From Microbacterium sp. cf332 (GTDB lineage: Bacteria; Actinomycetota; Actinomycetes; Actinomycetales; Microbacteriaceae): DNA of 64,000 nucleotides. Where the stretch lies: contig NZ_FNKN01000001.1 of assembly GCF_900102175.1 (NCBI RefSeq), forward strand, positions 124,001 through 188,000, in the 5' to 3' direction. Both the position numbers and the translations under genes were made by a program. Each line of letters begins with the position of its first letter. The first letter of the stretch is position 1. The notes beneath the pieces were generated by a model, which did no database searches, had not been told where the DNA came from, and was given only the letters and a program-made list of their open reading frames with translations. Shown here in pieces: positions 1 to 64,000 of the stretch.

Positions 1-2
1 CC

Positions 3-572
3 GAGCGGCCCCGGCCGCAGTACGGCGAGTACGCGACTCCCGAGGAGCAGCGCGCGCGGATCGCAGCCCTCGGCGGTTCCGCGCCGCATCCGGACGTCGC
101 GGATCCCGCCCTCGTCGCGCACCCGGTCGCGCCGTCGCCGACGCACGAGCCGTCGCGTGGCCCGCTTCCCTCGCCGCGCCCCACCACCGCAGCCGCCCGC
201 CCGACGCGCCTCGCCGATCGCGTCATCACGGTCGCGCTCCTGGCGTACGGTCTCGTGACCGTGCTCGGCGCGATCCCGCAGCTCGTCGACTTCGCGGGCT
301 TCGCGCAGACGTGGATGGACATGGCGGGGATCGATGCGAGCCTCGCCGACCCCGCGGGCGGGCGGGCGTGGGGCATCGCCGCCGCCGTCGTCTACGGCCT
401 CGGCTGGCTGCTGACGGCCGTGTTCTCGTGGTGGTCGCTGTCGCTGCGCCGCCTCTCGTGGTGGATCCCGCTCGTGGGCGCGATCGTCACGTTCATCATC
501 GTCAGCATGCTGCTGGCCGCGCCGCTGCTCTCCGACCCCGGCGTGCTCGACGGCCTATCGCGCATGGGCTGA
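3..572 (+). CDS. DUF6264-like membrane protein (5' end cut by window)
   Basis: The reading frame is open from the first bases of the window, so the true start lies outside. At least 189 residues are visible. The first ~75 are rich in Pro, Ala and Arg and look disordered and cytoplasmic; they are followed by three hydrophobic segments (roughly residues 78-100, 120-140, 153-180 of the visible part), the last ending near SMLLAAPLL. This layout, a Pro-rich tail plus three helices, matches from memory the Microbacteriaceae family DUF6264, which has no known function. A start at GTG 255 is possible but would discard an in-frame coding-like stretch. It converges on fba and shares a terminator with it. 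Confidence 0.65.
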   Translation, partial: ERPRPQYGEYATPEEQRARIAALGGSAPHPDVADPALVAHPVAPSPTHEPSRGPLPSPRPTTAAARPTRLADRVITVALLAYGLVTVLGAIPQLVDFAGFAQTWMDMAGIDASLADPAGGRAWGIAAAVVYGLGWLLTAVFSWWSLSLRRLSWWIPLVGAIVTFIIVSMLLAAPLLSDPGVLDGLSRMG

Positions 573-601
573 GCGGGCCCCGGCATTCGCCGCCCCAGCG
601 C

Positions 602-639
602 AGAACGGCGCCCCGCGTCGAATCGCGGGGCGCCGTTCT
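602..639. terminator. Bidirectional hairpin between DUF6264-like gene and fba
   Basis: A perfect 16-bp stem (602-617 with 624-639, arm AGAACGGCGCCCCGCG) and a 6-base loop sit between the two convergent genes. There is no clear T-tract on either side, as is usual in this genome, so termination is inferred from the stem strength and the position. Confidence 0.7.
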
Positions 640-652
640 CGGTAGCTGTGGG

Positions 653-1681
<1,029 letters not shown>

Positions 1682-1845
1682 GAAAGCTCCTCATGTCGGC
1701 GGTGTTACCGAGCCCACTTTATCGAAGGCGGCCGGTACGGTCAGCGGAACGACCGGGGAAACGACGCAGACGCCCGAATCGTAAGAATCGCGAATCCTTC
1801 GTCGCGGCGCGGCTGAAAACGGCCGGCGTTCGTTCGGTGCCCACC

Positions 1846-1851
1846 TATGCT
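1846..1851 (+). promoter_or_regulatory. -10-like TATGCT of a probable leaderless glpX promoter
   Basis: TATGCT ends 7 bases before ATG 1859, with no Shine-Dalgarno sequence between. If used as a -10 box, transcription begins at the start codon. No convincing -35 is visible. Confidence 0.45.
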
Positions 1852-1858
1852 GTGGCCC

Positions 1859-2848
1859 ATGGTGAGTTTGACCGCCGACATGAGTCCGCTGCATCCCGAT
1901 CGAAACCTCGCGCTCGAGCTCGTGCGCGCGACCGAGGCGGCCGCGATCCGCTCGGTGCCGTTCATCGGCCGCGGCAAGAAGGAGCTCGCCGACGGTGCCG
2001 CCGTCGACGCGATGCGCGCGTTCCTCACCACGGTCAACTTCGACGGCGTGATCGTGATCGGCGAGGGCGAGAAGGATGCGGCGCCGATGCTGTTCAACGG
2101 CGAGAAGGTGGGCACGGGCCGTGGGCCGCAGGCCGACATCGCCGTCGACCCGATCGACGGCACGACGTTGACCGCCGAGGGGCGCAACAACGCCCTCTCG
2201 GTCATCGCGGTCGCCGATCGAGGCGCCATGCTCGACGCCTCGTCGGTCTTCTACATGGACAAGCTCGTCACGGGTCCCGCGGGCGTCGGCGTCGTCGACA
2301 TCCGTCTTCCCATCGCCGAGAACATCCGGTTGCTCGCCAAGGCGCTGGGCAAGCCCGTCGATGAACTCGTCGTCTCGGTGCTGAACCGTCCGCGGCACGC
2401 GAAGCTCATCGAGGAGATCCGGGATGCCGGTGCGGGCACGCGCCTCATGAGCGACGGCGACGTCGCCGGCGGGATCAACGCCGCCCGGCACAATGCCCGG
2501 ACGGACATGTGCGTCGGGATCGGCGGCAGCCCGGAGGGCATCGTGACGGCGTGCGCCATCAAGGCGCTCGGCGGTCACATCCAGGGGCGGTTGTGGGCGC
2601 GAGATGACGACGAGAAGCAGCGGGGGATCGACGCCGGGCTGAGCCTCGACGGTCACGTCTACGAGGCCGACGACCTGGTGCGCGGCAAGAACACGATCTT
2701 CGTGGCGACGGGCGTCACGAACGGCGAGCTGGTCGGCGGGGTGCGCCGCGAGGGCGACTTCGTCTACACGGAGAGCGTCGTGCTACGCGGTGCCTCCGGG
2801 ACGCTGCGGCGCATCTCGTCGGAGCATCTGACGTCGAAGTGGCTCTGA
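1859..2848 (+). CDS. glpX: Class II fructose-1,6-bisphosphatase
   Basis: 329 residues. It removes the 1-phosphate of fructose 1,6-bisphosphate in gluconeogenesis; it is a lithium-sensitive, metal-dependent phosphatase of the inositol-phosphatase fold. Visible family motifs are GEGEKDAAPML, the metal-binding DPIDGTTLTA, and GGSPEG near residue 220. I chose ATG 1859 (MVSLTADMSPLHPDRN) over the in-frame ATG 1847 because a TATGCT -10-like box overlaps the latter, placing the transcript start at 1859. The internal ATG 1880 (MSPLHPDRN) is also possible. Neighbouring fbaA works in the same pathway. Confidence 0.96.
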   Translation: MVSLTADMSPLHPDRNLALELVRATEAAAIRSVPFIGRGKKELADGAAVDAMRAFLTTVNFDGVIVIGEGEKDAAPMLFNGEKVGTGRGPQADIAVDPIDGTTLTAEGRNNALSVIAVADRGAMLDASSVFYMDKLVTGPAGVGVVDIRLPIAENIRLLAKALGKPVDELVVSVLNRPRHAKLIEEIRDAGAGTRLMSDGDVAGGINAARHNARTDMCVGIGGSPEGIVTACAIKALGGHIQGRLWARDDDEKQRGIDAGLSLDGHVYEADDLVRGKNTIFVATGVTNGELVGGVRREGDFVYTESVVLRGASGTLRRISSEHLTSKWL

Positions 2849-2971
2849 GCGGGGTTGTAACTATCACGACACGACCGCGTGTCAAGGAGTGACCCTCTCA
2901 GGGAGCCTCTGTCAGAATGGGCCCCGGTATCAACGGCGATGACCACCCATACGTCAGCACCCGGGAGAACC

Positions 2972-3160
2972 ATGTCGATGACTGCGAACAACCCGCCGAC
3001 CGGTCAGGTCGCGGTGACGATCGATCCCGCGCGACGCCCGGACGTGCTGCTGCGACGCCGCCACCCCGAGGGCCATCAGACCAGCGCGTGGTGGATGATC
3101 GGCGCGTTCCTGGCGGTGTCGGTCGCCGTGGTCGGCCTCGTCAACATGTTCCCGGCCTGA
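2972..3160 (+). CDS. Small single-helix membrane protein, unknown function
   Basis: 62 residues starting MSMTANNPPTG, preceded by GGGAG six bases before ATG 2972. A polar, Arg-rich first ~38 residues lead into one hydrophobic helix (MIGAFLAVSVAVVGLVNMF) near the C-terminus, so it is probably a tail-anchored or N-in single-pass protein. The same frame is open further 5' from 2879, but no good ribosome site supports a longer product. I do not recognise a family. It lies alone between glpX and the convergent rmuC. Confidence 0.6.
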   Translation: MSMTANNPPTGQVAVTIDPARRPDVLLRRRHPEGHQTSAWWMIGAFLAVSVAVVGLVNMFPA

Positions 3161-3196
3161 CCCGGCCCACCGTCGTTCGCGCCCGCCGCAGGCGCC

Positions 3197-4444
3197 TCAC
3201 AACCTCTCGCGCAGTTCGCCGACATCAGCACCCAGCAGCTCGGGTGCGGTCGTCATGCGCGTCGCGGTCTCGATGGCGGCGGGTGCGACGGTGGCCTCGA
3301 GCCGTGTCTCGTCGATGCCGGGGAACTTGCGGGCCGTGACCAGCACCCGGCTCTCGAGGGTGCCGACGAACTTGTTGTAGGACTCCACGGTGCGCTCGAT
3401 CGCGCGGCGCAGATCGTTCGCGTGCGAGGCGAGCCCACCGAGACGCTGATAGAGCTCGTTGCCGAGGTCGAACAGCCGCCGGGCCTCATCGGACACGTCT
3501 TGCTGCGTCCAGGTGTAGGCGACCGTCTTGAGCACAGCCCAGAGGTTGACCGGTGATGCCAGCGCGACGCGACGGCTGAAGGCGTAGTCGAGCAGCGCAG
3601 GGTCTTCGTCGAGGGCGGCCGCGAGGAGAGACTCGCTCGGGATGAAGCACACCACGAACTCGGGGCTCGAACTCAGCCCCTGCCAGTAGGCCTTCTTCGC
3701 CAGGGCGTCGACGTGCGCGCGTACCGCTTTGACGTGCGCGGCGAGCAGCGCCTTGCGGCGGCGGGCATCGTCTCCCTGGGCGGTGACGGGGATCGCGCTC
3801 GCCTCGAGATAGGCGTCGAGGGGGACTTTGGCGTCCACCGCGAGCGCCTTATCGCCGGGGAGACGGACGATCAGGTCCGGTCGACCCGCTCCGCTGTCGG
3901 AGGAGATGCTCGACTGGAGCTCGAAGTCGACGTAGCGGGTGAGTCCGGCCGACTCGACGATGCGGCGCAGCTGCGTCTCGCCCCAGACGCCGCGTGCCGC
4001 GCTCGACCGGAGCGCGCCGGCGAGCGACTCCGTCGTCGAACGCAATGCCTCGTCGGTCTCACGCCCGAGGCGAAGCTGCTCGGCCACCGAGCCGAACTGC
4101 TCGCTGCGTTCGCGCTCGAGGAGCTCGACCTTGGCCTGCATCGCCTGCAGCGACTCCTGGACGGGGGCGAGTGCACGAAGCACGGCCTGCTCGCGCCGAT
4201 CGCGTTCGTCGCGCGCCGCCTGATCGAGTCGGGCCTGCGTCCCGAGCTCGCGCTGCACCTCGCGTTGACGGTCGAGCTGATCGCCGTAGGCGTCGCGTTC
4301 GGCCTCGGCCACCGCGGCTCGAGCCTCGAGGCGGGCACGCTCGGTCGCGTTCTCGCGCGATGCGCGCGCCGATCCTGCGAACCAGCCGCCGGCGGCGGCG
4401 ATCGCGGCGATCACGATGAGCATGAAGACGAGTGCGGCGTCCAT
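3197..4444 (-). CDS. rmuC: DNA recombination protein RmuC
   Basis: 415 residues. RmuC proteins are predicted membrane-anchored nuclease-like proteins that limit inversions between repeats. Start ATG 4444 gives an N-terminal helix (MDAALVFMLIVIAAIAAAGGWF), then a long Arg/Glu/Gln-rich coiled coil (~residues 25-130), then the conserved RmuC core with RGVWGETQLRRIVE, GRPDLIVRLPGDKALAVDAKVPLDAY and FIPSESLLAAAL. The frame stays open upstream but translates antisense of the divergent neighbour and is not used. Divergent from the DUF6226-like gene; convergent with the small membrane gene. Confidence 0.93.
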   Translation of the reverse strand: MDAALVFMLIVIAAIAAAGGWFAGSARASRENATERARLEARAAVAEAERDAYGDQLDRQREVQRELGTQARLDQAARDERDRREQAVLRALAPVQESLQAMQAKVELLERERSEQFGSVAEQLRLGRETDEALRSTTESLAGALRSSAARGVWGETQLRRIVESAGLTRYVDFELQSSISSDSGAGRPDLIVRLPGDKALAVDAKVPLDAYLEASAIPVTAQGDDARRRKALLAAHVKAVRAHVDALAKKAYWQGLSSSPEFVVCFIPSESLLAAALDEDPALLDYAFSRRVALASPVNLWAVLKTVAYTWTQQDVSDEARRLFDLGNELYQRLGGLASHANDLRRAIERTVESYNKFVGTLESRVLVTARKFPGIDETRLEATVAPAAIETATRMTTAPELLGADVGELRERL

Positions 4445-4501
4445 GTGTCCAGGATGCCGCCTGGTACCGACATCGCGTGGAGGCGGATGCGGGAGGATGT
4501 C

Positions 4502-5170
4502 GTGGTGGACGGTTATGTGCGGCCTGAGATCGATGCCCCCGTGTTCCGCGACGCCGCGGGGGAGGTCATCGAGTACGGCAGACGGTGGCCCGGCTCGCCG
4601 CCCGAAGAGACGTACTCGGTCGACACGCATCCGGAGCGCTTCGCGCCCCTCCATACGGTGGCCGACGGCATCATCGCTCATCTGCGCACCGCATACGACG
4701 TCGTGGTCGAGGAAGGCGCGGAGGTCGCCGGCGATCTGAACCGGCCGAGCTCGTTCGACGTCGTGCGGGCGGTGCGCATGCGCGCGACCGACCCGCGCTG
4801 CGCGCCCGTCACCATCGTCTTCGACGCGTACCCGGGTCTCTCCGTGCATTCGGGTCTGCTTCACGACGCCCACTATCCGCATTGCGGTTGCGACGCGTGC
4901 GACGAAGAGTGGCAGGCCGTCGCGACAGACCTCGAGGAGCACGTCTTCGCCGTCGTGAGGGGCGGCTTCAGCGAACGGATCGCGCGGGGCGGCGAACTGC
5001 CGGTCGAGATCGCCTTCTCGTACCCGAACGGAGGTTCTTCAGGCCAGTCGCGGCTCGAGGACTTCCTTCCCGGACGCCTCGACGCGGCTCGGGTCGCCCT
5101 CGCGGCTCTGCCGGCCGACGGATGGGCGCCGTGGCCGCGCCGCTCCCACGCGCCGCGCGCCGCGCGCTGA
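4502..5170 (+). CDS. DUF6226-like protein
   Basis: About 222 residues, beginning with DGYVRPEIDAPVFRDAAGEV. From memory this pattern belongs to the actinobacterial DUF6226 family; the function is unknown. A pair of cysteine-histidine rich turns, HYPHCGCDACDEEW (about residues 122-136), could bind metal. No membrane segment or signal peptide is seen. The start is uncertain: GTG 4502 or 4505 follow GGGAGG (4491-4496) at good spacing, while ATG 4487 and ATG 4454 are in frame upstream. Convergent with the exonuclease gene, with a shared hairpin between. Confidence 0.65.
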   Translation: MVDGYVRPEIDAPVFRDAAGEVIEYGRRWPGSPPEETYSVDTHPERFAPLHTVADGIIAHLRTAYDVVVEEGAEVAGDLNRPSSFDVVRAVRMRATDPRCAPVTIVFDAYPGLSVHSGLLHDAHYPHCGCDACDEEWQAVATDLEEHVFAVVRGGFSERIARGGELPVEIAFSYPNGGSSGQSRLEDFLPGRLDAARVALAALPADGWAPWPRRSHAPRAAR

Positions 5171-5171
5171 C

Positions 5172-5220
5172 CCGACGCGAATTGTCGTCTCAGCATCGGC
5201 TTGAGCGCCATTCGCGTCGG
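5172..5220. terminator. Bidirectional hairpin between convergent genes
   Basis: Perfect 11-bp stem, CCGACGCGAAT (5172-5182) with ATTCGCGTCGG (5210-5220), separated by 27 bases. It fills the gap between the DUF6226-like gene and the exonuclease gene. The long loop makes it a weaker candidate than others in this window. Confidence 0.5.
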
Positions 5221-5243
5221 CTCGTCGGCCGGGCGGAGGCCGG

Positions 5244-5840
5244 TCAGGCCGGGCTGAGGAGCGAAGCGCCGATCGGGGCGTGCTCCGGCACGCGCACGCC
5301 CAGCAGCATCGCGAGTTCGACGATGTCCTGAGCTCCGGCCCGGCGCGCCGCGTCGACCGCGATGTGGGCGCAGGCGAGCGCATCCGCCAGTGCGTCGTGA
5401 TGCGCGAAGTCGAGGAAGCCGACGGCCGCGGCCACGAGCGGCAACCGGTAGGAGTCGAGCTGGTAGGTCTTGCGAGCGAGCTGCACGCTGCACACGGAGC
5501 GGAAGGCGGGCAGCTCAGCCGCTGTGGCTTCGCACGCCCGGCGGAGGACGGCCATATCGAAGCCCGCATTGTGCGCCACGAGCACGTCGTCGCCGATGAA
5601 CTCGAGCAGGCGGGGGAGCTGGGCGACCCAGCCCGGGGCGTTCGCCACGGCGTCCGCCGTGATGCCGTGGATCGACACGTTGATGTCGAAGAACCGGTCG
5701 TGGCCGGACGGCGGTCGGATCAGCCAGCCGTCCGACGCCACGACTTCGCCGTCGCGCACCCGCACGAGCCCGACCGAACAGGCGGATGCGCTGGAGGAGT
5801 TCGCCGTCTCGAAGTCGATCGCGGTGAAGTCCAAGGGCAC
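5244..5840 (-). CDS. DnaQ-fold 3'-5' exonuclease (RNase T / Pol III epsilon type)
   Basis: 198 residues, a lone DEDDh exonuclease domain. The acidic residues of motif ExoI are in DFTAIDFETAN, ExoII is in LVAHNAGFDMAVLRR, and ExoIII-epsilon with its catalytic His is in FAHHDALADALA. Such proteins trim 3' ends of DNA or RNA in proofreading, repair or RNA turnover; the substrate cannot be told from sequence. No BRCT or helicase part is attached. Start ATG 5840. Divergent from ychF. Confidence 0.88.
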   Translation of the reverse strand: MPLDFTAIDFETANSSSASACSVGLVRVRDGEVVASDGWLIRPPSGHDRFFDINVSIHGITADAVANAPGWVAQLPRLLEFIGDDVLVAHNAGFDMAVLRRACEATAAELPAFRSVCSVQLARKTYQLDSYRLPLVAAAVGFLDFAHHDALADALACAHIAVDAARRAGAQDIVELAMLLGVRVPEHAPIGASLLSPA

Positions 5841-5933
5841 GCCTCCAGCGTCACCCCGAGGAGCGCGCCTCCGGCGGAGGCGCGCCGCCGTCGTGCGCGA
5901 TCGCCCCGGCGGGGGCCGCTGCGGCGAGCCACG

Positions 5934-5939
5934 TAGACT
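5934..5939 (+). promoter_or_regulatory. -10-like TAGACT of a probable leaderless ychF promoter
   Basis: TAGACT lies 8 bases before GTG 5948 and only 2 before GTG 5942. It therefore supports GTG 5948 as the start codon at the 5' end of the mRNA. Confidence 0.4.
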
Positions 5940-5947
5940 GGGTGCCC

Positions 5948-7027
5948 GTGGCTCTCACCATCGGAATCGTAGGACTGCCCAACGTCGGCAAGTCGACCCT
6001 CTTCAACGCCCTGACCAAGAACCAGGTTCTCGCAGCGAACTATCCGTTCGCGACGATCGAGCCGAACGTGGGCGTGGTGAACCTCCCCGATCCGCGCCTG
6101 CAGGTGCTGGCGGACATCTTCCACTCGGAGCGGATCCTTCCCGCGGCGGTGTCGTTCGTCGACATCGCCGGCATCGTGCGCGGCGCGTCGGAGGGCGAGG
6201 GACTCGGCAACCAGTTCCTCGCGAACATCCGCGAGGCCGACGCGATCGCGCAGGTCGTCCGCGGCTTCGCCGACGATGACGTCGTGCACGTCGAGGGCGC
6301 GGTGAACCCGCAGAACGACATGGAGACGATCAACGCCGAGCTGCAGCTCGCCGACCTCCAGACTCTCGAGAAGGCGATCACGCGCTACGAGAAGGAGGTT
6401 CGCGGCAAGAAGCTCGATCCCTCCGTGCTCGAGTCCGCCCAGGCCGCTCAGGATGCCCTGCAGCGCGGCGAGCTGCTGTCGGGAGCCGGCTCCAAGATCG
6501 ACCTCGCGCCCATCAAGGAGCTCGGCCTGCTGACGGCAAAGCCATTCATCTTCGTCTTCAACGTGGACGAGGCGGTTCTGACCGACGATGCCCGCAAGGC
6601 GGAGCTCGCAGCGCTCGTCGCACCCGCGCAGGCGGTGTTCCTCGACGCGAAGATCGAGTCGGAGCTGATCGATCTCGACCCCGAGGAGGCGGCGGAACTG
6701 CTCGCGTCGACGGGTCAGGACGAGTCGGGCCTCGACCAGCTCGCCCGCATCGGTTTCGACACGCTCGGCCTGCAGACCTACCTCACCGCGGGGCCGAAGG
6801 AGGCGCGCGCCTGGACGATCGGCAAGGGCTGGAAGGCGCCCCAGGCCGCCGGTGTCATCCACACCGACTTCGAGAAGGGCTTCATCAAGGCGGAGGTCAT
6901 CTCCTTCGAGGATCTCGTCGCGACGGGCTCCGTCGCCGAGGCCCGGTCGAAGGGCAAGGCGCGCCTCGAGGGCAAGGACTACGTCATGCAGGACGGCGAC
7001 GTGGTGGAGTTCCGCTTCAACGTCTGA
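5948..7027 (+). CDS. ychF: Redox-regulated ATPase YchF
   Basis: 359 residues, standard length. YchF is an OBG-family P-loop ATPase that binds ribosomes and takes part in stress responses. Motifs: G1 GLPNVGKST, G3 DIAGIVRGASEGEGLG, the ATP-preferring NVDE in place of NKxD, and a C-terminal TGS domain (GPKEARAWTIGKGWKAPQAA through VMQDGDVVEFRFNV). I chose GTG 5948 because the product then begins ALTIGIVGLPN as in relatives; GTG 5942 would add two residues. Codon use is like its neighbours. Confidence 0.96.
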   Translation: MALTIGIVGLPNVGKSTLFNALTKNQVLAANYPFATIEPNVGVVNLPDPRLQVLADIFHSERILPAAVSFVDIAGIVRGASEGEGLGNQFLANIREADAIAQVVRGFADDDVVHVEGAVNPQNDMETINAELQLADLQTLEKAITRYEKEVRGKKLDPSVLESAQAAQDALQRGELLSGAGSKIDLAPIKELGLLTAKPFIFVFNVDEAVLTDDARKAELAALVAPAQAVFLDAKIESELIDLDPEEAAELLASTGQDESGLDQLARIGFDTLGLQTYLTAGPKEARAWTIGKGWKAPQAAGVIHTDFEKGFIKAEVISFEDLVATGSVAEARSKGKARLEGKDYVMQDGDVVEFRFNV

Positions 7028-7070
7028 TGCCGGCTGCGCCTCGGCCGCCCACAGCTGTCAGGATCGACGC

Positions 7071-7514
7071 GTGTCGCTTCGGCGTTGGGGGAAGCCGCGG
7101 CTCGAGAGGGAGCCCCAGCCCGAGGAACTCGCGGACGACGTTCTGCGCGCATACGACCGACGGGTCGGAGAGCTCGTGCTCGACGGAGCCGTCGTCGGCC
7201 ATGTCGCGAGCGTCGTCGGCGAGATGTGGTTCCCGTCGCGGCAGCCAAGGTTGTGGTTCACGGTGGTGTGCCCCGACGGCGTGCGCGAGCTTCCGTTCGA
7301 GGACTACGGGCCCGGCCGGTACACGGTTCGGGAGCTCGAGGCCGGGTACCTCGACCATCACCTGCGGAGCACGGTTCGCGAACGTCGGTTGTGGGGGTCT
7401 CAATGGTTCTCGGCGACGCCGGGCGCGCGCCAGATATTCGAGGTCCGCTGGCTCTCTGACGACGCCGCTGCCCATCGCTGGCGCGAACTCGGGCTGCGCG
7501 ACGAGGACTTCTGA
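7071..7514 (+). CDS. Hypothetical protein
   Basis: 147 residues from GTG 7071. Soluble, rich in Arg, Trp and acidic residues, with no signal peptide or membrane segment. The C-terminal half contains conserved-looking aromatic clusters (EMWFPSRQPRLWFTV, ERRLWGSQWFSATPG). I do not recognise a family. The start is supported only by frame and by a weak CAGGAT six bases upstream that may be a -10 box; no ribosome site is seen. It lies 43 bases after ychF on the same strand. Confidence 0.55.
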   Translation: MSLRRWGKPRLEREPQPEELADDVLRAYDRRVGELVLDGAVVGHVASVVGEMWFPSRQPRLWFTVVCPDGVRELPFEDYGPGRYTVRELEAGYLDHHLRSTVRERRLWGSQWFSATPGARQIFEVRWLSDDAAAHRWRELGLRDEDF

Positions 7515-7534
7515 GCCGCTCCTCGCAGGCGCGC

Positions 7535-7540
7535 TAGCCT
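7535..7540 (+). promoter_or_regulatory. -10-like TAGCCT before the next gene, leaderless type
   Basis: TAGCCT ends 7 bases before GTG 7548, with no ribosome binding site in between. Confidence 0.4.
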
Positions 7541-7547
7541 GACCCAT

Positions 7548-8534
7548 GTGAACAGACCGGGCGTCGACGATGCGGCGATCCTCCTCTCCCTGCTTCGCGC
7601 TGGGCGGCGTCCCACCTCGCTTCGCAGCGTGCTGTCGAACTGGGACATGCTGCAGGCGGACGTCCCGACGCGAGAGCGTGTGGAAGCCGCGGCATCCTTC
7701 CTCGTGAGCGACGGGCTGGCCGATGTCGACGACTCCTGGGGGATGCGGCTGACGGACCGAGGCCGAGACCTGCTCTCGTCGGTGACCGGCGTCCGCGGGA
7801 TGCGCTCGATGCCCGGCGCGGTCGGCACCCTGCTCGCCGATCATGCGCCGAATGTGACATCGCTGACGCTCCCGCCACACCTCTTCGACGCCGGCCTCGA
7901 GCGATATCGGGTGGGCACCCGGCGGCGAGCCGACTCCGCGGACGCGGCGTGGCTGCGTGAGAGGAAGAGCCGCATCCCGCGTAACGGTTCGCGACGCGCC
8001 GGGCGGCGCGCGCGCCTGGCCGGAAAGCGCCGTGCGCGCCTCGACCCCGTGCTCGACCTGGGCACCCCGGCGCTGGGCTGGTCGGCGCTGGTCATGGTTC
8101 TCGGAGCGGTGGGCGTCTCGAGACACGGCCGCTTGCTATCGGGCGAAACCGTCGCGCTCGTCGTGACGATCGTCGGCGCGGTGGCAGCCCTCGTCGCGCT
8201 CGTGATCGCCGTCCGCGTCATCGCTCGGCCACTCGTGTCATCTTTCCCTGCCGTGCCGGTCTATGCCGCACTCGCCGCCGCCGTGGTCTCCCCGGTGGTG
8301 CTGAGCGTTCGAGAGCCACGCGTCGCCACGACCGACATGCCCGGGCCTCTGCTCGCGTGCGCGCTCGTCCTCGCGTTCTCGGCCGTGGCTCTCGTCGCCC
8401 GGCGACGGCGGCTTCGGACGTCGGACGCGACAGACACCGCAGCGACCGCACAGGCGGTCGCTGCCGTCGAGGAGGCCGCGGAGGAGCCGAGGACGGCACC
8501 GGCCGCGGATGTCTCGGGCGCTCCGCGGTCCTGA
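7548..8534 (+). CDS. Hypothetical protein with winged-helix-like N-terminus and four membrane helices
   Basis: 328 residues. Residues 1-75 (AAILLSLLRAGRRPTSLRSV, FLVSDGLADVDDSWGMRLTDRGRDLL) look like a winged helix ending in the usual 'LTDRGRDLL' turn. A basic linker (~residues 125-165) with SRRAGRRARLAGKRRARL follows, then about four hydrophobic helices (~170-290) and a Thr/Ala/Glu-rich tail. This suggests a membrane-tethered regulator, but no family is recognised and DNA binding is inference. GTG 7548 is chosen for the TAGCCT box 7 bases upstream. Confidence 0.55.
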   Translation: MNRPGVDDAAILLSLLRAGRRPTSLRSVLSNWDMLQADVPTRERVEAAASFLVSDGLADVDDSWGMRLTDRGRDLLSSVTGVRGMRSMPGAVGTLLADHAPNVTSLTLPPHLFDAGLERYRVGTRRRADSADAAWLRERKSRIPRNGSRRAGRRARLAGKRRARLDPVLDLGTPALGWSALVMVLGAVGVSRHGRLLSGETVALVVTIVGAVAALVALVIAVRVIARPLVSSFPAVPVYAALAAAVVSPVVLSVREPRVATTDMPGPLLACALVLAFSAVALVARRRRLRTSDATDTAATAQAVAAVEEAAEEPRTAPAADVSGAPRS

Positions 8535-8638
8535 CGCCGTCGTCCCGTTACCAGCCTGCGAGCGATCCATCAACCGGTGGGCGTCGCGGCGGCGTGATGC
8601 CTAGCGTTGAGGGCATCTCGACTCGAGGAGGCACCACC

Positions 8639-9178
8639 ATGGCCACGAACACCACCACCACGCGCAACAAGCGCCGCGCATCCGGCGCCGGCCTGACGAA
8701 CGAGCAGAACGCCGAGAGCGGCTTCCGGGCATCGCAGAAGCTCAGCGAGAACACCCAGAAGGTGCTCGTCGACCTCATCGAGCTGTCCCTCCAGGGCAAG
8801 CAGGCCCACTGGAACGTTGTCGGACGCAACTTCCGCGACACCCACCTGCAGCTCGACGAGATCATCGAGGCCGCGCGCGAATTCGCCGACACGGTCGCCG
8901 AGCGCATGCGCGCCCTGCACGCGCTGCCCGATGGACGCAGCGACACCGTCGCCGAGACGACGACGCTGCCGGAGTTCCCGCAGGGCGAGATCGACACCGC
9001 CGAGGTCATCGATCTCATCACCGAGCGTCTCGAGGCCACCATCGGCACCTGCCGCGACGTGCACGACGAGGTCGACGACGAGGACCCGACGACCGCCGAC
9101 ATCCTGCACTCGATCCTCGAGCGCCTCGAGCAGCTCGCTTGGATGGTCAGCGCCGAGAACCGCAAGCCGCAGGCCTGA
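8639..9178 (+). CDS. dps: Dps family DNA-binding / iron storage protein
   Basis: 179 residues. Dps forms dodecamers that oxidise and store iron with hydrogen peroxide and protect DNA. After a flexible Thr/Lys/Arg-rich tail (residues 1-35, suited to DNA binding) comes the four-helix bundle. Ferroxidase residues are in QGKQAHWNVVGRNFRDTHLQLDEI (His and Asp/Glu) and the following EIIEAAREFADTVAERM. ATG 8639 follows GGAGG at 8627-8631. A TAGCGT -10-like box lies about 40 bases upstream, so this mRNA has a normal leader. Confidence 0.93.
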   Translation: MATNTTTTRNKRRASGAGLTNEQNAESGFRASQKLSENTQKVLVDLIELSLQGKQAHWNVVGRNFRDTHLQLDEIIEAAREFADTVAERMRALHALPDGRSDTVAETTTLPEFPQGEIDTAEVIDLITERLEATIGTCRDVHDEVDDEDPTTADILHSILERLEQLAWMVSAENRKPQA

Positions 9179-9204
9179 CCCCTCGGGTCAGTCCCGCTGC
9201 CGCC

Positions 9205-9241
9205 GACCCCGTCCCGTCGCTCCGTGCGACCGGGCGGGGTC
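9205..9241. terminator. Imperfect hairpin between dps and adh
   Basis: GACCCCGTCCCGTCGC (9205-9220) pairs with GCGACCGGGCGGGGTC (9226-9241) with one mismatch, one G-T pair and a 5-base loop. Located between the convergent dps and alcohol dehydrogenase genes. Confidence 0.6.
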
Positions 9242-9261
9242 TTCGCGTGGGCCGGCGGAGC

Positions 9262-10302
9262 TCATGGCCGGCGCGGATCGATCATCGTCATCCCGGCCGT
9301 GCCCGCCGTCTCCATGACGGGGAGCAGGCGCGCGGCTTCCTCGAGCCCCACGACGCGACGGACGAGCTCGTGCGGACGCAGCCTGCCCTCGGCGATGAGC
9401 GCCAGCATGCCGGGGTAGTCGACGGCAGCCATGCCGTGACTTCCCAGCAGGTCGAGCTCCCACGCGATGACGCGCGCCAGCGGGGCGGCGGTACGACCGG
9501 ATGCCGACGGCAGCAGCCCGATCTGCACGTGCCGCCCGCGGCGCCGAAGGCTCAGGATGGCGTCGGACGCCGTCTGCTCGCTGCCCACCGCATCGACGGC
9601 CACGTGGCTGCCGCCGCCGGTGAGCTCATGCACGTGCGCCGCGATGTCGCGACCGTCGGCGGTCACCGTGTGCTCGGCACCGAGGGTCGCTGCGAGGCGC
9701 AGTGCTTCAGCCGACCGGTCGACCGCGATGACGCGCGCGCCGAGCGCGTGGGCGATCATGACCGCGCTGAGACCGACGCCGCCCGCGCCGACGACGGTGA
9801 TCCACTCATCCGCACGCAGGCGTGCCCGTGCGGTCAGTGCACGGTATGACGTGGCGAACCGGCATCCGAGAGCGGCTGCGGCGTCGAACGACACCGTGTC
9901 GGGGATGCCGACGAGGTTGGTGTCGGCCGCCGGCACGACGACCAGCTCCGCGAACGAACCGGCGTAGGCGAATCCGGGCTGCTGCTGACGCGCGCAGACC
10001 TGCGCGTCGCCGCGGAGGCACCACTCGCAGCTGCCGCAGCCCACCACGAACGGGGTCGTGACGCGATCGCCGACCCGCCACCGTCGCACAGCGGGCCCGA
10101 CCGCCGCGACCACACCCGAGAACTCGTGCCCCGGAGTGTGCGGCAGCAGGATGTCGTCATGCCCCGCCCACGCGTGCCAATCGCTGCGGCAGAGACCGGT
10201 GGCGCGCACCGACACGACGACACCGTCGTCGGGGGCGACCGGATCGGGGACATCGCGCACCGACAGCGGCCCGCGGATGCTGTCCATCACCATCGCTCGC
10301 AC
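9262..10302 (-). CDS. Zinc-dependent medium-chain alcohol dehydrogenase
   Basis: 346 residues with all features of the MDR family. Catalytic zinc ligands are in GLCRSDWH and GHEFSGVV, structural zinc cysteines in GCGSCEWCLRGDAQVC, and the NAD(P)-binding Rossmann motif is GAGGVGLS followed by an Asp (VIAVDRS), which favours NAD. It oxidises an alcohol or reduces an aldehyde; substrate not predictable. ATG 10302, or ATG 10293 three codons in (MVMDS). A solitary gene with its own promoter region. Confidence 0.92.
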   Translation of the reverse strand: MRAMVMDSIRGPLSVRDVPDPVAPDDGVVVSVRATGLCRSDWHAWAGHDDILLPHTPGHEFSGVVAAVGPAVRRWRVGDRVTTPFVVGCGSCEWCLRGDAQVCARQQQPGFAYAGSFAELVVVPAADTNLVGIPDTVSFDAAAALGCRFATSYRALTARARLRADEWITVVGAGGVGLSAVMIAHALGARVIAVDRSAEALRLAATLGAEHTVTADGRDIAAHVHELTGGGSHVAVDAVGSEQTASDAILSLRRRGRHVQIGLLPSASGRTAAPLARVIAWELDLLGSHGMAAVDYPGMLALIAEGRLRPHELVRRVVGLEEAARLLPVMETAGTAGMTMIDPRRP

Positions 10303-10393
10303 GATCGCTCACGCTACGGTATCGAGCCGTGCCGCAGCTCCAAGACCCGACGCTTTCGGCGACCGTGGCCGCGCGGTCGAGGTCTGGTGGCGG

Positions 10394-10756
10394 TCAGGCG
10401 TCGCGGAAACCCTCGAGATCGGGGTCCCACTGCGTGGGGGGCTCGTCGTCGACGGCGTATAGCTGCGCCCCGCCGGAACCGCGGCTCGGGTAGCTCTCGT
10501 GCGCGCGGAGTTCCTCCGCGCCGTCGGTGAAGTCGGGTTCGTCGCCATCCCATTCGACCGGAGCCGAAAGCACGTCGTTGCCGACACCGATGACGAGCTC
10601 GGCCTCGTCGACGCGCCCGTCACCCTCGAGGACGATCGGAATACGCACGGCCTCGGCGCGGCCGTAGTTGGCGACCGCGGCCGTGAGCTCGACGAGGGCC
10701 TCCGCAACGTCATCCGTCGTGATCACCGTGTCGCCCGCGTACGTGATTCGTCTCAT
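10394..10756 (-). CDS. Hypothetical protein
   Basis: 120 residues starting MRRITYAGDTVITTDDVAE. Acidic, soluble, no cysteine. The first half resembles an alpha/beta fold (VAEALVELTAAVANYGRAEAVRIPIV); the last 50 residues are Asp/Glu/Pro-rich and probably flexible (EWDGDEPDFTDGAEELRAHE). No family recognised. Divergent from the acidic gene at 10950, sharing a 193-bp spacer. Confidence 0.65.
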   Translation of the reverse strand: MRRITYAGDTVITTDDVAEALVELTAAVANYGRAEAVRIPIVLEGDGRVDEAELVIGVGNDVLSAPVEWDGDEPDFTDGAEELRAHESYPSRGSGGAQLYAVDDEPPTQWDPDLEGFRDA

Positions 10757-10860
10757 GGCCCCCACTGTGTCTCGCCGGGGCGTGGTACGTCGCACGCTTG
10801 CATCGGTGCTCGGCATGAGATACGACCGTCGTCCGCCCCGGATCTTCGCACGGCGACCCG

Positions 10861-10885
10861 CCCGGGTCAACGCGGCTGACCCGGG
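10861..10885. promoter_or_regulatory. Perfect 9-bp dyad upstream of the acidic small protein
   Basis: CCCGGGTCA and TGACCCGGG are separated by 7 bases. The dyad sits just upstream of a TAGCGT -10-like box (10899-10904) for the gene at 10950, where an operator would act. It could also be a hairpin, but there is no gene end here for it to terminate. Confidence 0.45.
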
Positions 10886-10949
10886 TGGGCCTCGCGCCTA
10901 GCGTTTTCGCAAGCGACGCGCACACGAGTGCCGAGAACGAGGAGACGTC

Positions 10950-11210
10950 ATGAGCGAGCAGGACCCGGCGGTCGAGCAGGAGCCCCTCTCCGAGCCGGAA
11001 GCGGTGCGCAAGGACATGCGGTACACCCCGGGGAGCGAGACCGAGACGCGCGAGAAGCAGGACGAGGCGCCGACGAGTCCCGATGCGGACGTCGACGACG
11101 ATCTCGTACGGGCGCGCCCCGGTACCGGAGGACCCGACGACGTCGGCGACGTCGACGTGCCCGCGGAGGACCTCAACCTGCCCTGGCGCGACGACGAAGC
11201 GGGCGTCTGA
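10950..11210 (+). CDS. Small acidic, probably disordered protein
   Basis: 86 residues, over a quarter Asp and Glu, with no hydrophobic core or cysteine. ATG 10950 follows GAGGAG (10938-10943). The body (EQEPLSEPEAVRKDMRYTPG, DADVDDDLVRARPGTGGPDD) looks intrinsically disordered. It may be a stress-related or hub protein, but that is only a guess. CCTAGCGTT at its promoter is also found before dps, which hints at a shared promoter type. Confidence 0.6.
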   Translation: MSEQDPAVEQEPLSEPEAVRKDMRYTPGSETETREKQDEAPTSPDADVDDDLVRARPGTGGPDDVGDVDVPAEDLNLPWRDDEAGV

Positions 11211-11237
11211 GCGCGGCGGCACGCCGCCTGGACGGGG

Positions 11238-11579
11238 TCAGTTCCAGCCGACGGTGTTGAACCATCGCGCCCGGCCCTCGGCCTCCCCGGGGTCGTCGGT
11301 GCCGCGGAAGGCGTCGTGGCGGTCGAGGACACCGCCGTCGACGTTGACGAAGCCCGAGCATACGGCGCACAGTCCTCGTCCACCGGGGAATCCGTCGGGC
11401 AACTGGGGTGCCGGCTGCGCGGGTCGGCCGCCGCCGGGGCACACCCCCGGATCTGCCTGGGCCTCGGACCACATCTGCGACGTCCCCAGTCGGTTGTGCA
11501 GGCCGGGGTGCCCTCGGGGTCGCGTGCAGAGAGCGGAGCCCCGCCGCGACCGGCACCACAGCGCCGTCGGGTAGCTCAT
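11238..11579 (-). CDS. Cys-containing hypothetical protein
   Basis: 113 residues from ATG 11579, two bases after the stop of the upstream gene, so the pair is translated together. It carries CxRSRRGSALC near the start and GLCAVCSGFVNVDGGVL in the second half, the latter like half of a zinc ribbon, and ends RARWFNTVGWN. Possible zinc protein, no family recognised. Confidence 0.5.
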   Translation of the reverse strand: MSYPTALWCRSRRGSALCTRPRGHPGLHNRLGTSQMWSEAQADPGVCPGGGRPAQPAPQLPDGFPGGRGLCAVCSGFVNVDGGVLDRHDAFRGTDDPGEAEGRARWFNTVGWN

Positions 11580-11581
11580 CC

Positions 11582-11983
11582 TCAGATGCGGATGCCGCAG
11601 ACGCCGCACTCACCGGTCGCCGATACCTCGACGAAGCAGTCGGGGCACATGGCCCGCACGACGTCGGACGGTGCCGGCGCCTTGGGCGTGCGCGTACTGG
11701 TCGCCCGCGGTGCGCGACGGGTCGCGGTCGCGGTGCGCGTCACCGCGGGAGCGGTGGGCTGCGTGCGCTCGGGGACGTGCGCGTCGCAGTAGAACCGGAC
11801 GAATCCGCCGTGGTTCGTCGGATGACGGTGCTTGACGGCCCAGAGCCGGTCGCGGCTCTGCGCCGGCTCGGCAGTGGGGCACGCGGCGCATCGCGCGGGG
11901 TCTCCGGGTATGACGTCGGCGACACGGTAAGGCGTCTCGTAGGTGAGGCGATCGCGCCAGTCGGCCGAGTCGACGATTCTCAT
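11582..11983 (-). CDS. Hypothetical protein with two zinc-ribbon-like Cys clusters
   Basis: 133 residues starting MRIVDSADWRDRLTYETPYR. The N-terminal half has ARCAACPTAE and, about 30 residues later, FYCDAHVPE. A basic Thr/Ala/Arg/Pro linker (~residues 75-108) follows, and the end is MCPDCFVEVSATGECGVCG, a CxxC...CxxC treble-clef or zinc-ribbon pattern. It could bind nucleic acid or protein; no family is known to me. First gene of a two-gene unit with the 113-residue protein. Confidence 0.6.
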   Translation of the reverse strand: MRIVDSADWRDRLTYETPYRVADVIPGDPARCAACPTAEPAQSRDRLWAVKHRHPTNHGGFVRFYCDAHVPERTQPTAPAVTRTATATRRAPRATSTRTPKAPAPSDVVRAMCPDCFVEVSATGECGVCGIRI

Positions 11984-12150
11984 GGGGAGTCCTCTCCGGC
12001 ACGCGTGCGCCGGATTCCAGCGTACCCGCGCCGTGACGGGGACCGTCCGCGCACCGTTCGGTGAACATTCGCCGAACGGTGCGCGCGCCCGCGCCCGGCG
12101 CGGTGGGGCTTTGCCAGGGTGGAGGCGTCACCACGGGCGAGAGGGCGCGA

Positions 12151-13065
12151 ATGACCACGGCGGCTCGAGCACCGATGGACGTGCTGCTGCGCCCCGCCGC
12201 CCTGGCCCGGGCATGGATGGGCGCCGGCCGGAACGCGGAGACCATCGCCGTTCCCGGGGTGGTGCTGGGGCCGGGCGAAGCGCTCGTCCGCGTCGACCTC
12301 GTCACCATCGCCGAGGACGACATCGCCATCACCGACGGCGAGGAGGAGTGCCCCGTCCCGACCGTGCTCGGACGGGAGTTCGTGGGTCGTGTTGCGGCGC
12401 TCGGCGGACGCGTCGACGCGACGGACGGCACTGCGCTCGAGCTCGGTGAGCGGGTCGTCAGCGCGGCGGGCCCGCACGAGCGCATCGGCGGGCACCGCGA
12501 GCTGGTCGGCGCTTTCGCGACGCACGTGCACCTCGTGGCGGGCACCGCCGTCGCGCGGGTGGGTGAGACGCTGCCCGCGTGCCTCCTCGCGCCCGTCCCC
12601 GGAGCGATCACACGCGCCGCAGCGGTCGTCCGGGCCATCGAGGCCGAAGCGGATCCCGAGGGCCTCGCCGTGGCGATCTCCGGCATCGGAGCGGAGCCGC
12701 TCGCGCTCGCGGCCATGCTCGCGGAGCGCGGCGCCCGGGCGCTCATCGCCTCGATCGACCCCCGAGTACGGGCACGTGCCGCTCGGTTCGGCGCCGAGCT
12801 CGCACCGGAGGCGATGGCCGACACGACCCTCGTGGCGCGGTTCCGCTCCGACGCCGGTGACCGGCGCGAGCGTCTGGTGCGGGGGAGCGCGCCGACGACC
12901 GCCGACCTCGACGCCGCCGTGGGGTTCATCCGGGCACCGGGCACGCGCCGCTATCCGTTCGCCGATCTGGTCTCGGCACCGCTGCCCCTCGACGACCTCG
13001 ACGACGCGATCGAACTCGCACGGTCGGGTCGCCATCTCCGCGTGGCGATCGCCCCCGGAGCCTGA
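12151..13065 (+). CDS. MDR-like (alcohol dehydrogenase fold) protein lacking zinc ligands
   Basis: 304 residues. The N-terminal half has the MDR layout: GPGEALVRVDLVTIAEDDIA, then VLGREFVGRVAALGGRV, where zinc enzymes have Gly-His-Glu. Here the His is Arg, the CR/SDWH motif is AEDDIA, and there is no four-cysteine lobe. The nucleotide-binding region is weak (AISGIGAEPLALAAMLAERG). It is shorter than the usual ~340 residues. Likely a zinc-independent reductase or a non-catalytic relative. ATG 12151; no strong ribosome site beyond GAGAGGG. Confidence 0.65.
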   Translation: MTTAARAPMDVLLRPAALARAWMGAGRNAETIAVPGVVLGPGEALVRVDLVTIAEDDIAITDGEEECPVPTVLGREFVGRVAALGGRVDATDGTALELGERVVSAAGPHERIGGHRELVGAFATHVHLVAGTAVARVGETLPACLLAPVPGAITRAAAVVRAIEAEADPEGLAVAISGIGAEPLALAAMLAERGARALIASIDPRVRARAARFGAELAPEAMADTTLVARFRSDAGDRRERLVRGSAPTTADLDAAVGFIRAPGTRRYPFADLVSAPLPLDDLDDAIELARSGRHLRVAIAPGA

Positions 13066-13082
13066 GCTCGCGGGGGCGATCG
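13046..13082 (+). terminator. Hairpin spanning the stop of the MDR-like gene
   Basis: Perfect 11-bp stem CGATCGCCCCC (13046-13056) with GGGGGCGATCG (13072-13082), 15-base loop containing the stop codon. Faces the convergent pfpI gene. Confidence 0.55.
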
Positions 13083-13113
13083 TGTGTCGTGCCGGGTGTC
13101 GCCCCGGTCGCGG

Positions 13114-13662
13114 TCAGGCGGTCTGGCCCGCGTGCTGACCCTCCTCGATCTCCTCGATCACCTTCGCATTGAAGGCGGGGAGGTCGTCGGGAGTGCGGCT
13201 CGAGACCAGGCCCTGGTCGACGTGCACCTCTTCGTCCACCCACGTCGCCCCCGCGTTGACGAGGTCGGTGCGCAGGCTGGGGAAGCTCGTCAGGGTGCGG
13301 CCCGACAGCACATCGGCCTCCGTGAGGATCCACGCGGCGTGGCAGATGGCGCCGACTGGCTTGTGCTGCTCGAAGAACGCCCGCGCGAAGTCCACGGCGT
13401 TGGTGTCGAGGCGCAGGTTGTCGGCGTTCACGACGCCACCCGGCAGGACGAGGGCATCGTACTCGTCGGCCTCGGCATCGGCCGTGACGACGTCGACTTT
13501 CTGCGCATGGCCGTTCTTGCCCGTGATCTCGCCCGACTCCGGCGCGATGAGGACGACGGTGGCACCGGCGTCGGAGACAGCCTGCCAGGGTGAGGTCAGC
13601 TCGCTGTCCTCGAAGCCGTCGGTTGCCAGGAATGCGATCTTCTTGCCATCGAGAGTGCTCAT
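13114..13662 (-). CDS. DJ-1/PfpI family protein (type 1 glutamine amidotransferase-like)
   Basis: 182 residues. The nucleophile elbow is GAICHAAWIL, with the conserved Cys followed by His; the upstream acidic residue is in DGFEDSEL and the fold marker is LVLPGGVVNADNLR. Members act as proteases, glyoxalases/deglycases or stress chaperones; for the closest bacterial type (YhbO/PfpI) detoxification of reactive carbonyls is proposed. ATG 13662 was chosen; the open frame upstream to 13764 has no support. It is divergent from the cysteine-rich microprotein. Confidence 0.88.
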   Translation of the reverse strand: MSTLDGKKIAFLATDGFEDSELTSPWQAVSDAGATVVLIAPESGEITGKNGHAQKVDVVTADAEADEYDALVLPGGVVNADNLRLDTNAVDFARAFFEQHKPVGAICHAAWILTEADVLSGRTLTSFPSLRTDLVNAGATWVDEEVHVDQGLVSSRTPDDLPAFNAKVIEEIEEGQHAGQTA

Positions 13663-13739
13663 GTGCCCGACGCTACGCACACCCTTCCGCGCCGGCGACG
13701 CGGTTGACAGGTGAGGCGACGCATGGTCATGCGCGGGGT

Positions 13740-13745
13740 TACGAT
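13740..13745 (+). promoter_or_regulatory. -10-like TACGAT, leaderless type, before Cys-rich microprotein
   Basis: TACGAT ends exactly 6 bases before ATG 13752. There is no ribosome site in between. Confidence 0.4.
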
Positions 13746-13751
13746 GGCGAT

Positions 13752-13880
13752 ATGTCCACCGCATCCACGCCCCAGACGCAGACCCTGCAGCCGGTTCCCG
13801 ACGAGAAGAACCTGCTGCTCACCGCCACCGACGACGCAGCCGCCTCGTGCTGCGGCGGGGGATGCTGCTCGACGTCGTGA
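13752..13880 (+). CDS. Cysteine-rich microprotein, 42 residues
   Basis: A short frame from ATG 13752 reads MSTASTPQTQTLQPVPDEKN, then LLLTATDDAAASCCGGGCC and STS. The four cysteines sit in a CCxxxCC tail suited to binding a soft metal (Cu, Zn, As). The sequence, a -10-like box at leaderless distance and a strong terminator right after the stop together suggest a real monocistronic gene. I do not recognise the family; function unknown. It lies between divergent pfpI and the convergent drug exporter. Confidence 0.6.
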   Translation: MSTASTPQTQTLQPVPDEKNLLLTATDDAAASCCGGGCCSTS

Positions 13881-13904
13881 GACCTCGCGCCCGGGAGGGC
13901 GTAT

Positions 13905-13944
13905 GACGAAGCCGCCGGTGCGCGATGCGCCCGGCGGCTTCGTC
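13905..13944. terminator. Strong bidirectional hairpin between the microprotein and the exporter
   Basis: Perfect 14-bp stem, GACGAAGCCGCCGG (13905-13918) and CCGGCGGCTTCGTC (13931-13944), 12-base loop, followed by GTT. It begins 24 bases after the microprotein stop and 20 bases from the stop of the convergent exporter gene. Confidence 0.8.
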
Positions 13945-13964
13945 GTTCCCTGGTCGTGACCGGG

Positions 13965-15479
13965 TCAGTGCCCGGCCGGTGCTCCCTCGGGGCTGTCGGC
14001 CGGCTTGCGGATGAGCAGCGCCCCGATGATCAGCGGCGAAGCGATGATCGCGGCGACGAGGAACGCCGAGCGGGCGCCCGCCGCTCCGGCGGCGACCGAC
14101 GCCGGGTCGGCCGTTCCCGCCTGGGCGGCGGCCATGACGGTGATGAGGAGGGCGATACCCGCGGCGCCCGCGACCTGCTGCATCGTCGAGACGATCGCGC
14201 TGCCGTAGGAGTAGAACCGTGGCTGCAGCGAGCCGAGCGACGCCGTGAAGAGCGGTGTGAACGACATCGCGAGCCCGAGCGACAGCACGGTCTGGAGCGA
14301 CAGCAGCAGCCAGACCGAGGTGTTCTCGGTCAGCGTCGTGAAGGTCCACAGGATGCCGGTGACGAGCAGCGCGCCCGGAACGAGCAGCACACGCGTGCCC
14401 CATCTGTCGTAGACGCGGCCGATGAACGGCCCCGCGATACCCATCGCGAGAGAGCCGGGCAGCACGACCAGTCCGGACTCGAGCGCCGAGAGCTGAAGGA
14501 CGTTCTGCATGTAGAGCGGCAGGAGCGTGATCGCACCGAAGAAGGCCATCGACATGACGGCGAGCTGCGCGACCGACAGCGAGAAGTTGGCCGAGCGGAA
14601 GACTCGCAGGTCGAGCAGCGCCTCGTCGGTGCGCTGCAGCCGGAGTTGCCGCCACACGAAGGCGCCCAGGGCGAGGACACCGACGGTCAGGGCGACGATG
14701 AGCGGCAGGTTCGACGGGGCGGCGGCGGCCGCGGCATCCCCGCCTCCATGCCCCCCGGCGCCGATCTGGCTGAGCCCGAAGACGATCCCGCCGAAGCCGA
14801 ATGCCGACAGGACCACCGAGAGGACATCGAGCGGGGCACGCCGGGTCTCGCCCAGGTTGTGGATCCAGCGCACGCCGATCGCGAGTGAGACGAGTGCGAT
14901 CGGGAGCACGACGCCGAAGATCCAGCGCCAGCTCAGGGTGTCGAGGAGGAAGCCCGACAGCGTCGGCCCGATCGCGGGCGCGAGCGACATCACGATGCTG
15001 ACGCGGCCCATCATCCGCCCTCGCGCATGCGGCGGGACGACGGTCATGAGCGTCGTCATGAGCAGCGGCATCATGATCGCCGTGCCCGAGGCCTGCACGA
15101 CCCGAGCCACGAGCAGCACCTCGAACCCGGGGGCGAGCACGGCGATCAGCGTGCCGGTCGCGAACAGGCTCATGGCCGCGGTGAAGACCGCGCGCGTCGT
15201 GAAGCGCTGGAGGAGGAAGCCGGTGATGGGGATGACCACGGCCATCGTGAGCATGAACGCGGTCGTCAGCCACTGGGCGGCGACGGCGGTGATGCCGAAG
15301 TCGACGATGAGGTGCGGGATCGCGACGCCCATCGTCGTCTCGTTGAGGATCGCCACGAACGCCGCCACCAGCAGGAGCCAGATGACGCGGTTCGCTTCGG
15401 CGGTGACGACCGTCGGGACAGCCGGTGGGCCGGCGGTCTCGGATGCGGTGGTGGAGGACGGCGCGACGGCCATGGGCAA
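13965..15479 (-). CDS. DHA2-family (EmrB/QacA-like) MFS drug exporter
   Basis: 504 residues, with about 14 membrane helices as in the DHA2 family. Motif A-like GRMMGRVS is between helices 2/3 and the family-typical start LLLVAAFVAILNETTMGVAIPHLI is at residues ~35-58, with conserved Asn-Glu in helix 1; motif C appears as LAPAIGPTLSGFLLD. It exports toxic cations or drugs by proton antiport. A Gly/Ala/His loop (GAGGHGGGDAAAAAAP) breaks the middle. ATG 15479 or ATG 15473. No TetR/MarR regulator adjoins it. Confidence 0.92.
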   Translation of the reverse strand: MPMAVAPSSTTASETAGPPAVPTVVTAEANRVIWLLLVAAFVAILNETTMGVAIPHLIVDFGITAVAAQWLTTAFMLTMAVVIPITGFLLQRFTTRAVFTAAMSLFATGTLIAVLAPGFEVLLVARVVQASGTAIMMPLLMTTLMTVVPPHARGRMMGRVSIVMSLAPAIGPTLSGFLLDTLSWRWIFGVVLPIALVSLAIGVRWIHNLGETRRAPLDVLSVVLSAFGFGGIVFGLSQIGAGGHGGGDAAAAAAPSNLPLIVALTVGVLALGAFVWRQLRLQRTDEALLDLRVFRSANFSLSVAQLAVMSMAFFGAITLLPLYMQNVLQLSALESGLVVLPGSLAMGIAGPFIGRVYDRWGTRVLLVPGALLVTGILWTFTTLTENTSVWLLLSLQTVLSLGLAMSFTPLFTASLGSLQPRFYSYGSAIVSTMQQVAGAAGIALLITVMAAAQAGTADPASVAAGAAGARSAFLVAAIIASPLIIGALLIRKPADSPEGAPAGH

Positions 15480-15607
15480 GCTCCTCGGTCGGGTTGATCG
15501 TCGTCACCCGAGGGCGGACTCGGAGGGGAAAACGCCCCCCGCGATCGATTATTCCCGCGAGCGGCGGCTCCGCGCCAGCGGCACCGCACCGTCATCGGCG
15601 CCGCGCG

Positions 15608-16564
15608 TCACCAGAGCCGGGCGATGTCCCACAGCTCGGCGATCTCGGGGTCGACGGGACGGTGGCTCGCTGCGCGACCCCGGAACTCACGCACGAGGGC
15701 GCCGACGCGTCGGCGGTAGTCGGGATCGGGATGCGTCGTGGCGATGCGCACGAGCGGCGGGATGTCCATGTCGAGCACGAGGCGCACCCGTGCGTCGGCC
15801 GCCGCTTGCGCGTCGGCGGCATCGAGCACCGCCAACCCGGCCCGCAGCGCTTCCGCGTAGTCCGCGAGCACGCCCACCTGAGCGCGGTGCTGGGTGATCG
15901 ACGAACCGTCGGCCCGTTCGCGCCACTGGACGACGACGTCGGGGATGACGTCGAACGCGCGCGCACGGGTGTACATCTGCTGGGCGACGAGCTGGTCCTC
16001 GTAGAGTCGCTCCTCGGGGAAGCGCAGGCGGTTGCGCCGCCAGAACTCGATGCGACTCGCTTTCGACCAGGCGACGATGTTGCCCGACGCCTGCGGGTGC
16101 GCGGCCAGGGTCGTGCCGACGCGGGCGGGATCGGTCGACGCCGCGACCCACGGCTGCACCGGACCGGGGACGTACCCCTCGTCCGTCGGCCGGAGGCGGA
16201 CGTACGCGCCCGCGACGAAGTCCGAGCCGGAGGCGTCGAGGGTCTCGACCCACCGTTCGAGCGCGATGGGGGTGAGCACGTCGTCGCCGTCGAGGAATGC
16301 CACGAGGGGTGTCTCCACCCGGTCGAGGCCGACGTTCCGCGCCGCACCGAGACCGACCGGGCGGGGGTGCGTGACGACGCGGAACCGGTCGTCCGCCGCG
16401 GCCGCCTCGGCGAAGATGCGTCCGGTCGCGTCGCGCGAACCGTCGTCGATCAGGACCGCCGTCCAGGCGGGGAGGGTCTGCCGCCGGAGCGAATCGAGCG
16501 CTTCCGCCGCGTACGGGGCGATGTCGCGGCCGGGGACGATGACGGTGACGACGGGCGAGCTCAC
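15608..16564 (-). CDS. Family 2 glycosyltransferase, last gene of the nad operon
   Basis: 318 residues, GT-A fold. The start VTVIVPGRDIAPYAAEALDS gives the nucleotide-binding strand, followed by VLIDDGSRDATG, GLGAARNVGLD and the DxD metal site FLDGDDVL. The C-terminal half contains ERLYEDQLVAQQMY, which may hold the catalytic acidic residues. It transfers a sugar to an unknown acceptor, perhaps in teichoic acid or other wall polymers. The GTG start at 16564 overlaps the nifS stop by 4 bases (GTGA), so it is co-translated with the NAD genes although no metabolic link is obvious. Confidence 0.85.
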   Translation of the reverse strand: MSSPVVTVIVPGRDIAPYAAEALDSLRRQTLPAWTAVLIDDGSRDATGRIFAEAAAADDRFRVVTHPRPVGLGAARNVGLDRVETPLVAFLDGDDVLTPIALERWVETLDASGSDFVAGAYVRLRPTDEGYVPGPVQPWVAASTDPARVGTTLAAHPQASGNIVAWSKASRIEFWRRNRLRFPEERLYEDQLVAQQMYTRARAFDVIPDVVVQWRERADGSSITQHRAQVGVLADYAEALRAGLAVLDAADAQAAADARVRLVLDMDIPPLVRIATTHPDPDYRRRVGALVREFRGRAASHRPVDPEIAELWDIARLW

Positions 16565-17691
16565 GAGCCCGATCGTACTGCCGCCACCGCGTCCGCCACG
16601 GCGTCGGCGAGCGACACCGCGTGCGGGGGAGCCGCCCGGTCGAAGCTGAAGCGCACGGCGGTCCGGGCGTCGTCGTCGTCGAGTCCGATCGCGGTCAGCA
16701 CGTGCGAGGCCTCGTCGCTGCCGGCGGCGCAGGCCGACCCGCTGCTCGTGACGATCCCGCGCCGTTCGAGCTCGAGCAGCACGGCCTCGCCCGACGTCGC
16801 GGCGAAGGCGAACGAGGCGTGTCCGGGCAGGCGGCGCACCGGGTCGCCGGTCACGCGCGCCCCGGGCACGACCGCGAGCACCTGGCTCGTGAACGCATCG
16901 CGCACGGATGCGGCCCGCGCCGCGGCGTCCGCGCGCTCGCTCTCCGCGAGCTCCAGGGCCAGCGCGAGCCCGACGGCACCCGCGACGTTCTGCGTGCCGG
17001 AACGGCGGCCCCGTTCCTGACCGCCGCCGTGCAACAACGGCTCGAGCGGCAGCCGGCCGCGTACGCCCAGCAGGCCCACGCCCTGCGGGGCACCGATCTT
17101 GTGCCCGGCGATCGAGATGGCCGCCGCGCCCGTCGCCGCGAGGTCGAGCCAGCCGGCGGCTTGAACGGCGTCGACGTGCACGGGCGTGCCGTGGACCGCG
17201 CGCGCGATCCCGGCGACGTCCTGCACGGTGCCGATCTCGTTGTTGGCATATCCGACGCTCACGACCGTGGTGTCGTCGCGAACGGCAGCGGCGACGGCGT
17301 CCGGCTCGACCCGTCCGCCGCCGTCGACGGGGAGGACGTCGAGGGCGTAGCCGTGCATCCGTTCGAGGTACCGGCACACGGCGAGCACGGAGTCGTGCTC
17401 GACGGCCGTCGTCACGATGTGGCCGGGGGTGCGTCCTCGAGCGCCCAGCGAGATGCCTGCGACGGCGAGGTTGTTCGCCTCGGTGCCGCCCGACGTGAAC
17501 ACGATGTCGCCGGGCCGCATCCCGAGGACTGCCGCTGCACGCCGCCGCGCGTCCTCGAGCGCGGCGGAGACGTCCTCACCGACCGTGTGCACGCTCGAGG
17601 GGTTCCCGAACCGTCCGGTGAGGAACGGCGCCATGGCCTCCAGCACCTCACGGCGCACCGGCCCGCCCGCGGCGTGATCGAGATAGAGCAT
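16561..17691 (-). CDS. nifS: NifS/IscS-type cysteine desulfurase of the nad operon
   Basis: 376 residues. PLP enzyme taking sulfur from cysteine to build Fe-S clusters. The start MLYLDHAAGGPVRREVLEA is typical; PLP-binding motifs are TSGGTEANNLA, VEHDS and the lysine in SIAGHKIGAPQG. The persulfide-forming cysteine is in SSGSACAAGSDEASHVL, a short type II/NifS-like loop. ATG 17691 overlaps the nadC stop by one base pattern ATGA. Its place directly after nadABC suggests a dedicated sulfur supply for the [4Fe-4S] cluster of NadA, as proposed for nad-linked nifS genes in other bacteria. Confidence 0.94.
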   Translation of the reverse strand: MLYLDHAAGGPVRREVLEAMAPFLTGRFGNPSSVHTVGEDVSAALEDARRRAAAVLGMRPGDIVFTSGGTEANNLAVAGISLGARGRTPGHIVTTAVEHDSVLAVCRYLERMHGYALDVLPVDGGGRVEPDAVAAAVRDDTTVVSVGYANNEIGTVQDVAGIARAVHGTPVHVDAVQAAGWLDLAATGAAAISIAGHKIGAPQGVGLLGVRGRLPLEPLLHGGGQERGRRSGTQNVAGAVGLALALELAESERADAAARAASVRDAFTSQVLAVVPGARVTGDPVRRLPGHASFAFAATSGEAVLLELERRGIVTSSGSACAAGSDEASHVLTAIGLDDDDARTAVRFSFDRAAPPHAVSLADAVADAVAAVRSGS

Positions 17692-18551
17692 CAGGGCGCG
17701 TCGACGACGAGGTCGAGGCCGAGATCGAGCGCCGGTGCGGAGTGGGTGAGCGCCCCCACCGAGATCACGTCGACCCCCGTCTCGGCGATCACGCGCACCG
17801 TGGCCAGCGATACGCCGCCCGAGGCTTCGACGGTCGCGCGACCGGCGACCATCTCCACACCGCGGCGGAGGTCCGCGGGCGAGAAGTTGTCGAGCATGAT
17901 CGTGTCGATGCCGGCCGCGAGGACGGGCTCGATCTGATCGATGCGGTCCACCTCCACCTCGACATGCGCGGTGTGGGGGAGTTCCGCCATCGCGCGCCGC
18001 AGGGCCTCGGTCAGGCCGGTGCCGTCGGCGGTCATGACGCCGAGGTGGTTGTCCTTGAGCATGACGGCGTCCGAGAGTGAGAACCGATGGTTCCGGCCGC
18101 CGCCGTCGCGCACGGCCTGGCGCTCGACGGCCCGCAGGCCCGGTGTCGTCTTGCGCGTGTCGGCAATGCGCGCGCCGGTGCCGGCGACGGCATCGACGTA
18201 CGCCCGGGTGAGGGTCGCGATGCCCGACATCCGCTGGGCGAAGTTCAGTCCTACCCGTTCCGCCGTGAGCACCGCGCGGGCGGGGCCGCGGACGACGGCG
18301 AGCGTCTGACCCGCATGGATCGTCGCGCCGTCCGGCACCGTCACGACGACTTCGCACGTCGGGTCGGTGAGCGAGAAAGCGGCCGCGAAGACGGCGCCGC
18401 CGCTGAAGACCCCGGAGACGCGTGAGACGAGCTCCGCCGTCGCCCGGGCCGTCTCGGGGACGAATGCGCTGCTCGTGAGATCCCCCCACGGTGCGTCTTC
18501 GTCGAGGGCCGCGGTCACGACCGCGTCGATGTGGCGGGCCGAGAGCATCAT
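17691..18551 (-). CDS. nadC: Quinolinate phosphoribosyltransferase (carboxylating)
   Basis: 286 residues, full length. It converts quinolinate and PRPP to nicotinate mononucleotide with release of CO2. Family signatures: EDAPWGDLTS, the SGIATLTRAYVDAV helix, ADTRKTTPGLRAVERQAVRDGGG (given here in two parts: ADTRKTTPGLRA and VERQAVRDGGGRNHR), MLKDNHLG and the phosphate site VEASGGV. Starts at ATG 18551 or the next codon; the ATGATGA overlap with the nadB stop couples translation. Third step enzyme of the pathway encoded in this operon. Confidence 0.97.
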   Translation of the reverse strand: MMLSARHIDAVVTAALDEDAPWGDLTSSAFVPETARATAELVSRVSGVFSGGAVFAAAFSLTDPTCEVVVTVPDGATIHAGQTLAVVRGPARAVLTAERVGLNFAQRMSGIATLTRAYVDAVAGTGARIADTRKTTPGLRAVERQAVRDGGGRNHRFSLSDAVMLKDNHLGVMTADGTGLTEALRRAMAELPHTAHVEVEVDRIDQIEPVLAAGIDTIMLDNFSPADLRRGVEMVAGRATVEASGGVSLATVRVIAETGVDVISVGALTHSAPALDLGLDLVVDAP

Positions 18552-20140
18552 GCGACCTTTCCGGTCGGGGTCGTCCTGATCGCCGCAGCGGACGCGGTAG
18601 CGGTGTCGGCGTCGGCGTCAGTGTCGGTGTCGGTGCGGTGGTGCGCCCCGACCGATGCGGTGCGGGCGAGCGCCGCGGCGGTGACGGCCCGGGCGACGGC
18701 GAGGAGGTTGGCGTCCTCGTGTTCGCGGTGGTCACGGGCCGGCGGCAGCGACTCCGTCCACGCGTCGATCGTCGCCCGTGCGCTCGTCAGGCCGTCGGCG
18801 TCGCGGTCGAGACCGACGTGACGCCACATGAGCGCCTGGAGCGCTTCACGGGAGAACGCCGCAGCGATCGGTGCGGCGCCCCTCGCCCCGGGCGGGCCGG
18901 CGACCGGCGCGGGGACGACGGCGGGGGGACGCCGGTGCAGGGGGATCGCGGCGTGTGCGCGGTCGGCGGCGACGGCGCGGCCGGTCCGTATCCCGAACAC
19001 GACCGCCTCCAGAAGGGAGTTCGAGGCGAGGCGATTGGCCCCGTGGACGCCGGTGCGCGCGACCTCACCGACCGCGAAGAGGCCGCCGAGGTCGGTGCGT
19101 CCGTCGAGGTCGGTGACGACCCCGCCCATCGCATAGTGGGCAGCGGGGGTGACAGGCACCGGGTGCCGGGCCCAGTCCCATCCGCGGCCGCGGACCGCAC
19201 GGTCGATCGTCGGGAACCGCTCCGCCAGGAACGTCGCCGTCGCGGCGGGGGTGCTGCGGAGTCCCGAGGCGTCGAGCAGTACGGGACGCCCGTCCTGCGC
19301 CCGCATCGTCGCGGCGATGGCGCGGGCCACGACATCGCGAGGTGCGAGCTCCGCGTCGGGATGGGCCGCGAGGCAGAAGCGCCGTCCCTGCTCGTCGAAC
19401 AGGACGGCTCCCTCGCCGCGCACCGCCTCCGACACCAGCGTGCCGTCGTCGAGGACCGTGGGGTGGAACTGCACGAACTCGAGGTCGGCCACGCGCGCTC
19501 CGGCCCGGAGGGCCAGGGCGATCCCGTCGCCGGTGGCCACGGCCGGGTTCGTCGTATGGGCGTACAGACGCCCCGCGCCGCCGGTGGCGAGCACGACGGC
19601 ATCCGCCTCGATCGCCTCCTCGCGACCGTCCGCCAGGACGCGGACGCCCCGGACGGCGCCTTCCGCGACCAGCAGCTCGGTCACGAAGGACGCGGTTCGG
19701 GTCTCGATATCGGCGGCGGCGAGCGCTCGGGCCACGGCGAGCTGGATCGCGGCACCCGTCGCGTCGCCGCCGGCGTGCAGGATGCGGGGGCGACCGTGGG
19801 CGCCCTCGAGGCCGAGTCTCGGCGCGCCGGTCGCATCATGGTCGAAATCGACTCCGAGCGCACGGAGGGCCGCGATCGCCTCCGGGCCCGACGACGTGAG
19901 CATCTCCACCGCGTCGCGCTCGCCGAGACCGGCTCCGGCGCGCAGGGTGTCCTCGGCGTGCGCGGCGGCCGAGTCGCCCGGCGCCACCGCTGCGGCTATC
20001 CCGCCCTGGGCGTACGCCGTGTTGCCGCCATCGACGGCGCCTTTCGTGACGACCATCACCTCGCAGCCGGCCCGCACCGCGGAGAGGGCGGCCATGCCGC
20101 CGGCCAGGCCGGACCCCACGACGACGATGCGGCGGGTCAC
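18548..20140 (-). CDS. nadB: L-aspartate oxidase
   Basis: 530 residues. This FAD flavoprotein oxidises aspartate to iminoaspartate, the NadA substrate. FAD-binding VVVGSGLAGGMAALSA is at the N-terminus; further motifs are GGNTAYAQGGIAAA, the active-site region FVQFHPTVLDDG, and PAAHYAMGGVVTDLDG with GEVARTGVHGANRLASNSL. GTG 20140 overlaps the nadA stop (GTGA). The C-terminal ~35 residues after AALARTASVGAHH are a low-complexity Thr-Asp-Ala run (TDTDTDADADTATAS) coded by a hexamer-like repeat and are not part of the conserved fold. Confidence 0.96.
   Translation of the reverse strand: MTRRIVVVGSGLAGGMAALSAVRAGCEVMVVTKGAVDGGNTAYAQGGIAAAVAPGDSAAAHAEDTLRAGAGLGERDAVEMLTSSGPEAIAALRALGVDFDHDATGAPRLGLEGAHGRPRILHAGGDATGAAIQLAVARALAAADIETRTASFVTELLVAEGAVRGVRVLADGREEAIEADAVVLATGGAGRLYAHTTNPAVATGDGIALALRAGARVADLEFVQFHPTVLDDGTLVSEAVRGEGAVLFDEQGRRFCLAAHPDAELAPRDVVARAIAATMRAQDGRPVLLDASGLRSTPAATATFLAERFPTIDRAVRGRGWDWARHPVPVTPAAHYAMGGVVTDLDGRTDLGGLFAVGEVARTGVHGANRLASNSLLEAVVFGIRTGRAVAADRAHAAIPLHRRPPAVVPAPVAGPPGARGAAPIAAAFSREALQALMWRHVGLDRDADGLTSARATIDAWTESLPPARDHREHEDANLLAVARAVTAAALARTASVGAHHRTDTDTDADADTATASAAAIRTTPTGKVA
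18596..18634 (-). repeat. Hexamer microsatellite inside the nadB 3' end
   Basis: Degenerate tandem units of GTCGGC/GTCAGT/GTCGGT (plus strand) encode the alternating Thr-Asp/Ala-Asp tail of NadB. In-frame unit gain or loss would change only the tail length. Confidence 0.6.
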
Positions 20141-21450
20141 GGTCGGGCCGCCAGCATCCGCTCGAGCGCGGCGCGTGCGGGAACCGCCACATCGTCCGAC
20201 ACGCGGATGCGGTTGGGGGTGCGTCCGGCGCACAGCTCGTCGAGCACCCAGGCGAGGTAGCCCGGGTGGATGCGGTACATGGTCGAGCACGGGCACACGA
20301 CGGGGTCGAGGCAGAAGATCTCGTGCTGGGGGTGCTGAGCGGCCAGCCGCTGGACCAGGTTGATCTCGGTGCCGACGGCGAAGGTGGTCGGCTCGGTGGC
20401 CGCGTCGATCGCCTTGCGGATGTAGTCGGTCGAACCGGCCTCGTCGGCCGCGTCCACGACGGGCATCGGGCACTCGGGGTGCACGATCACGCGCACGCCC
20501 GGGTGCTCGCGCCGCGCCTGCTCGATCTGCTCGACGGTGAAGCGGCGGTGCACGGAGCAGAAGCCGTGCCACAGGATCACGCGAGCGTCGCGGAGGGCTG
20601 ACTCCTCGTTGCCGCCCCGGGCACGCCGCGGGTTCCACATCGGCATGCGGTCGACGGGGACGCCCATGGCCTTGGCGGTGTTCCTCCCGAGGTGCTGGTC
20701 GGGGAAGAACAGCACCCGCCGACCGCGCGCGAAGGCCCACTCGAGCACCGTGCGGGCGTTCGACGAGGTGCAGACGATGCCGCCGTGACGACCGACGAAG
20801 CCCTTGATCGCGGCCGAGGAGTTCATATACGTGACGGGGACGACCGGCAGCATCCCCTCGGCATCCGGCGTGTCCAGGTCGCCGTAGACGTCGGCGAGCT
20901 GCTCCCAGCACTCCTCGACCTCGTCGATCGAGGCCATGTCGGCCATGGAGCAGCCGGCGGCCAGGTTCGGCAGGATCACAGCCTGTTCGGGCTGCGAGAG
21001 GAGATCCGCCGTCTCGGCCATGAAGTGCACCCCGCAGAACACGATGGCCTCGGCCTCGGGGTGCGCCCTGGCCGCTCCCGCGAGCTGGAACGAGTCGCCG
21101 ACGTAGTCTGCGTGGCGGACGACCTCCTCACGCTGGTAGAAGTGGCCGAGCACCACCACGCGGTCGCCGAGCTGCTCCTTCGCCCGACGGACGCGGTCGT
21201 GCAGCTCGTCCTCGTCGGCGGAACGGTAGAACGCCGGGAGCTCGCCCTGACGCGGAGCGCCGGTCGGGATGACGTCTCCCATGGAGGATCCCGGACCGTA
21301 GCCCGGGCGGGTGTCGAAGCTCCACGGACCTGCGGCGAGGTCGGTGTTGCAGGTCTCGACGGTCGAGGCTCCGGTGACGATCGCCTGGATGCCGTGGTCG
21401 ACGCTCGGGTCGACGGGTGGCGGCAGCAGCGGGAGGGGCGAGATGGTCAT
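20137..21450 (-). CDS. nadA: Quinolinate synthase
   Basis: 437 residues, the long actinobacterial type. It condenses iminoaspartate with dihydroxyacetone phosphate to quinolinate, using an oxygen-sensitive [4Fe-4S] cluster. Substrate and cluster motifs: GHFYQREEVV, DSFQLAGAA, FCGVHFMAETA, LAAGCSMADM, TYMNSSAAIKG, HPECPMPVV and the CLDPVVCPCSTM region with closely spaced cysteines. ATG 21450 lies 10 bases after the nrtR stop. The first ~75 residues (Pro-rich, then PGYGPGSSMGDVIPTG) precede the conserved core and are typical for relatives in this group. Confidence 0.97.
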   Translation of the reverse strand: MTISPLPLLPPPVDPSVDHGIQAIVTGASTVETCNTDLAAGPWSFDTRPGYGPGSSMGDVIPTGAPRQGELPAFYRSADEDELHDRVRRAKEQLGDRVVVLGHFYQREEVVRHADYVGDSFQLAGAARAHPEAEAIVFCGVHFMAETADLLSQPEQAVILPNLAAGCSMADMASIDEVEECWEQLADVYGDLDTPDAEGMLPVVPVTYMNSSAAIKGFVGRHGGIVCTSSNARTVLEWAFARGRRVLFFPDQHLGRNTAKAMGVPVDRMPMWNPRRARGGNEESALRDARVILWHGFCSVHRRFTVEQIEQARREHPGVRVIVHPECPMPVVDAADEAGSTDYIRKAIDAATEPTTFAVGTEINLVQRLAAQHPQHEIFCLDPVVCPCSTMYRIHPGYLAWVLDELCAGRTPNRIRVSDDVAVPARAALERMLAARP

Positions 21451-21460
21451 GCGCGTTCCT

Positions 21461-22156
21461 TCATCGGGGGAGCGGGCCGCGGTCGGCGAGCTCGACGTCA
21501 TGGTTGTAGCGGTAGAGGCGCGCGGGCCGATGGCTGCCCGTGCGGAACTCCCGGGTCGGGATGAGGGTTCCCGACCCCTCGACCTGTCGGCGGAAGTTCG
21601 CCGGGTCGAGACGTCTGCCGCCGATGGCCTCGTACACCTCGCGCAGGTCGGCGAGCGTGAACAGGTCGGGCAGCAGGCCGTGCGCGATGCGGCTGTAACC
21701 GACCTTGTTGCGCAGGCGCCACAGGGCGTACTCGACGATGTGGTCGTGATCGAAGGCGAGCGCGGGCAACGCGGCGGTGTCGAACCATGCGACGTTGTCG
21801 TCGGCCGGGAGCGGGGTGGCTGCGACGTCCTCGCGCACGAGCGCCCAGTAGACGATCGACACCACCCGCGACGGAGATCGGCCCACGTCGCCGAACACGT
21901 ACAGCTGCTCGAGGTAGCTCGGCGCGAGCGCCGTGGTCTCGGCCAGCGTGCGCGAGGCCGCGGCCTCGAGGTTCTCCGCGACGTCGAGCCACCCGCCGGG
22001 GAGCGCCCACTGGCCGGCATGCGGGTCGCGCGTGCGCCGCACGAGCGGGATGACGACCGCGGGGACCTCGCCGCCGTCGTGGCGCAGGCTGAAGATCACC
22101 GTCGAGACGGCGACCCGGATGTCGTCGTGGCGATCGGCGCCGCTGGTTCTTGTCAT
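21461..22156 (-). CDS. nrtR: NrtR-type NAD repressor (Nudix-like domain plus winged helix)
   Basis: 231 residues. NrtR proteins sense ADP-ribose or related NAD-derived nucleotides through a Nudix-like domain and repress NAD genes. The N-terminal domain reads GQWALPGGWLDVAENLEAAA, but the Nudix box is degenerate: the REUxEE part is RTLAETTAL, so pyrophosphohydrolase activity is probably lost. The C-terminal winged helix is the NrtR type (TLADLREVYEAIGGRRLD, then NFRRQVEGSGTLIPT). ATG 22156 abuts a perfect 22-bp dyad, its likely operator. First gene of the nad operon, hence autoregulated. Confidence 0.9.
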   Translation of the reverse strand: MTRTSGADRHDDIRVAVSTVIFSLRHDGGEVPAVVIPLVRRTRDPHAGQWALPGGWLDVAENLEAAASRTLAETTALAPSYLEQLYVFGDVGRSPSRVVSIVYWALVREDVAATPLPADDNVAWFDTAALPALAFDHDHIVEYALWRLRNKVGYSRIAHGLLPDLFTLADLREVYEAIGGRRLDPANFRRQVEGSGTLIPTREFRTGSHRPARLYRYNHDVELADRGPLPR

Positions 22157-22192
22157 GGTGACCCTAACTTCCGGTATGATCTTAGGGTCACC
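22157..22192 (-). promoter_or_regulatory. Probable NrtR operator overlapping the nad operon promoter
   Basis: GGTGACCCTAA (22157-22167) and TTAGGGTCACC (22182-22192) form a perfect 11-bp inverted repeat with a 14-base spacer, directly before the nrtR start. On the minus strand a TAAGAT box (22184-22179) lies within the dyad, with TTGGTG (22208-22203) 18 bases upstream as a possible -35. A repressor bound here would cover the -10. Assignment to NrtR rests on position next to nrtR-nadABC. Confidence 0.75.
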
Positions 22193-22264
22193 ACGACACG
22201 AACACCAAACCGGGGGACTCCCAGTCGGGCGACGTACGCTGTGACCCGTCCCCGAGGAGGTCCC

Positions 22265-23437
22265 GTGCTGCTGGTCGACGTCATCGTCGTGATCCTCCTC
22301 GTCGGCTTCCTCGCGATCGGAGTGACGCGGGGCCTCGTCGCGATCGCCGGTTCGCTCGCGGGCCTCATCGTCGGTTCGCTCCTCGCGGTCTGGGCGGTGC
22401 CCCTGATCGCGCCGGGCGTCGCCGACTGGGAGTATCGCTCGCTCGTCCTCGCCGTCTGCGCGATCGCCATCATCGGTCTCGTCACCGCGCTCGGCACCGC
22501 GGTCGGCGCGGCCATGCGCCGCGGAGTCGACCGCGCCAAGCTCCGCATCCTCGACCGCATCCTCGGCGCAGCCGGAGCCACGGTCGCGGGCGGGCTGGTC
22601 CTCCTCCTCGGCGCAGGCGCCGTGACCGCGAGTGGCATGCCGGTGGTCTCGACCGCCGTCGCGTCCTCGCGAGTGCTGTCGTTCCTCGACGGACTGACCC
22701 CCGACCCGGTCGACACCGCGCTCGCCGAGGTGCGCGGCTTCGTCGTCGACGAGGGCATCCCGAGCATCGGCGAGCTGCTCCGCCCGGAGGTCGCCCCGAC
22801 CGCACCCGCCGTCGCGCTCGACGACCCCGAGCTGCAGCGCGCCGCGGCATCCGTGGCTCGCATCAGCGGCACCGCCTACTCGTGCGGCGTGTCGATGACC
22901 GGATCCGGGTTCGTCGCGGCCGAGGGCCTCATCGTCACCAACGCCCACGTCGTCGCGGGCGTCGACACGCCCGTCATCGAGCTGCCGGGACGCGACGCGC
23001 GGGAAGGTCGGGTCGTGTACTTCGACCCGATCGACGACCTCGCGGTGATCGCCGTCGACGGCCTCGACGCCGCACCGCTCGCCATCGTCCCTCCGGTGAC
23101 GGCCGGCACAGCCGTCGCCGTTCAGGGGTATCCCCTCGGCGGTCCGTTCACCAGCGGAGCGGCCTTCGTGCTCTCGGTCGGTTCGGCGCCCGTCCCCGAC
23201 ATCTACGACGACTCCAGCTCGCCCCGCGAGATCTACGCCCTCGACGCCGACGTCCGCCCGGGCAACTCCGGCGGTCCCCTGCTGACCGACGGCGGGGAGG
23301 TCGCCGGCGTCGTGTTCGCGCGCGGTGCCGACGACGAACGTCGCGGCTACGCCATGACGACGACCGAGCTGCTGCCCGCCCTCGCCGGCGTGACCGCCGA
23401 CGCCCCCGCGGTGCGAGCCGGAGCCTGCACCCGCTGA
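22265..23437 (+). CDS. marP: MarP-like membrane serine protease
   Basis: 390 residues. Four membrane helices (residues ~1-22, 28-50, 60-85, 95-120; CvpA-like) are followed by a periplasm-facing trypsin-like domain. The triad is His in TNAHVVAG, Asp in FDPIDDLAVIAV and Ser in RPGNSGGPLL. A cysteine (YSCGV) could form the redox disulfide described for MarP of M. tuberculosis, which is needed for survival in acid and oxidative stress. GTG 22265 follows GAGGAGG at 22254-22260. Divergent from nrtR. Confidence 0.9.
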   Translation: MLLVDVIVVILLVGFLAIGVTRGLVAIAGSLAGLIVGSLLAVWAVPLIAPGVADWEYRSLVLAVCAIAIIGLVTALGTAVGAAMRRGVDRAKLRILDRILGAAGATVAGGLVLLLGAGAVTASGMPVVSTAVASSRVLSFLDGLTPDPVDTALAEVRGFVVDEGIPSIGELLRPEVAPTAPAVALDDPELQRAAASVARISGTAYSCGVSMTGSGFVAAEGLIVTNAHVVAGVDTPVIELPGRDAREGRVVYFDPIDDLAVIAVDGLDAAPLAIVPPVTAGTAVAVQGYPLGGPFTSGAAFVLSVGSAPVPDIYDDSSSPREIYALDADVRPGNSGGPLLTDGGEVAGVVFARGADDERRGYAMTTTELLPALAGVTADAPAVRAGACTR

Positions 23438-23457
23438 CTCCGCCGGAGCCCTCGGTT

Positions 23458-23530
23458 CCGCGAGACCCCAGTCGCGGCCCGAGAAGGTGGGGTTGCGCCG
23501 GGGTCTCGGGGCGGAAGTGTGGTCTCGCGG
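23458..23530. repeat. 73-bp palindromic element, copy 1
   Basis: Begins CCGCGAGAC and ends GTCTCGCGG (perfect 9-bp outer stem). An inner stem pairs CCCGAGA with TCTCGGG around a core TGGGGTTGCGCCGGGG. Same length (73 bp) and layout as copies at 28195 and 29348. It ends 14 bases before the TATGCT -10-like box of the glycine riboswitch transcript. Confidence 0.85.
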
Positions 23531-23544
23531 CTCGGCGGTGACGC

Positions 23545-23550
23545 TATGCT
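23545..23550 (+). promoter_or_regulatory. -10-like TATGCT for the gcv riboswitch transcript
   Basis: TATGCT lies ~30 bases upstream of the first glycine aptamer. The matching -35 position would fall inside palindromic element copy 1, and no TTGACA-like hexamer is seen. Confidence 0.4.
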
Positions 23551-23579
23551 GATCGCGCAACTGAAGACAGGCCGCATGA

Positions 23580-23757
23580 CGCACGCGGGAGAGCCCCGGA
23601 GCAATCCGGGCACCGAAGGAGCAAGCCTCCCCGCCAATCTCTCAGGTCCGCGTACCGCGCGCGTCCGGCCGCTCTGGAAAGCGATCCCCTCGGGGATCCG
23701 CCGACGGTGAAAGCCGGGCTCGCCCGGTGAAACTCTCAGGCCCAAGACAGAGGGGGA
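23580..23757 (+). ncRNA. Tandem glycine riboswitch
   Basis: Two successive glycine aptamers precede gcvT. The first contains GGGAGAGCC, ACCGAAGGAGCAA and AATCTCTCAGG (23586-23645); the second contains TCTGGAAAGCG, GACGGTGAAAGCC and GTGAAACTCTCAGG with GACAGAGGGGG (23673-23756). These are the conserved gcvT-element blocks known to bind glycine. In actinobacteria binding normally turns expression on. About 50 bases separate the second aptamer from gcvT. Confidence 0.92.
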
Positions 23758-23807
23758 GTTCCGGATGCCGCAGCCGTGGCAGCCGCCCGCCCGCAACGGG
23801 AGAACTC

Positions 23808-24920
23808 ATGTCAGATCCCCGCTCCACCGTCCTGCACCATCGTCATACCGCGCTCGGCGCATCGTTCACCGACTTCGGCGGGTGGCTCATGCCAGTCCGC
23901 TACACGTCCGACCTGGCCGAGCACCACGCCGTACGCTCCGCCGCCGGGCTCTTCGACATCTCGCACATGGCGGAGTTCGAGGTGACGGGCTCGGTCGCCG
24001 GCGACTACCTCGACGCGGCGCTCGCGGGCGTGCTGTCGGCGATGCCCGTCGGCAAGGCGAAGTACTCGCTCGTGCTCGCGGTCGACGGCGGCATCATCGA
24101 CGACGTCATCGTGTACCGCCTCGCCGACGAGCGTTTCCTCGTCATCGCCAACGCGGGTAACCGTGCGCCGGTCTGGGCCGCGCTGCAGCAGCGCGCCGAA
24201 GGGTGGGACGTCGAGCTCCGCGACCTCACCGACGAGTACGCGCTGCTGGCAGTCCAGGGGCCCGCCGCACTCTCGGTGCTCGAGGCCACGCCGGGCCTGA
24301 CGACCACCGGCGTCGCGCTGGCCGACACCAGGTACTACGCGTGGGCCTCCGCTGAGTTCGCAGGCGAGCCCCTGCTCCTCGCCCGCACCGGCTACACCGG
24401 CGAGGACGGCTTCGAGCTGATGGTTCCGATCGCCGCGGCCGAGGCGCTGTGGGACGCGCTGCTGGCCGCGGGTGCGCCCTTCGGACTCGTCCCCGCCGGC
24501 CTCGCGTCGCGCGACACGCTCCGTCTCGAAGCCGGGATGCCGCTGTACGGCCACGAGCTGTCGCTCCAGGTCACGCCGACGCAGGCCGGTCTCGGCCGGG
24601 CCGTCGCGATGGACAAGCCGGAGTTCGTCGGCCGAAAGGGGCTGGGGTCGCGGGACGGCTCGGACGTCCCCGTCCTCGTCGGTCTCGCCTCGGCGGGGCG
24701 ACGTGCGGGCCGTGCCGGCTACGCCGTGCTCGGGCCGGACGGCGAGCGCGTCGGCGAGGTCACGAGCGGCGCCCTCAGCCCCACCCTCGGCCACCCGATC
24801 GCCATGGCGTACGTCGCCCCGGTGTTCGCCACGCCCGGCACCGAGCTCGCGCTCGACGTCCGCGGCACCCGCATCCCCGCCACCGTCACCCCGCTGCCGT
24901 TCTACCGGAGGAAGAAATGA
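23808..24920 (+). CDS. gcvT: Glycine cleavage T protein (aminomethyltransferase)
   Basis: 370 residues. It releases ammonia and transfers the methylene group from the H-protein arm to tetrahydrofolate. Motifs: [10 protein letters not shown], the folate-binding [13 protein letters not shown] and [18 protein letters not shown], then [20 protein letters not shown] 23808 follows GGGAG at 23799-23803. Downstream of the tandem glycine riboswitch, first of gcvT-gcvH-gcvP. The lipoamide dehydrogenase (L protein) gene is not in this window. Confidence 0.97.
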
Positions 24921-25296
24921 CCGATCTCGACGCCCTGAAGTACACCGCCGAGCACGAGTGGGTCGCCCTCTCGGGCATGACCGCGACCGTCGGCATCACC
25001 GACTACGCCGCCGAGAAGCTGGGTGACGTCGTCTACGTCGATCTGCCCGCCGTCGGCACAGCCGTGTCGGCCGACGCGGTCTGCGGCGAGATCGAGTCGA
25101 CCAAGTCGGTCGGCGAGCTGTACGCGCCCCTGAACGGCACGGTGGTCGAGATCAACGAGGCCGTCGTCGACGACCCCTCGCTCGTCAACGCCGGCCCGTT
25201 CGGTGAGGGGTGGCTCATCCGTGTCGAGATCGACCCGGCCGACGCCGACGTCCTGCTCGACCGCGCCGCCTACGTCGCGCTCACGGGCGGAGACCA

Positions 25297-25300
<4 letters not shown>
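24917..25300 (+). CDS. gcvH: Glycine cleavage H protein (lipoyl carrier)
   Basis: 127 residues, full length. The lipoylated lysine is in [16 protein letters not shown]. The N-terminal [11 protein letters not shown] and C-terminal [10 protein letters not shown] are typical. It shuttles the aminomethyl group between P and T proteins. ATG 24917 overlaps the gcvT stop (ATGA) and its own stop overlaps the gcvP start (GTGA). Confidence 0.97.
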
Positions 25301-28176
<2,876 letters not shown>

Positions 28177-28194
28177 TCCCGTCCGATCTCGGAT

Positions 28195-28267
28195 CCGCGA
28201 GACCTCAGTTCCGCCCCGAGACGCTGGGTTCGCGCCGGGCTCTCGGAGCGGGGCTGACGTCTCGCGG
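28195..28267. repeat. 73-bp palindromic element, copy 2
   Basis: CCGCGAGAC...GTCTCGCGG ends with core GCTGGGTTCGCGCCGGGC, same orientation as copy 1. It lies between convergent gcvP and the AbiEi/DUF559-like gene. The stop codon of the latter (28205-28207) is inside the element, so about 20 C-terminal codons come from it. It may also act as terminator for both genes. Confidence 0.88.
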
Positions 28268-29227
28268 GTCGAGGGCGGGAGCGGGGCGCAGCGCGACCCG
28301 GCAGCGGGTGAGGCGCTCGAGGTCGGGCGGGCGCAGCCGTCGCACGCCGGCGGAGCGCAGGATGTCGTCGAGCCGGTCGAACTCGACGACATCCTGCCAT
28401 CCCCAGTGCATGATCCGGCGCGCGCCGCCCGCACGTAGTCGCGCGTCGCGGGCGCGCTGCTCACGCAGCAGGAGGGGCGCATCGCCGAAGCGCCCGTCGA
28501 ACTTCAGGTCGCCGTCCGCTTCGCCGAGCACGTCGTCGTCGCCCCAGCGGAAGTCGACCCGGTCGCGGCCCAGCACAGGCTGCAGTTCGGGCTCGACGTA
28601 ACCGAGCAGGTCGATGGTCCCGCGGCTCAGCGACTCGAGAGTCGACTCCGCCGCCGCGTCGGCGCGGTGGAGCGACCACCGTGCGCGCCGGCGCCCGCGG
28701 CTGGTGGAGCGGTCCTCGTTGCGCGCGACGAGCACGTCGGTGCTGCGGACATGGCCGGCCCGCAGCACCGCATCCGCGACCGACAGGGCGATGAGCTCGC
28801 AGCGGTCGCGCGCGATGTCGATCGCGCATTCCGTCGCGCTCGTGAGCGAGACCCCGCCGACCTCGACGATCTCGCGGGGATCACGTGTCGTGTGGACGCG
28901 CAGTCCGCCGCGGTCGCCGCCGGAGACCCCTGCGTCGGCGAGCACGTGCACGTCGCGCGGCGCGCCCACCACGGGCAGGCCGAGCAGAGCGGCCGCCGAC
29001 TCATGGCTGAAGACGCAGCCGGGACGCGTCACGCCCACCGCGTGCACGCGCGCGACGTAGCGGTCCCAGGGCGGGAGCCGATTCCACACGGATGCGGGTG
29101 CGTAGACGCCGCGCCGGATCGGGACGAGCTCGCCCCGTCGCGCCGCCCGCTCCGGGTGCGTGCGGTTGCGGGTGAGCACGAGCGGGACGGGGCAGGGTGC
29201 GAGAGCGGATGCGGTGGTGTCGGGCAT
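28205..29227 (-). CDS. AbiEi-antitoxin-like N-terminus plus DUF559/Vsr-like nuclease domain
   Basis: 340 residues. The N-terminal part (RAARRGELVPIRRGVYAPAS, YVARVHAVGVTRPGCVFSHE) is the winged-helix pattern annotated as AbiEi-type antitoxin domain in many actinobacteria. The C-terminal part has VDFRWGDDDVLGEADGDLKF, i.e. D...E-x-D-x-K, the PD-(D/E)XK catalytic pattern of DUF559 proteins. No AbiEii toxin gene is next to it, so a toxin-antitoxin role is not supported. The last ~20 residues (SPAPRARREPSVSGRN) are encoded by palindromic element copy 2; copy 3, inverted, lies 120 bases upstream of ATG 29227. Confidence 0.75.
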   Translation of the reverse strand: MPDTTASALAPCPVPLVLTRNRTHPERAARRGELVPIRRGVYAPASVWNRLPPWDRYVARVHAVGVTRPGCVFSHESAAALLGLPVVGAPRDVHVLADAGVSGGDRGGLRVHTTRDPREIVEVGGVSLTSATECAIDIARDRCELIALSVADAVLRAGHVRSTDVLVARNEDRSTSRGRRRARWSLHRADAAAESTLESLSRGTIDLLGYVEPELQPVLGRDRVDFRWGDDDVLGEADGDLKFDGRFGDAPLLLREQRARDARLRAGGARRIMHWGWQDVVEFDRLDDILRSAGVRRLRPPDLERLTRCRVALRPAPALDPRDVSPAPRARREPSVSGRN

Positions 29228-29347
29228 CCGGCCATCCTGGTGATCCGCCCCGTCGCGAGTCCGCCCCTCCCCAGCCCGCGCCCCACTTCCGCCGCCCGCC
29301 TCCCCTGTGCAGGACCCGCCGAGCCCCCGCGCCGAGCGCTCCCCGAA

Positions 29348-29420
29348 CCGCGAGACTTCACTTGCGCCCCGAGACCCCGGCGTGAACCCAGCGTCTCGGG
29401 GCGCGACTGCAGTCTCGCGG
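29348..29420. repeat. 73-bp palindromic element, copy 3 (inverted relative to copies 1 and 2)
   Basis: The best-formed copy: outer stem 9 bp (29348-29356 with 29412-29420) and inner stem 12 bp (GCGCCCCGAGAC 29364-29375 with 29393-29404), joined by a 7x7 region that is mostly pairable. The core GGCGTGAACCCAGC is the reverse complement of the copy 2 core. Sits between the stop of the CPBP gene and the start of the AbiEi/DUF559-like gene. Confidence 0.88.
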
Positions 29421-29447
29421 CTCACGGCCCGCCGGGGCGGGGCGGGG

Positions 29448-30203
29448 TCAGAACAGGGCGGGCCACCAGGCGGCGGCGAGCGGGTAGCCGATGAAGGCGA
29501 TGAGGTCGATGACGACGTGGGCGATCACGAGCGGCATGACGCGACCCCACCGGTGGTAGACCCACCCGAAGACGACGCCCATCGCGACGTTCCCGAAGAT
29601 CGGTCCGATGCCCTGGTACGCGTGGTAGGTCCCGCGCAGCGCAGCCGTCGACAGGATGATGGTCCACGTGCCCCAGCCGAGCCGACGCAGTCGATCGGAG
29701 AGGTAGGCGATGAAGATCACCTCCTCGGTCAGGCCCGCGCGAAGCGCGGCGAGGGCGAGCAGCAGGATGGCGGTCCAGCCCCCGTCGAGCGGAGCCGCGC
29801 CGACCTGCACGGTGATGCCGAGGGCGCGGCCGAGCGCGTAGAGCCCCAGACCCGGCACGCCGATGATCGCGACGAGCAACAGGCCGGCGCCGGCGTCGCG
29901 TCCGAAGACCCGGAAGTCGAGCCCGATGCGCCGCAGCGCCGACCGACCCGGCTCCCAGAGGAAGTAGATCGCGAGGGCCACGGGGGCGAGGTTGAACAGG
30001 TGCGAGAACGCCTGCGACACCACGGACCAGGGATCGACCGTCGCGGCTCCCGGGTTCAGCGACGTCGACTGGTCGCCGAGCCGCACCGGGCTCGTCACCG
30101 CCTGGACGAAGGAGAGCAGCGAGAAGAAGGCCGACCGCCCCACCGACAGCGCCAGGACGAGGGCGATCTCCCACCACAGACGGGTGCGCGAGACGTGCAT
30201 CAT
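29448..30203 (-). CDS. CPBP family intramembrane metalloprotease
   Basis: 251 residues, seven to eight membrane helices. The Abi/CPBP motifs are present: EE in RAGLTEEVIFIAYL, R...H in STAALRGTYHAYQ and the last His/Asp in VIAHVVIDLIAF. These are glutamate-based intramembrane proteases related to Rce1 and to bacteriocin self-immunity proteins; the substrate is unknown. MMH start at 30203. It follows the Lrp gene by 39 bases on the same strand and may be the last gene of the peptidase operon. Confidence 0.9.
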   Translation of the reverse strand: MMHVSRTRLWWEIALVLALSVGRSAFFSLLSFVQAVTSPVRLGDQSTSLNPGAATVDPWSVVSQAFSHLFNLAPVALAIYFLWEPGRSALRRIGLDFRVFGRDAGAGLLLVAIIGVPGLGLYALGRALGITVQVGAAPLDGGWTAILLLALAALRAGLTEEVIFIAYLSDRLRRLGWGTWTIILSTAALRGTYHAYQGIGPIFGNVAMGVVFGWVYHRWGRVMPLVIAHVVIDLIAFIGYPLAAAWWPALF

Positions 30204-30242
30204 CTTTCCTCCCGGGTCGATCGTAGATCCGGGAACGCGACG

Positions 30243-30791
30243 TCAGGGTCGGCGCCGCTTGCGGGCCGGAGTCTCGGTCGCCAGGACGTGCTGAAGCGGC
30301 TGCGGGTCGGCGAGCCGCCCGATCGCGAGCATCGTCTCGACCCGGTCGATGCCGGGGATCGGCCAGACCTCCTCGACGAGCAGCCGCTGCAGGTCGGCGT
30401 GGTCGCGGACGCGGAATCGAGCCATCATGTCCCACCCCGCGGCGAGCACCAGAGCCTCGGTCATCGCGTCGACGGCCTGCAGGGCCGCCAGCACGGCGGC
30501 GGCGTCCGCATCGCCGGTGAGACGGAGGGGCATCACGACGAGCATCGGGTACCCCAGTGCGGCCCAGTCGAGCTCGATCGTGTGGCGGCGGATGACGTGA
30601 CCGCGCTCCATGCGCGCGATCCGCTCGGCCACCGCCGGCGCCGACATCCCGACGTCCGCCGCGATGCTGCGCATCGAGGCTCGGGCGTCCTCGTGCAGAC
30701 GGTGCAGGATGCGGCGGTCGACGTCGTCGATCTCGAGCACCTCGCGCTCGGGCTCGAGGAGGGCGCGCAGCCGGGTCGGATCGGTGGTCAT
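30243..30791 (-). CDS. Lrp/AsnC family transcriptional regulator
   Basis: 182 residues. N-terminal helix-turn-helix: DDVDRRILHRLHEDARASMR, then IAADVGMSAPAVAERIARME. The C-terminal RAM domain (VVMPLRLTGDADAAAVLAAL onward) binds amino acids. Members respond to Leu, Asn, branched-chain or other amino acids and control their metabolism and transport. ATG 30791 overlaps the stop of the M20 peptidase gene (ATGA), so it is co-expressed with the two peptidases; it is a good candidate regulator of them and of the divergent peptide importers. Confidence 0.9.
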   Translation of the reverse strand: MTTDPTRLRALLEPEREVLEIDDVDRRILHRLHEDARASMRSIAADVGMSAPAVAERIARMERGHVIRRHTIELDWAALGYPMLVVMPLRLTGDADAAAVLAALQAVDAMTEALVLAAGWDMMARFRVRDHADLQRLLVEEVWPIPGIDRVETMLAIGRLADPQPLQHVLATETPARKRRRP

Positions 30792-32152
30792 GCCCCTCCC
30801 CGGGCGGTGTCTGCGAAGCCGCTCCGCTCGAGTTCGCGGAAGACCTCGAGAGTGAACTGCACGTGGTCGAGGAAGTCCTCGACGTAGCCGTGCTCATCGT
30901 AGCCGTGCATGTTGCCGGCCGGCCGGAGGGTGCCGGTGGGCGAGATGATCGGGGCGCCGAGATGCTCCAGGAACAGGGCTCCCGGGCCCGCGCCGGTCAT
31001 GACGTCGTAGACGACGGGATCGGCCCCGAACGCGCTGCCCGCCGCCCGGAGCACAGCGTCGCCGAACGCCGACTCGACCGGCGAGAACGCCGGCGGGATC
31101 GAGCGGACCACCGAGAGCACGACATCCGGATGCCGTTCGGCGAGATGCTCGCGGACGGCATCGACGACCTGCTCCGGCGCCATGCCCGGGACGAGCCCGA
31201 AACGCACGCGCGCCGTGGCGGAGGCGGGGATGCTCTGACGCACGCCCTCGTCGAGGTCGAAGCCCGACAGGCTCACGGACGGCTCGAAGATGAAGCGCGT
31301 GGCGAGCTCCGCGGTCGTCCCCGGCAGATACGGCGAGATGCCGTCGCGCGCGATCGACGGGCCGGGGAGGGTGATCTCGGCTGTGCGGCGCTGCGCGCGC
31401 TCGTCGGGCACGATGGCCTGATCGCGGACGCCGGCGACGGCGATCCGTCCGTCCGACGTGCGCAGCGACGAGACGGCGGCCATCAGCTCGAGCGGCGCGG
31501 AGCGCAGGATGGACGAGTACGACGGGTGCTGCGCCGCGGCGAGGATGTCGAGCGACAGCTCGATCTCGAGCGAACCGCGGCAGCCGAAACCGACGGCCGG
31601 ACGGCCGTCCTCCTCGCGCAGATAGCTCTCCCAGAGGCAGGCGTCGGCGCGGAGCTCGGCGGCGTGCTCGGCGAGGACGTCGCCGAGTCCGGGGCTCCCG
31701 ATCTCCTCGCACGGGTCGGCGAGGTAGATGATTCCGAAGGGGGTGCGGCCTTCGTGCTCCTCGATCCAGAGCCGGAGCGACGCGAGCCGTCCGGCAGCGT
31801 CGGCCTTGTCGTCGCAGGCGCCCCGCGCGTACATCGCGCCGTCACGGATCTCCGCTGCATAGGGGGGTGAGGTCCACCGCTCCGGGTCGCCCTCCGGCTG
31901 CACGTCGTAGTGGTTGTAGAGCAGCAGCGAGGCGTCGCTCGCACCCGCGCGGAACCCGACGACCACGGGGCCATAGCCGGGGATCTCGTACCGGTCTACG
32001 CGGTCCATGAGGGGCGCGAGCCGCTCCTCGATCCAGTCCGCCGCCTGCCCGATGGCATCGAGGCGGCCGGCGACGGTCGGGAAGCGGCAGAGGTCCTGCC
32101 AGCTTCCGACGATGTCGGCGGCGTCGCGGTCGATCCGCGGGTCGCGCGCCAT
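30788..32152 (-). CDS. M20 family dipeptidase / metallopeptidase
   Basis: 454 residues, CNDP-type dipeptidase layout. Di-zinc ligands: His in LLLYNHYDVQPEGD, the bridging Asp in MYARGACDDKADAAG, the catalytic Glu pair in LADPCEEIGSPGL, and the last His in GNMHGYDEHGYVED. A lid domain fills the centre. It hydrolyses di- or short peptides in the cytoplasm. ATG 32152 is chosen, with GAGG 9 bases upstream; a GTG at 32158 overlapping the M24 stop has no room for a ribosome site. Middle gene of M24-M20-Lrp. Confidence 0.92.
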   Translation of the reverse strand: MARDPRIDRDAADIVGSWQDLCRFPTVAGRLDAIGQAADWIEERLAPLMDRVDRYEIPGYGPVVVGFRAGASDASLLLYNHYDVQPEGDPERWTSPPYAAEIRDGAMYARGACDDKADAAGRLASLRLWIEEHEGRTPFGIIYLADPCEEIGSPGLGDVLAEHAAELRADACLWESYLREEDGRPAVGFGCRGSLEIELSLDILAAAQHPSYSSILRSAPLELMAAVSSLRTSDGRIAVAGVRDQAIVPDERAQRRTAEITLPGPSIARDGISPYLPGTTAELATRFIFEPSVSLSGFDLDEGVRQSIPASATARVRFGLVPGMAPEQVVDAVREHLAERHPDVVLSVVRSIPPAFSPVESAFGDAVLRAAGSAFGADPVVYDVMTGAGPGALFLEHLGAPIISPTGTLRPAGNMHGYDEHGYVEDFLDHVQFTLEVFRELERSGFADTARGGA

Positions 32153-32154
32153 CG

Positions 32155-33315
32155 TCACTTGCCTCGGGGGAGCGAGACCGGGGTCAGCTCGTACGGGTAG
32201 TCCGAGATCAGCTCGTAGCCGTCGTCGGTGACCAGGACGATGTCCTCCAGGCGCACCCCGCCGAAGCCCTGCCGGTAGCAGCCGGGCTCGATCGCGATGA
32301 CGTCGCCCGCGACGAGCACGGCGTCGTTCTGGTTGAGGCTCGGCGGCTCGTGCACCTCGAGTCCGACTCCGTGGCCGAGCGAGTGGAAGTAGCCCTCGTC
32401 GAGCACTTCGCCCGGCTTCTTGGTGAGCTGGGTCGGCTGTCCGGCGGCCTCGATGGGCTCGCAGGAGATGCGGTGGAGCTCGGCGACCGGGAGACCGGGG
32501 CGAATGGCCGCGAGGGTCGCGTCGAACGACTGCTTCACGATGTCGTAATAGAACGCGAGCTCGCCGTCGATGTCGCCCTTGACGAAGGTGCGGGTCATGT
32601 CGGAGTTGCCGCCCGAGGCGATGTCGCGCGGGCAGATGTCGACCGTCACCGGCTCGCCGGCGAAGATCTGGCCCGACCCGGCGTGATGCCCGATGCAGGT
32701 CTGCGGCCCGTGAGCCACGATCATGCCCGCATCCTCGCACCCGTTGCGCAGGAACACCGCGCGGATGCGGTCCTTGAGGTCTTCGCAGGTGAGCGGGACT
32801 CCGTCGAGGAGCAGGCCGCCGTCGGCGCCGACGGTCGCGCGGTCGATCGCGTCGGCCACGAGCGATACGCCGGCCTCGGCGGCGACCTGGGCCCGTCGGA
32901 TGCCCGCGAGCTCGTGGGGCGTCTTCACGCGGCGACGCTGGACGAACAGGTCGCGGTCGACGTGCACGTCGACGCCGTTGGCGCGGAGGTGATCGGCCAC
33001 CTCGAGGGGGAAGGTCGGCGGGACGGCCGCGCTGGACACTCCGAGCCGACGGCATGCCGCGACGAGCGTGGAGAGTTCGGCGAGGTCGGGATCCTGCCCG
33101 GCGGCGCGGAAGTCGTCGAACCCGAGTTCGTCGAGCGGGAAGACCGTCATGCCCGCGACGTCGCGCATGCGGGCGGCCTCGAGCGACTTGATCGCCACGT
33201 GCGGGGCGCCGTCGATCTCGATGTACAGGAACGGGTCGTGCACGTCGTGGGGGATGACGTGGCGCATGTCTGCGGCCAGCGTGCTCGCGTAGATGAGGAT
33301 GGCGTCGTCCACCAC
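32155..33315 (-). CDS. M24 family Xaa-Pro peptidase
   Basis: 386 residues, pita-bread fold. The five metal ligands are in TVDICPRD (Asp), GNSDMTRTF (Asp), HSLGHGVGLEVHE (His), IAIEPGCY (Glu) and GVRLEDIVLV (Glu). The N-terminal ~130 residues form the creatinase/prolidase accessory domain. It removes N-terminal residues before proline or splits Xaa-Pro dipeptides. First gene of the operon; the divergent 372-bp region separates it from the first peptide importer. Confidence 0.92.
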   Translation of the reverse strand: MVDDAILIYASTLAADMRHVIPHDVHDPFLYIEIDGAPHVAIKSLEAARMRDVAGMTVFPLDELGFDDFRAAGQDPDLAELSTLVAACRRLGVSSAAVPPTFPLEVADHLRANGVDVHVDRDLFVQRRRVKTPHELAGIRRAQVAAEAGVSLVADAIDRATVGADGGLLLDGVPLTCEDLKDRIRAVFLRNGCEDAGMIVAHGPQTCIGHHAGSGQIFAGEPVTVDICPRDIASGGNSDMTRTFVKGDIDGELAFYYDIVKQSFDATLAAIRPGLPVAELHRISCEPIEAAGQPTQLTKKPGEVLDEGYFHSLGHGVGLEVHEPPSLNQNDAVLVAGDVIAIEPGCYRQGFGGVRLEDIVLVTDDGYELISDYPYELTPVSLPRGK

Positions 33316-33687
33316 GGCTGCTCTCTTCCGGTCGGGTCGCCCGCGACATGCGGGTCACCGGCGACTTTACATCAACGCTGTTCGCCGGGATCGCAGCAAC
33401 TGTTTGTGAGGTTGAAAGAGTCGCAAAGTTGGCAATCGAAAGTGTCCTACACGTTGAGAACGTGGGACCGAACACGGATGCGGATCGCTACGCCCAGCGT
33501 CTGAGCTGTGCCGCGAGCAGGATGACAACCCCTCGGGAGGGATTGTTGCCGACATGTAACGGTTTCGCCCTGGATGCGGTCACAGGGGGCGAGCGCGCTT
33601 ATCGTCGCTGTATATCCCGTGCTCCGGACGTCGGCGTGTCTTCGCCGCCGTGGTTCCCGAGCGCGTACCCGTCACCCAGGAGGAAAC
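33316..33687. other. 372-bp divergent intergenic region
   Basis: No gene. It must hold the promoters of the peptidase operon (minus) and of the first dipeptide importer (plus), and is noticeably richer in A+T than its flanks between 33360 and 33620. TATATC at 33611-33616 is the best -10-like hexamer for the plus-strand operon but has no good -35 partner. AGGAGGAA (33679-33686) is the ribosome site of the binding-protein gene. No convincing operator dyad was found. Confidence 0.5.
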
Positions 33688-35298
33688 ATGTCGAGACGAC
33701 GTTGGGGAGTCGGCGCGATCGCGCTGGTGTCCGCCGTCACGCTCACGCTGACCGGTTGTTCGGCCGGCGGCGACAGCAACACGGGCGGAGGCTCCACCGC
33801 CTCCGCGATCATCACCACGAACGGCACCGAGCCGCAGAACCCGCTGATCACCTTCGGGACGACCGAGACCGGCGGCGGCCGCATCATGACCTCGATCTAC
33901 GCCGGTCTGGTCAGCTACAAGGCCGACGGCACCATCGAGAACGAGGTCGCCTCGTCGATCGAGAGCGACGACAACGTCGTCTGGACGATCACCGTCGCGG
34001 ACGGCTGGAAGTTCACCAACGGTGAGGAGATCACCGCGCAGACCTTCGTCGACACCTGGACCGCTGCGGCTCAGGACGTCGACGGCGCGTACTGGTACTA
34101 CACCATCGAGGGCGCATCCGACGACGGCAGCACGGCGCCCACCGGCCTGGCGGTCGTCGACGACATGACCTTCACGGTCACGCTCAAGTCTCCCGACGCC
34201 GACTTCCCGCTGCGTCTCGGCTACACCGCCTACATGCCGCTCCCGTCGGTCGCCTTCGAGGACATCGAGGCGTTCGGTGAGAACCCGATCGGCAACGGCC
34301 CGTACATGCTCGACGGCGAGGGCGCCTGGCGCCACAACGAGGGCATCGACCTCGTCCCGAACCCCGACTACAACGGTGTCCGCGAGGTCGCGAACGACGG
34401 CCTCAACATCGTCTTCTACACCTCGCTCGAGTCGGCGTACGCCGACGCTCAGGGCGGCAACCTCGACGTGCTCGACACGGTGCCCGACACCGCGTTCGCG
34501 ACGTACGAGACCGACTTCCCCGAGCGCTCGGTGAACCAGGCCGCCGCGATCTACCAGGGCTTCAACATCCCCTTCTACCTGCCGGACTTCGGCAACGACG
34601 AAGAGGGTCAGCTGCGCCGCGCCGCGATCTCGATGGCGATCAACCGCGAGGAGATCACCGACACGATCTTCCAGGGCACCCGCACGCCGGCGACCGACTT
34701 CACGTCGCCCGTCGTCGAGGGCTGGAGCGACGACCTGCCGGGCTCCGAGGTCCTCGAGTACAACCCCGAAGAGGCGCAGGCCAAGTGGGCCGAGGCCGAG
34801 GCGATCAAGCCGTACACCGGTCCGTTCACGCTGGCGTACAACTCCGACGGCGGCCACCAGGCCTGGGTCGACGCTGTCGCCAACAGCATCTCGAACACGC
34901 TGGGCATCGAGGCGAGCGGTCTGCCGTTCCCGACCTTCGCCGCGGCGCTCGACCTGCGCACCACCGGCACGCTGACCGGCGCGACCCGCGCCGGATGGCA
35001 GGCCGACTACCCGTCGCAGGGTAACTTCCTGTCGGCGCAGTACAGCACGGGCGGCAGCTCGAACTACGAGGGCTACACGAACCCCGAGTTCGACGATCTG
35101 CTCGCCCAGGCCGCCTCGGCTCCCTCGATCGAGGACGCCGCGGGTCTGTACGAGCAGGCGCAGGAGATCCTGATGCGCGACCTCCCCAGCATCCCGCTGT
35201 GGTACCAGAACGCCGTCGGCGTCTGGGGCGAGGGCGTCGACAACGTCGTGTTCGGCTGGGACTCGGTTCCGCTCTACAACCAGGTCACCAAGGGCTGA
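33688..35298 (+). CDS. Peptide/nickel-type ABC importer, substrate-binding lipoprotein (system 1)
   Basis: 536 residues, family 5 (DppA/OppA) extracellular solute-binding protein. The signal peptide ends in the lipobox LTLTGC at residues ~19-24, then a Gly/Ser-rich linker. SVRL-type features include VADGWKFTNGEEITAQTFVDTW, the DppA hallmark region. Binds di- or oligopeptides outside the membrane and delivers them to the permeases. AGGAGGAA precedes ATG 33688. A hairpin (35324-35358) separates it from the permease genes, probably to keep binding protein in excess. Confidence 0.93.
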   Translation: MSRRRWGVGAIALVSAVTLTLTGCSAGGDSNTGGGSTASAIITTNGTEPQNPLITFGTTETGGGRIMTSIYAGLVSYKADGTIENEVASSIESDDNVVWTITVADGWKFTNGEEITAQTFVDTWTAAAQDVDGAYWYYTIEGASDDGSTAPTGLAVVDDMTFTVTLKSPDADFPLRLGYTAYMPLPSVAFEDIEAFGENPIGNGPYMLDGEGAWRHNEGIDLVPNPDYNGVREVANDGLNIVFYTSLESAYADAQGGNLDVLDTVPDTAFATYETDFPERSVNQAAAIYQGFNIPFYLPDFGNDEEGQLRRAAISMAINREEITDTIFQGTRTPATDFTSPVVEGWSDDLPGSEVLEYNPEEAQAKWAEAEAIKPYTGPFTLAYNSDGGHQAWVDAVANSISNTLGIEASGLPFPTFAAALDLRTTGTLTGATRAGWQADYPSQGNFLSAQYSTGGSSNYEGYTNPEFDDLLAQAASAPSIEDAAGLYEQAQEILMRDLPSIPLWYQNAVGVWGEGVDNVVFGWDSVPLYNQVTKG

Positions 35299-35323
35299 GT
35301 TCGGCTTCCGGCGATCATCGGTT

Positions 35324-35358
35324 ACGGTGTCCGGGGCGCGTTGCGTCCCGGACACCGT
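35324..35358 (+). terminator. Intercistronic hairpin after binding protein 1
   Basis: Perfect 12-bp stem ACGGTGTCCGGG (35324-35335) with CCCGGACACCGT (35347-35358), 11-base loop. It lies between the binding-protein stop and the permease start, where partial termination or 3' mRNA protection would raise binding protein over permeases. Confidence 0.7.
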
Positions 35359-35414
35359 GCTGACCGGAGACCTCGAACCCCCATAACCCGAACCCTCTTA
35401 GGAACTATTCGTCG

Positions 35415-36344
35415 ATGCTCTGGTTCATCGGTCGACGGCTGCTGCAGCTGATCCCCGTCTTCTTCGGGGCGACCCTTCTCATCTACGCCCTCGTCTTCCT
35501 GCTGCCGGGAGACCCGATCGCCGCTCTGTACGGCGACCGGCAGCCCTCGCCCGCCGCCATCGAGGCGGTGCGGGCCCAGTACAACCTCGACAAGCCGTTC
35601 ATCGTCCAGTACTTCCTCTACATCGGGGCGCTGCTGCAGGGTGACTGGGGCACGACCTTCTCGGGCCGACCCGTCATCGACGTCATGGCCCAGGCCTTCC
35701 CGATCACGCTGCGTCTGGCAGTCCTGGCACTCGCCATCGAGGCTGTGTTCGGCATCGTCGTCGGCCTCATCGCGGGCCTGCGCAAGGGCAAGCTGTTCGA
35801 TGCGACCGCGCTCGTCGTGAGCCTCCTGCTCATCTCCGTGCCGACGTTCGTCATCGGATTCGTATTGCAGTACGTGCTCGGCATCCAGCTCGGATGGTTC
35901 CGGACGACGGTCAGCGCCGGCGCTCCCTGGAACGAGCTGCTGCTGCCGGCCATCGTGCTCGCCACGGTGTCATTCGCGTACATCGTCCGACTCACGCGTT
36001 CGTCCGTCGCCGAGAACCTCTCGGCCGACTTCGTCCGCACGGCGACCGCGAAGGGCCTCAGCCGACCGCGCGTCGTGACCGTCCACGTGCTGCGCAACTC
36101 GCTCGTGCCGGTGGTCACCTACCTCGGCGTCGACCTCGGCTCGCTCATGGTGGGCGCCATCGTCACCGAGAGCATCTTCAACATCAACGGCGTCGGCGGC
36201 ACGATCTATCGCGCCATCACGATCGGTGAGGGGCCCACGGTCGTGTCCTTCGTCGCCATCATGGTCATCATCATCATGCTGGCGAACCTGCTCGTCGACC
36301 TCCTGTACGCCTGGCTCGACCCGAGGATCCGCTATGCCAAGTAA
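35415..36344 (+). CDS. Dpp/Opp-type ABC permease B (system 1)
   Basis: 309 residues, six membrane helices, DppB type. Starts LWFIGRRLLQLIPVFFGATLLIYAL; the GDP-x-AxLYGDR loop (LLPGDPIAALYGDRQPSPAA) and the ATPase-contacting EAA-like loop (VRTATAKGLSRPRVVTVHVLRN) are typical. Ends LLYAWLDPRIRYAK. ATG 35415, with AGGA ten bases upstream. Overlaps the next permease start by 11 bases. Confidence 0.94.
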   Translation: MLWFIGRRLLQLIPVFFGATLLIYALVFLLPGDPIAALYGDRQPSPAAIEAVRAQYNLDKPFIVQYFLYIGALLQGDWGTTFSGRPVIDVMAQAFPITLRLAVLALAIEAVFGIVVGLIAGLRKGKLFDATALVVSLLLISVPTFVIGFVLQYVLGIQLGWFRTTVSAGAPWNELLLPAIVLATVSFAYIVRLTRSSVAENLSADFVRTATAKGLSRPRVVTVHVLRNSLVPVVTYLGVDLGSLMVGAIVTESIFNINGVGGTIYRAITIGEGPTVVSFVAIMVIIIMLANLLVDLLYAWLDPRIRYAK

Positions 36345-37284
36345 TCTCCGCCGGAATCAGGACCACTTCGTCGCACCCGAAGAGGAGACGCCGCTCCAGG
36401 CGATCGACGCTGTCTCCACCGACGACAAGCCGCGCACCGTCTGGGGGGACGCCTGGCAGTCGATGCGTCGCCGACCGATGTTCTGGGTGGCTGCGAGCCT
36501 GATCGTGCTGATCCTCCTGGTCGCCATGTTCCCCGGGCTCTTCTCGCCGGTGTCGCCGACGGCGAACTGTCTGCTGGCCAACAGCAACGGCGGGCCGGCT
36601 GCGGGTCACCCGTTCGGATTCACCCGACAGGGATGCGACGTGTACGCGCGAGTGATCTACGGCACCCAGTCGTCCGTCATGGTCGGTGTCATCGCGACCC
36701 TCATGGTCACGATCTTCGGTTCGGTCGTCGGCGCCCTGGCCGGGTACTACGGCGGCCTCCTCGACGCGATCCTCTCGCGCGTGGCGGACATCTTCTTCGC
36801 GATCCCGACCGTGCTCGGCGCCATCGTCTTCATGTCGGTCGTCCCCGAGCGCACGCCGCTCGTCGTCGCGCTCGTCATCGCGGTGTTCGCCTGGCCGCAG
36901 ATCACCCGCATCATGCGCGGCGCCGTGCTCACGGCGAAGCAGGCCGACTACGTCGTGGCGTCGATCGCCCTCGGTGTGTCGCGGTGGCGCGTCCTGCTCC
37001 GCCACGTGCTGCCGAACGCTGTCGCGCCCGTCATCGCGGTGGCCACCGTGTCGCTCGGCACGTTCATCGTCGCGGAGGCGACTCTGTCGTTCCTCGGCAT
37101 CGGCCTGCCCGGCACCGTGATGAGCTGGGGCAACGACATCAACTCCGCACGTCAGTCGCTGACGACGAGCCCGATGGTGCTGATCTACCCCGCCGCCGCA
37201 CTGTCGGTGACCGTCCTGTCCTTCCTCATGCTGGGCGACGTCGTGCGCGACGCCCTCGACCCGAAGGAGCGTGCGCGCCGATGA
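36334..37284 (+). CDS. Dpp/Opp-type ABC permease C (system 1)
   Basis: 316 residues. A cytoplasmic ~50-residue N-terminus, then one helix, a periplasmic loop with HPFGFTRQGCDVYARVIYGTQ, and five more helices. EAA-like loop: ADYVVASIALGVSRWRVLLR. Ends GDVVRDALDPKERARR. ATG 36334 lies inside the end of the upstream permease gene; its stop overlaps the ATPase start (ATGA). Forms the channel with permease B. Confidence 0.94.
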   Translation: MPSNLRRNQDHFVAPEEETPLQAIDAVSTDDKPRTVWGDAWQSMRRRPMFWVAASLIVLILLVAMFPGLFSPVSPTANCLLANSNGGPAAGHPFGFTRQGCDVYARVIYGTQSSVMVGVIATLMVTIFGSVVGALAGYYGGLLDAILSRVADIFFAIPTVLGAIVFMSVVPERTPLVVALVIAVFAWPQITRIMRGAVLTAKQADYVVASIALGVSRWRVLLRHVLPNAVAPVIAVATVSLGTFIVAEATLSFLGIGLPGTVMSWGNDINSARQSLTTSPMVLIYPAAALSVTVLSFLMLGDVVRDALDPKERARR

Positions 37285-39005
37285 GCGACACCACGTCCTC
37301 CGAGACCACGCCCCTTCTCGACATCCGCAACCTGCACGTCGGCTTCCAGACGAAGGCCGGCCTCGTGCCCGCCGTCCGCGGCGTGGACCTGACGATCTAC
37401 CCGCGCCAGTCCGTGGCGATCGTGGGCGAGTCCGGGTCGGGCAAGTCCACCACTGCGCAGGCGATCATCCGGCTCCTCCCGGGCACCGGGCGTATCACCG
37501 AGGGGCAGATCCTCTTCGAGGGCCGCGACCTCGCCGCGCTGTCGAACCGCGAGCTGCAGTCCGTGCGCGGCTCGCAGATCGGCTATGTGCCGCAGGACCC
37601 GATGTCGAATCTCAACCCGGTGCTGACCGTCGGGTTCCAGGTGCGCGAGGCCGTCCGATCGAACCGCAGCGCGACCGGTCGCGCAGGGGTGCGCGACCGC
37701 GCCGTCGAGGTGCTCACCGAAGCGGGTCTGCCCGACGCCGAGGATCGGATGCGGCAGTACCCGCACCAATTCTCGGGCGGCATGCGCCAGCGCGCTCTCA
37801 TCGGCATCGGCCTGTCGGCCCGCCCCAAGCTGCTCATCGCGGACGAGCCCACCTCGGCCCTCGACGTGACGGTGCAGCGCCAGATCCTCGATCACCTCGG
37901 CACCCTGACGACCGACTTCGGCACGTCGGTGCTCTTCATCACGCACGACCTGGGTCTCGCCGCCGAGCGCGCCGAGCACCTGGTGGTGATGTACCGCGGC
38001 CGTGTCGTCGAGTCCGGGCCCTCGCAGGAGATCCTGGCCGACCCGAAGCACCCGTACACCAAGCGTCTCGTCTCGGCCGCGCCGAGCCTGGCATCGCGCC
38101 GCATCCAGGCCGTGCGCCACAACGAGGACGTCGACGTGTTCGGTGCCGGCGAGGAGTTCCTCGCCCGGGCGGAGGAGCGCGAGGCCGAGGCGGAATCGGT
38201 CGCCGCGGCGGCGGACTTCATCGACATCCGCAACGCGCGTCGCGTCTACAAGGTGCGCACCGGCGGGCTCTCCTCGAAGGAGATCGTCGCGGTCGACGAC
38301 GTCAGCATCCAGGTGGCCAAGGGCACGACGACCGCGATCGTGGGGGAGTCCGGGTCGGGCAAGTCGACGCTCGCGAAGCTCTTCCTGCAGCTCGAGCAGC
38401 TGACCTCGGGCGAGATCCGCTTCGACGGCAAGAAGCTCGGCGGACTCTCGCGCGCCGACGAGCTGGCGTTCCGTCGACGGGTGCAGCCCGTCTTCCAGGA
38501 TCCGTACGGCACCCTCGACCCGCAGTACAGCGTCGGCGACACGATTGCCGAGCCCATGCGTGTGCACAAGTTCGGCAGTCAGAGGGATCGCTCGGCGCGC
38601 GTCCGCGAGCTGCTCGACCAGGTATCACTTCCGGCAGCGGCCAAGGACCGCTACCCGAGTGAGCTCTCGGGCGGGCAGCGACAGCGCGTCGCGATCGCGC
38701 GCGCTCTCGCGCTCAAGCCCGACGTGCTCGTGCTCGACGAGGCGGTGTCGGCCCTCGACGTGCTCGTGCAGGGCCAGATCCTGAACCTGCTCACCGAGCT
38801 GCAGACGGAGCTGGATCTGACCTACCTCTTCATCACCCATGACCTCGCGGTCGTGCGACTCGTCGCCGACAACGTGTCGGTGATGCGACGCGGTCGCCTC
38901 GTCGAGTCGGCGAGCACGGACGAGGTCTTCGATCATTCCACCGAGGACTACACCCGGGAGCTCCTCGCGGCCATCCCGGGCGCGGGCTTCCAGTTCGGCG
39001 CCTGA
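37281..39005 (+). CDS. Double ABC ATPase, DppD-DppF fusion (system 1)
   Basis: 574 residues with two complete nucleotide-binding domains. First: Walker A GESGSGKSTT, signature FSGGMRQRALIG, Walker B LLIADEPTSALD. Second: Walker A GESGSGKSTL, signature LSGGQRQRVAIA, Walker B VLVLDEAVSALD, in which the usual Pro-Thr after Asp-Glu is Ala-Val. A charged linker (EEREAEAESVAAAADF) joins the halves. Powers import through the two permeases. ATG 37281 overlaps the previous stop. Confidence 0.95.
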   Translation: MSDTTSSETTPLLDIRNLHVGFQTKAGLVPAVRGVDLTIYPRQSVAIVGESGSGKSTTAQAIIRLLPGTGRITEGQILFEGRDLAALSNRELQSVRGSQIGYVPQDPMSNLNPVLTVGFQVREAVRSNRSATGRAGVRDRAVEVLTEAGLPDAEDRMRQYPHQFSGGMRQRALIGIGLSARPKLLIADEPTSALDVTVQRQILDHLGTLTTDFGTSVLFITHDLGLAAERAEHLVVMYRGRVVESGPSQEILADPKHPYTKRLVSAAPSLASRRIQAVRHNEDVDVFGAGEEFLARAEEREAEAESVAAAADFIDIRNARRVYKVRTGGLSSKEIVAVDDVSIQVAKGTTTAIVGESGSGKSTLAKLFLQLEQLTSGEIRFDGKKLGGLSRADELAFRRRVQPVFQDPYGTLDPQYSVGDTIAEPMRVHKFGSQRDRSARVRELLDQVSLPAAAKDRYPSELSGGQRQRVAIARALALKPDVLVLDEAVSALDVLVQGQILNLLTELQTELDLTYLFITHDLAVVRLVADNVSVMRRGRLVESASTDEVFDHSTEDYTRELLAAIPGAGFQFGA

Positions 39006-39017
39006 CGCGGCGACGGC

Positions 39018-39569
39018 ATGACGAAGACCTACCGACCGGCGTCGGCGACCGTGGCGGTCGTCGGCGCCGGTCTGCTCGGCCTCTTCCTGCTCGGTGACGT
39101 GTTCGTGCGGGGCGGTCTCGTGCAGGGGCTCCTCGTGGCGCCGTGGGTGCTGTTCGCTCTCTGGTCGATCTACACGTTGCTCTATGCGTCTGTGGTGCGG
39201 ATCGACGAGCACGCGATCGTCGTCGTGAACCCGTTGCGGGTCACCCGGGTGCCGTGGTCGGCGGTGGCCGACATCCAGCTGCGCTGGCAGCTCGCCGTCG
39301 TGACCGTCGAGGGGCGGGTGATCTCGGCCTTCGGCGGACCGTCTCCGGGCCGCCCCGCGCGGCTCGGACGCGCGGCCCGCGCGAGCGAGAGCGACGAGGC
39401 CCGGACCCCTTCCGGTCTGCGTCAGGTAGACGAGATCCGCGAGGCGTGGCACGAGCACTCCGGCGATGCCGTCGACACTGCGGTCACGACGGCGGCCAAC
39501 CGCGCGGTCCTCGTGCCGCTCGCGGTCGTCGTCGCCAGCGCGCTGATCGCGCTCGTCGTCGGTCTCTGA
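39018..39569 (+). CDS. PH-domain (bPH2-like) membrane protein
   Basis: 183 residues. Two N-terminal helices (ATVAVVGAGLLGLFLLGDVF, LLVAPWVLFALWSIYTLLY), then a bacterial PH-like beta domain (VRIDEHAIVVVNPLRVTRVPWSAVADIQLRWQ) and one C-terminal helix (VLVPLAVVVASALIALVVGL). Function unknown. ATG 39018, 12 bases after the ATPase gene, so possibly co-transcribed with importer 1. Similar short PH proteins are common in Microbacteriaceae. Confidence 0.78.
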   Translation: MTKTYRPASATVAVVGAGLLGLFLLGDVFVRGGLVQGLLVAPWVLFALWSIYTLLYASVVRIDEHAIVVVNPLRVTRVPWSAVADIQLRWQLAVVTVEGRVISAFGGPSPGRPARLGRAARASESDEARTPSGLRQVDEIREAWHEHSGDAVDTAVTTAANRAVLVPLAVVVASALIALVVGL

Positions 39570-39579
39570 CGACGAGGGG

Positions 39580-39623
39580 ATCGGCGCACCCGGCGATCGA
39601 TAAGCGCGCGGCCGGGTGCCGAT
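39580..39623 (+). terminator. Hairpin after the PH-domain gene
   Basis: ATCGG-CACCCGGC (39580-39594, with a 2-base bulge) pairs with GCCGGGTGCCGAT (39611-39623), 16-base loop. Ends the transcription unit of importer 1 plus the PH gene. Confidence 0.6.
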
Positions 39624-39702
39624 GTGCTCACCCGACACCGTCAGGGGTGAGCAACCCGTCGTCCCGCGCCCCACTGCGTAGGACACATTTTGCTAACGAA
39701 CT

Positions 39703-39727
39703 CGTTTCGCGCAACACGCTCGAAACG
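39703..39727. promoter_or_regulatory. Dyad upstream of binding protein 2
   Basis: CGTTTCG (39703-39709) and CGAAACG (39721-39727) are a perfect 7-bp inverted repeat with an 11-base spacer, in an AT-richer stretch 105 bases before the start of the second importer. Candidate operator; the cognate regulator is unknown (the Lrp protein at 30243 is one possibility). Confidence 0.4.
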
Positions 39728-39831
39728 AACGCACGCAAGGGTAGTTCTCATCTGAGCTCGGCGACCTGGTCGGCGGGCGGGGAACGGAAAGGTCTTCCGT
39801 CACCCGGATCATCAAGAGAACAGGAGTGGGA

Positions 39832-41556
39832 ATGCGTTTGACGCGTATCTCCATGGCGGCCGCGAGCGCCGCAGCCCTCGCGCTCGTCGTCGCCGGCTGC
39901 GCGCCGGCGGACGGCGGCGACCAGGAAGAGACCTCGACGAGCCAGTCGATCTCGGTCTCGGTCGGTCCGAACGACTTCATCAGCTACAACGGATTCACCC
40001 CCGAGACGTACTCGACGTACAACTCGGCGATCGTGGACCGGCTCCTCGCGGGCTTCAGCTACTTCGACGAGGTCGGGGCCATCCAGCCGAACGCCGACCT
40101 GGGCTCGTACGAGCTGATCTCCGAAGACCCCATGGTCGTGGAGTACACCATCGCCGATGACGCCGAGTGGTCCGACGGCACGCCGATCACGGTCGCGGAC
40201 GCCGTCCTCGCCTGGGGCGTGCAGAACGCCAACCTGACCAGCGGCGAAGGCCCGCTGTTCAACTCCGTCTCGCAGGACCTGGGCGACACCGTCCCCGAGG
40301 GCCCGCAGGGCGACGCCGACGCGAAGTCGTTCACCGTCGAGTTCGCCGCGCCCGACCCCGACTGGCAGATCCAGACGTGGATGCTCAGCCCCGCACACGT
40401 CGTCGCCGAGCAGGGCGGCCTGTCGCTCGACGAGCTCGTCGAGGCGATCCGCGGTGGCGACTCCGCCGCTCTCGCCGACGCCGCCGAGTTCTGGAACACC
40501 GGCTGGAACACCGACCCCGGCACGCTGCCGGACGAGGCGCTCATCCCCAGCTCGGGCCCGTACGTCCTCTCGTCGTGGGAGGCCGGCCAGTCGGTGACCC
40601 TGAAGCGCAACGAGAACTACTACGGCGAGCCCGCTGCGAACGACGAGCTCGTCATCCGCTTCGTCGCGCAGGACGCGATGGTCCAGGCTCTGCAGAACGG
40701 TGACCTCGACGTCATCGCGCCGCAGCCCTCGGTCGACACCGTCTCGCAGATCGAGGAGCTCGGTGACGCCGCTCAGCTGCTGACCGGCCAGACCCTCACG
40801 TGGGAGCACCTCGACTTCAACTTCAAGGGCAACGCGTCGCTCGCCGGCAGCCTCGAGCTGCGCCAGGCGTTCGCCATGTGCGTGCCGCGTCAGCAGATCG
40901 TCGACAACCTCATCAAGCCCGTCAGCTCGGACGCGGTCGTCATGAACGCCCGCGAGGTGTTCCCCTTCCAGGAGAACTACGACGAGGTCGTCTCGGCTGC
41001 CTACGACGGCCGCTACGACGAGCCGAACCTCGATGAGGCCAAGGCTCTCGTCGACGCCGCCGGCGCAGCCGGCACCGTCGTCCGCATCGGCTACTCGGCG
41101 CCCAACCCCCGCCGTGCCGACGAGGTCGCCCTCATCAAGTCGTCGTGCGACCAGGTCGGCTTCGACATCCAGGACGTCGGCAACGCCGACTTCTTCCAGC
41201 CCGGCGGCACGCAGGAGCGCGGCGACTACGACGTGGCGCTGTTCGCCTGGGCCGGTTCGGGTCAGATCACCTCGGGCCAGAACATCTACGCCACCGACAA
41301 GCCGCAGAACTACGGCGGCTACTCGAGCCCGGTCGTCGACCAGGCCTGGCAGACGCTCGTGACCAGCCTCGACGAGTCGGTGCACCTCGAGCAGACGAAG
41401 ATCATCGAGAAGCAGCTCTGGGACGACCTGTTCGGCATCCCGGTGTTCGCTCACCCGGGTGTCGACGCCGCGGCGGCCGACATCCAGAACGCTCAGCACT
41501 CCGTGGGCCAGAGCGGCATCATGTGGAACGCCGAGAAGTGGTCGCGCGCAGAATAA
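39832..41556 (+). CDS. Peptide-type ABC importer, substrate-binding lipoprotein (system 2)
   Basis: 574 residues, family 5 solute-binding protein with lipobox VVAGC (~residue 22). The family region EYTIADDAEWSDGTPITVADA is clear. Sequence differs widely from binding protein 1, so the two importers are not a recent duplication and likely have different substrates. AGGAG (39822-39826) sits 5 bases before ATG 39832; a GTG 39826 start would overlap that site. Followed by a hairpin before the permease genes, as in system 1. Confidence 0.92.
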   Translation: MRLTRISMAAASAAALALVVAGCAPADGGDQEETSTSQSISVSVGPNDFISYNGFTPETYSTYNSAIVDRLLAGFSYFDEVGAIQPNADLGSYELISEDPMVVEYTIADDAEWSDGTPITVADAVLAWGVQNANLTSGEGPLFNSVSQDLGDTVPEGPQGDADAKSFTVEFAAPDPDWQIQTWMLSPAHVVAEQGGLSLDELVEAIRGGDSAALADAAEFWNTGWNTDPGTLPDEALIPSSGPYVLSSWEAGQSVTLKRNENYYGEPAANDELVIRFVAQDAMVQALQNGDLDVIAPQPSVDTVSQIEELGDAAQLLTGQTLTWEHLDFNFKGNASLAGSLELRQAFAMCVPRQQIVDNLIKPVSSDAVVMNAREVFPFQENYDEVVSAAYDGRYDEPNLDEAKALVDAAGAAGTVVRIGYSAPNPRRADEVALIKSSCDQVGFDIQDVGNADFFQPGGTQERGDYDVALFAWAGSGQITSGQNIYATDKPQNYGGYSSPVVDQAWQTLVTSLDESVHLEQTKIIEKQLWDDLFGIPVFAHPGVDAAAADIQNAQHSVGQSGIMWNAEKWSRAE

Positions 41557-41583
41557 ACGTATTCTGTCTCTGACACGACCAGG

Positions 41584-41615
41584 GTGTGGGCCGTCGCTGC
41601 GGTGACGGCCCACAC
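41584..41615 (+). terminator. Intercistronic hairpin after binding protein 2
   Basis: Perfect 12-bp stem GTGTGGGCCGTC (41584-41595) with GACGGCCCACAC (41604-41615), 8-base loop, between binding protein and permease genes. Same position and stem length as the hairpin of system 1. Confidence 0.72.
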
Positions 41616-41623
41616 TCCCGTGA

Positions 41624-41641
41624 GGGGCACACGTGTGCCCC
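41624..41641. promoter_or_regulatory. 18-bp perfect palindrome before permease B2
   Basis: GGGGCACACGTGTGCCCC reads the same on both strands. It lies between the intercistronic hairpin and the permease start; an in-frame GTG at its centre (41633) could even be a start codon. Could be a protein-binding site or a second small hairpin. Confidence 0.4.
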
Positions 41642-41668
41642 GCGTACGACCAAGGGACTTCGACTTCC

Positions 41669-43189
41669 GTGCTGAAATTCATCATCCGCCGTCTGGCGGC
41701 CGCGGTGGGCATCCTGCTCGCCGCATCCCTGCTGATGTACGTCCTCACGATCAACTCCGGCGACCCGCTCGCCGATCTGCGCGAGAGCAACGCGGACAAC
41801 CGCGAGCAGTTGATCGCCCGGCGTACCGAATACATGAACCTGGACCAGCCGTGGTACCTGCGGTACCTGACCTGGCTGACGGGCGCGAGCAAGTGCCTCA
41901 TCGGCCAGTGCGACCTCGGCCTCACCCGGCAGGGCGTCGAGGTCTCGACGCTCGTGGGACAGGCGGCCGCCTCGACGCTGAGGCTCGTCCTGCTCGCCAC
42001 GATCCTGGCGCTCATCATCGGTATCGCGATCGGCATCGTCACGGCGATCCGCCAGTACTCCGGCCTCGACTACGCCGTCACCTTCGCGACCTTCCTGTTC
42101 TTCTCCCTGCCGGTGTTCTGGGCTGCGGTGCTCTTCAAGGAGTACCTCGCGATCGGATACAACGACTGGATCCGCGACCCGCAGCTGACACCCGTGCAGA
42201 TCATCGTGATCGCCCTCGTCATCGGCTTCATCGTGCAGGTCTTCGGCGGCGGCTCGGTCAAGCGGCGTGCGATCACCTTCGCCGCCGCCGCGGTCTTCGT
42301 CGGCGCGGCGCTGTCGCTCATGCTGGCGACCAACGCGTTCCGCGAGCCGCGCCTCACGATCATCGGCGTCGCGGTGCTGACGATCCTTCTCGCGCTCAGC
42401 GCGACCGTCGCCACCGTCGGCCTGCACAATCGCCGGGTCCTCGTCGTGGCACTGTCCAGCGCCGGCGTCGTGATCGTCATGCACCTCGCCCTCACCAACG
42501 TGTTCATCTACTACATGAACTGGGGCGTGCTCATCGGCGGTGCTCTGCTCGCCATCGTGGTGCCGTTCCTGATCGGGCGCTTCTTCGGCGGCAGGTTCCG
42601 CGGCCCGGCCACCGTCGCCGCGTTCGTCACGATCTTCGGCGGTGCTCTGCTCACGGTCGTCGACTCGCTGTTCCGTGTCTGGCCGTCGTTCCTGCAGCGC
42701 AAGCCGCGGCCCATCTCGACGATCGGCGCGCAGACGCCGAACTTCGACGGCACCTTCTGGCAGACCTTCCTCGACATCGGCACGCAGATGCTGCTGCCGA
42801 CGCTGCTGCTGACGGTCATCTCGCTCGCCTCGTACAGCCGCTATACGCGCACGTCGATGCTGGAGGTCGGAAATCAGGACTTCATCCGCACGGCGCGCGC
42901 GAAGGGCGTGCCCGAGCGACTGGTGATCTTCCGCCACGCGTTCCGCAACGCCCTCATCCCGATCGCCACGATCGCCGCGTTCGACTTCGCCGGCCTCATC
43001 GGCGGCGCGGTCATCACCGAGCGCGTCTTCGGCTGGAAGGGCATGGGTGAGCTGTTCGCGACGGGCCTCGCAGAGGTGGACCCGAACCCGGTCATGGCCT
43101 TCTTCCTCGTGACCGGCCTGGCCGCGATCGTCTTCAACATGCTGGCGGACATCTTCTATGCCGTCATCGACCCGAGGATCCGAGTATGA
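41669..43189 (+). CDS. Dpp/Opp-type ABC permease B with inserted membrane block (system 2)
   Basis: 506 residues against ~310 for the family. The N-terminal third (LKFIIRRLAAAVGILLAASL, helices 1-3) and C-terminal third (LASYSRYTRTSMLEVGNQDF with EAA-like loop RTARAKGVPERLVIFRHAFRN, then ADIFYAVIDPRIRV) are ordinary DppB. Between them, residues ~165-360 carry about five extra hydrophobic helices (VQIIVIALVIGFIVQVFGGG, LTIIGVAVLTILLALSATVA and others). Start GTG 41669 gives the usual N-terminus; GTG 41633 would add 12 residues. Overlaps the next gene by ATGA. Confidence 0.9.
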   Translation: MLKFIIRRLAAAVGILLAASLLMYVLTINSGDPLADLRESNADNREQLIARRTEYMNLDQPWYLRYLTWLTGASKCLIGQCDLGLTRQGVEVSTLVGQAAASTLRLVLLATILALIIGIAIGIVTAIRQYSGLDYAVTFATFLFFSLPVFWAAVLFKEYLAIGYNDWIRDPQLTPVQIIVIALVIGFIVQVFGGGSVKRRAITFAAAAVFVGAALSLMLATNAFREPRLTIIGVAVLTILLALSATVATVGLHNRRVLVVALSSAGVVIVMHLALTNVFIYYMNWGVLIGGALLAIVVPFLIGRFFGGRFRGPATVAAFVTIFGGALLTVVDSLFRVWPSFLQRKPRPISTIGAQTPNFDGTFWQTFLDIGTQMLLPTLLLTVISLASYSRYTRTSMLEVGNQDFIRTARAKGVPERLVIFRHAFRNALIPIATIAAFDFAGLIGGAVITERVFGWKGMGELFATGLAEVDPNPVMAFFLVTGLAAIVFNMLADIFYAVIDPRIRV

Positions 43190-44229
43190 CGAACCCGAAC
43201 GACAACGTCCCGACCACGACGTCGGTGCTCTCGGTCGCCGAGGCCGAGGACGCCGCACTCGCGAAGAGCACCGCTGCGCCCCGCTCGCAGGCCCGGATCG
43301 TCTGGGGTCGTTTCCTCCGGCACCGTGCGGCGACCATCTCGGCGGTCGTGCTCATCCTCCTCACGCTGCTCAGCTTCACCTCGGTCGGGTTCTTCGGCAT
43401 CCCGGGATGGTGGCCGCAGGACTACCGGGCCGCGGGTGATGTCGTCAACGGCGGCGTACCGACGCTGAGCCTCATCCCCGAGTGGCTCGGGGGCGACGGC
43501 ATCCGCATCGGCGAGCACCCGTTCGGCCAGGAGAACACCGGCAAGGACTACTTCGCGCTGACGATGATGGGGACGCAGCGGTCGATCCTGCTCGGTCTCG
43601 TGCTCGGCATCTCGTCGACGGTGATCGGCAGCATCATCGGTGCCGTCGCGGGGTACTACCGCGGCTGGGTCGACTCCGTCCTCATGCGCATCACCGACCT
43701 GTTCATCGTGATCCCGCTTCTGGCCCTCGCGGCCGTCGTCGGCCAGATCGCGGGCAACATCGGCGAGAACCCGATCCTGCTGGCGTTCATGCTCTCGCTG
43801 CTGACGTGGACCGGCCTCGCGCGCCTGGTGCGCGGGGAGGTGCTGTCGCTCCGCGAGCGCGACTTCGTCCTCGCGGCCCGTGCGTCCGGAGCCGGGGGAG
43901 CGCGCATCATCTTCCGTCATCTACTCCCGAACACCGTCGGCGTCATTGCCGTCAATGCGACCTTCGCGATCGCGGGCGCGATCCTCCTCGAGAGCTCGCT
44001 CTCGTTCCTGGGATTCGGCGTGCAGCCGCCCGAGACCTCGCTGGGCCTGTTGATCAGCCAGTACCAGGGCAGCTTCACCAGCCGGCCGTGGCTGTTCTGG
44101 TGGCCGGGAATGATGATCCTGGCGATCGCCCTGTCGATCAACTTCCTGGGCGACGGCATCCGCGATGCGTACGACCCGCGGCAGTCGCGCAGCGTCCGCC
44201 GCGAGATCAAGAGGAGGAACCGCGCATGA
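43186..44229 (+). CDS. Dpp/Opp-type ABC permease C (system 2)
   Basis: 347 residues. Cytoplasmic N-terminus of ~45 residues, one helix, an extracellular loop with EHPFGQENTGKDYFALTMMG, then five helices. EAA-like loop: RDFVLAARASGAGGARIIFR. Ends GDGIRDAYDPRQSRSVRREI. ATG 43186 overlaps permease B2; its stop overlaps the ATPase start (ATGA). Confidence 0.94.
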   Translation: MTNPNDNVPTTTSVLSVAEAEDAALAKSTAAPRSQARIVWGRFLRHRAATISAVVLILLTLLSFTSVGFFGIPGWWPQDYRAAGDVVNGGVPTLSLIPEWLGGDGIRIGEHPFGQENTGKDYFALTMMGTQRSILLGLVLGISSTVIGSIIGAVAGYYRGWVDSVLMRITDLFIVIPLLALAAVVGQIAGNIGENPILLAFMLSLLTWTGLARLVRGEVLSLRERDFVLAARASGAGGARIIFRHLLPNTVGVIAVNATFAIAGAILLESSLSFLGFGVQPPETSLGLLISQYQGSFTSRPWLFWWPGMMILAIALSINFLGDGIRDAYDPRQSRSVRREIKRRNRA

Positions 44230-45881
44230 GCGCCACCGCCACGCGAACCGCACTGAAGTTCACCGACCTCGCCGTCACGTTCCTGACCGGTTCGGGCGAC
44301 GTCAACGCCGTCAAGGGCATCTCGCTCGAGGTCGCCCCCGGCGAGGTCGTCGCGGTCGTCGGCGAGTCGGGATCGGGCAAGTCGGTCACCTCGCTCGCCG
44401 CGATGGGCCTCCTCGCCGAGAACGCGATCATCCGCGGATCGGTCGAGGTCGGCGAGACCGAGGTGATCGGGCTGCCGAACGAGCAGATGCGCAAGCTGCG
44501 CGCCAGTGAGATCGCGATGATCTTCCAGGAGCCCATGACGGCGCTCAACCCGGTGCTCACGATCGAGCGCCAGCTGACGGAGATCTTCGAGCTGCACGAT
44601 GTCGCCTACGGCGAGGATGCGCGCGACCGCTCGATCGAGCTGCTGCGCATCGTCGGCATCCCCGAGCCCGAGCGGCGCATCAAGCAGTTCCCGCACCAGT
44701 TCTCGGGCGGCCAGCGCCAGCGCATCGTCATCGCGATGGCGATCGCGCTCGATCCGAAGGTGATCATCGCCGACGAGCCGACGACGGCCCTCGACGTCAC
44801 CGTGCAGGCCGAGATCCTCGACCTGCTGCGGCGGCTCAAGGACGAGACGGCTGCCGGCATCCTGCTCATCACCCACAACATGGGCGTCGTCGCCGACATC
44901 GCCGACCGCGTGGCCGTGATGTACCGGGGCGACCTGGTCGAGGTCGGCGGCGTCGAGGACGTCCTCACCCGGCCGCAGCACCCCTACACGAAGAAGCTGC
45001 TCGCCGCGGTTCCGCGCCTCGACCCCGAGCTCACCTCGCGGGCTTCGACGAGCGCGTCGCGCGACGTCGTGCTCGAGGCCTCGGGGCTCGTCCTCGAGTA
45101 CGCGGGACGCGGGAAGACCTTCCGTGCGGTGGAGGACGTCTCGTTCGACCTCGCTGCGGGCGAGGTGCTCGGCATCGTGGGCGAGTCCGGGTCGGGCAAG
45201 TCGACGATCGCCCGCGCCGTGCTCGGACTGATGCCGGTCGCAGAGGGCACGCTCAGCCTCGGCGGGCAGGATCTCGCGAAGCTCCGCGGACGCAAGGCCA
45301 AGAACGTGCGCCGCGACATCGGCGTGGTGTTCCAGGACCCGGCGGCTTCGCTGGACCCGCGGTTCCCGATCGGCGACTGCATCATCGAGCCGATGGCGAT
45401 CCACCGCGTCGGCACCAAGGCCGAGCGGCTCGACCGGGCGCGCGAGCTGCTCGACGCCGTGCGGCTGCCGCGCGACGTGCTCGAGCGCTACCCGCACGAG
45501 CTCTCGGGCGGTCAGCGTCAGCGCGTCTCGATCGCCCGGGCGCTCACGCTCAGGCCGAAGCTCTTCGTCGCCGACGAGCCGACGTCGGCGCTCGACGTCT
45601 CGGTGCAGGCTGCTGTCCTCGACATGCTCAAGGAGCTGCAGGAGACGTACGCGTTCGCCTGCATCCTCGTCAGCCACGACCTGGCCGTCGTCGATCAGCT
45701 GTCGGATCAGATCCTCGTGCTCAAGTCGGGGCGCACGGTCGAGCAGGGCCCGACGTCGCGCGTGCTGCTGCAGCCCGCGGAGGCCTACACGCGCGAGCTT
45801 CTCGCGGCGTCGCCCGTGCCCGATCCCATCGAGCAGCGCCGGCGACGCGAAGAGCGTCGCGCCGCTCTCGACGCTTCCTGA
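44226..45881 (+). CDS. Double ABC ATPase, DppD-DppF fusion (system 2)
   Basis: 551 residues, two nucleotide-binding domains. First: GESGSGKSVT, signature FSGGQRQRIVIA, Walker B VIIADEPTTALD. Second: GESGSGKSTI, signature LSGGQRQRVSIA, Walker B LFVADEPTSALD. Both Walker B boxes are canonical, unlike domain two of system 1. Energises the second peptide importer. Last gene of its operon; a perfect hairpin follows. Confidence 0.95.
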   Translation: MSATATRTALKFTDLAVTFLTGSGDVNAVKGISLEVAPGEVVAVVGESGSGKSVTSLAAMGLLAENAIIRGSVEVGETEVIGLPNEQMRKLRASEIAMIFQEPMTALNPVLTIERQLTEIFELHDVAYGEDARDRSIELLRIVGIPEPERRIKQFPHQFSGGQRQRIVIAMAIALDPKVIIADEPTTALDVTVQAEILDLLRRLKDETAAGILLITHNMGVVADIADRVAVMYRGDLVEVGGVEDVLTRPQHPYTKKLLAAVPRLDPELTSRASTSASRDVVLEASGLVLEYAGRGKTFRAVEDVSFDLAAGEVLGIVGESGSGKSTIARAVLGLMPVAEGTLSLGGQDLAKLRGRKAKNVRRDIGVVFQDPAASLDPRFPIGDCIIEPMAIHRVGTKAERLDRARELLDAVRLPRDVLERYPHELSGGQRQRVSIARALTLRPKLFVADEPTSALDVSVQAAVLDMLKELQETYAFACILVSHDLAVVDQLSDQILVLKSGRTVEQGPTSRVLLQPAEAYTRELLAASPVPDPIEQRRRREERRAALDAS

Positions 45882-45899
45882 CGGCCGCCGTCGGCCCCT

Positions 45900-45935
45900 C
45901 CGCAGGCGCCCCGCACCCTCGCAGGGCGCCTGCGG
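45900..45935 (+). terminator. Hairpin after importer 2
   Basis: Perfect 12-bp stem CCGCAGGCGCCC (45900-45911) with GGGCGCCTGCGG (45924-45935), 12-base loop. Directly followed by TAGAAT (45936-45941), a -10-like box that can drive typA with a ~45-base leader. Confidence 0.7.
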
Positions 45936-45989
45936 TAGAATCTCCTGTCGGCATCCCGGCGTTTCCCCTTCATCCTGAGGACCCCCTTC

Positions 45990-47903
<1,914 letters not shown>

Positions 47904-47914
47904 TCACGGTTCAC

Positions 47915-47953
47915 ACGAGACCCCGCGCGCCGCACCGGCGGGCGGGGTCTCGT
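47915..47953 (+). terminator. typA terminator
   Basis: 12-bp stem ACGAGACCCCGC (47915-47926) with GCGGGGTCTCGT (47942-47953), 15-base loop that can pair further. 11 bases after the typA stop. Confidence 0.72.
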
Positions 47954-47994
47954 CGTCTCCGCCGACGGTGCACGGCGCGACGCCCCCGGCTCGA

Positions 47995-48000
47995 TAGCAT
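47995..48000 (+). promoter_or_regulatory. -10-like TAGCAT, leaderless type, before azlC
   Basis: TAGCAT ends 7 bases before ATG 48008; CGGAGCG lies between and could also act as a weak ribosome site. Confidence 0.4.
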
Positions 48001-48007
48001 CGGAGCG

Positions 48008-48733
48008 ATGGAGCAGGATGCCGCGACGCGGCGCGCGTGGCGCGATGGGGTGGGCGTCTCCGTCGCCACGAGCGCGTACGGAGTCTCTTTCGGCGCACTG
48101 GGCGTGGCGGCGGGCCTGGACATCTGGCAGACGTGCGTGCTCAGCCTGCTCATGTTCACCGGGGGATCGCAGTTCGCCTTCGTCGGCGTCATCGCGAGCG
48201 GCGGATGGGCTGCGCTGCCCGCGGCCATCGCCTCCGCGGCCCTCCTGGGGGTCCGGAACGTCGCCTACGGGCTGCGGATGGCGCCTGTCGTCGGTGGCAG
48301 CATCCGACGGCGGCTCGCGGCCATCCCGTTCACGATCGACGAGTCGACGGCCGTCGCGCTCGCACAGACCGAGCCGCGCGCCCGGCGCGTCGGCTTCTGG
48401 GTGACCGGCATCGGCATCTACGTCGGCTGGAACCTCTTCACGCTGGTGGGCGCGCTGCTCGGCGATGTGCTCGGCGATCCGCGCGCCTTCGGCCTCGACG
48501 CCGCCGCGGCCGCCGCCTTCCTCGCGCTGCTGTGGCCGCGGCTGCGCCGCGCCGAGGCGGTCGTCGTCGGCGTCGCGGCCGGGTTCGTGGCCGGCGTCGC
48601 GACGCCCCTCACGATGCCCGGGATCCCCGTGCTCATCGCGGCGGTCGTCGCGATCGCGTTGGCCGCCGCGACACCCGCCGGCCGGCCGGCCGGCGCCGGC
48701 GGTGCGGAATCGACGGCGGAGGAGTCGCGATGA
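48008..48733 (+). CDS. azlC: AzlC family branched-chain amino acid exporter, large subunit
   Basis: 241 residues, about seven membrane helices. Family motifs: YGVSFGALGVAAGLDIWQTC, the MFTGGSQFAFVGVIASGG signature, and LLGVRNVAYGLRMAP. With AzlD it exports branched-chain amino acids or analogues (azaleucine resistance). ATG 48008; its stop overlaps the azlD start (ATGA). Confidence 0.93.
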   Translation: MEQDAATRRAWRDGVGVSVATSAYGVSFGALGVAAGLDIWQTCVLSLLMFTGGSQFAFVGVIASGGWAALPAAIASAALLGVRNVAYGLRMAPVVGGSIRRRLAAIPFTIDESTAVALAQTEPRARRVGFWVTGIGIYVGWNLFTLVGALLGDVLGDPRAFGLDAAAAAAFLALLWPRLRRAEAVVVGVAAGFVAGVATPLTMPGIPVLIAAVVAIALAAATPAGRPAGAGGAESTAEESR

Positions 48734-49044
48734 CCCCGTGGACCGGCATCCTGGTCGCAGCCATCCTGTGCGTCGCACTCAAGGCGATCGGATACCTGCT
48801 GCCGCCGCGCTGGTTCGACGGGCCGCGCGCGCAGCGGGTCATCGACCAGCTGACCGTCGCTCTGCTGTCGGCCCTCGTCGTGGTGCAGACGCTCGGTGCC
48901 GGCACCGCGATCGTGCTCGACGCGCGCGTACCGGCCGTCCTCGCGGCGGCGGTGCTGCTCGCGCTCCGCGCGCCGTTCCTCGTCGTCGTCGCTGCGGCGG
49001 CGCTCGTGGCCGCCGGTCTCCGGGCGGTCGGGTGGGCCGCCTAG
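48730..49044 (+). CDS. azlD: AzlD family exporter, small subunit
   Basis: 104 residues, three to four membrane helices, the typical size. Start MTPWTGILVAAILCVALKAIGYL, with VIDQLTVALLSALVVVQTL in the middle. Partner of AzlC. The TAG stop codon (49042-49044) is also the first half of the TAGACT -10-like box of the next gene. Confidence 0.9.
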   Translation: MTPWTGILVAAILCVALKAIGYLLPPRWFDGPRAQRVIDQLTVALLSALVVVQTLGAGTAIVLDARVPAVLAAAVLLALRAPFLVVVAAAALVAAGLRAVGWAA

Positions 49045-49047
49045 ACT
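49042..49047 (+). promoter_or_regulatory. -10-like TAGACT overlapping the azlD stop
   Basis: TAGACT ends exactly 6 bases before GTG 49054; its first three bases are the azlD stop codon. Confidence 0.45.
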
Positions 49048-49053
49048 GTTCCG

Positions 49054-49455
49054 GTGACTCAGACCTGGCCCCGCCTCGCCGGATGGGTCGTCGCCGCGAT
49101 CGCCGGCGCCGTCTACGGCGTCGCGGGTACGATCACGCAGGCATTCGTGTGGGGTGTGCTGCCGGTGGGGCTCGTCGTCGCCGTCGCGGGCGTCACCGGA
49201 CTCGTCGCGGGCCTCCGCTTGCTGACGGGCGACCGGTGGGTCGCCCTCGCCTGCGGTCTCGGCGCCCTCGTCGCGACGATCGTGTTCTCGGGTCGCGGCC
49301 CCGGCGGTTCCGTCGTCGTTCCCGCACCGCCGGATGGTCAGCTGAGCACGGGCCTGATCTGGACGTTCGCCCTGCCGATCGTGGTCGCGATCGTCGTGGG
49401 CTGGCCCTCGTTCTCGGGGGCCCGGACGGCGGCCGCTCCCGATCGCACGAACTAG
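49054..49455 (+). CDS. DUF6113-like membrane protein
   Basis: 133 residues, four hydrophobic segments (~8-25, 30-52, 60-77, 105-120). Start TQTWPRLAGWVVAAIAGAVYG. From memory it matches the actinobacterial DUF6113 family often found beside fdxA; function unknown. GTG 49054 is supported by a TAGACT box at leaderless distance. Ends 9 bases before the fdxA start. Confidence 0.7.
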   Translation: MTQTWPRLAGWVVAAIAGAVYGVAGTITQAFVWGVLPVGLVVAVAGVTGLVAGLRLLTGDRWVALACGLGALVATIVFSGRGPGGSVVVPAPPDGQLSTGLIWTFALPIVVAIVVGWPSFSGARTAAAPDRTN

Positions 49456-49458
49456 ACT
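49453..49458 (+). promoter_or_regulatory. -10-like TAGACT overlapping the DUF6113-like stop
   Basis: TAGACT ends exactly 6 bases before GTG 49465; its TAG is the stop of the upstream gene, the same arrangement as at 49042. Confidence 0.45.
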
Positions 49459-49464
49459 CGTCGT

Positions 49465-49791
49465 GTGACTTATGTGATCGCCCTCCCGTGCGTGGACGTG
49501 AAGGACCGCGCGTGCATCGACGAGTGCCCCGTGGACTGCATCTACGAGGGCGAGCGGTCGCTGTACATCCACCCGGACGAGTGCGTCGACTGCGGTGCCT
49601 GTGAGCCCGTGTGCCCCGTCGAGGCGATCTACTACGAGGACGACCTGCCCGACGAGTGGCAGGACTACTACTCGGCCAACGTCGAGTTCTTCGACGACCT
49701 CGGGTCGCCCGGCGGAGCTGCCAAGGTCGGGGTCATCGCCAAGGATCATCCCCTCGTGGCCGCGCTGCCGCCGCAGGGGGAGGGGCATTGA
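49465..49791 (+). CDS. fdxA: Seven-iron ferredoxin
   Basis: 108 residues, FdxA type. N-terminal cluster cysteines: CVDVKDRACIDECPVDC; second cluster: CVDCGACEPVCPVEAIYYED. Carries [3Fe-4S] and [4Fe-4S] clusters and transfers electrons in the cytoplasm. The acidic C-terminal half (PDEWQDYYSANVEFFDDLG) is typical of actinobacterial FdxA. GTG 49465, leaderless-type promoter. Its stop overlaps the dapC start (TTGA). Confidence 0.96.
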   Translation: MTYVIALPCVDVKDRACIDECPVDCIYEGERSLYIHPDECVDCGACEPVCPVEAIYYEDDLPDEWQDYYSANVEFFDDLGSPGGAAKVGVIAKDHPLVAALPPQGEGH

Positions 49792-50894
49792 GCGTCCGCG
49801 ACCTCGCGGACTACCCCTGGGACGCCGTCGCCCCGTACGCGCGGACGGCCCGGAACCATCCCGACGGCATCGTCGACCTCTCGATCGGGTCACCGGTCGA
49901 CCCGACGCCCGACGTGGTCGCCGCGGCGTTGCGCGCGGCCACCGATGCGCACGCGTACCCGCAGACCGTGGGAACACCCGCGCTGCGGGAGGCCATCGTC
50001 GACTGGTACGCGCGCCGGCGCGCCGTGACGGGACTGACTCCCGAGCACGTGCTGCCGACGATCGGCTCCAAGGAGCTCGTCGCGCTCCTGCCCCTGCTGC
50101 TGGGGCTCGGCGACGGCGACGTGGTCGTCCATCCGCGGGCGGCCTACCCGACCTACGAGGTGGGTGCGCGCCTCGTCGGTGCGACCCCGGTCGCGGCCGA
50201 CGAACCGCAGGACTTCCCCGAGGGCACGCGGCTCATCTGGGTGAACTCGCCCGGCAACCCCGACGGGCGCGTGCTCGACGTGTCCGCCCTGCGCGAGATC
50301 GTCGCGCGTGCCCGCGAGCTCGGCGCCGTCGTCGTCTCGGACGAGTGCTACGCGGAGCTCGGCTGGGACGGGCCCTGGGCGAGCGAGCCCGTGCCGAGCG
50401 TGCTCGACCCGCGCGTGAGCGAGGGCGACACGAGCGGGCTCCTGTCGGTGTACTCGCTGAGCAAGCAGTCGAACCTCGCGGGATACCGCGCGGCCTTCCT
50501 CGCGGGCGACGAGGAGATCGTGGCGCGGCTGCTGACGGCCCGCAAGCATCTCGGACTCATGCTGCCGCTCCCGGTGCAGTCGGCGATGGTGGCCGCCCTC
50601 CGCGACGACGAGCACGTCGTCCGGCAGAAGGACCTCTACCGGCGTCGCCGCGACGTCCTGCGACCCGCGCTCGAGCGGGCGGGATTCCGCATCGACCGCA
50701 GTGAGGCCGGACTGTACCTCTGGGCGACGGCGGGTGAGGACGCCTGGGACACCCTCGGCCGCCTCGCCGAGCGCGGCATCCTCGTCGGGCCCGGGCACTT
50801 CTACGGCGACCACTTCCCCCAGCACGTGCGCTTCTCGCTCACCGCGTCGCAGGAGCGCATCGAGGCGGCAGCCGCTCGCCTCGCCGATTCGTAG
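49788..50894 (+). CDS. dapC: N-succinyldiaminopimelate aminotransferase
   Basis: 368 residues, fold type I PLP enzyme, DapC/PatA-like subgroup of actinobacteria. PLP lysine in YSLSKQSNLAGYR; other motifs VNSPGNPDGRVLD and VVSDECYAELGW. Converts N-succinyl-2-amino-6-ketopimelate to N-succinyl-diaminopimelate in lysine and peptidoglycan precursor synthesis. Start TTG 49788 sits in GGGGGAGGGGCATTGA, overlapping the fdxA stop; there is no closer ATG/GTG with a ribosome site. dapD and dapE, the steps before and after, lie 5 kb downstream. Confidence 0.93.
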   Translation: MSVRDLADYPWDAVAPYARTARNHPDGIVDLSIGSPVDPTPDVVAAALRAATDAHAYPQTVGTPALREAIVDWYARRRAVTGLTPEHVLPTIGSKELVALLPLLLGLGDGDVVVHPRAAYPTYEVGARLVGATPVAADEPQDFPEGTRLIWVNSPGNPDGRVLDVSALREIVARARELGAVVVSDECYAELGWDGPWASEPVPSVLDPRVSEGDTSGLLSVYSLSKQSNLAGYRAAFLAGDEEIVARLLTARKHLGLMLPLPVQSAMVAALRDDEHVVRQKDLYRRRRDVLRPALERAGFRIDRSEAGLYLWATAGEDAWDTLGRLAERGILVGPGHFYGDHFPQHVRFSLTASQERIEAAAARLADS

Positions 50895-50916
50895 GTTTTC
50901 TCCTACGGAATCGGCG
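50882..50916 (+). terminator. dapC terminator
   Basis: CGCCGATTC-GTAGG (50882-50895) pairs with CCTAC-G-GAATCGGCG (50902-50916): 14 bp, one bulged base, loop TTTTCT. The stem includes the dapC stop codon. Confidence 0.72.
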
Positions 50917-50995
50917 ATCCCTTGGCGCCGTGCGGAGTAGGCCCGCGCGCCCGATAGGCTGTAGAGACCGCACCGGACGATCGCAAGGAGGCTTC

Positions 50996-52288
50996 GTGGA
51001 CGACACGGGCACCCCGCAGATGGCCACCGTCACCATCGGTGACCGCACCGCAGAATTGCCGGTGCTGCATGGAACCGCTGGAGTTCCGAGCGTCGACTTC
51101 TCGACGTTCACGAAGCAGACGGGGCACACGAGCCTCGACTACGGCTTCGTGAACACGGCCGCGACGCGCTCCGCCATCACCTACATCGACGGCGACCAGG
51201 GCATCCTCCGCTACCGCGGGTACCCCATCGAGCAGATCGCGAAGCACTCGACCTACCTCGAGGTGGCCTGGCTGCTGCTGTACGGCGACCTGCCGACCGC
51301 CGACGAGCTCGCCGACTTCGACGACCGCATCCGTCGTCACACCCTCTTGCACGAGGACCTCAAGCGCTTCTTCTCGTCGCTGCCTCATACGGCCCACCCC
51401 ATGTCCGTGCTGTCGGCGGCCACGGCGGCGCTGTCGACCTACTACGAGGACCAGTCCGACCCCAACAACCCCGAGCACGTCGAGCTCAACACCATCCGAC
51501 TGCTCGCGAAGCTGCCCGTGATCGCGGCCTACGCGCACAAGAAGAGCGTCGGACAGGCCTTCCTGTACCCCGACAACTCGCTGAGCTTCGTCGACAACTT
51601 CCTGCGACTGAACTTCGGCGTCCTGGCCGAGACCTACGAGGTCAACCCGGTCGTCTCGCGCGCGCTCGAGCGCCTGCTCATCCTGCACGAGGACCACGAG
51701 CAGAACGCCTCGACCTCGACCGTCCGTCTGGTCGGCTCCACGGGGGCCAACCAGTTCTCCTCGATCTCGGCGGGCATCAACGCGCTGTACGGTCCGCTCC
51801 ACGGCGGCGCCAACGAGGCGGTCCTCGACATGCTCGCGCGCATCCGCGACTCGGGCGAGAGCGTCGAGCGTTTTGTCGCGAGGGTGAAGAACAAGGAAGA
51901 CGGCGTGAAGCTCATGGGCTTCGGGCACCGCGTGTACAAGAACTACGACCCGCGCGCGAAGCTCGTAAAGGAGTCCGCGGACGAGGTGCTGAACGAGCTG
52001 GGTGTCGTCGACCCGCTCCTCGACCTCGCTAAGGAGCTCGAGGAGATCGCGCTGAGCGACGACTACTTCCGCGAGCGCCGTCTGTATCCCAACGTGGACT
52101 TCTACACGGGCGTCATCTACAAGGCGATGGGCTTCCCCACGCGCATGTTCACGCCCCTGTTCGCCATCGGCCGTCTGCCGGGCTGGCTCGCGCACTGGCG
52201 TGAGATGCAGAACGATCCGCAGACGAAGATCGGGCGGCCGCAGCAGCTGTACACCGGCTCCGCGGAGCGCGACTACCCCGTCGCCTGA
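50996..52288 (+). CDS. gltA: Citrate synthase
   Basis: 430 residues, type II (hexameric, NADH-sensitive class) length. It condenses acetyl-CoA and oxaloacetate at the entry to the TCA cycle. Active-site His in GPLHGGANEAV and in GFGHRVYKNYDPRA, catalytic Asp in NVDFYTGVIYKAMG. GTG 50996 has AAGGAGG (50985-50991) five bases upstream and a TAGGCT -10-like box ~36 bases upstream. Monocistronic, ended by a strong hairpin. Confidence 0.97.
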   Translation: MDDTGTPQMATVTIGDRTAELPVLHGTAGVPSVDFSTFTKQTGHTSLDYGFVNTAATRSAITYIDGDQGILRYRGYPIEQIAKHSTYLEVAWLLLYGDLPTADELADFDDRIRRHTLLHEDLKRFFSSLPHTAHPMSVLSAATAALSTYYEDQSDPNNPEHVELNTIRLLAKLPVIAAYAHKKSVGQAFLYPDNSLSFVDNFLRLNFGVLAETYEVNPVVSRALERLLILHEDHEQNASTSTVRLVGSTGANQFSSISAGINALYGPLHGGANEAVLDMLARIRDSGESVERFVARVKNKEDGVKLMGFGHRVYKNYDPRAKLVKESADEVLNELGVVDPLLDLAKELEEIALSDDYFRERRLYPNVDFYTGVIYKAMGFPTRMFTPLFAIGRLPGWLAHWREMQNDPQTKIGRPQQLYTGSAERDYPVA

Positions 52289-52305
52289 CCAAGGCTCCCT
52301 CCGCC

Positions 52306-52342
52306 CGAGAGGCCGGCGCGTTCACCACGCGCCGGCCTCTCG
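52306..52342 (+). terminator. gltA terminator
   Basis: Perfect 15-bp stem CGAGAGGCCGGCGCG (52306-52320) with CGCGCCGGCCTCTCG (52328-52342), 7-base loop, followed by TGCTT. 17 bases after the gltA stop. Confidence 0.85.
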
Positions 52343-52370
52343 TGCTTCGCCGGGGCCGGCGCCGGCAGAA

Positions 52371-52493
52371 CCGAGACCTGGTGCCGTCCACAGGCTGGAT
52401 GCGCTTGTGGCACCGGCTAGGTCCGCGTCGATAGCAGTTCAGCCTGTCGGCGGGACGTCGAGGGATGGGCACAGGTACCCGGGCCGGCGCCGG
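52371..52493. repeat. 123-bp module, copy 1, containing 76-bp element B1 (52381-52456)
   Basis: From CCGAGACCTG to GGGCCGGCGCCGG. Inside, element B1 starts GTGCCGTCCACAGGCT and ends AGCCTGTCGGCGGGAC, which are inverted repeats of each other at 13 of 16 positions. Confidence 0.85.
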
Positions 52494-52522
52494 TGGCGGC
52501 CGTCCCGACGCCGCCGGTAGAG

Positions 52523-52645
52523 CCGAGACCTGGTGCCGTCCACAGGCTGGATGCGCTTGTGGCATCTGCTGGCTCCCCTTGGATAGCAGTTCAGCCTGTC
52601 GGCGGGACGTAGAAGGACGGGCACACGTACCCGGGCCGGCGCCGG
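52523..52645. repeat. 123-bp module, copy 2, containing 76-bp element B2 (52533-52608)
   Basis: Direct repeat of copy 1 at a 152-bp period, same length, near identical at both ends and divergent over ~25 bp in the middle of the element (around 52564-52582). Confidence 0.85.
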
Positions 52646-52737
52646 CCGCGGTCCGCTCGATCCGGTGCGCCGAGCCCCGGACGAGGACGGTCCGGCGGCG
52701 ATGCGACGCGGCTCGCCCCCTGTCGCCGAGCCGTTCT

Positions 52738-52812
52738 GTCCCGCCGACAGGTTCGGTAGCTCGTCGAGTGGCCGGCCGTCGGGTTTCGGGGCACTGGGCC
52801 TGTGGACGGCAC
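52738..52812. repeat. 75-bp element B3, inverted orientation
   Basis: Starts GTCCCGCCGACAGG and ends CCTGTGGACGGCAC: the two termini of B1/B2 in swapped order, i.e. the reverse orientation. The ~47-bp interior shares little with B1/B2. Confidence 0.8.
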
Positions 52813-52969
52813 GACCAGACCTTCGCGTGCGCCACCCCGGCGCGTACGCCGCATCGTGCCGACCTGCCGCCTCGGCATTCGTCGTGCATCCGCATCGGCA
52901 TCCGCATCTGCATCTGCGGCGGCAGCTGCTGCCGCGGCCGTGTCGATATCAGTCGGCGGGCGGCGGCGT

Positions 52970-53045
52970 GTGCCGTCGACAGGGCCGTTCGGGTTGGAGC
53001 CTGCCGGGGCCGGCGGGCGCGGGCCAGCCAACCTGTGGACGGCAC
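52970..53045. repeat. 76-bp element B4
   Basis: Starts GTGCCGTCGACAGG and ends CCTGTGGACGGCAC; 13 of 14 terminal positions pair. The interior is unrelated to the other copies but the total length is again 76 bp. Confidence 0.78.
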
Positions 53046-53115
53046 GACGCGCATGGGGCCGCGGCCGGAGCGCCAGCCCACGGCCAGCCCGGGCCGCTCC
53101 GCGCGTCGCCGCGGG

Positions 53116-53916
53116 TCAGTCCTTCAGGAGCGTCGCGGCGTGGTCGGGCACGTATCCGTCGAGCTGCTGAGGCGGCCGGTCGTAGCCTCCGGACGGCGGT
53201 CGCGGTGGGATCTCGATCTCGGGCCGGTCGACGACCTCGAAGGGGATCTGCTGCAGCAGATGGTGGATCATGTTGATCCGGCCGCGCCGCTTGTCCTCGT
53301 TGTCGACCTCGTGCCAGCGCGCCTCGGGGATGTCGGTGTGCACGAACATGGTGTCCTTCGCGCGAGAGTAGTCCTCCCACTTCGTGATCGAGAGCACATC
53401 GTTGGGGGAGAGCTTCCACCGGCGCATGGGGTCCTCATTGCGTGAGCGGAAGCGCTTCTCCTGCTCGACGTCCGAGACGCTGAACCAGTATTTGAGCAGC
53501 AGGATGCCGTCCTCGACGAGCATCCGCTCGAAGATCGGAGCCTGGTGCAGGAAGCGGTGGTACTCCTCGTTGGTGCAGTAGCCCATCACCCGCTCGACGC
53601 CGGCGCGGTTGTACCAGGACCGGTCCATCAGCACGATCTCGCCGGCCGCGGGCAGATGGGAGACGTACCGCTGGAAGTACCACTGCGAGCGCTCGCGCTC
53701 GGTCGGTGCGGGGAGGGCGACGATGCGGGCGACACGGGGATTGAGGTATTCGGTGACGCGCTTGATGGTCGAGCCCTTGCCGGCGGCGTCCCGGCCCTCG
53801 AAGATCACGACGATGCGCGCCCCCGTCGCCTGGACCCACGCCTGCATGTCGACCAGCTGCGCCTGGAGCCGTTCCAGCTCGGCCCGGTACACCTTCTTGG
53901 GCACCCGTTCGGTCAT
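53116..53916 (-). CDS. ppk2: Polyphosphate kinase 2
   Basis: 266 residues, single-domain PPK2. Uses polyphosphate to phosphorylate nucleoside diphosphates or monophosphates. Walker A in VIFEGRDAAGKGSTIKR, Walker B in VLMDRSWYNRAGVE, and the family's lid and RRxKLSPND region as MRRWKLSPNDVLS with WEDYSRAKD. ATG 53916 has AGGAGG nine bases upstream; ATG 53940 would place that site inside the gene. Convergent with gltA across the repeat island. Confidence 0.94.
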   Translation of the reverse strand: MTERVPKKVYRAELERLQAQLVDMQAWVQATGARIVVIFEGRDAAGKGSTIKRVTEYLNPRVARIVALPAPTERERSQWYFQRYVSHLPAAGEIVLMDRSWYNRAGVERVMGYCTNEEYHRFLHQAPIFERMLVEDGILLLKYWFSVSDVEQEKRFRSRNEDPMRRWKLSPNDVLSITKWEDYSRAKDTMFVHTDIPEARWHEVDNEDKRRGRINMIHHLLQQIPFEVVDRPEIEIPPRPPSGGYDRPPQQLDGYVPDHAATLLKD

Positions 53917-54007
53917 CGGACCACCTCCTGCCGCGAGCATACGCCCCTGGCCTCCGGCGCCGGGGCGACGCTAGGGTGGGGCGCGACGGCGAGCGGGGGA
54001 GTGGCGT

Positions 54008-55615
54008 ATGTGGATGCAGACGACCGATCCGCTGGGCTCGCTCGTCCTCTCCGCGCTCGTGGCCGCCATCCCGATCGTCGTGTTCCTCGTCGCTCTCGTC
54101 GGCCTGCGCCTGAGCGGTATCGTCGCGGGGCTCATCGCTCTCGTCGCGCAGCTCGTCGTCGCGACTCTCGGGTTCGGGATGCCGCTCTCAGCGGTCGGCG
54201 GTGCCGGGCTGCTCGGCGTCCTGACGGCGGTGTGGCCGATCGCGTACATCATCGTGATGGCCGTGTGGCTGTACAAGCTGGCGGTCGCGAGCGGTCGGTT
54301 CGACGTCATCCGTTCGTCCATCGGCGGCATCTCGAAGGATCAGCGGATCCAGGTGCTGCTGATCAGCTTCGCCTTCGGCGCCTTCCTCGAGGGGGCGGCG
54401 GGATTCGGGGTACCGATCGCGATCTGCGCCGCGCTGCTCGTGCAGTTGGGGTTCCGGCCGGTCCGCGCGGCGATGATCTCCCTCGTGGCGAATGCGGGCG
54501 CCGGGGCGTACGGCGCGATCGGGATCCCCGTGATCGTCGGCGCCCAGGTCGGCGGTCTCGAGGTGCACGAGCTGTCGCGCGCCATGGTCCTCGTGCTGCA
54601 GCCGCTGACGCTGCTCATCCCGTTCCTGCTGGTGGTCATCCTCGACGGTCTCCGCGGTCTGCGCGAGACGTGGCCCGCGACCCTCGTGGTCACCGTGGTC
54701 TTCAGCGGCGTGCAGGCCGGGGTGCTGTGGTTCCTCGGGCCGGAGCTGGCGGATCTCGCGTCGGGCTTGGCGGCGATGGTCGCGTTGTTCCTGCTGGGCC
54801 GTGTCTGGCAGCCCCGGCGCATCCATCGCGAGCCGGGTGCCCCCGAGCCGGAGGAGCGTCGTACCGGCCTTCGCGAGGTGGTGACGGCCTGGAGTCCGTT
54901 CTACATCCTGACCGCGGTGATCCTGGTGTGGAGCCTGCCGGCCTTCAAGAACCTGTTCGCCTCCGGCGGGCCGCTCGCCGGCCTCGTCGCGGTGATCCCC
55001 ATGCCGGGGCTGACCGGCAGCGTGCAGACGCCGTCCGGCGATGTCGTGACGGCCGCATGGAGTTTCACTCCGCTGAACGCGACGGGGACGGCGATCCTGA
55101 TCGCCGTCCTGGTGTCGTTCTGGACGACGCCGAGCCTGGGCGCACGCGATCTCGGACGTGCCCTCGCCGCGACGTTGCGCGAGCTGTGGCGCGCGCTGCT
55201 GCTGATCGCGATCATCCTCGTACTGGCGAACATCGCGAACTACTCGGGCGGCTCCGCGTCGATGGGAACGGCGCTGGCGGCGGTGGGGCCGTTGTTCCCG
55301 CTGCTGGCTCCCATCATCGGCTGGATCGGCGTCTTCCTGACGGGGTCGGTCGTGAACAACAACACCCTGTTCGCGCCGCTGCAGGTGGCGACCGCGGGTC
55401 AGCTCGCGGTGGACCCGGCGCTGCTGGTCGCCGCCAACACCGCGGGGGGAACCGCCGCGAAGGTCATCTCGCCGCAGTCGATCGCCATCGCCGCGGGCGC
55501 CGTCGGGCTCGCCGGTCGCGAGTCGGAGATCCTGCGGGCATCGCTCTGGTACAGCCTCGGCATACTCGCGGTCATCTGCCTGTGGAGCGGCCTGCTTTCC
55601 GTGCTCCTCGCCTGA
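54008..55615 (+). CDS. lctP: L-lactate permease
   Basis: 535 residues, 12-13 membrane helices, LctP family (proton-linked lactate/glycolate uptake). Signatures: SFAFGAFLEGAAGFGVPIA, VANAGAGAYGAIGIPVI and GSVVNNNTLFAPLQ, NTAGGTAAKVISPQSIAIAA. ATG 54008 (MWMQTTDPLGS) or ATG 54014; GGGGGAG lies upstream of both. Divergent from ppk2; a TAGGGT -10-like box lies ~35 bases upstream. Confidence 0.94.
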   Translation: MWMQTTDPLGSLVLSALVAAIPIVVFLVALVGLRLSGIVAGLIALVAQLVVATLGFGMPLSAVGGAGLLGVLTAVWPIAYIIVMAVWLYKLAVASGRFDVIRSSIGGISKDQRIQVLLISFAFGAFLEGAAGFGVPIAICAALLVQLGFRPVRAAMISLVANAGAGAYGAIGIPVIVGAQVGGLEVHELSRAMVLVLQPLTLLIPFLLVVILDGLRGLRETWPATLVVTVVFSGVQAGVLWFLGPELADLASGLAAMVALFLLGRVWQPRRIHREPGAPEPEERRTGLREVVTAWSPFYILTAVILVWSLPAFKNLFASGGPLAGLVAVIPMPGLTGSVQTPSGDVVTAAWSFTPLNATGTAILIAVLVSFWTTPSLGARDLGRALAATLRELWRALLLIAIILVLANIANYSGGSASMGTALAAVGPLFPLLAPIIGWIGVFLTGSVVNNNTLFAPLQVATAGQLAVDPALLVAANTAGGTAAKVISPQSIAIAAGAVGLAGRESEILRASLWYSLGILAVICLWSGLLSVLLA

Positions 55616-55657
55616 CGTGCGCGCGGCGCGAGTCCTGACGTTCGCGCGCGGCGCGAC
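55611..55657 (+). repeat. Short tandem duplication at the lctP 3' end
   Basis: CCTGACGTGCGCGCGGCGCG (from 55611) is followed at once by CCTGACGTTCGCGCGCGGCG (from 55634). The first copy contains the lctP stop codon, the second lies in the 48-bp gap before the convergent dapD. Confidence 0.6.
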
Positions 55658-55663
55658 CGGTGC

Positions 55664-56614
55664 TCAGGCGTGCAGCGCCTCGTTCAGGGTCACCCCGACG
55701 CCGGCGCGACGGACGGCTTCGATCGCTCCGGTGAGCGAGTTACGACGGAACAGGATGCCGTCGCGGCCGGACAGCTCGGCCCCCTTGACCGTCGGACGTG
55801 TCCCGGCCGCGGTCGCGGGCTCGTCGGCCAGCACGATCTTCGACCCGGCCGTGACGTAGAGCCCCGCCTCGACGACGCAGTCGTCGCCGAGCGAGATGCC
55901 GATGCCCGCGTTGGCTCCGAGCAGCGTGCGGCGACCGATCGCGACGCGGTGGCTGCCGCCGCCCGACAGGGTGCCCATGATCGAGGCGCCACCGCCGATG
56001 TCGCTGCCGTCGCCCACGACGACGCCTTGCGAGATGCGACCCTCGACCATCGATGCACCGAGGGTGCCGGCGTTGAAGTTGACGAAGCCCTCGTGCATCA
56101 CCGTCGTCCCCGGCGCGAGGTGCGCGCCCAGTCGCACGCGGGAGGCATCGGCGATGCGGACGCCCGAGGGGGTGACGTAGTCGAGCAGGCGGGGGAACTT
56201 GTCGAGGCTGTGCACCTGGATGCCGTCACGCTGAAGCAGCGGGCGGCGGCGGGTCGCGTCGTCCGGGTGCATGGGGCCCGCGGTGGTCCACGCGACGATC
56301 GGCAGGTGGCCGAAGATCCCGTCGAGGTTGACCGTGTTCGGGGCTGCGAGGCGGTGGGAGATGACGTGCAGGCGCAGGTACGCGTCGGGAGTCGAGGCCG
56401 GCGCGGCGTCGAGGTCGATCGAGACGGTGACGGCCTCGACCGTCACTCCGCGGCGCTCGTCGTTCGCGGCCAGCGGAGCCCAGGTGACCATGGCGGCCGC
56501 CGATTCCGCGGCCGCGGGCGTTCCCAGCGCGGGCTCGGGGAACCAGGTGTCGAGTGTCGTGCCGTCGCTGCTCGAGGTCGCGAGTCCCACGCCCCATGCC
56601 CACCGTTCGCTCAT
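55664..56614 (-). CDS. dapD: Tetrahydrodipicolinate N-succinyltransferase
   Basis: 316 residues, the actinobacterial DapD class. Left-handed beta-helix of hexapeptide repeats ([40 protein letters not shown]). Transfers succinyl from succinyl-CoA to tetrahydrodipicolinate in the diaminopimelate/lysine pathway. ATG 56614; divergent from dapE with 43 bases between, so their promoters overlap. Confidence 0.95.
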
Positions 56615-56645
56615 GCCTCCAGGTTATCGGGCCCGTCGGCGTCGA

Positions 56646-56651
56646 TAGACT
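56646..56651 (+). promoter_or_regulatory. -10-like TAGACT, leaderless type, before dapE
   Basis: TAGACT ends exactly 6 bases before ATG 56658. Confidence 0.45.
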
Positions 56652-56657
56652 CGCGGC

Positions 56658-57734
56658 ATGCCTGAGCTCGATCTGACCGTCTCCAGCGCCGATCTGACCC
56701 GAGCCGTCTGCGACATCCCGAGCGTGTCGGACGACGAGACGACGCTCGCCGACGCGATCTTCGCCGCCGTCTCGCCGCTCGCGCATCTCGAGGTCGTCCG
56801 TGACGGCGACACGATCGTGGCGCGTACGCGGCTCGGCCGGTCGCAGCGCGTGGTCATCGCGGGACACATCGACACCGTCCCGATCAACGACAACCTCCCC
56901 GTCCGAGACATCGTCGAGGAGGGCGAGCGGATGCTGTGGGGCCGGGGCACGGTCGACATGAAGGCGGGCGTCGCGGTGCAGCTCAAGCTCGCTGCGGAGC
57001 TGGTCGACCCGCGGGTCGACATCACCTGGATGTGGTACGACCACGAGGAGGTCGCCGCCGAGCTCAACGGCCTGACCCGCCTCGCCGCGAACCGTCCCGA
57101 TCTTTTCGCCGGGGACTTCGCGATCCTCGGTGAGCCGTCGAACGGTCAGGTCGAGGGCGGCTGCAACGGCAACCTGCGCGCTGTCGTCCGCACGCACGGC
57201 GTCCGCGCGCACAGCGCGCGCGCCTGGATCGGCGACAACGCCATCCATCACGCGGCGCCGATCCTGCAGCGACTGGCCGAGCACACCCCCGCGGAGGTCG
57301 AGGTCGAGGGGCTGGTCTACCGCGAAGGACTCAACGCCGTCCGCATCTCCGGCGGAGTCGCCGGCAACGTCATCCCCGACCTGTGCGAGGTCGAGGTGAA
57401 CTACCGCTTCGCTCCGAGCCGCTCACCGGAGGAAGCCGTCGAGAGGGTGCAGGCCTTCTTCTCGGGGTTCGAGGTCGAGGTCGTCGACCTCGCGGGCGGA
57501 GCACGCCCCGGACTCGATGCGCCGCTGGCTCGCGAGTTCGTCGCCGCCGTCGGCGCGGAGCCGCGACCCAAGTACGGGTGGACCGACGTCGCCCGTTTCT
57601 CCGCGCTCGGGGTGCCCGCCGTGAACTACGGCCCGGGCGACCCGTCGCTCGCCCATCATGATCACGAGCGCGTGCCGGTCTCGCAGATCGACGCCGTCGA
57701 GCGCGGGCTGCGCGCGTGGCTGTCGTCGCCGTGA
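56658..57734 (+). CDS. dapE: Succinyl-diaminopimelate desuccinylase
   Basis: 358 residues, M20 family. Metal ligands: His in VVIAGHIDTVPIND, Asp in LWGRGTVDMKAGVA, Glu pair in MWYDHEEVAAEL, His in LAHHDHERVP. Frees diaminopimelate from its succinyl form. ATG 56658 with a TAGACT box at leaderless distance. Acts directly after DapC in the same pathway. Confidence 0.95.
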   Translation: MPELDLTVSSADLTRAVCDIPSVSDDETTLADAIFAAVSPLAHLEVVRDGDTIVARTRLGRSQRVVIAGHIDTVPINDNLPVRDIVEEGERMLWGRGTVDMKAGVAVQLKLAAELVDPRVDITWMWYDHEEVAAELNGLTRLAANRPDLFAGDFAILGEPSNGQVEGGCNGNLRAVVRTHGVRAHSARAWIGDNAIHHAAPILQRLAEHTPAEVEVEGLVYREGLNAVRISGGVAGNVIPDLCEVEVNYRFAPSRSPEEAVERVQAFFSGFEVEVVDLAGGARPGLDAPLAREFVAAVGAEPRPKYGWTDVARFSALGVPAVNYGPGDPSLAHHDHERVPVSQIDAVERGLRAWLSSP

Positions 57735-57744
57735 CCTCCCCGGC

Positions 57745-58968
57745 ATGAGGAACAGCGCGCGCACGCGGTCGCTGCGCCGCGCCGTGGTCGGTATTCCCCC
57801 CACGGCGACGATCGCGCTCGTCTATCTGCTCTCCCGTGCCGTCACGACGCTCTTCCTCGTCATCGCGGCCGAGCTGAGCGGCCCCGAGTCGCGCTTCGGC
57901 GCGGACGCGACTCTCGGCAGCCTGACGATGGGGTGGGATGCGCAGTGGTATTGGCTCATCGCCTACAGCGGATACCCGACCGAGCTGCCCCTCGACGCGG
58001 CCGGCAACGTGGCGGAGAACGCGTGGGCGTTCATGCCCGTCTATCCCGCGGTCGCCGACGCGCTCGGGCGGCTCGTCGGTGGATTCCCGGTCGCGGCGCC
58101 GCTCGTCTCCGCCGCGGCGGGTTACCTCGCCTGTCTCGTTCTCTTCGCGCTGCTGCGTGCCCGCATCGGTCGCGTCGCGGCGATGTGGGCGGTCGTGTTC
58201 TTCAGCACTGCAGGCCCGATGGCCGCGCTGTTCCAGCTGGGGTACGCCGAGTCGCTGTTCCTCCTGTGGCTGCTGCTGGCCCTCTTCGCGGTCGACCGGC
58301 GCCGATGGTGGTGGCTCTACCTGTGGATCCCGCTCCTGGCGTTCACGCGCCCCGGTGTGCTGGCCTTCGCGCTCATGCTCGCGCTCTACGGTGTCTGGCG
58401 GTGGGTGCGCCGCCGCCGGGAGCCGCTGGCCGGCTCCGAGATCGCCCACATCGTGGCGGCGGGACTCCTGGCCGCCGCCTGCGGTTTCGCGTGGCCGGTG
58501 ATCACGGGGATCGTGACCGGCGACCCCGGGGCCTATCTTCACACCGAGCTGGCGTGGCGTCGGGCCTGGGTGGGGGATCACGGCGGATTCGTGCCCTTCG
58601 ATGGCACGGTGCGGGCGACCCTGTTGTGGTCCGGCATCTGGGGCATCCCGGTCTGGGTCGGCCTGGCGGGACTCGCGATGATCGTCGTGGCGGTGACGCT
58701 GGCGCTCGTGGCGGGGCGACGAGTGCGGCGGCTCGGCATGCCGATCCGGCTGTGGTCGGCCGCGTATCTGATCTACCTGCTGGCGGTGTTCTTCCCCCAG
58801 TCGAGCACGTTCCGGCTGCTCGTCCCGCTGTCGCCGCTGTGGGGAGCCGTCGCCGCGTCGCGGTCGTGGGCGTGGCGGTCCGGTGTGCTGATCGTGGGTC
58901 TCGTCGCGCAGTGGTGGTGGATCCACGAGATGTACGCCGTCGGCAGCACCTTCGCTCAGATTCCCTGA
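57745..58968 (+). CDS. PIG-V-like polytopic mannosyl/glycosyltransferase
   Basis: 407 residues, about ten membrane helices. The GT-C acidic motif in the first outer loop is GWDAQWYWLIAYSGYP, followed by AFMPVYPAVADAL, the pattern of PIG-V-like (Mannosyl_trans2) enzymes that use polyprenyl-phosphate sugars. Probably adds mannose or another sugar to a lipid or wall glycan. ATG 57745 lies 10 bases after dapE; GTG starts within the dapE end are possible. Likely co-transcribed with dapE. Confidence 0.78.
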   Translation: MRNSARTRSLRRAVVGIPPTATIALVYLLSRAVTTLFLVIAAELSGPESRFGADATLGSLTMGWDAQWYWLIAYSGYPTELPLDAAGNVAENAWAFMPVYPAVADALGRLVGGFPVAAPLVSAAAGYLACLVLFALLRARIGRVAAMWAVVFFSTAGPMAALFQLGYAESLFLLWLLLALFAVDRRRWWWLYLWIPLLAFTRPGVLAFALMLALYGVWRWVRRRREPLAGSEIAHIVAAGLLAAACGFAWPVITGIVTGDPGAYLHTELAWRRAWVGDHGGFVPFDGTVRATLLWSGIWGIPVWVGLAGLAMIVVAVTLALVAGRRVRRLGMPIRLWSAAYLIYLLAVFFPQSSTFRLLVPLSPLWGAVAASRSWAWRSGVLIVGLVAQWWWIHEMYAVGSTFAQIP

Positions 58969-59041
58969 GGCGCGTGTCCGCGCTGTGCCTGCGCTGCACG
59001 ATAAACTCTTCAGGTAGTCCTCATGACGAAAGGGAGCCGCG

Positions 59042-59215
59042 ATGGCAGCCATGAAGCCGCGAACCGGAGACGGACCGATGGAGGCCGTGAAGGAGGGGCG
59101 CCTGATCATCGTGCGTGTCCCCCTCGAAGGCGGAGGGCGTCTGGTCGTCTCGGTCAATGATGAAGAGGCCAAGGAACTCCACAGCGTGCTGAGCGGAGTC
59201 GTCGGCGCCGCCTGA
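59042..59215 (+). CDS. DUF3117 domain protein
   Basis: 57 residues: starts MAAMKPRTGDGPMEAVKEGR and ends SVLSGVVGAA. This small protein is nearly invariant across actinobacteria (DUF3117); function unknown. AGGGAG (59030-59035) precedes ATG 59042, and TAAACT (59002-59007) is a good -10 box giving a ~30-base leader. Followed by the strongest hairpin of the window. Confidence 0.93.
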   Translation: MAAMKPRTGDGPMEAVKEGRLIIVRVPLEGGGRLVVSVNDEEAKELHSVLSGVVGAA

Positions 59216-59221
59216 CGACCT

Positions 59222-59275
59222 CGCGAACGACGAGACGGCCGATCCCCGCGGGGACCGGCCGTCTCGTCGTTCGCG
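59222..59275. terminator. 20-bp stem terminator between DUF3117 and O-methyltransferase genes
   Basis: CGCGAACGACGAGACGGCCG (59222-59241) pairs perfectly with 59256-59275; the 14-base loop can pair again (CCCC/GGGG). Serves both convergent genes. Confidence 0.85.
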
Positions 59276-59286
59276 CTGAGCGAGAC

Positions 59287-59922
59287 TCAGGGTGCGGCGG
59301 TCGTCGTCAGTTGGAGCAGTCCCTCGCCCACGATCGACAGCGCTCCCAGGACGGCGGGAGACGACTGGGTCTCGTGGATGAGCGAGCGGTACGCCCGCGT
59401 GACCGCGTCGCGGCGCACGGGATCGGCGACGGCGCCGCCCGCGAGGACGCGGGGGACGAGCACCATGCCGCCCGGGCGCACGAGCCTCAGCCCGTGCTCG
59501 ACGTAGTCGATGACGCCCTCGGCGTCCGCGTCGACGAGGACGATGTCGTAGGAGGCCTCGTTCATCCGCGGCAGCACGTCAGCCGCCCGGCCGGTGATGA
59601 AGCGCGCTCGAGCCGGCGGCACCTTGGCCTCGGTGAACGACTGGCGGGCGACGGCGAGATGCTCGGGCTCGATGTCGATCGTCGTCAGCGTGGCGCGCGG
59701 CGAACCGTGCAGCAGCCACAGCGCCGATACGCCGCCTCCTGTGCCGATCTCGACGATGTTGAGCGCCCCCGTCGCCGCGGCGAGGACGGCACACTGCGCC
59801 CCCACCGGAGGACTGATCGGAGCAGCCCCGATCTCGAGGGCGTGAGCGCGCGCGCGAGCGATGTGCTCCGGTTCCACCGTCGCCTCCATCGCGAACCTGC
59901 GGATCGCTTCCTGATCACCCAT
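59287..59922 (-). CDS. SAM-dependent O-methyltransferase
   Basis: 211 residues, class I Rossmann fold, catechol-O-methyltransferase-like family 3. SAM-binding motif NIVEIGTGGGVSALWLL, acidic motif TTIDIEPEHLAVA, and DIVLVDADAEGVIDYVEHGL. The substrate is unknown; relatives often act on catechols, tRNA or cofactors, and this gene is regularly near tatB/mrp in actinobacteria. ATG 59922; GGAGG lies upstream on the coding strand. Confidence 0.9.
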   Translation of the reverse strand: MGDQEAIRRFAMEATVEPEHIARARAHALEIGAAPISPPVGAQCAVLAAATGALNIVEIGTGGGVSALWLLHGSPRATLTTIDIEPEHLAVARQSFTEAKVPPARARFITGRAADVLPRMNEASYDIVLVDADAEGVIDYVEHGLRLVRPGGMVLVPRVLAGGAVADPVRRDAVTRAYRSLIHETQSSPAVLGALSIVGEGLLQLTTTAAP

Positions 59923-59981
59923 GGTTTCCTCCTTCCTCCAGCGTAGGCGTCCCGATGGCCGCGTCCGTTGAGGCGCACGGG

Positions 59982-59987
59982 TAATCT
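59982..59987 (+). promoter_or_regulatory. -10-like TAATCT, leaderless type, before tatB
   Basis: TAATCT ends exactly 6 bases before ATG 59994. Confidence 0.45.
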
Positions 59988-59993
59988 GGGGTC

Positions 59994-60389
59994 ATGTTCT
60001 TCGGCCTAGACGGGGACAAGCTCATCCTCATCGGGGTCGCGGCTGTCCTGCTCCTCGGTCCCGAGCGCCTTCCCAAGCTCGCCGAGACGCTGGCACGCTT
60101 CACGGTGCGTGCCCGTGACTGGGTGAACGGGGCGAAGGATCGCGTCAAGGACGAGATGGGCGAGGACTTCTCCGACGTCGAGTGGCGCAAGCTCGACCCC
60201 CGTCAGTACGACCCCCGGCGCATCATCCGCGACGCTCTGCTCGAGGACGCGCCGGTTCCCACGGTCCGCGCCGCGGCGGCGGGAGCTGCGTTGACCACTG
60301 CGGCCGCGGTGGGCATGGACGCGGCCGGCGAGGCGGCGCTGCGGTTCGAACGTGGTGCCGCGGTGCCGTTCGACGACGAAGCGACCTGA
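59994..60389 (+). CDS. tatB: Twin-arginine translocase subunit TatB
   Basis: 131 residues. One N-terminal helix (DKLILIGVAAVLLLGPERLP) with the TatA/B hinge GPERLP, then an amphipathic helix (KLAETLARFTVRARDWVNGA) and a long charged tail, longer than TatA. Receives folded Tat substrates with TatC. The last ~45 residues are Ala-rich. Its stop directly abuts the stop of the convergent mrp gene with no spacer. Confidence 0.88.
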   Translation: MFFGLDGDKLILIGVAAVLLLGPERLPKLAETLARFTVRARDWVNGAKDRVKDEMGEDFSDVEWRKLDPRQYDPRRIIRDALLEDAPVPTVRAAAAGAALTTAAAVGMDAAGEAALRFERGAAVPFDDEAT

Positions 60390-61526
60390 TCAGGTCACGC
60401 GCAGCGGCAGCGGACGGCCGTTGAGCTCTCGTCGGCCGCGCGTCAATTCGTCGGCGATCGATCCGATCGCGACCGCGGCCGGGTCGTCGGGATGCGCGAG
60501 GACGACGGGCACCCCCGCATCGGCGTCGCTGCGGAGCGACGGGCTCAGGGGCACCGAGCCGAGCACCGGGACGGCGCCGTCGGCCGACAGCGCTGTGGCG
60601 ACCCGTTCGCCGCCGCCGCTTCCGAACAGGTCGAGGCGAGTGCCGTCGGGGAGGGTCAGGGCCGACATGTTCTCGATGACGCCGACAACTCGCTGGCCGG
60701 TCTGCCGGGCGACGAGGCCGCTTCGAACGGCGACGTCCGCGGCGGCCGTCTGCGGCGTCGTGACCACCACGACGTCGGCGTGGGGGAGCAGCTGCCCGAC
60801 ACTGATCGCGACGTCGCCGGTTCCCGGCGGCATGTCGATCAGGAGAACGTCGATGTCGCCGAAGAAGACGTCGGTGAGGAATTGCGAGACGGTGCGATGC
60901 AGCATGGGGCCGCGCCAGGCGACGGCACCGGGGGACGTCTGATCGCGCGGCAGGAACATGCCGATCGAGATGGTGCGCACCTCGTGGGCGATCGGCGGGA
61001 TCATCAACCCGTCGATGCGGGTGGGCTGGGGCGGCAGGCCGTCGTCACCGATGAGCCCGAGCAGCGCGGGGATCGAGAAGCCGTGGACGTCGGCGTCGAT
61101 CAGTCCGACGGCGAGACCGCGCTGCGCGAGCGCGACGGCGAGGTTCGCCGTGAGGGTCGACTTCCCGACCCCGCCCTTGCCGCTGGTGACGGCCACGACA
61201 CGCGTCAGCGAGTCGGGGCCGAAGGGGTTCTCGCGTGCGGCGCGCCCGCCGCGCAGCCGGTCGGTCAGCGCGGCGCGCTCAGACGGTGTCATCACGCCGA
61301 CTTCGATCGTCACCGACGCGATGCCGGGTACCGACAGCGCCGCATCCCGGACGTCACGCTCGATGCGATCGGCCGCGGGACAGCCGACGATCGTCAGCGC
61401 GATACCCACGTGGGCGCGGTCGTCGTCGACGGCGACGTCGCGGACCATGTCGAGTTCACCGAGCGGGCGGCGCAGCTCCGGGTCACGGACGGCCGCGACG
61501 GCCGCACGGACCGCGTCCGCGCTCAT
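60390..61526 (-). CDS. mrp: Mrp/NBP35-type iron-sulfur cluster carrier ATPase
   Basis: 378 residues. N-terminal DUF59/MIP18-like domain (AVRDPELRRPLGELDMV, TIVGCPAADRIERD) then a P-loop ATPase with the deviant Walker A VTSGKGGVGKSTLTANLA, and DMPPGTGDVAIS. The usual C-terminal CxxC of Mrp is not seen. Delivers or assembles Fe-S clusters. ATG 61526 overlaps the stop of the DUF1003 gene (ATGA). Confidence 0.93.
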   Translation of the reverse strand: MSADAVRAAVAAVRDPELRRPLGELDMVRDVAVDDDRAHVGIALTIVGCPAADRIERDVRDAALSVPGIASVTIEVGVMTPSERAALTDRLRGGRAARENPFGPDSLTRVVAVTSGKGGVGKSTLTANLAVALAQRGLAVGLIDADVHGFSIPALLGLIGDDGLPPQPTRIDGLMIPPIAHEVRTISIGMFLPRDQTSPGAVAWRGPMLHRTVSQFLTDVFFGDIDVLLIDMPPGTGDVAISVGQLLPHADVVVVTTPQTAAADVAVRSGLVARQTGQRVVGVIENMSALTLPDGTRLDLFGSGGGERVATALSADGAVPVLGSVPLSPSLRSDADAGVPVVLAHPDDPAAVAIGSIADELTRGRRELNGRPLPLRVT

Positions 61527-62056
61527 CGCGGGTCCGGCCGGTCGTCGGAGTCGAGACGGTCGAGCGCCGTCCGCAGCTCCGCGCGCAGCGTCTCCTTCGT
61601 GACGAGGCCGTCGGTGAGATCGGAGATCGCCATGCGCAGCGCCACGACCTCGCGGGCGAGGTACTCCGTGTCGGCGAGGTTCCGCTCCGCCCGCTGCCGG
61701 TCCTGCTCGATCTGCACGCGGTCGCGGTCGTCCTGCCGGTTCTGGGCCAACAGGATGAGCGGAGCGGCGTACGACGCCTGGAGCGAGAGCATGAGGGTGA
61801 GCGCCGTGAACCCGTTGGCGGCGGAGTCGAAGCGCAGCCCGACGGGCATGAGCGTGTTCCAGGCGAGCCACGCGGCACAGAACAGCGACAGCCCGACGAG
61901 GAACCCCGGCGTGCCCATCGCGCGAGCGATCCACTCGGTGAAGCGGCCGAACCGGTCTCGCGAGGGCTGCGACGTGCGCTGTCCGAGCACACCGCTCACG
62001 CCCCCGCGGCGTCCGCGGGGGGCCTCGAGCGTCGGTGTCTTCGACGAACGGGCCAT
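61523..62056 (-). CDS. DUF1003 membrane protein
   Basis: 177 residues. A basic N-terminus (~45 residues), then two helices (TPGFLVGLSLFCAAWLAWNT and TALTLMLSLQASYAAPLIL) with the DUF1003 hallmark SLQASYAAPLILLAQNRQ, followed by a charged coiled coil (QIEQDRQRAERNLADTEY). Function unknown; the family lies beside MgtE-N proteins in many actinobacteria, as here. Overlaps both neighbours by ATGA. Confidence 0.92.
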   Translation of the reverse strand: MARSSKTPTLEAPRGRRGGVSGVLGQRTSQPSRDRFGRFTEWIARAMGTPGFLVGLSLFCAAWLAWNTLMPVGLRFDSAANGFTALTLMLSLQASYAAPLILLAQNRQDDRDRVQIEQDRQRAERNLADTEYLAREVVALRMAISDLTDGLVTKETLRAELRTALDRLDSDDRPDPR

Positions 62057-63327
62057 CAGCGGCGTCCCCGCAGCGCTGCGGCGTCCTGCGGCTCGACGTC
62101 CTGCGAGCGCCAGTCATCGGGCAGCAGGTGGTCGAGCACGTCGTCGACGCTCACGACGCCGACCAGGCGCCGTGCCTGGTCGACGACCGGGACGGAGACG
62201 AGGTTGTAGCTCGCGAGCATGCGCGCGACCTCCGCGGCCGACGAGGACGCGGCGACCGGGTCGACCGCGTCGTCGATGATGGCACCGAGCCGTTCGTGCG
62301 GCGGGTAGCGCAGCATCCGCTGGAAATGCACGGTGCCGAGCAGCCGGCCCGTCGGCGTCTCGTACGGGGGCAGCGTCACGAAGACCGACGCGGCGAGAGC
62401 AGGATGCAGCTCGTGACGGCGGATCAGCGCGAGCGCTTCGGCGACGGTGGCCTCGGCAGACAGCACGATGGGGTCGCTCGTCATGAGACCGCCCGCCGTG
62501 TCGGGGCCGTACTCGAGCAGCGCGCGGACGTCCTCGGCCTCCTCGGGCTCCATCAGTTCGAGCAGCTGCTCGACGCGCCCCTCCGGCAACTGGCCGAGCA
62601 GGTCGGCGGCGTCGTCGGGCTCCATGGCGTCGAGGATGTCGGCGGCGCGCTCGTCGCCGAGTCGCTCCAGGATGTGCACCTGCTCGTCCTCGGGCATCTC
62701 CTCGAGCGCGTCGGCGAGGCGCTCGTCGGGAAGTTCCTCGGCGACCTCGAGCAGTCGCTCCTCGGGGAGGTCGAGCAGCGTGTTGGCCAGGTCGGCAGGC
62801 TTGAGCTCGGAGTAGGTTGCCACGAGCTGTTCGGCCGATTGAGCGGTGCCCGACGACTGGTCCTGGCGGACGTCGCCCCAGGCTGCGAAGGTGGTGGGGC
62901 CTTTCGCGAACGGTGACGCGCTCGTCTTGGGACGGCGGAGGAACAGCTGTCCGATGTCCCATTCGCCGAGCCGGTTGCGTTCGATGGCGACGTCCTCGAT
63001 CACCGCACCGCCGGAACCGTCGCGCAGGTAGACCTGGCGGCCCAGCAGCTCTGCCATCACCCGCACTTCGCCGCCGCGCTGCTCGAAGCGGCGGACGTTG
63101 ATGAGTCCGGTCGTGATGACCTGTCCGGTCGCGATCGAGGTCACGCGACCGATCGAGAGGAACACGTTGCGGCGCCCGGGGATCTCGACGACCAGGCCGA
63201 TGACTCGCGGAGGGTCCGACTTGCGGAAGATGACGACGACGTCCCGGACCTTGCCGAGGCGGTCGCCGGCGGGATCGAACACGACGCACCCGACGAGGCG
63301 CGCGACGAAAACCCTCTGCGTACTCAC
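62056..63327 (-). CDS. PRC-barrel/MgtE-N/CBS cytoplasmic protein without channel
   Basis: 423 residues. Order: PRC-barrel-like domain (FVARLVGCVVFDPAGDRLGK, residues 1-100), linker, MgtE N-terminal helical repeats (ELPDERLADALEEMPEDEQV and similar units, ~170-280), then a CBS pair (GLMTSDPIVLSAEATVAEAL to VDDVLDHLLPDDW). The five-helix Mg2+ pore of true MgtE is absent, so it is a soluble sensor or regulator, perhaps of magnesium. GTG 63327. First gene of MgtE-N/DUF1003/mrp. Confidence 0.9.
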   Translation of the reverse strand: MSTQRVFVARLVGCVVFDPAGDRLGKVRDVVVIFRKSDPPRVIGLVVEIPGRRNVFLSIGRVTSIATGQVITTGLINVRRFEQRGGEVRVMAELLGRQVYLRDGSGGAVIEDVAIERNRLGEWDIGQLFLRRPKTSASPFAKGPTTFAAWGDVRQDQSSGTAQSAEQLVATYSELKPADLANTLLDLPEERLLEVAEELPDERLADALEEMPEDEQVHILERLGDERAADILDAMEPDDAADLLGQLPEGRVEQLLELMEPEEAEDVRALLEYGPDTAGGLMTSDPIVLSAEATVAEALALIRRHELHPALAASVFVTLPPYETPTGRLLGTVHFQRMLRYPPHERLGAIIDDAVDPVAASSSAAEVARMLASYNLVSVPVVDQARRLVGVVSVDDVLDHLLPDDWRSQDVEPQDAAALRGRR

Positions 63328-63366
63328 CGCTCCAGCGTAGTCGGCGACCGCGGGGGTGGCCCGTGA

Positions 63367-63372
63367 CACAAT
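63367..63372 (+). promoter_or_regulatory. -10-like CACAAT, leaderless type, before GSP17M-like gene
   Basis: CACAAT, with a TG two bases upstream (extended -10 form), ends 6 bases before ATG 63379. Confidence 0.35.
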
Positions 63373-63378
63373 GACGGG

Positions 63379-64000
63379 ATGAGCATGATGGGCGGGAGGC
63401 CCGCTGTCACGGGCGAGAAGGTCGCTGACTACGCGTCGTACGAGGCGGCGCAGAAGGCGGTGTCGACCCTGATCGCCGCCGACATCCCGGCGCGTGAGAT
63501 CGCCATCGTCGGGTCGGGACTCCGCTCGGTCGAGACCGTGACCGGACGTCTCGGTTATGCGACGGCGGCGCGGACGGGCGCGATCAACGGCATCCTGCTC
63601 GGGCTCATCTTCTCGCTCATCTTCGTGTTCGGAACACCGGACGCCGCCATCCAGCTCTTCCTCGGAGTGATGCTGGTGGGCGTCGCGATCGGCATGATGA
63701 TGAGCCTGGTGATGTTCGCCCTCGTCCGGCGTCGGCGGGACTTCGCCTCGGTGACCCAGGTGGTGGCCGATCACTACGAGGTGACGGTGCAGGCGAGCAG
63801 CGTCCACCGCGCGCGCGGCGCCCTCAACGTCGCTCCGGCCCGACCGCAGACGCCCGCCACGAGCGTCGCTGACAGCCCGCCCCGCTATGGCGAACGCATC
63901 GATCCGGTCCCCGGCCCGGGCGCCGAGCGCCCCGCGCCCGGTCCTGCGGCACCCGCGGGGACGCCGGCGGGTCCTCCCGCCGGTCCGTCGGGCACCGGCT
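63379..64000 (+). CDS. General stress protein 17M-like membrane protein (3' end cut by window)
   Basis: At least 207 residues. The N-terminal GSP17M domain reads GEKVADYASYEAAQKAVSTL, then REIAIVGSGLRSVETVTGRL; two membrane helices follow (GAINGILLGLIFSLIFVFG, LFLGVMLVGVAIGMMMSLVM) and then a Pro/Ala/Gly-rich tail that runs off the window. Related proteins are induced by salt and general stress; mechanism unknown. ATG 63379 chosen for the -10-like box 6 bases upstream; the ATG at 63371 hits a stop at once. Divergent from the MgtE-N gene. Confidence 0.85.
   Translation, partial: MSMMGGRPAVTGEKVADYASYEAAQKAVSTLIAADIPAREIAIVGSGLRSVETVTGRLGYATAARTGAINGILLGLIFSLIFVFGTPDAAIQLFLGVMLVGVAIGMMMSLVMFALVRRRRDFASVTQVVADHYEVTVQASSVHRARGALNVAPARPQTPATSVADSPPRYGERIDPVPGPGAERPAPGPAAPAGTPAGPPAGPSGTG

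Follow-up and report, generated by a model that had tools for sequence, protein, structure and literature searches.

The window, a 64,000-nucleotide stretch of a Microbacterium sp. cf332 contig, contains a 42-codon frame between two genes of the opposite strand. The features that matter here are as follows.

13114 to 13662, minus strand: DJ-1/PfpI gene (Pfam DJ-1_PfpI), divergent, a neighbour in some genomes only.
13740 to 13745, plus strand: -10 element TACGAT, 6 nt 5' of the ATG, kept as TANNNT in 70/70 loci chosen by similarity.
13752 to 13880, plus strand: small-protein ORF of 42 codons, MSTASTPQTQTLQPVPDEKNLLLTATDDAAASCCGGGCCSTS, identified by sequence reading, tblastn and profile matches, and pS versus pN.
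13785 to 13817, plus strand: hydrophobic stretch L12-Q-P ... N20-L-L, 5' of the cysteine codons, seen in alignments A1, A4 and A5 and in fused tails.
13851 to 13868, plus strand: codons of C34-G-G-G-C-C39, a C-x4-C redox motif, present in A4 and in 69/70 similarity-chosen loci.
13903 to 13946, plus strand: strong hairpin between convergent genes, a probable bidirectional terminator without a U-run (fold; U-tract terminator scan negative).
13965 to 15479, minus strand: MFS transporter gene (Pfam MFS_1, searched on 13965-15470), convergent, a constant neighbour in Microbacterium.

The frame opens with ATG at 13752 and closes with TGA at 13878-13880, and the hexamer TACGAT lies six bases before the ATG, just as the first-pass annotation had recorded. 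The peptide does not end at CCGGGCC, as had been written there; the window sequence reads on to CCGGGCCSTS. The predicted transcription start is the first base of the ATG. A TANNNT box precedes the in-frame ATG by 6 or 7 nt at all 70 loci chosen by similarity only (30/30 and 40/40), compared with 212 of 11,828 ATGs (1.8%) in the same set of loci; the loci come from one genus and are related, so this count does not represent independent events. Loci from the scans of the MFS flank, which required cysteine motifs and a -10 box, and from one further gathering that required cysteine motifs were kept out of it. A separate scoring of loci gave a box in 104/104, with a scheme that favours box-bearing candidates and after a motif filter had dropped 3 of 107 loci. 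The sigma-70 scan detected no promoter with a -35 element, so the -10 box is the sole basis of the promoter assignment. The upstream TTGACA was rejected as a -35 element, since it lies 30 nt away from the -10. By eye, a second leaderless-type start is visible at the DJ-1/PfpI gene, with TAGCGT 7 nt before its ATG (13663-13675, minus strand).

Homologous frames, whose absence from related genomes was to have counted against the gene, were found by tblastn across the genus Microbacterium. Among species-named genomes, all 19 loci with relatives of the peptide belong to Microbacterium, with M. thalli the nearest. Mean pS is 0.42 and mean pN 0.17 over 575 overlapping, non-independent pairs, and the small frame is under protein-level selection. 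Together with the 70/70 boxes, this bears out the proposal of a real, stand-alone, leaderless-type small protein. The small gene is present in about 132 of the 149 sampled Microbacterium-genus genomes, as judged by profile search with doubtful matches read. Profile A4 matched 139/149 genomes at E<=0.1, from which we removed G026, G050, G057, G100, G111, G115, G140 (E >0.01) and G142 (read, no candidate) and to which we added G004 (139 - 8 + 1 = 132); the remaining matches were not all read one by one. The A4 matches in G140 and G057 were rejected on reading. The window peptide has no match in Pfam or NCBIfam, and neither do 10 variants in NCBIfam and 6 variants in Pfam. A phage or plasmid origin was rejected, as searches of phages and plasmids gave no match and none was confirmed in viral contigs. 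Matches in distant phyla (genus g157 and others) proved on reading to be unrelated longer proteins.

The first-pass annotation had read the four cysteines as suggesting metal binding, and a four-cysteine metal site finds no support here. C34 and C39 are the only pair of the four that is kept, and in anatomy the peptide comes closest to the redox tail of FrnE, which also has C-x4-C. The C-x4-C spacing is found in 69 of the 70 similarity-chosen loci, the exception being L160 of genome G067, where it is lost. Alignment A4, with 68 motif-filtered rows, has three invariant positions, Met1, Cys34 and Cys39; these rows are what remains of 74 representatives after six near-duplicates or odd rows were removed by hand, including the CACGGCGC tail of L153.

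The hairpin begins about 23 nt 3' of the stop and folds at -43.9 kcal/mol (z -5.1), a value equalled by none of 200 shuffles. It lacks a U-run, however, and a scan for terminator patterns gave no match; lying between convergent genes, it may act for the two of them. The convergent MFS gene lies downstream at 19/19 wide loci and at 37 of 40 more, the remainder being one contig end and two loci with DJ-1 only. It is also present in 30/30 genomes without an A1 match, and a scan that demanded a -10 box and cysteines found a leaderless-type Cys-tail ORF near it in 24 of these 30. Variable genes lie between or beyond: DJ-1/PfpI and, named by reading, Fpg/Nei-like, small membrane protein and carboxymuconolactone-decarboxylase-like genes. 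Across loci L167 to L177 and the window-type loci these genes switch sides or come and go, while the small gene and the MFS gene are constant. Beyond the MFS gene the flank is also syntenic, with ABC transporter and NAD genes; within the window, the translation of a frame at about 16561-18735 (minus strand) resembles, on reading, a NifS-like cysteine desulfurase, and the stretch around it shows synteny with NAD biosynthesis genes. The Rfam scan of the window returned a tandem pair of glycine riboswitch aptamers at 23576-23757 on the plus strand (RF00504, two matches) and nothing else.

This layout bears on a cysteine-responsive attenuator of the mycobacterial type, for which polycysteine leaderless short ORFs are known (Canestrari 2020, as cited in PMC9031893). 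The window gene resembles these in its leaderless-type start, here by -10 position only, and in its adjacent Cys codons. It differs in having no downstream operon, in the conservation of the full-length peptide and in relatives that pair it with FrnE. The next gene in the window is on the opposite strand, and an attenuator was dropped at this locus for want of a same-strand downstream gene, as the first-pass annotation had also concluded. A same-strand 4-TM-like gene downstream is one layout among several elsewhere, the whole peptide is under selection and cysteine number varies. We regard attenuation as extremely unlikely.

Outside Microbacterium, a family profile search placed distant tails of this kind directly 3' of a DsbA-family FrnE gene with a CPWC motif, which matches Pfam DSBA at E 2e-42. 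At 60 further Microbacteriaceae FrnE loci, drawn from 94 genomes with FrnE, a tiny C-x4-C ORF sits at the FrnE stop in 39, and 33 of these overlap FrnE by a 4-nt start/stop; shuffled downstream DNA gave 0.38 such ORFs on average (max 2) and 0.05 with the 4-nt overlap. None of the 60 has a fused tail, and 21 show neither state. At the class level, 28 newly fetched FrnE loci comprise 5 fused tails (C-x4-C in L276, L277, L279 and L290, C-x5-C in L286), 5 with a separate ORF (outside Microbacteriaceae in L269, L273 and L275) and 18 with neither, a few of which still have a single cysteine or cysteines at odd spacing (L278, L285). The sequences show the tail in three settings: joined to FrnE, in a tiny ORF at the FrnE stop and, in Microbacterium, in a remote leaderless-type gene beside the MFS gene.

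Profile comparisons point to a possible link between these states. A1 and A2 match with a probability of 97.9 (E 4e-13). The Microbacterium profile A4 matches the FrnE-adjacent profile A5 with a probability of 94.9 (E 4e-8), and A5 matches the fused tails of A6 with 87.6 (E 4e-6); these tails are brief and offer little sequence information, and both scores are inflated by rows collected with cysteine-motif filters, in A4 and A5 for the first comparison and in A5 for the second. A4 and A6 are related only through the chain A4-A5, A5-A6. Among proteins of known structure, S. coelicolor SCO1869 (PDB 3gl5) aligns to its end, through ACGPDGCAV, and D. radiodurans FrnE (DR_0659, PDB 5cnw/5cp1) aligns, as 5cnw, through its PLTMLG stretch. 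Their tails share with the window peptide a C-x4-C near the C-terminus, a hydrophobic P-L-x-x-L-G-like stretch before the cysteines (P-L-x-x-L-G is how it reads in the FrnE-linked tails) and the association with a CPWC enzyme of the DsbA family. They differ in being a covalent part of FrnE, whereas the window encodes a 42-residue protein with its own promoter.

The FrnE tail acts between molecules in crystals. According to section 2.4 of PMC8945050, the 239-CXXXXC-244 motif of one D. radiodurans FrnE molecule sits at the active site of another, and a Cys244-Cys22 disulfide joins the two. Without the tail cysteines, TrxR-dependent DTNB reduction is lower, and regeneration of the active site is the role proposed there for the tail. 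FrnE of S. roseofulvus and D. maricopensis is described in PMC8945050 as being without any tail, so the tail is not obligatory. If a tail can act from one molecule on another, it could in principle also do so when made as a protein of its own.

Within Microbacterium, FrnE was found in 146/149 genomes; six have a distant form only (G026, G043, G057, G061, G142 and G148, E 1e-35 to 1e-42). We read the FrnE C-termini in 50 genomes and found 46 tail-less and 4 with a fused CGPDGC (G026, G057, G142 and G148). The separate small gene was not found in any of these four. They fall in one FrnE clade, so a single event may account for them; in G061, FrnE belongs to the same clade and is tail-less, and the small gene is present. 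In each of 20 genomes picked as small-gene carriers, FrnE lacks a tail and is without an adjacent ORF. In the window genome, FrnE ends in QVWAERSSVEAAG, without cysteines, and frnE lies about 599 kb from the small gene on the same contig. The small gene is not covalently fused to the FrnE thioredoxin domain; as a separate gene, its product was filed as a detached relative and not as an FrnE protein. In G090 the small ORF lies directly 3' of FrnE. ORFs also overlap second FrnE-like genes in G050 (CVDGVC), G140 (CVDGVC) and G033 (CADGIC), and ORFs with C-x6-C overlap the second FrnE-like gene of G080 and the only FrnE of G043. Such FrnE paralogues with overlapping Cys-tail ORFs, some of them C-x6-C (L347, L348, L349, L351 and L098), show the split recurring in different FrnE clades.

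Taken together, these comparisons lead us to interpret the ORF at 13752-13880 as the C-terminal C-x4-C tail of FrnE encoded as a free-standing, putatively trans-acting protein, to which we assign a probability of roughly 0.78. FrnE, an oxidative-stress enzyme whose tail is built into the enzyme in many other bacteria, would thus seem to be one protein divided between two genes. Several points speak against the assignment to FrnE: the window gene is linked to the MFS gene and not to frnE, the 21/60 family and 18/28 class FrnE loci show neither state, and in nine Microbacterium genomes with a tail-less FrnE the small gene was not found (G071, G085, G089, G100, G107, G108, G111, G115 and G132).

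The first of these points could mean that the peptide serves the neighbouring MFS exporter, which accompanies it at 19/19 and 37/40 loci and in 24 of the 30 genomes negative with the first profile. However, the genes are convergent, others can intervene, and in other genera the tail accompanies FrnE. As the flank past the MFS gene is syntenic too, plain synteny is enough to explain the linkage, and we consider a role with the exporter quite unlikely. Slightly less likely still is a RiPP precursor with a Cys/Gly/Ser core: the N-terminal part is leader-like and CCGGGCCSTS would make a small core, but the gene is very widespread, no constant modifying-enzyme neighbour was recognised by eye in the wide-locus clusters, and the same tail is found fused to FrnE.

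A metal-binding or metal-sensing peptide of metallothionein type is the least improbable of the alternatives, though we hold it to be unlikely. MymT is a small bacterial metallothionein, and like such proteins the peptide is small and bears cysteines in a Cys-rich tail; it differs in having just two conserved cysteines, and tails that look homologous occur either fused to FrnE or coupled to it. The same alternative gains from an ORF in G140 (L326, G140:C2:217000-218700) with an N-terminal SCCGGGSC ahead of what reads like a copper-chaperone (HMA) domain (MTCDHC...); the tail motif may also be attached to a copper-chaperone-like protein. It also gains from FrnE itself, since PMC8945050 reports that D. 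radiodurans FrnE is cadmium-induced and its mutant cadmium-sensitive.

On the FrnE-tail interpretation, the partner of the peptide would be FrnE, a cytoplasmic disulfide oxidoreductase/reductase of the DsbA family with a CPWC active site, and the target would be the copy without a tail that is encoded about 599 kb away in the window genome. The stretch L12-Q-P ... N20-L-L is a possible docking segment, through which the peptide may bind FrnE. Cys34 and Cys39 would then exchange thiol and disulfide with the CPWC pair, and the exchange would restore oxidised FrnE to the reduced state. Like the D. radiodurans tail, which reaches from one molecule to another, the peptide would act in trans. A separate leaderless mRNA might allow tail and enzyme to be dosed independently, for instance when the cell meets oxidative or metal stress. 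We found no description of a detached FrnE tail in the open-licence PubMed Central literature.

A broader proposal, to which we give even odds, is that two genes make up the FrnE enzyme in Microbacteriaceae: a CPWC thioredoxin-fold subunit would be served by a diffusible C-x4-C peptide that shuttles electrons in trans. In Microbacterium the tail would have become an independent leaderless gene, so that the redox-regenerating part could be dosed separately, and it could re-fuse or be lost when an FrnE with a fused tail replaces the old one. The FrnE-tail assignment gives an unannotated small-protein family a testable function, and would mean that a module of the catalytic cycle of a disulfide reductase is encoded as a separate protein of 26-76 residues. 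The natural series of fused, overlapping and remote leaderless tails lets one ask why a redox tail leaves its enzyme.
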